Source: an uncultured Oscillospiraceae bacterium (GTDB lineage: Bacteria; Bacillota_A; Clostridia; Oscillospirales; Oscillospiraceae). From it: a DNA stretch of 5,797 nucleotides. The stretch spans positions 1 through 5,797 of the forward strand of contig CAAGIU010000365.1 in the NCBI GenBank assembly GCA_900770015.1. Direction: 5' to 3'. Position 1 is the first letter of the stretch, and the number at the start of each line of letters is the position of its first letter. Made by a program: the position numbers and the translations under genes. The notes beneath the pieces are model-generated. The model saw only the letters and a program-made list of their open reading frames with translations. It was not told where the DNA came from and did not search any database. Positions 1 through 5,797 of this stretch are shown here, piece by piece.

Positions 1-1
1 C

Positions 2-601
2 AACGGCGCCGGCAAGACCACCACGCTGAAGGGCATCGTGGGCATTTTGCAGTTCGACAGCGGCGAGATCACCATCGACGGTGTGTCCATCAAGGCCGAT
101 CCCATCGCCTGTAAGAAGAAGCTGGCCTACATCCCCGACAATCCCGACCTCTACGACTTCATGACCGGCATCCAGTATCTGAACTTTGTGGCGGATGTCT
201 TTGCCGTCCCCGCCGGTGTCCGGGAGGAGCGCATCCGCGCTCTGGCGGATACCTTCGAGCTGACCGGGGATCTGAACCAGGCCATCACCTCCTATTCCCA
301 CGGCATGAAGCAGAAGCTGGCCATCATCGCCGCCTGGATCCACGAGCCGAAGCTGATCCTGATGGATGAGCCCTTCGTGGGTCTGGACCCCAAGGCCTCT
401 TTCATTCTGAAGGAAATGATGCGGGAAACCTGCGCCAGGGGCGGCGCCATCTTCTTCTCCACCCATGTGCTGGAGGTGGCGGAGAAGCTCTGCGACAAGG
501 TGGCCATCATCAAGGGCGGCAGGCTGATCCGCTCCGGCACCATGGAGGAAGTGAAGGGCGACACCAGCCTGGAGTCCGTCTTCCTGGAACTGGAGGCATA
601 A
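2..601 (+). CDS. ABC transporter ATP-binding protein, EcsA-like (5' truncated)
   Basis: This is the nucleotide-binding subunit of an ABC transporter, which hydrolyses ATP at the inner face of the membrane to power its permease partner. The frame is open from base 2 and the window edge removes roughly the first 35-40 residues. In fragment numbering, the Walker A remnant NGAGKTTT is at residues 1-8, the signature appears as SHGMKQK (99-105) instead of LSGGQ, Walker B LILMDEP ends near residue 124 with catalytic Glu123, and the H-loop His is in STHV (155). The Q-loop region reads YIPDNPDLYDFMTG. The SHGMKQK signature, the DEPFVGLDP block and the C-terminal LExVFLELE tail resemble, from memory, the EcsA/YtrB type of exporter ATPase. 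It stops one base before the permease ATG, so the two are co-transcribed and presumably one complex. The substrate cannot be told from sequence. Family assignment is firm; the EcsA subgroup is inference. Confidence 0.95.
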   Translation, partial: NGAGKTTTLKGIVGILQFDSGEITIDGVSIKADPIACKKKLAYIPDNPDLYDFMTGIQYLNFVADVFAVPAGVREERIRALADTFELTGDLNQAITSYSHGMKQKLAIIAAWIHEPKLILMDEPFVGLDPKASFILKEMMRETCARGGAIFFSTHVLEVAEKLCDKVAIIKGGRLIRSGTMEEVKGDTSLESVFLELEA

Positions 602-602
602 C

Positions 603-2201
603 ATGACCTGGACGCTGATAAAAAAACAATTCCTGGAGTGCTTTCGCAGCTACTATATCGTGTCCAAAACCGGCAAGGCCCGGAGCAGGGCGGGCATCGT
701 CGGGATGTATGCCCTGTTTGCAGGCATCATGATTTTTCTGTGCGGCGTGTTCTTCGGTCTGTCCTTCCTGCTGGGGGATCTGCTGAATTCCCCGTTCCGG
801 TGGCTGTTTTACGCGCTGATGGGCGTGCTCTCCATTCTGTTTGGCACCTTCGGCAGCGTTTTCAATACCTTTTCCACCTTGTACATCGCCAAGGACAACG
901 AACTGCTGCTTGCCATGCCCATCCCGCCCGGAAAGATTCTGCTGTCAAGAATCACGCTGGTTTTTGGCATGAGCCTGATGTACAGCGGCTGCATCTGGAT
1001 TCCCGCCGTGGTCTACGGCTGGATTTTCGGAGCGCCCACTGCCATGGCTGTGGTGTTTGACATCCTGCTGCTGCCCACGGTGGCGCTGTTTGTCACGGTG
1101 CTGACCTGCGTGCTGGGCTGGCTTGTGGCGTTGGTGGCCTCCCACATCAAAAACAGGAGCTTTCTCATTGTGCTGGCTTCCCTGGTGTTTTTGGGCGGCT
1201 ACTATTATCTCTGCTTCCACATGACGGAGTTCTTCATGGCCATCGTGACCAACGCGGAGGCCATCGGAAACGGCATCCGCACCTGGGGCAACCTGCTCTA
1301 CCAGCTGGGTCTTGCCGCCGACGGCAGCGGGAAGGCCATGCTGATCTTCTGCGGGATCACCGCTGTGCTGTTTGGGCTGTGTTTCTTTGTGCTGGCAAAG
1401 ACCTTCACCCGCATCGTGACCAAAACCCACGGCGCGGAGAAGAAAAGCGGAAAAGTAACGGTCAAATCCGCCTCGCTGCGTTCCGCCCTGCTGAAGCGGG
1501 AGTGGAAGCGGTTTTCCGGCAGTGCCACATATATGCTCAACTGCGGCTTAGGCATTGTCATGGTTCTGGCGCTGGATGTGCTGGCGCTGTTTAAGCGGGA
1601 ACTCCTGACGGACTATCTGGGGCAGATTTCCGCTTTTTTCCCCACGCTGACGGAGTATCTTCCCATGCTGGTGGTTGTGGGCGTGGGAATGATCTGCGGC
1701 ATGAATGTGGTGTCCGCTCCCTCCGTCTCACTGGAGGGAAAGAATCTGTGGATTCTGCGCTCCCTGCCTGTGAGCGGCAGAGAGATTCTGAGCGCGAAGC
1801 TGAAGCTGCATCTGCTGCTGAATCTGCCTGCGGCGGTGGTGTCCGTATTTCTTCTTGGCTGGTGCCTGGAGCTGAGCATCACCAGCATCCTGATGGCAGC
1901 GGCCTACAGTGTATCGCTGGTCTGGACCACCGGCGCCTTCGGCCTGATGCTGGGGCTGCTTCGCCCCAATTTCACCTGGACCACCGAGGCCATGCCCATC
2001 AAGCAGAGCCTGAATGTGCTGATTACCATGCTGGTGGGCTGGATTCTGCCGCTGCTCAGCGCGGGGGCCTGCTGGCTGCTGCGCGGCAGGGTGAACGCCG
2101 GACAGGTGATGAGCGCCTCCACCGTTGTCCTGGCTGCGGCTGCCTTCGCGCTGCACCGCTGGCTCATGACCAGGGGCGGCAGGGTGTTTGATACGCTGTA
2201 A
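603..2201 (+). CDS. ABC transporter permease, large 12-TM-like membrane subunit
   Basis: This 532-residue polytopic membrane protein is the predicted transmembrane partner of the preceding ATPase. Hydrophobic stretches lie near residues 33-58, 68-92, 113-140, 148-180, 186-205, 245-268, 310-331, 352-372, 402-430, 432-453, 469-492 and 502-520, about twelve in all. A charged cytoplasmic loop near 269-305 separates two halves. Each half carries a related loop: KDNELLLAMPIPPGKILLSR (97-116) and EGKNLWILRSLPVSGREILS (378-397). This suggests an internal duplication, so one chain could supply both permease halves. Such long permeases are known from the putative ABC exporter family that follows EcsA/YtrB-like ATPases. 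The ATG at 603 is preceded by GGAGG at 592-596 inside the ATPase gene. There is no signal peptide and no extracellular MacB-type domain. Direction (export) and substrate are inferred only from family resemblance. Confidence 0.9.
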   Translation: MTWTLIKKQFLECFRSYYIVSKTGKARSRAGIVGMYALFAGIMIFLCGVFFGLSFLLGDLLNSPFRWLFYALMGVLSILFGTFGSVFNTFSTLYIAKDNELLLAMPIPPGKILLSRITLVFGMSLMYSGCIWIPAVVYGWIFGAPTAMAVVFDILLLPTVALFVTVLTCVLGWLVALVASHIKNRSFLIVLASLVFLGGYYYLCFHMTEFFMAIVTNAEAIGNGIRTWGNLLYQLGLAADGSGKAMLIFCGITAVLFGLCFFVLAKTFTRIVTKTHGAEKKSGKVTVKSASLRSALLKREWKRFSGSATYMLNCGLGIVMVLALDVLALFKRELLTDYLGQISAFFPTLTEYLPMLVVVGVGMICGMNVVSAPSVSLEGKNLWILRSLPVSGREILSAKLKLHLLLNLPAAVVSVFLLGWCLELSITSILMAAAYSVSLVWTTGAFGLMLGLLRPNFTWTTEAMPIKQSLNVLITMLVGWILPLLSAGACWLLRGRVNAGQVMSASTVVLAAAAFALHRWLMTRGGRVFDTL

Positions 2202-2220
2202 AAGAGAAAGGATGATTGCC

Positions 2221-2688
2221 ATGCAGATCGAAACAATCACCAAGGATGCCTTCTGTGTCATTGGCAAGGCGGGCTCCACGGAGGATGGAGAGGGCTTTGT
2301 GGGGCGGCTTTGGGCGGATGCCAATGCCCATTTCGCTGAGGTCAGCCACCTTGCCGCAACCCGGGAGGATGGAAGCCTTGCCGGAGTCTGGGGTGCCATG
2401 ACCGACATGGACTTTGGATTCCTTCCCTGGCAGGAGAATTTTACCAAAGGACGGTATCTGGCGGGCATTGAGGCCCGGGAGGAAGCCGTGGCTCCCAAAG
2501 GCTGGGAAAAGTGGAATGTCCCCGGCTTCACCGCGCTCCGGGTGAAGGTGGAATCCCCGGACACCTTCCCGGAAATGATCGGCTGGATGAAGGACAACGG
2601 CGTAACGCTGGCGGGCGCGGTGCAGGATTTCACCGATCCTGCCACCGGGGGCAATTATATGCTGTTTCCCATCGCGCGGAAGGAATGA
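2221..2688 (+). CDS. GyrI-like / AraC effector-binding domain protein, stand-alone
   Basis: This small soluble protein of 155 residues consists almost entirely of a GyrI-like (SOUL/BacT effector-binding) domain, a fold that binds small, often cationic or aromatic ligands. The pattern seen is the N-terminal strand IETITKDAFCVIGKAG, a central GVWGAMTD followed by a YLAGIEA strand (79-85), PGFTALRVKV (101-110), a helix around FPEMIGWMKDNG (116-127), and the C-terminal NYMLFPIA (145-152). No helix-turn-helix precedes it, so it is not a complete AraC- or MerR-type regulator. The ATG at 2221 is preferred because AAAGG at 2207-2211 sits nine bases upstream; the ATG at 2212 directly abuts that site. 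It begins about 20 bp after the permease stop and is probably in the same operon. It might sequester or sense the compound moved by the exporter, but the ligand and role are unknown. Confidence 0.8.
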   Translation: MQIETITKDAFCVIGKAGSTEDGEGFVGRLWADANAHFAEVSHLAATREDGSLAGVWGAMTDMDFGFLPWQENFTKGRYLAGIEAREEAVAPKGWEKWNVPGFTALRVKVESPDTFPEMIGWMKDNGVTLAGAVQDFTDPATGGNYMLFPIARKE

Positions 2689-2709
2689 GGACGAAAATCG
2701 TCCGCGGCC

Positions 2710-2738
2710 TTGACAAATAGCCTGCGATGGGGTATACT
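2710..2738 (+). promoter_or_regulatory. sigma-A promoter of the queT leader
   Basis: The -35 hexamer TTGACA (2710-2715) is a perfect consensus match and TATACT (2733-2738) is a near-perfect -10, with the optimal 17-bp spacing. Transcription should begin around A2745, about 22 nt after the stop-proximal end of the upstream operon region, and places the whole preQ1-like aptamer near the very 5' end of the RNA. Such a strong promoter ahead of an attenuator fits control after initiation, not at it. Confidence 0.88.
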
Positions 2739-2752
2739 GTCCCCAATTTCAT

Positions 2753-2793
2753 AGGACAGTTCGTGACCATCCTGTCGGTAAACAAAACTAGGG
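2753..2793 (+). promoter_or_regulatory. preQ1-I riboswitch aptamer (candidate)
   Basis: The RNA begins about eight bases before this compact element. P1 pairs GACAG (2755-2759) with CTGTC (2772-2776). Between them is a 12-nt loop TTCGTGACCATC ending in C2771, the position that contacts the preQ1 base in known class I aptamers. After P1 comes an A-rich tail, GGTAAACAAAACTAGGG (2777-2793), closely resembling the conserved tail of preQ1-I RNAs such as the Thermoanaerobacter aptamer (AACAAAACAAGG, from memory). Loop CC (2767-2768) can pair with tail GG to form the P2 pseudoknot. Two points of context support the call: an intrinsic terminator starts about ten bases later, and the next gene is queT, a standard preQ1-riboswitch target. 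Regulation is probably by transcription termination, since the queT ribosome site lies 150 nt away. Class I fits better than the larger class II or III forms, but no covariance search was possible. Confidence 0.8.
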
Positions 2794-2803
2794 ACTTTTG
2801 ATT

Positions 2804-2836
2804 CAAATGATGGGCGCATTCTGCGCCCATTTTTTG
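2804..2836 (+). terminator. riboswitch-controlled intrinsic terminator in queT leader
   Basis: A perfect nine-base-pair stem pairs ATGGGCGCA (2810-2818) with TGCGCCCAT (2822-2830) around a TTC loop, followed by an uninterrupted T-run to 2835. Flanking CAAA/TTTG can extend the stem, so it may also work on the other strand. It sits immediately downstream of the aptamer tail and upstream of queT, where a leader attenuator is expected. The base of its left arm, GATGG (2809-2813), is complementary to aptamer loop CCATC (2767-2771), which gives a possible antiterminator pairing. Confidence 0.88.
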
Positions 2837-2839
2837 TTG

Positions 2840-2857
2840 TGCTGCGTTTTTGCGGCA
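2840..2857 (+). other. small leader hairpin between two terminators
   Basis: TGCTGC (2840-2845) can pair with GCGGCA (2852-2857), with one G-T pair, around the loop GTTTTT. No T-run follows, so it is not a terminator by itself. Its loop and right arm (TTTTTGCGG) repeat those of the next hairpin, which suggests partial duplication of leader segments. It may simply be a folding unit; no function is visible. Confidence 0.4.
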
Positions 2858-2875
2858 TAGATTCGGATCATTATG

Positions 2876-2907
2876 ATGGCCGCATTTTTGCGGTCATTTT
2901 TGTTTTT
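2876..2907 (+). terminator. second terminator-like hairpin before queT
   Basis: ATGGCCGCA (2876-2884) pairs over nine positions, one of them G-T, with TGCGGTCAT (2889-2897) around a TTTT loop. It is followed by TTTTT, G, TTTTT. It has the full shape of an intrinsic terminator and lies only about 45 bases before the queT start codon. It resembles the first terminator in sequence (ATGG-CGCA ... TGCG--CATTTTT-GTT), so it may be a duplicate. If functional, transcripts that escape the riboswitch terminator meet a second barrier. Confidence 0.7.
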
Positions 2908-2952
2908 CGTGGGCACGATCTGCGCTATTTTGTATTGCAAGGAGAGAAAACC

Positions 2953-3453
2953 ATGAACAAAACGAAATTTCTGACCCAGGCGGCTGTGATTGCCGCGCTC
3001 TATGCCGTGCTGACCCATATGCAGAACCTGCTGCTGCCCGGCTCCGCCACCTGGATGATCCAGATGCGCATGAGCGAGGCGCTGTGCGTGCTGGCCTTCT
3101 TCACCCCCGCGGCCATTCCCGGCCTGAGCCTGGGCTGCCTGCTTTTCAACCTGACCTTTGCCAACACCCTGCCCCTGGACTGGCTGGTGGGCACCCTGGC
3201 CACTTACCTGGCCGCCCAAACCATGTGGTGCACCCGCAGGGTCACGGTGAAGGGCTATCCGCTGCCGGGTATGCTCTGCCCGGCCATTGCCAACGCGATT
3301 CTCGTTGGCTGGGAGCTGTCCGTTTACATCGGCGGCGGCTTCTGGATCAACGCCCTTTACGTCGCCCTGGGGGAGCTGGCTGTCCTGCTGGTTGTGGGTA
3401 CCGTCCTGTTCTACGCCCTGCGGGTGCGCAATCTGGACAAAAAGCTGTTCTGA
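2953..3453 (+). CDS. queT: QueT family queuosine precursor transporter (membrane S-component type)
   Basis: This 166-residue integral membrane protein is predicted to import a queuosine precursor such as preQ1 or queuine for tRNA modification. In known systems it acts as the substrate-binding S component of an energy-coupling-factor transporter. Membrane segments lie near residues 7-25, 42-70, 76-92, 105-122 and 133-156. The family pattern is clear in the first third: an alanine-rich first helix, then IQMRMSEALCVLAFFTPAAI and PGLSLGCLLFNL (56-67). The ATG at 2953 is chosen because AAGGAG (2939-2944) lies eight bases upstream; the frame stays open back to a GTG at 2839, but that extension runs through leader hairpins. 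Length is typical. No ECF ATPase or T-component gene is next to it, so it would have to share a module encoded elsewhere. The preQ1-like switch upstream supports the substrate call. Confidence 0.92.
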   Translation: MNKTKFLTQAAVIAALYAVLTHMQNLLLPGSATWMIQMRMSEALCVLAFFTPAAIPGLSLGCLLFNLTFANTLPLDWLVGTLATYLAAQTMWCTRRVTVKGYPLPGMLCPAIANAILVGWELSVYIGGGFWINALYVALGELAVLLVVGTVLFYALRVRNLDKKLF

Positions 3454-3460
3454 GCGCTGT

Positions 3461-3510
3461 GCACCGGCTGCCGGAACCCGGTTTTGGGTCCCGGAAAGCC
3501 GGTGCTTTTC
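3461..3510 (+). terminator. intrinsic terminator of queT
   Basis: GCACCGGCT (3461-3469) pairs perfectly with AGCCGGTGC (3497-3505). An inner stem, CCGGaACCC (3471-3479) with GGGTcCCGG (3485-3493), continues the helix around a GGTTTT-type loop. TTTTC and a further T-rich stretch follow. It starts eight bases after the queT stop codon and closes that unit before the purine operon promoter. Confidence 0.9.
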
Positions 3511-3577
3511 TGATTTTCATCGGCAACATTCACATAGAACCCCCAAAATGCATCCGAAGTATCGTCTTTCTGCTTCA

Positions 3578-3607
3578 TTGACTGAATTCTTCAGATTATG
3601 CTATAAT
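3578..3607 (+). promoter_or_regulatory. extended -10 promoter of the purE operon
   Basis: TTGACT (3578-3583) is a five-of-six -35 element and TATAAT (3602-3607) a perfect -10, with 18-bp spacing. TG at 3599-3600 gives an extended -10. The start point is expected at about 3613-3616, leaving a leader of about 115 nt before purE. The region from the queT terminator to this promoter (3518-3577) shows nothing else recognisable. Confidence 0.87.
3582..3594 (+). promoter_or_regulatory. 13-bp inverted repeat in purE promoter spacer (possible operator)
   Basis: CTGAA (3582-3586) and TTCAG (3590-3594) form a perfect inverted repeat around TTC. It overlaps the last two bases of the -35 element and fills most of the spacer. 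A repressor bound there would block polymerase. The half-sites are short and do not match the PurR box I know from Bacillus, so the binding protein is unknown and chance is possible. Confidence 0.35.
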
Positions 3608-3615
3608 ATGACTGC

Positions 3616-3645
3616 ATGAATTCCACCACCCTTATCGCTTCATAG
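3616..3645 (+). CDS. possible leader peptide, 9 residues, at the start of the purE transcript
   Basis: An ORF of ATG plus eight codons, reading MNSTTLIAS, ends with TAG at 3643-3645. The ATG lies at or within three bases of the predicted transcription start, so there is no room for a ribosome site and it would be translated as a leaderless message. Its coding span contains the first strand (3629-3635) of the attenuator's hairpin series, and its stop codon lies inside the second strand (3642-3648). Position therefore fits translation-coupled attenuation, but there is no run of one codon to suggest a sensed amino acid. Such a short ORF can occur by chance. Confidence 0.25.
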   Translation: MNSTTLIAS

Positions 3646-3709
3646 GGGGAGTTTTCGCGTTTTCCCCTATGGGCTGTTTCGCCGTCATGGTGCAAACACG
3701 CCCATTTTT
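3629..3709 (+). promoter_or_regulatory. purE leader attenuator with mutually exclusive hairpins
   Basis: Three pairings compete. Pairing 1 joins CCCTTAT (3629-3635) to ATAGGGG (3642-3648). Pairing 2 joins CATAGGGG (3641-3648) to CCCCTATG (3664-3671), eight perfect pairs. Pairing 3 joins ATGGGC (3669-3674) to GCCCAT (3700-3705) and is a terminator. Pairing 1 consumes the strand needed for pairing 2, and pairing 2 covers the first bases of pairing 3. So pairing 1 should allow termination and pairing 2 should prevent it. This is the classical attenuator layout. I do not see the conserved cores of purine, ZTP or PRPP riboswitches, so the signal that sets the balance is unknown. Output is presumably purine biosynthesis gene expression. 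Confidence 0.6.
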
Positions 3710-3718
3710 ATGTTTTTT
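3669..3718 (+). terminator. intrinsic terminator in the purE leader
   Basis: ATGGGC-TGTTT (3669-3679) pairs with AAACA (3694-3698), a bulged C, and GCCCAT (3700-3705). The inner CGCC/GGTG can extend the stem. TTTTTA and TGTTTTTT follow, directly before the AGGAGG ribosome site at 3719-3724. Because it lies between the purE promoter and purE, it can only make sense as a conditional terminator. Confidence 0.75.
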
Positions 3719-3729
3719 AGGAGGTTACC

Positions 3730-4224
3730 ATGAAAAAAGTCGGTATTGTTATGGGCAGCGACAGCGATCTGCCCATCCTGCGCAAATCCATGGATATGCT
3801 GGATTCCCTGGGCATTCCCTACGAGGCCCACGTGTATTCCGCCCACCGTACCCCCGAGCAGGCCCGTGTGTTTGCCCTGGGCGCAAGAGAGAATGGCTTC
3901 GGTGCCATCATTGCAGCAGCCGGCATGGCTGCCCATCTGGCAGGTGCCATTGCAGCCAATACCACCCTTCCTGTCATCGGAATTCCCTGTAAGTCCACCA
4001 ATCTCGACGGCATTGACGCTCTTCTGTCAACAGTTATGATGCCCTCCGGCATTCCCGTAGCCACTGTTGCAATCGATGGAGCTGTTAATGCCGCTTTGTT
4101 AGCTGCGCAGATCATCGCCGTGTCCGATGAGGAGCTGGCTGCCAAGCTGGAGGCCAAGCGGGCCTCCGACGCTGCCAAGGTGCTCATGAAGGACGCCGCG
4201 CTGCAGGCGGAGCTGAACAAATAA
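3730..4224 (+). CDS. purE: N5-carboxyaminoimidazole ribonucleotide mutase, PurE class I
   Basis: PurE catalyses the sixth step of de novo purine synthesis, forming CAIR (4-carboxy-AIR) from N5-carboxy-AIR made by PurK. It is a soluble, normally octameric enzyme of about 160-170 residues, and this one has 164. Visible motifs are the phosphate-binding GSDSD (9-13), SAHRTP (37-42) with the catalytic His39, AAAGMAAHLAG (62-72), the IPCKST strand-loop (85-90), and MPSGIPVATVAI (104-115) followed by NAALLAAQI (120-128). The SAHRTP and GMAAHL blocks mark class I, not the AIR-carboxylating class II of animals and spirochaetes. Compared with E. coli PurE as I recall it, the loop after ATVAI is about two residues shorter. 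The start has AGGAGG at 3719-3724. It is the first gene after the attenuator; purK is not visible in the window. Confidence 0.96.
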   Translation: MKKVGIVMGSDSDLPILRKSMDMLDSLGIPYEAHVYSAHRTPEQARVFALGARENGFGAIIAAAGMAAHLAGAIAANTTLPVIGIPCKSTNLDGIDALLSTVMMPSGIPVATVAIDGAVNAALLAAQIIAVSDEELAAKLEAKRASDAAKVLMKDAALQAELNK

Positions 4225-4225
4225 A

Positions 4226-4315
4226 CTAACGGGCACCTCTAAAAACTACCTTTTTGCGGTTTGGACGGATCTTTTGCCCAAACCATCAAAAATAGTTATC
4301 AGGGGTCGTCTAACG
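4226..4315. repeat. MITE-like snap-back palindrome with flanking direct repeats
   Basis: Almost all of the purE-purF gap is one long imperfect palindrome, 4235-4306. From the outside in, ACCTCT (4235-4240) pairs with AGGGGT (4301-4306), AACTA (4244-4248) with TAGTT (4293-4297), TTTTTG (4251-4256) with CAAAAA (4287-4292), and GGTTTGG (4258-4264) with CCAAACC (4278-4284), leaving a 13-nt loop. CTAACG flanks it on both sides (4226-4231 and 4310-4315), as a target-site duplication would. The element begins right after the purE stop codon and ends just before the purF ribosome site. No T-run follows, so it is not an ordinary terminator. It could be a miniature inverted-repeat element now acting as an RNA-processing or stability hairpin. 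Mobility is inference from structure; copies elsewhere cannot be seen here. Confidence 0.5.
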
Positions 4316-4342
4316 AATCAAAACTCAAGGAGGAGTTTTATC

Positions 4343-5767
4343 ATGGGCGGTTTCTTTGGCGCCACATCCCGCCGCGACTGTGTTCTGGATGTGTTTTTCG
4401 GTACGGACTACCATTCCCACCTGGGCACCCGCCGGGGCGGCATGGCTGCATGGGATTGCGAGATCGGCATGCAGCGCGAAATCCACAACATCCAGAATTC
4501 TCCCTTCCGCACCAAGTTCGAGGGCATCCTGGATGAGATGAAGGGAACTGCCGCCATCGGCTGCATTTCCGACACCGATCCCCAGCCCATTCTGATCCGT
4601 TCCAAGCTGGGTGTTTACGCGATCTGCACTGTGGGCATCATCAACAATGCCGACGAGCTGATTCAGCAGTATCTGACCTTCAGCGGCGGACATTTCGAGA
4701 CCATGACCGGCGGCCGAATCAATGCCAACGAGCTGATTGCCGCCATGATCGACCAGAAGAGCTCCTTCGGCGAGGGTATCCGCTTTGCCCAGGAAATGAT
4801 TAAGGGCACCGCCTCCATCCTGATTCTGAAGGATGGCGGACACCTGATTGCCGCCCGGGACAAGATGGGCAGACTTCCCATCGTCATTGAGCGAAACGAT
4901 GACGGCTACTGCGTCACCTTCGAGGACTACGCCGGTGAGAAGCTGGGCTACGAGGTGGTCCGGGAGCTGGGCCCTGCAGAAATCGTGGAGATCTCTCCCG
5001 ACGGCATCCAGCAGCTGGCTGCTCCCGGCAAGGAAAAGAAAATCTGCGCCTTCCTCTGGTCCTACTACGGCTACCCCACCTCCTGCTACGAAGGACAGAA
5101 CGTGGAGGTGATGCGCTACCGCAACGGCCGCATCATGGCCAAGACCGACCGGGAAAACGGCGTCGCCCAGGACATCGACTATGTGGCCGGCGTTCCCGAT
5201 TCCGGCACCCCCCACGCCATCGGCTATGCCAACGAAAGCGGCATCCCCTTCGCCCGCCCCTTCATCAAGTATACCCCCACCTGGCCCCGGAGCTTCATGC
5301 CCGCCAACCAGAGCGAGCGGAACATGGTGGCCAAGATGAAGCAGATCCCTGTGGATGAGCTGATCCGGGACAAGAAGCTGCTGTTCGTGGACGACTCCGT
5401 GGTCCGCGGCACCCAGCTGCGGGAGACTGTCGAATTCCTCTATGAGCACGGCGCCAAGGATGTCCACATCCGCAGCGCCTGCCCGCCCATCCTCTACGGC
5501 TGCAAGTTCCTGAACTTCTCCCGCTCCAATTCGGAAAACGAGCTGATTGCCCGGGCCACCATCCTGGAGCTGGAAGGGGAGGAGGGTCTGAACCATCTGG
5601 ATGAGTACATGGACGGCTCCACCGAGCGCGGCCGGAAAATGCGCCAGGCCATCTGCGACAAGCTGCACTTTGCCTCCCTGGAGTACCAGTCCCTGGACGG
5701 CATCCTGGAGGCCATCGGCCTGCCCTGCGACCAGGTGTGCACCTACTGCTGGAACGGCAAGGGCTGA
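4343..5767 (+). CDS. purF: PurF-family phosphoribosyltransferase with degenerate glutaminase domain
   Basis: Canonical PurF (amidophosphoribosyltransferase) transfers glutamine-derived ammonia to PRPP, giving phosphoribosylamine, the first purine step. This 474-residue version has the usual length and two-domain order. The C-terminal half is conserved: VPDSG (284-288), and the PRPP loop FVDDSVVRGTQ (348-358). Four cysteines fall where Bacillus PurF binds its 4Fe-4S cluster: C235, C387, C466 and C469 (CTYC). The N-terminal half is recognisable (MGGFFG, then HLGTRRGGM at 26-34, GIINNADEL at 98-106), but the nucleophile Cys that should follow the initiator is Gly2, and the usual RYST and HNGN motifs are replaced. 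The start is fixed by AAGGAGGAG at 4327-4335; upstream in-frame codons run through the palindrome. It follows purE in the same direction, so a purine role is likely. It may use free ammonia, borrow a glutaminase, or be a PRPP-sensing paralog. The symbol marks family, not proven activity. Confidence 0.87.
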   Translation: MGGFFGATSRRDCVLDVFFGTDYHSHLGTRRGGMAAWDCEIGMQREIHNIQNSPFRTKFEGILDEMKGTAAIGCISDTDPQPILIRSKLGVYAICTVGIINNADELIQQYLTFSGGHFETMTGGRINANELIAAMIDQKSSFGEGIRFAQEMIKGTASILILKDGGHLIAARDKMGRLPIVIERNDDGYCVTFEDYAGEKLGYEVVRELGPAEIVEISPDGIQQLAAPGKEKKICAFLWSYYGYPTSCYEGQNVEVMRYRNGRIMAKTDRENGVAQDIDYVAGVPDSGTPHAIGYANESGIPFARPFIKYTPTWPRSFMPANQSERNMVAKMKQIPVDELIRDKKLLFVDDSVVRGTQLRETVEFLYEHGAKDVHIRSACPPILYGCKFLNFSRSNSENELIARATILELEGEEGLNHLDEYMDGSTERGRKMRQAICDKLHFASLEYQSLDGILEAIGLPCDQVCTYCWNGKG

Positions 5768-5797
5768 TATCCCTGTAAATTGTAATTTGGCGGTGTG

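Follow-up and report, generated by a model that had tools for sequence, protein, structure and literature searches.

Both teaching and models take glutamine to be required for the first committed step of purine synthesis. The locus described here raises the question of what a PurF-like protein does that has lost its glutaminase site and kept its PRPP-transferase and Fe-S-type ligands. The window, i.e. the whole analyzed stretch of 5,797 nucleotides from an uncultured Oscillospiraceae bacterium, carries this gene as its last one (4343..5767, forward strand). The product of 474 aa, termed PurF' here, begins with MGGFFG and contains VDDSVVRGT. Residues 1-230 (4343..5032, forward strand) make up the former Ntn glutaminase domain, in which an N-terminal Gly stands for Cys and the RYST loop is missing, and residues 231-474 (5033..5764, forward strand) form the phosphoribosyltransferase domain with GVPDSG, DDSVVRGT and C235/C387/C466/C469. 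The protein reached 162.6 bits against the canonical PurF model TIGR01134, under the curated cut-off of 350. At E<=1e-3 it had at least 8000 homologs, and the named ones among the 120 matches listed are called amidophosphoribosyltransferase. Upstream, purE (3730..4224, forward strand; TIGR01162, 191.2 bits versus a cut-off of 149.6) ends 118 bases before PurF' on the same strand, an order also found in relatives. Farther 5' lie a QueT-family gene and an ABC-transporter ATPase gene truncated by the window start. The window ends 30 bases past the PurF' gene; in the near relatives L001 and L002 purM comes after PurF'.

The first-pass annotation of this DNA had claimed that the nucleophilic Cys of the glutaminase is replaced by Gly in MGGFFG. 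We aligned 49 PurF' sequences (the window protein and those of 48 of 51 loci) with 12 canonical PurF from related genomes, omitting L035, whose frame runs through a masked stretch, and the fragments L042 and L043. A wider set comprised 80 PurF', from which L092, L093 and L094 were excluded because L120, L104 and L112 already represent these genes. The N-terminal Cys was present in 12/12 canonical proteins and in 0/49 PurF'. Likewise, position 2 in the wider set was Gly in 77 proteins, Ser in three (L014, L045 and L103) and Cys in none, which confirmed the replacement. In the alignment the canonical C1 falls on M1 of PurF' and G2 faces a gap; therefore, the mature protein starts with Gly in either case. 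The blocks of Arg73, Asn101-Gly102 and Asp127 had also been described as altered, which was correct except for the Gly. Of the RYSTTG glutamine loop (Arg73 block), R, Y, T, T and G were absent in 49/49 PurF', and the lone RYST string among the 80 proteins sits elsewhere, at residue 414 of L047. The oxyanion Asn of the Asn-Gly pair was changed to V, I or T in 49/49, with the Gly retained in 44/49. The Asp127 column held Asp in 12/12 canonical proteins and in 0/49 PurF', the window protein having Ala there. Moreover, HRGQE of canonical PurF reads HLGT in PurF', followed by R in 37/49.

Two other explanations of these losses were considered. A wrongly placed start codon that conceals a Cys farther upstream, a difficulty which Brown et al. 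2011 (PMC3261824) met in archaea, was ruled out: the ribosome-binding site AAGGAGG (4327..4333, forward strand) lies 9 bases before the ATG of the MGGFFG start, and the longer frame that starts with TTG at 4274 contributes no Cys. A pseudogene was ruled out as well, as the frames are open in relatives and whole-gene dN/dS between the window and five relatives was 0.11-0.14. The N-domain showed higher values (0.15-0.17) than the C-domain (0.07-0.13) in four of the five pairs, and the fifth pair (L006) was reversed (0.11 versus 0.14). Since dN/dS is low in both domains, both are under purifying selection, which is mostly stronger in the C-domain.

The transferase half presented a different picture, and here the annotated retention of the VDDSVVRGT loop and of four cluster-type cysteines (235, 387, 466, 469) was borne out. 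The PRPP loop DDS[IV]VRGT occurred in 80/80 PurF', and K309, R316, Q323, R326 and K333 were retained in 49/49, GVPDSG nearly so. C235 and C387 were found in 49/49 and C466 and C469 in 48/49, the exception being L045, which stops early at a contig end. Such a set of four Fe-S ligand cysteines is familiar from B. subtilis PurF. The two-domain PurF fold was predicted for the PurF' protein, as the first-pass annotation had suggested checking; the structure alignment comprised 32 sequences, one from the window and the others from 31 loci. Compared with canonical PurF (B. subtilis 1ao0/1gph, E. coli 1ecb), PurF' shares the PRPP loop, the phosphoribosyltransferase columns, the four Cys and the predicted fold but lacks Cys1, the glutamine loop and the catalytic Asn and Asp. 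In addition, the canonical ARPDS block is GYPTS in the window protein, in agreement with the annotated change of the FARPDS-like block, and near the active site a KNRYVGRTF-like stretch of canonical PurF is replaced by KYTPTWPRSF. Residues specific to PurF' (H48, F55, R56, K58, F59, W239, Y310, W314, C380 and Y422) were conserved in 48-49/49. Residue 380 (window 5480-5482), located 7 residues before Cys 387, is Cys in 49/49 PurF' and Ser or Ala in 12/12 canonical proteins.

These proteins form one clade. In a maximum-likelihood tree built in quick mode from 99 rows, for which L045 was left out and L083 yielded no canonical row, 79/79 PurF' fell on one side of a branch with an SH-aLRT of 100, and their stem was long (4.74). 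The form is common among gut Clostridia, as had been supposed from the single sequence, and the clade occurs in Bacteroidota, too, L046 and L048 apparently being Prevotellaceae.

The gene usually resides in a purine operon. In 42 of the 51 loci purM was the next labelled gene after PurF', and 38 of these 42 also had purE in the locus; operons other than L018 were labelled only against the L018 gene set. L035 has PurF' and purM merged by the masked stretch, L043 and L045 have a contig edge after PurF' and purE upstream, and six loci (L041, L046-L049 and L051) showed no labelled purine gene around PurF'. The order in L018 is purE, PurF', purM, purN, a PurO-like IMP cyclohydrolase, AICAR formyltransferase, purD and purL. 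The slot between purE and purM is occupied by a canonical purF in G055 (L095), and G038 (L086) has a tandem of PurF' and canonical purF. A ZTP riboswitch (ZMP/ZTP, RF01750) was found 5' of purE in six of seven PurF' loci scanned (L003, L004, L007, L016, L018 and L023) and also in L086; RF01750 was not detected in L013 and L095. A riboswitch scan of the window, including the region upstream of its purE, detected none.

We then asked whether PurF' is ever the only PurF candidate of a genome, using two draws with a completeness of at least 95. Among 60 genomes of one family, 42 carried canonical PurF, 13 PurF' only and five neither. Among 146 genomes of the class Clostridia, the numbers were 115, 13 and 18, the latter two groups being assigned by best E-value. 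As G015 was shared by both draws, there were 25 PurF'-only genomes and 23 with neither. The query P0001 matched 23/23 of the PurF'-only genomes given and 0/23 with neither; G015 and G017 hold L018 and L020. PurM exceeded its cut-off in 25/25 PurF'-only genomes versus 0/23 with neither (p 3e-14, kinship ignored), with weak matches in three of the 23, and purD, searched in the 60-genome draw only, in 13/13 versus 0/5. Thus, in these samples the purine pathway occurs without canonical PurF only where PurF' is present, and since PurF' stands alone in 25 genomes which all have purM, it most likely substitutes for PurF. That incomplete genomes hid a canonical PurF is unlikely given the completeness filter and the purM split.

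Nevertheless, PurF' is not always alone. According to row readings, 14 of the 27 PurF' genomes in the 60-genome draw hold canonical PurF too, and so do 12 of the 35 genomes holding fetched loci (over the cut-off), to which G005 adds a fragment of 278 bits. In the nearest relatives of the window (G001-G004, G006 and G007), a canonical purF is found at another place in the genome, and in G003 (L087) and G004 (L088) it lies near carB (1475 and 1471 bits), outside the PurF' purine operon. Therefore, PurF' need not be the sole route in the organism of the window, where it may be a second, ammonia-using isozyme. A further 20 locus-holding genomes, taken irrespective of completeness, had no canonical PurF over the cut-off; purM exceeded its cut-off in 17 (all but G031, G032 and G033) and purD in 19 (all but G026).

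In Bacteroidota PurF' has competing candidates, and what it does there is less clear. None of 26 genomes in the family of G033 exceeded the PurF cut-off; row readings gave weak matches to a PurF of about 630 aa in 22/26 and a PurF'-like match in 17/26. Six of these 17 PurF'-like proteins were fetched and all start with M[GS]G. G032 and G033 hold PurF' plus a long PurF with an intact HECG Cys, namely L089 (1616-3493; 625 aa, 127 bits against TIGR01134) and L090 (3661-4930; cut by the contig end). This long PurF is likewise divergent but differs from PurF' in its greatly increased length and in having kept the Cys nucleophile. As it lies far below the TIGR01134 cut-off, calls by that model miss it. 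The long PurF, the canonical purF of the nearest relatives, the 14 genomes with both genes, the purM and purD gaps among the 20 unfiltered genomes and the six loci lacking labelled purine genes all count against the main reading proposed below.

We propose as the likely explanation that PurF' is an ammonia-dependent PRPP aminotransferase which probably replaces or duplicates canonical PurF in the purine operon. It would convert PRPP and free ammonia to 5-phosphoribosylamine (PRA), which would pass to PurD. Catalysis of PRA synthesis appears highly likely, and if it holds, free ammonia rather than a partner glutaminase quite likely supplies the nitrogen. An E. coli PurF in which Cys1 was replaced can still use ammonia (Mei and Zalkin 1989, as reported in PMC3261824); accordingly, a protein that retains the PRPP site but no glutaminase would be expected to form PRA from ammonia. 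This precedent, together with the finding that a family scan of the L018 operon proteins detected no glutaminase domain besides PurL's own, favours an ammonia-dependent aminotransferase. Moreover, an ammonia-based start of purine synthesis is probable because PurF' is the only such enzyme found in many genomes. PurL retains its GICNGFQ motif in L018, L028 and L004, so that glutamine is still consumed in these cells at one or more later steps.

A similar protein has been described in crenarchaea. According to Brown et al. 2011 (PMC3261824), the crenarchaeal PurF' is PurF-like, lacks the N-terminal Cys and is encoded near purine genes, and an ammonia-dependent PRPP aminotransferase was suggested for it. 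Each crenarchaeon studied there also has a normal PurF, as do the nearest relatives of the window, whereas PurF' was alone in 25 of our sampled genomes; the likeness is one of description. Lists from the open-licence literature, read by title or abstract start and covering for example the best 20 of 27, 46, 80 or 92 entries, contained no paper on a bacterial PurF' of this kind. While the idea of an ammonia-using PurF' was already proposed for crenarchaea, the genomes with PurF' alone and the in-place exchange with canonical purF are new here. As PurF' occurs here without a normal PurF, the untested archaeal suggestion of 2011 can now be tested directly. Where a genome has both genes, the two may act in the manner of the asparagine synthetases, which exist in ammonia-using and glutamine-using forms. 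Beta-lactam synthetase (1jgt), another of the nearest known systems, differs from PurF' in having a synthetase domain of AsnB type and in its unrelated product.

The first-pass annotation had left three functions open, i.e. PRA synthesis from free ammonia, supply by a partner glutaminase, or a redox/PRPP sensor of the purine operon. The purF slot and the status as sole candidate in 25 genomes with purM fit free ammonia best. That PurF' receives its ammonia from a separate glutaminase subunit or from another amidotransferase, for instance the canonical PurF in tandem genomes, seems unlikely to us. The Ntn-like domain, which has been retained and is conserved, could serve as a docking or tunnel scaffold, and in L086 PurF' even adjoins a canonical purF. 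However, PurF'-only genomes have no such partner in canonical PurF, and the sole glutaminase domain of the L018 operon belongs to PurL, whose own motif is intact. The third option, a non-catalytic regulator sensing PRPP, redox state or purines, is disfavoured because the 25 genomes would then be without any known first enzyme, and the PRPP loop is conserved throughout. We regard it as very unlikely, although the family is divergent, carries Fe-S-type cysteines, has lost an active site and coexists with canonical PurF in about half of the family draw's PurF' genomes (14/27).

Two further readings concern the chemistry itself. PurF' might transfer the phosphoribosyl group to another acceptor, in which case genomes lacking canonical PurF would obtain PRA by an unknown route, and both the changes beside the active site and the clade-specific residues (H48, R56, K58, F59, W239, Y310, W314, C380 and Y422) would suit this. 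We nevertheless consider it highly improbable, as the purine-operon slot is shared and exchanged with canonical purF, a ZTP riboswitch precedes several PurF' operons, and K309, R316, Q323, R326 and K333 are invariant. Glutamine hydrolysis via a different nucleophile is more improbable still. The annotation had named Cys13 as a candidate that would overturn the claimed loss, but this position is Cys in just 30/49 PurF' (then V in 9 and A in 6) and was rejected, so the loss stands. The invariant C380 and the Ser at position 2 in 3/80 proteins could be cited for another nucleophile; against it, position 2 is Gly in 77/80, and the glutamine loop, Asn and Asp are gone in 49/49.

For the ammonia-dependent aminotransferase, there remains the role of the former glutaminase domain. 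It is under purifying selection and has conserved residues of its own, more than a mere remnant would require, a point that weighs against the main reading. We tentatively suggest, as a possibility that falls somewhat short of probable, that a clade of gut Clostridia has a glutamine-free start of purine synthesis in which PurF' replaced PurF in place and the dead domain was refitted with new conserved residues (H48, R56, K58, F59) so that it captures, channels or senses ammonium. If ammonia is indeed the nitrogen source of PurF', many gut and rumen bacteria would differ in their nitrogen flow, in their metabolic models and in how sensitive they are to glutamine analogues.

GlmS was over its cut-off in 5/13 PurF'-only genomes of the 60-genome draw, in 31/42 with canonical PurF and in 5/5 with neither. 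The difference between the first two groups was weak and confounded by kinship (Fisher p 0.04), and an ammonia lifestyle read from missing glmS was therefore set aside. PurF'-only genomes without glmS over the cut-off may make glucosamine-6-phosphate in another way. Besides, the last step of the pathway is split in L018 (13167-15081), where the PurO-like IMP cyclohydrolase (47.6-56.5 bits, under the cut-off) and a stand-alone AICAR formyltransferase occur instead of a fused PurH, and the labels for this split step recur in many of L001-L051.
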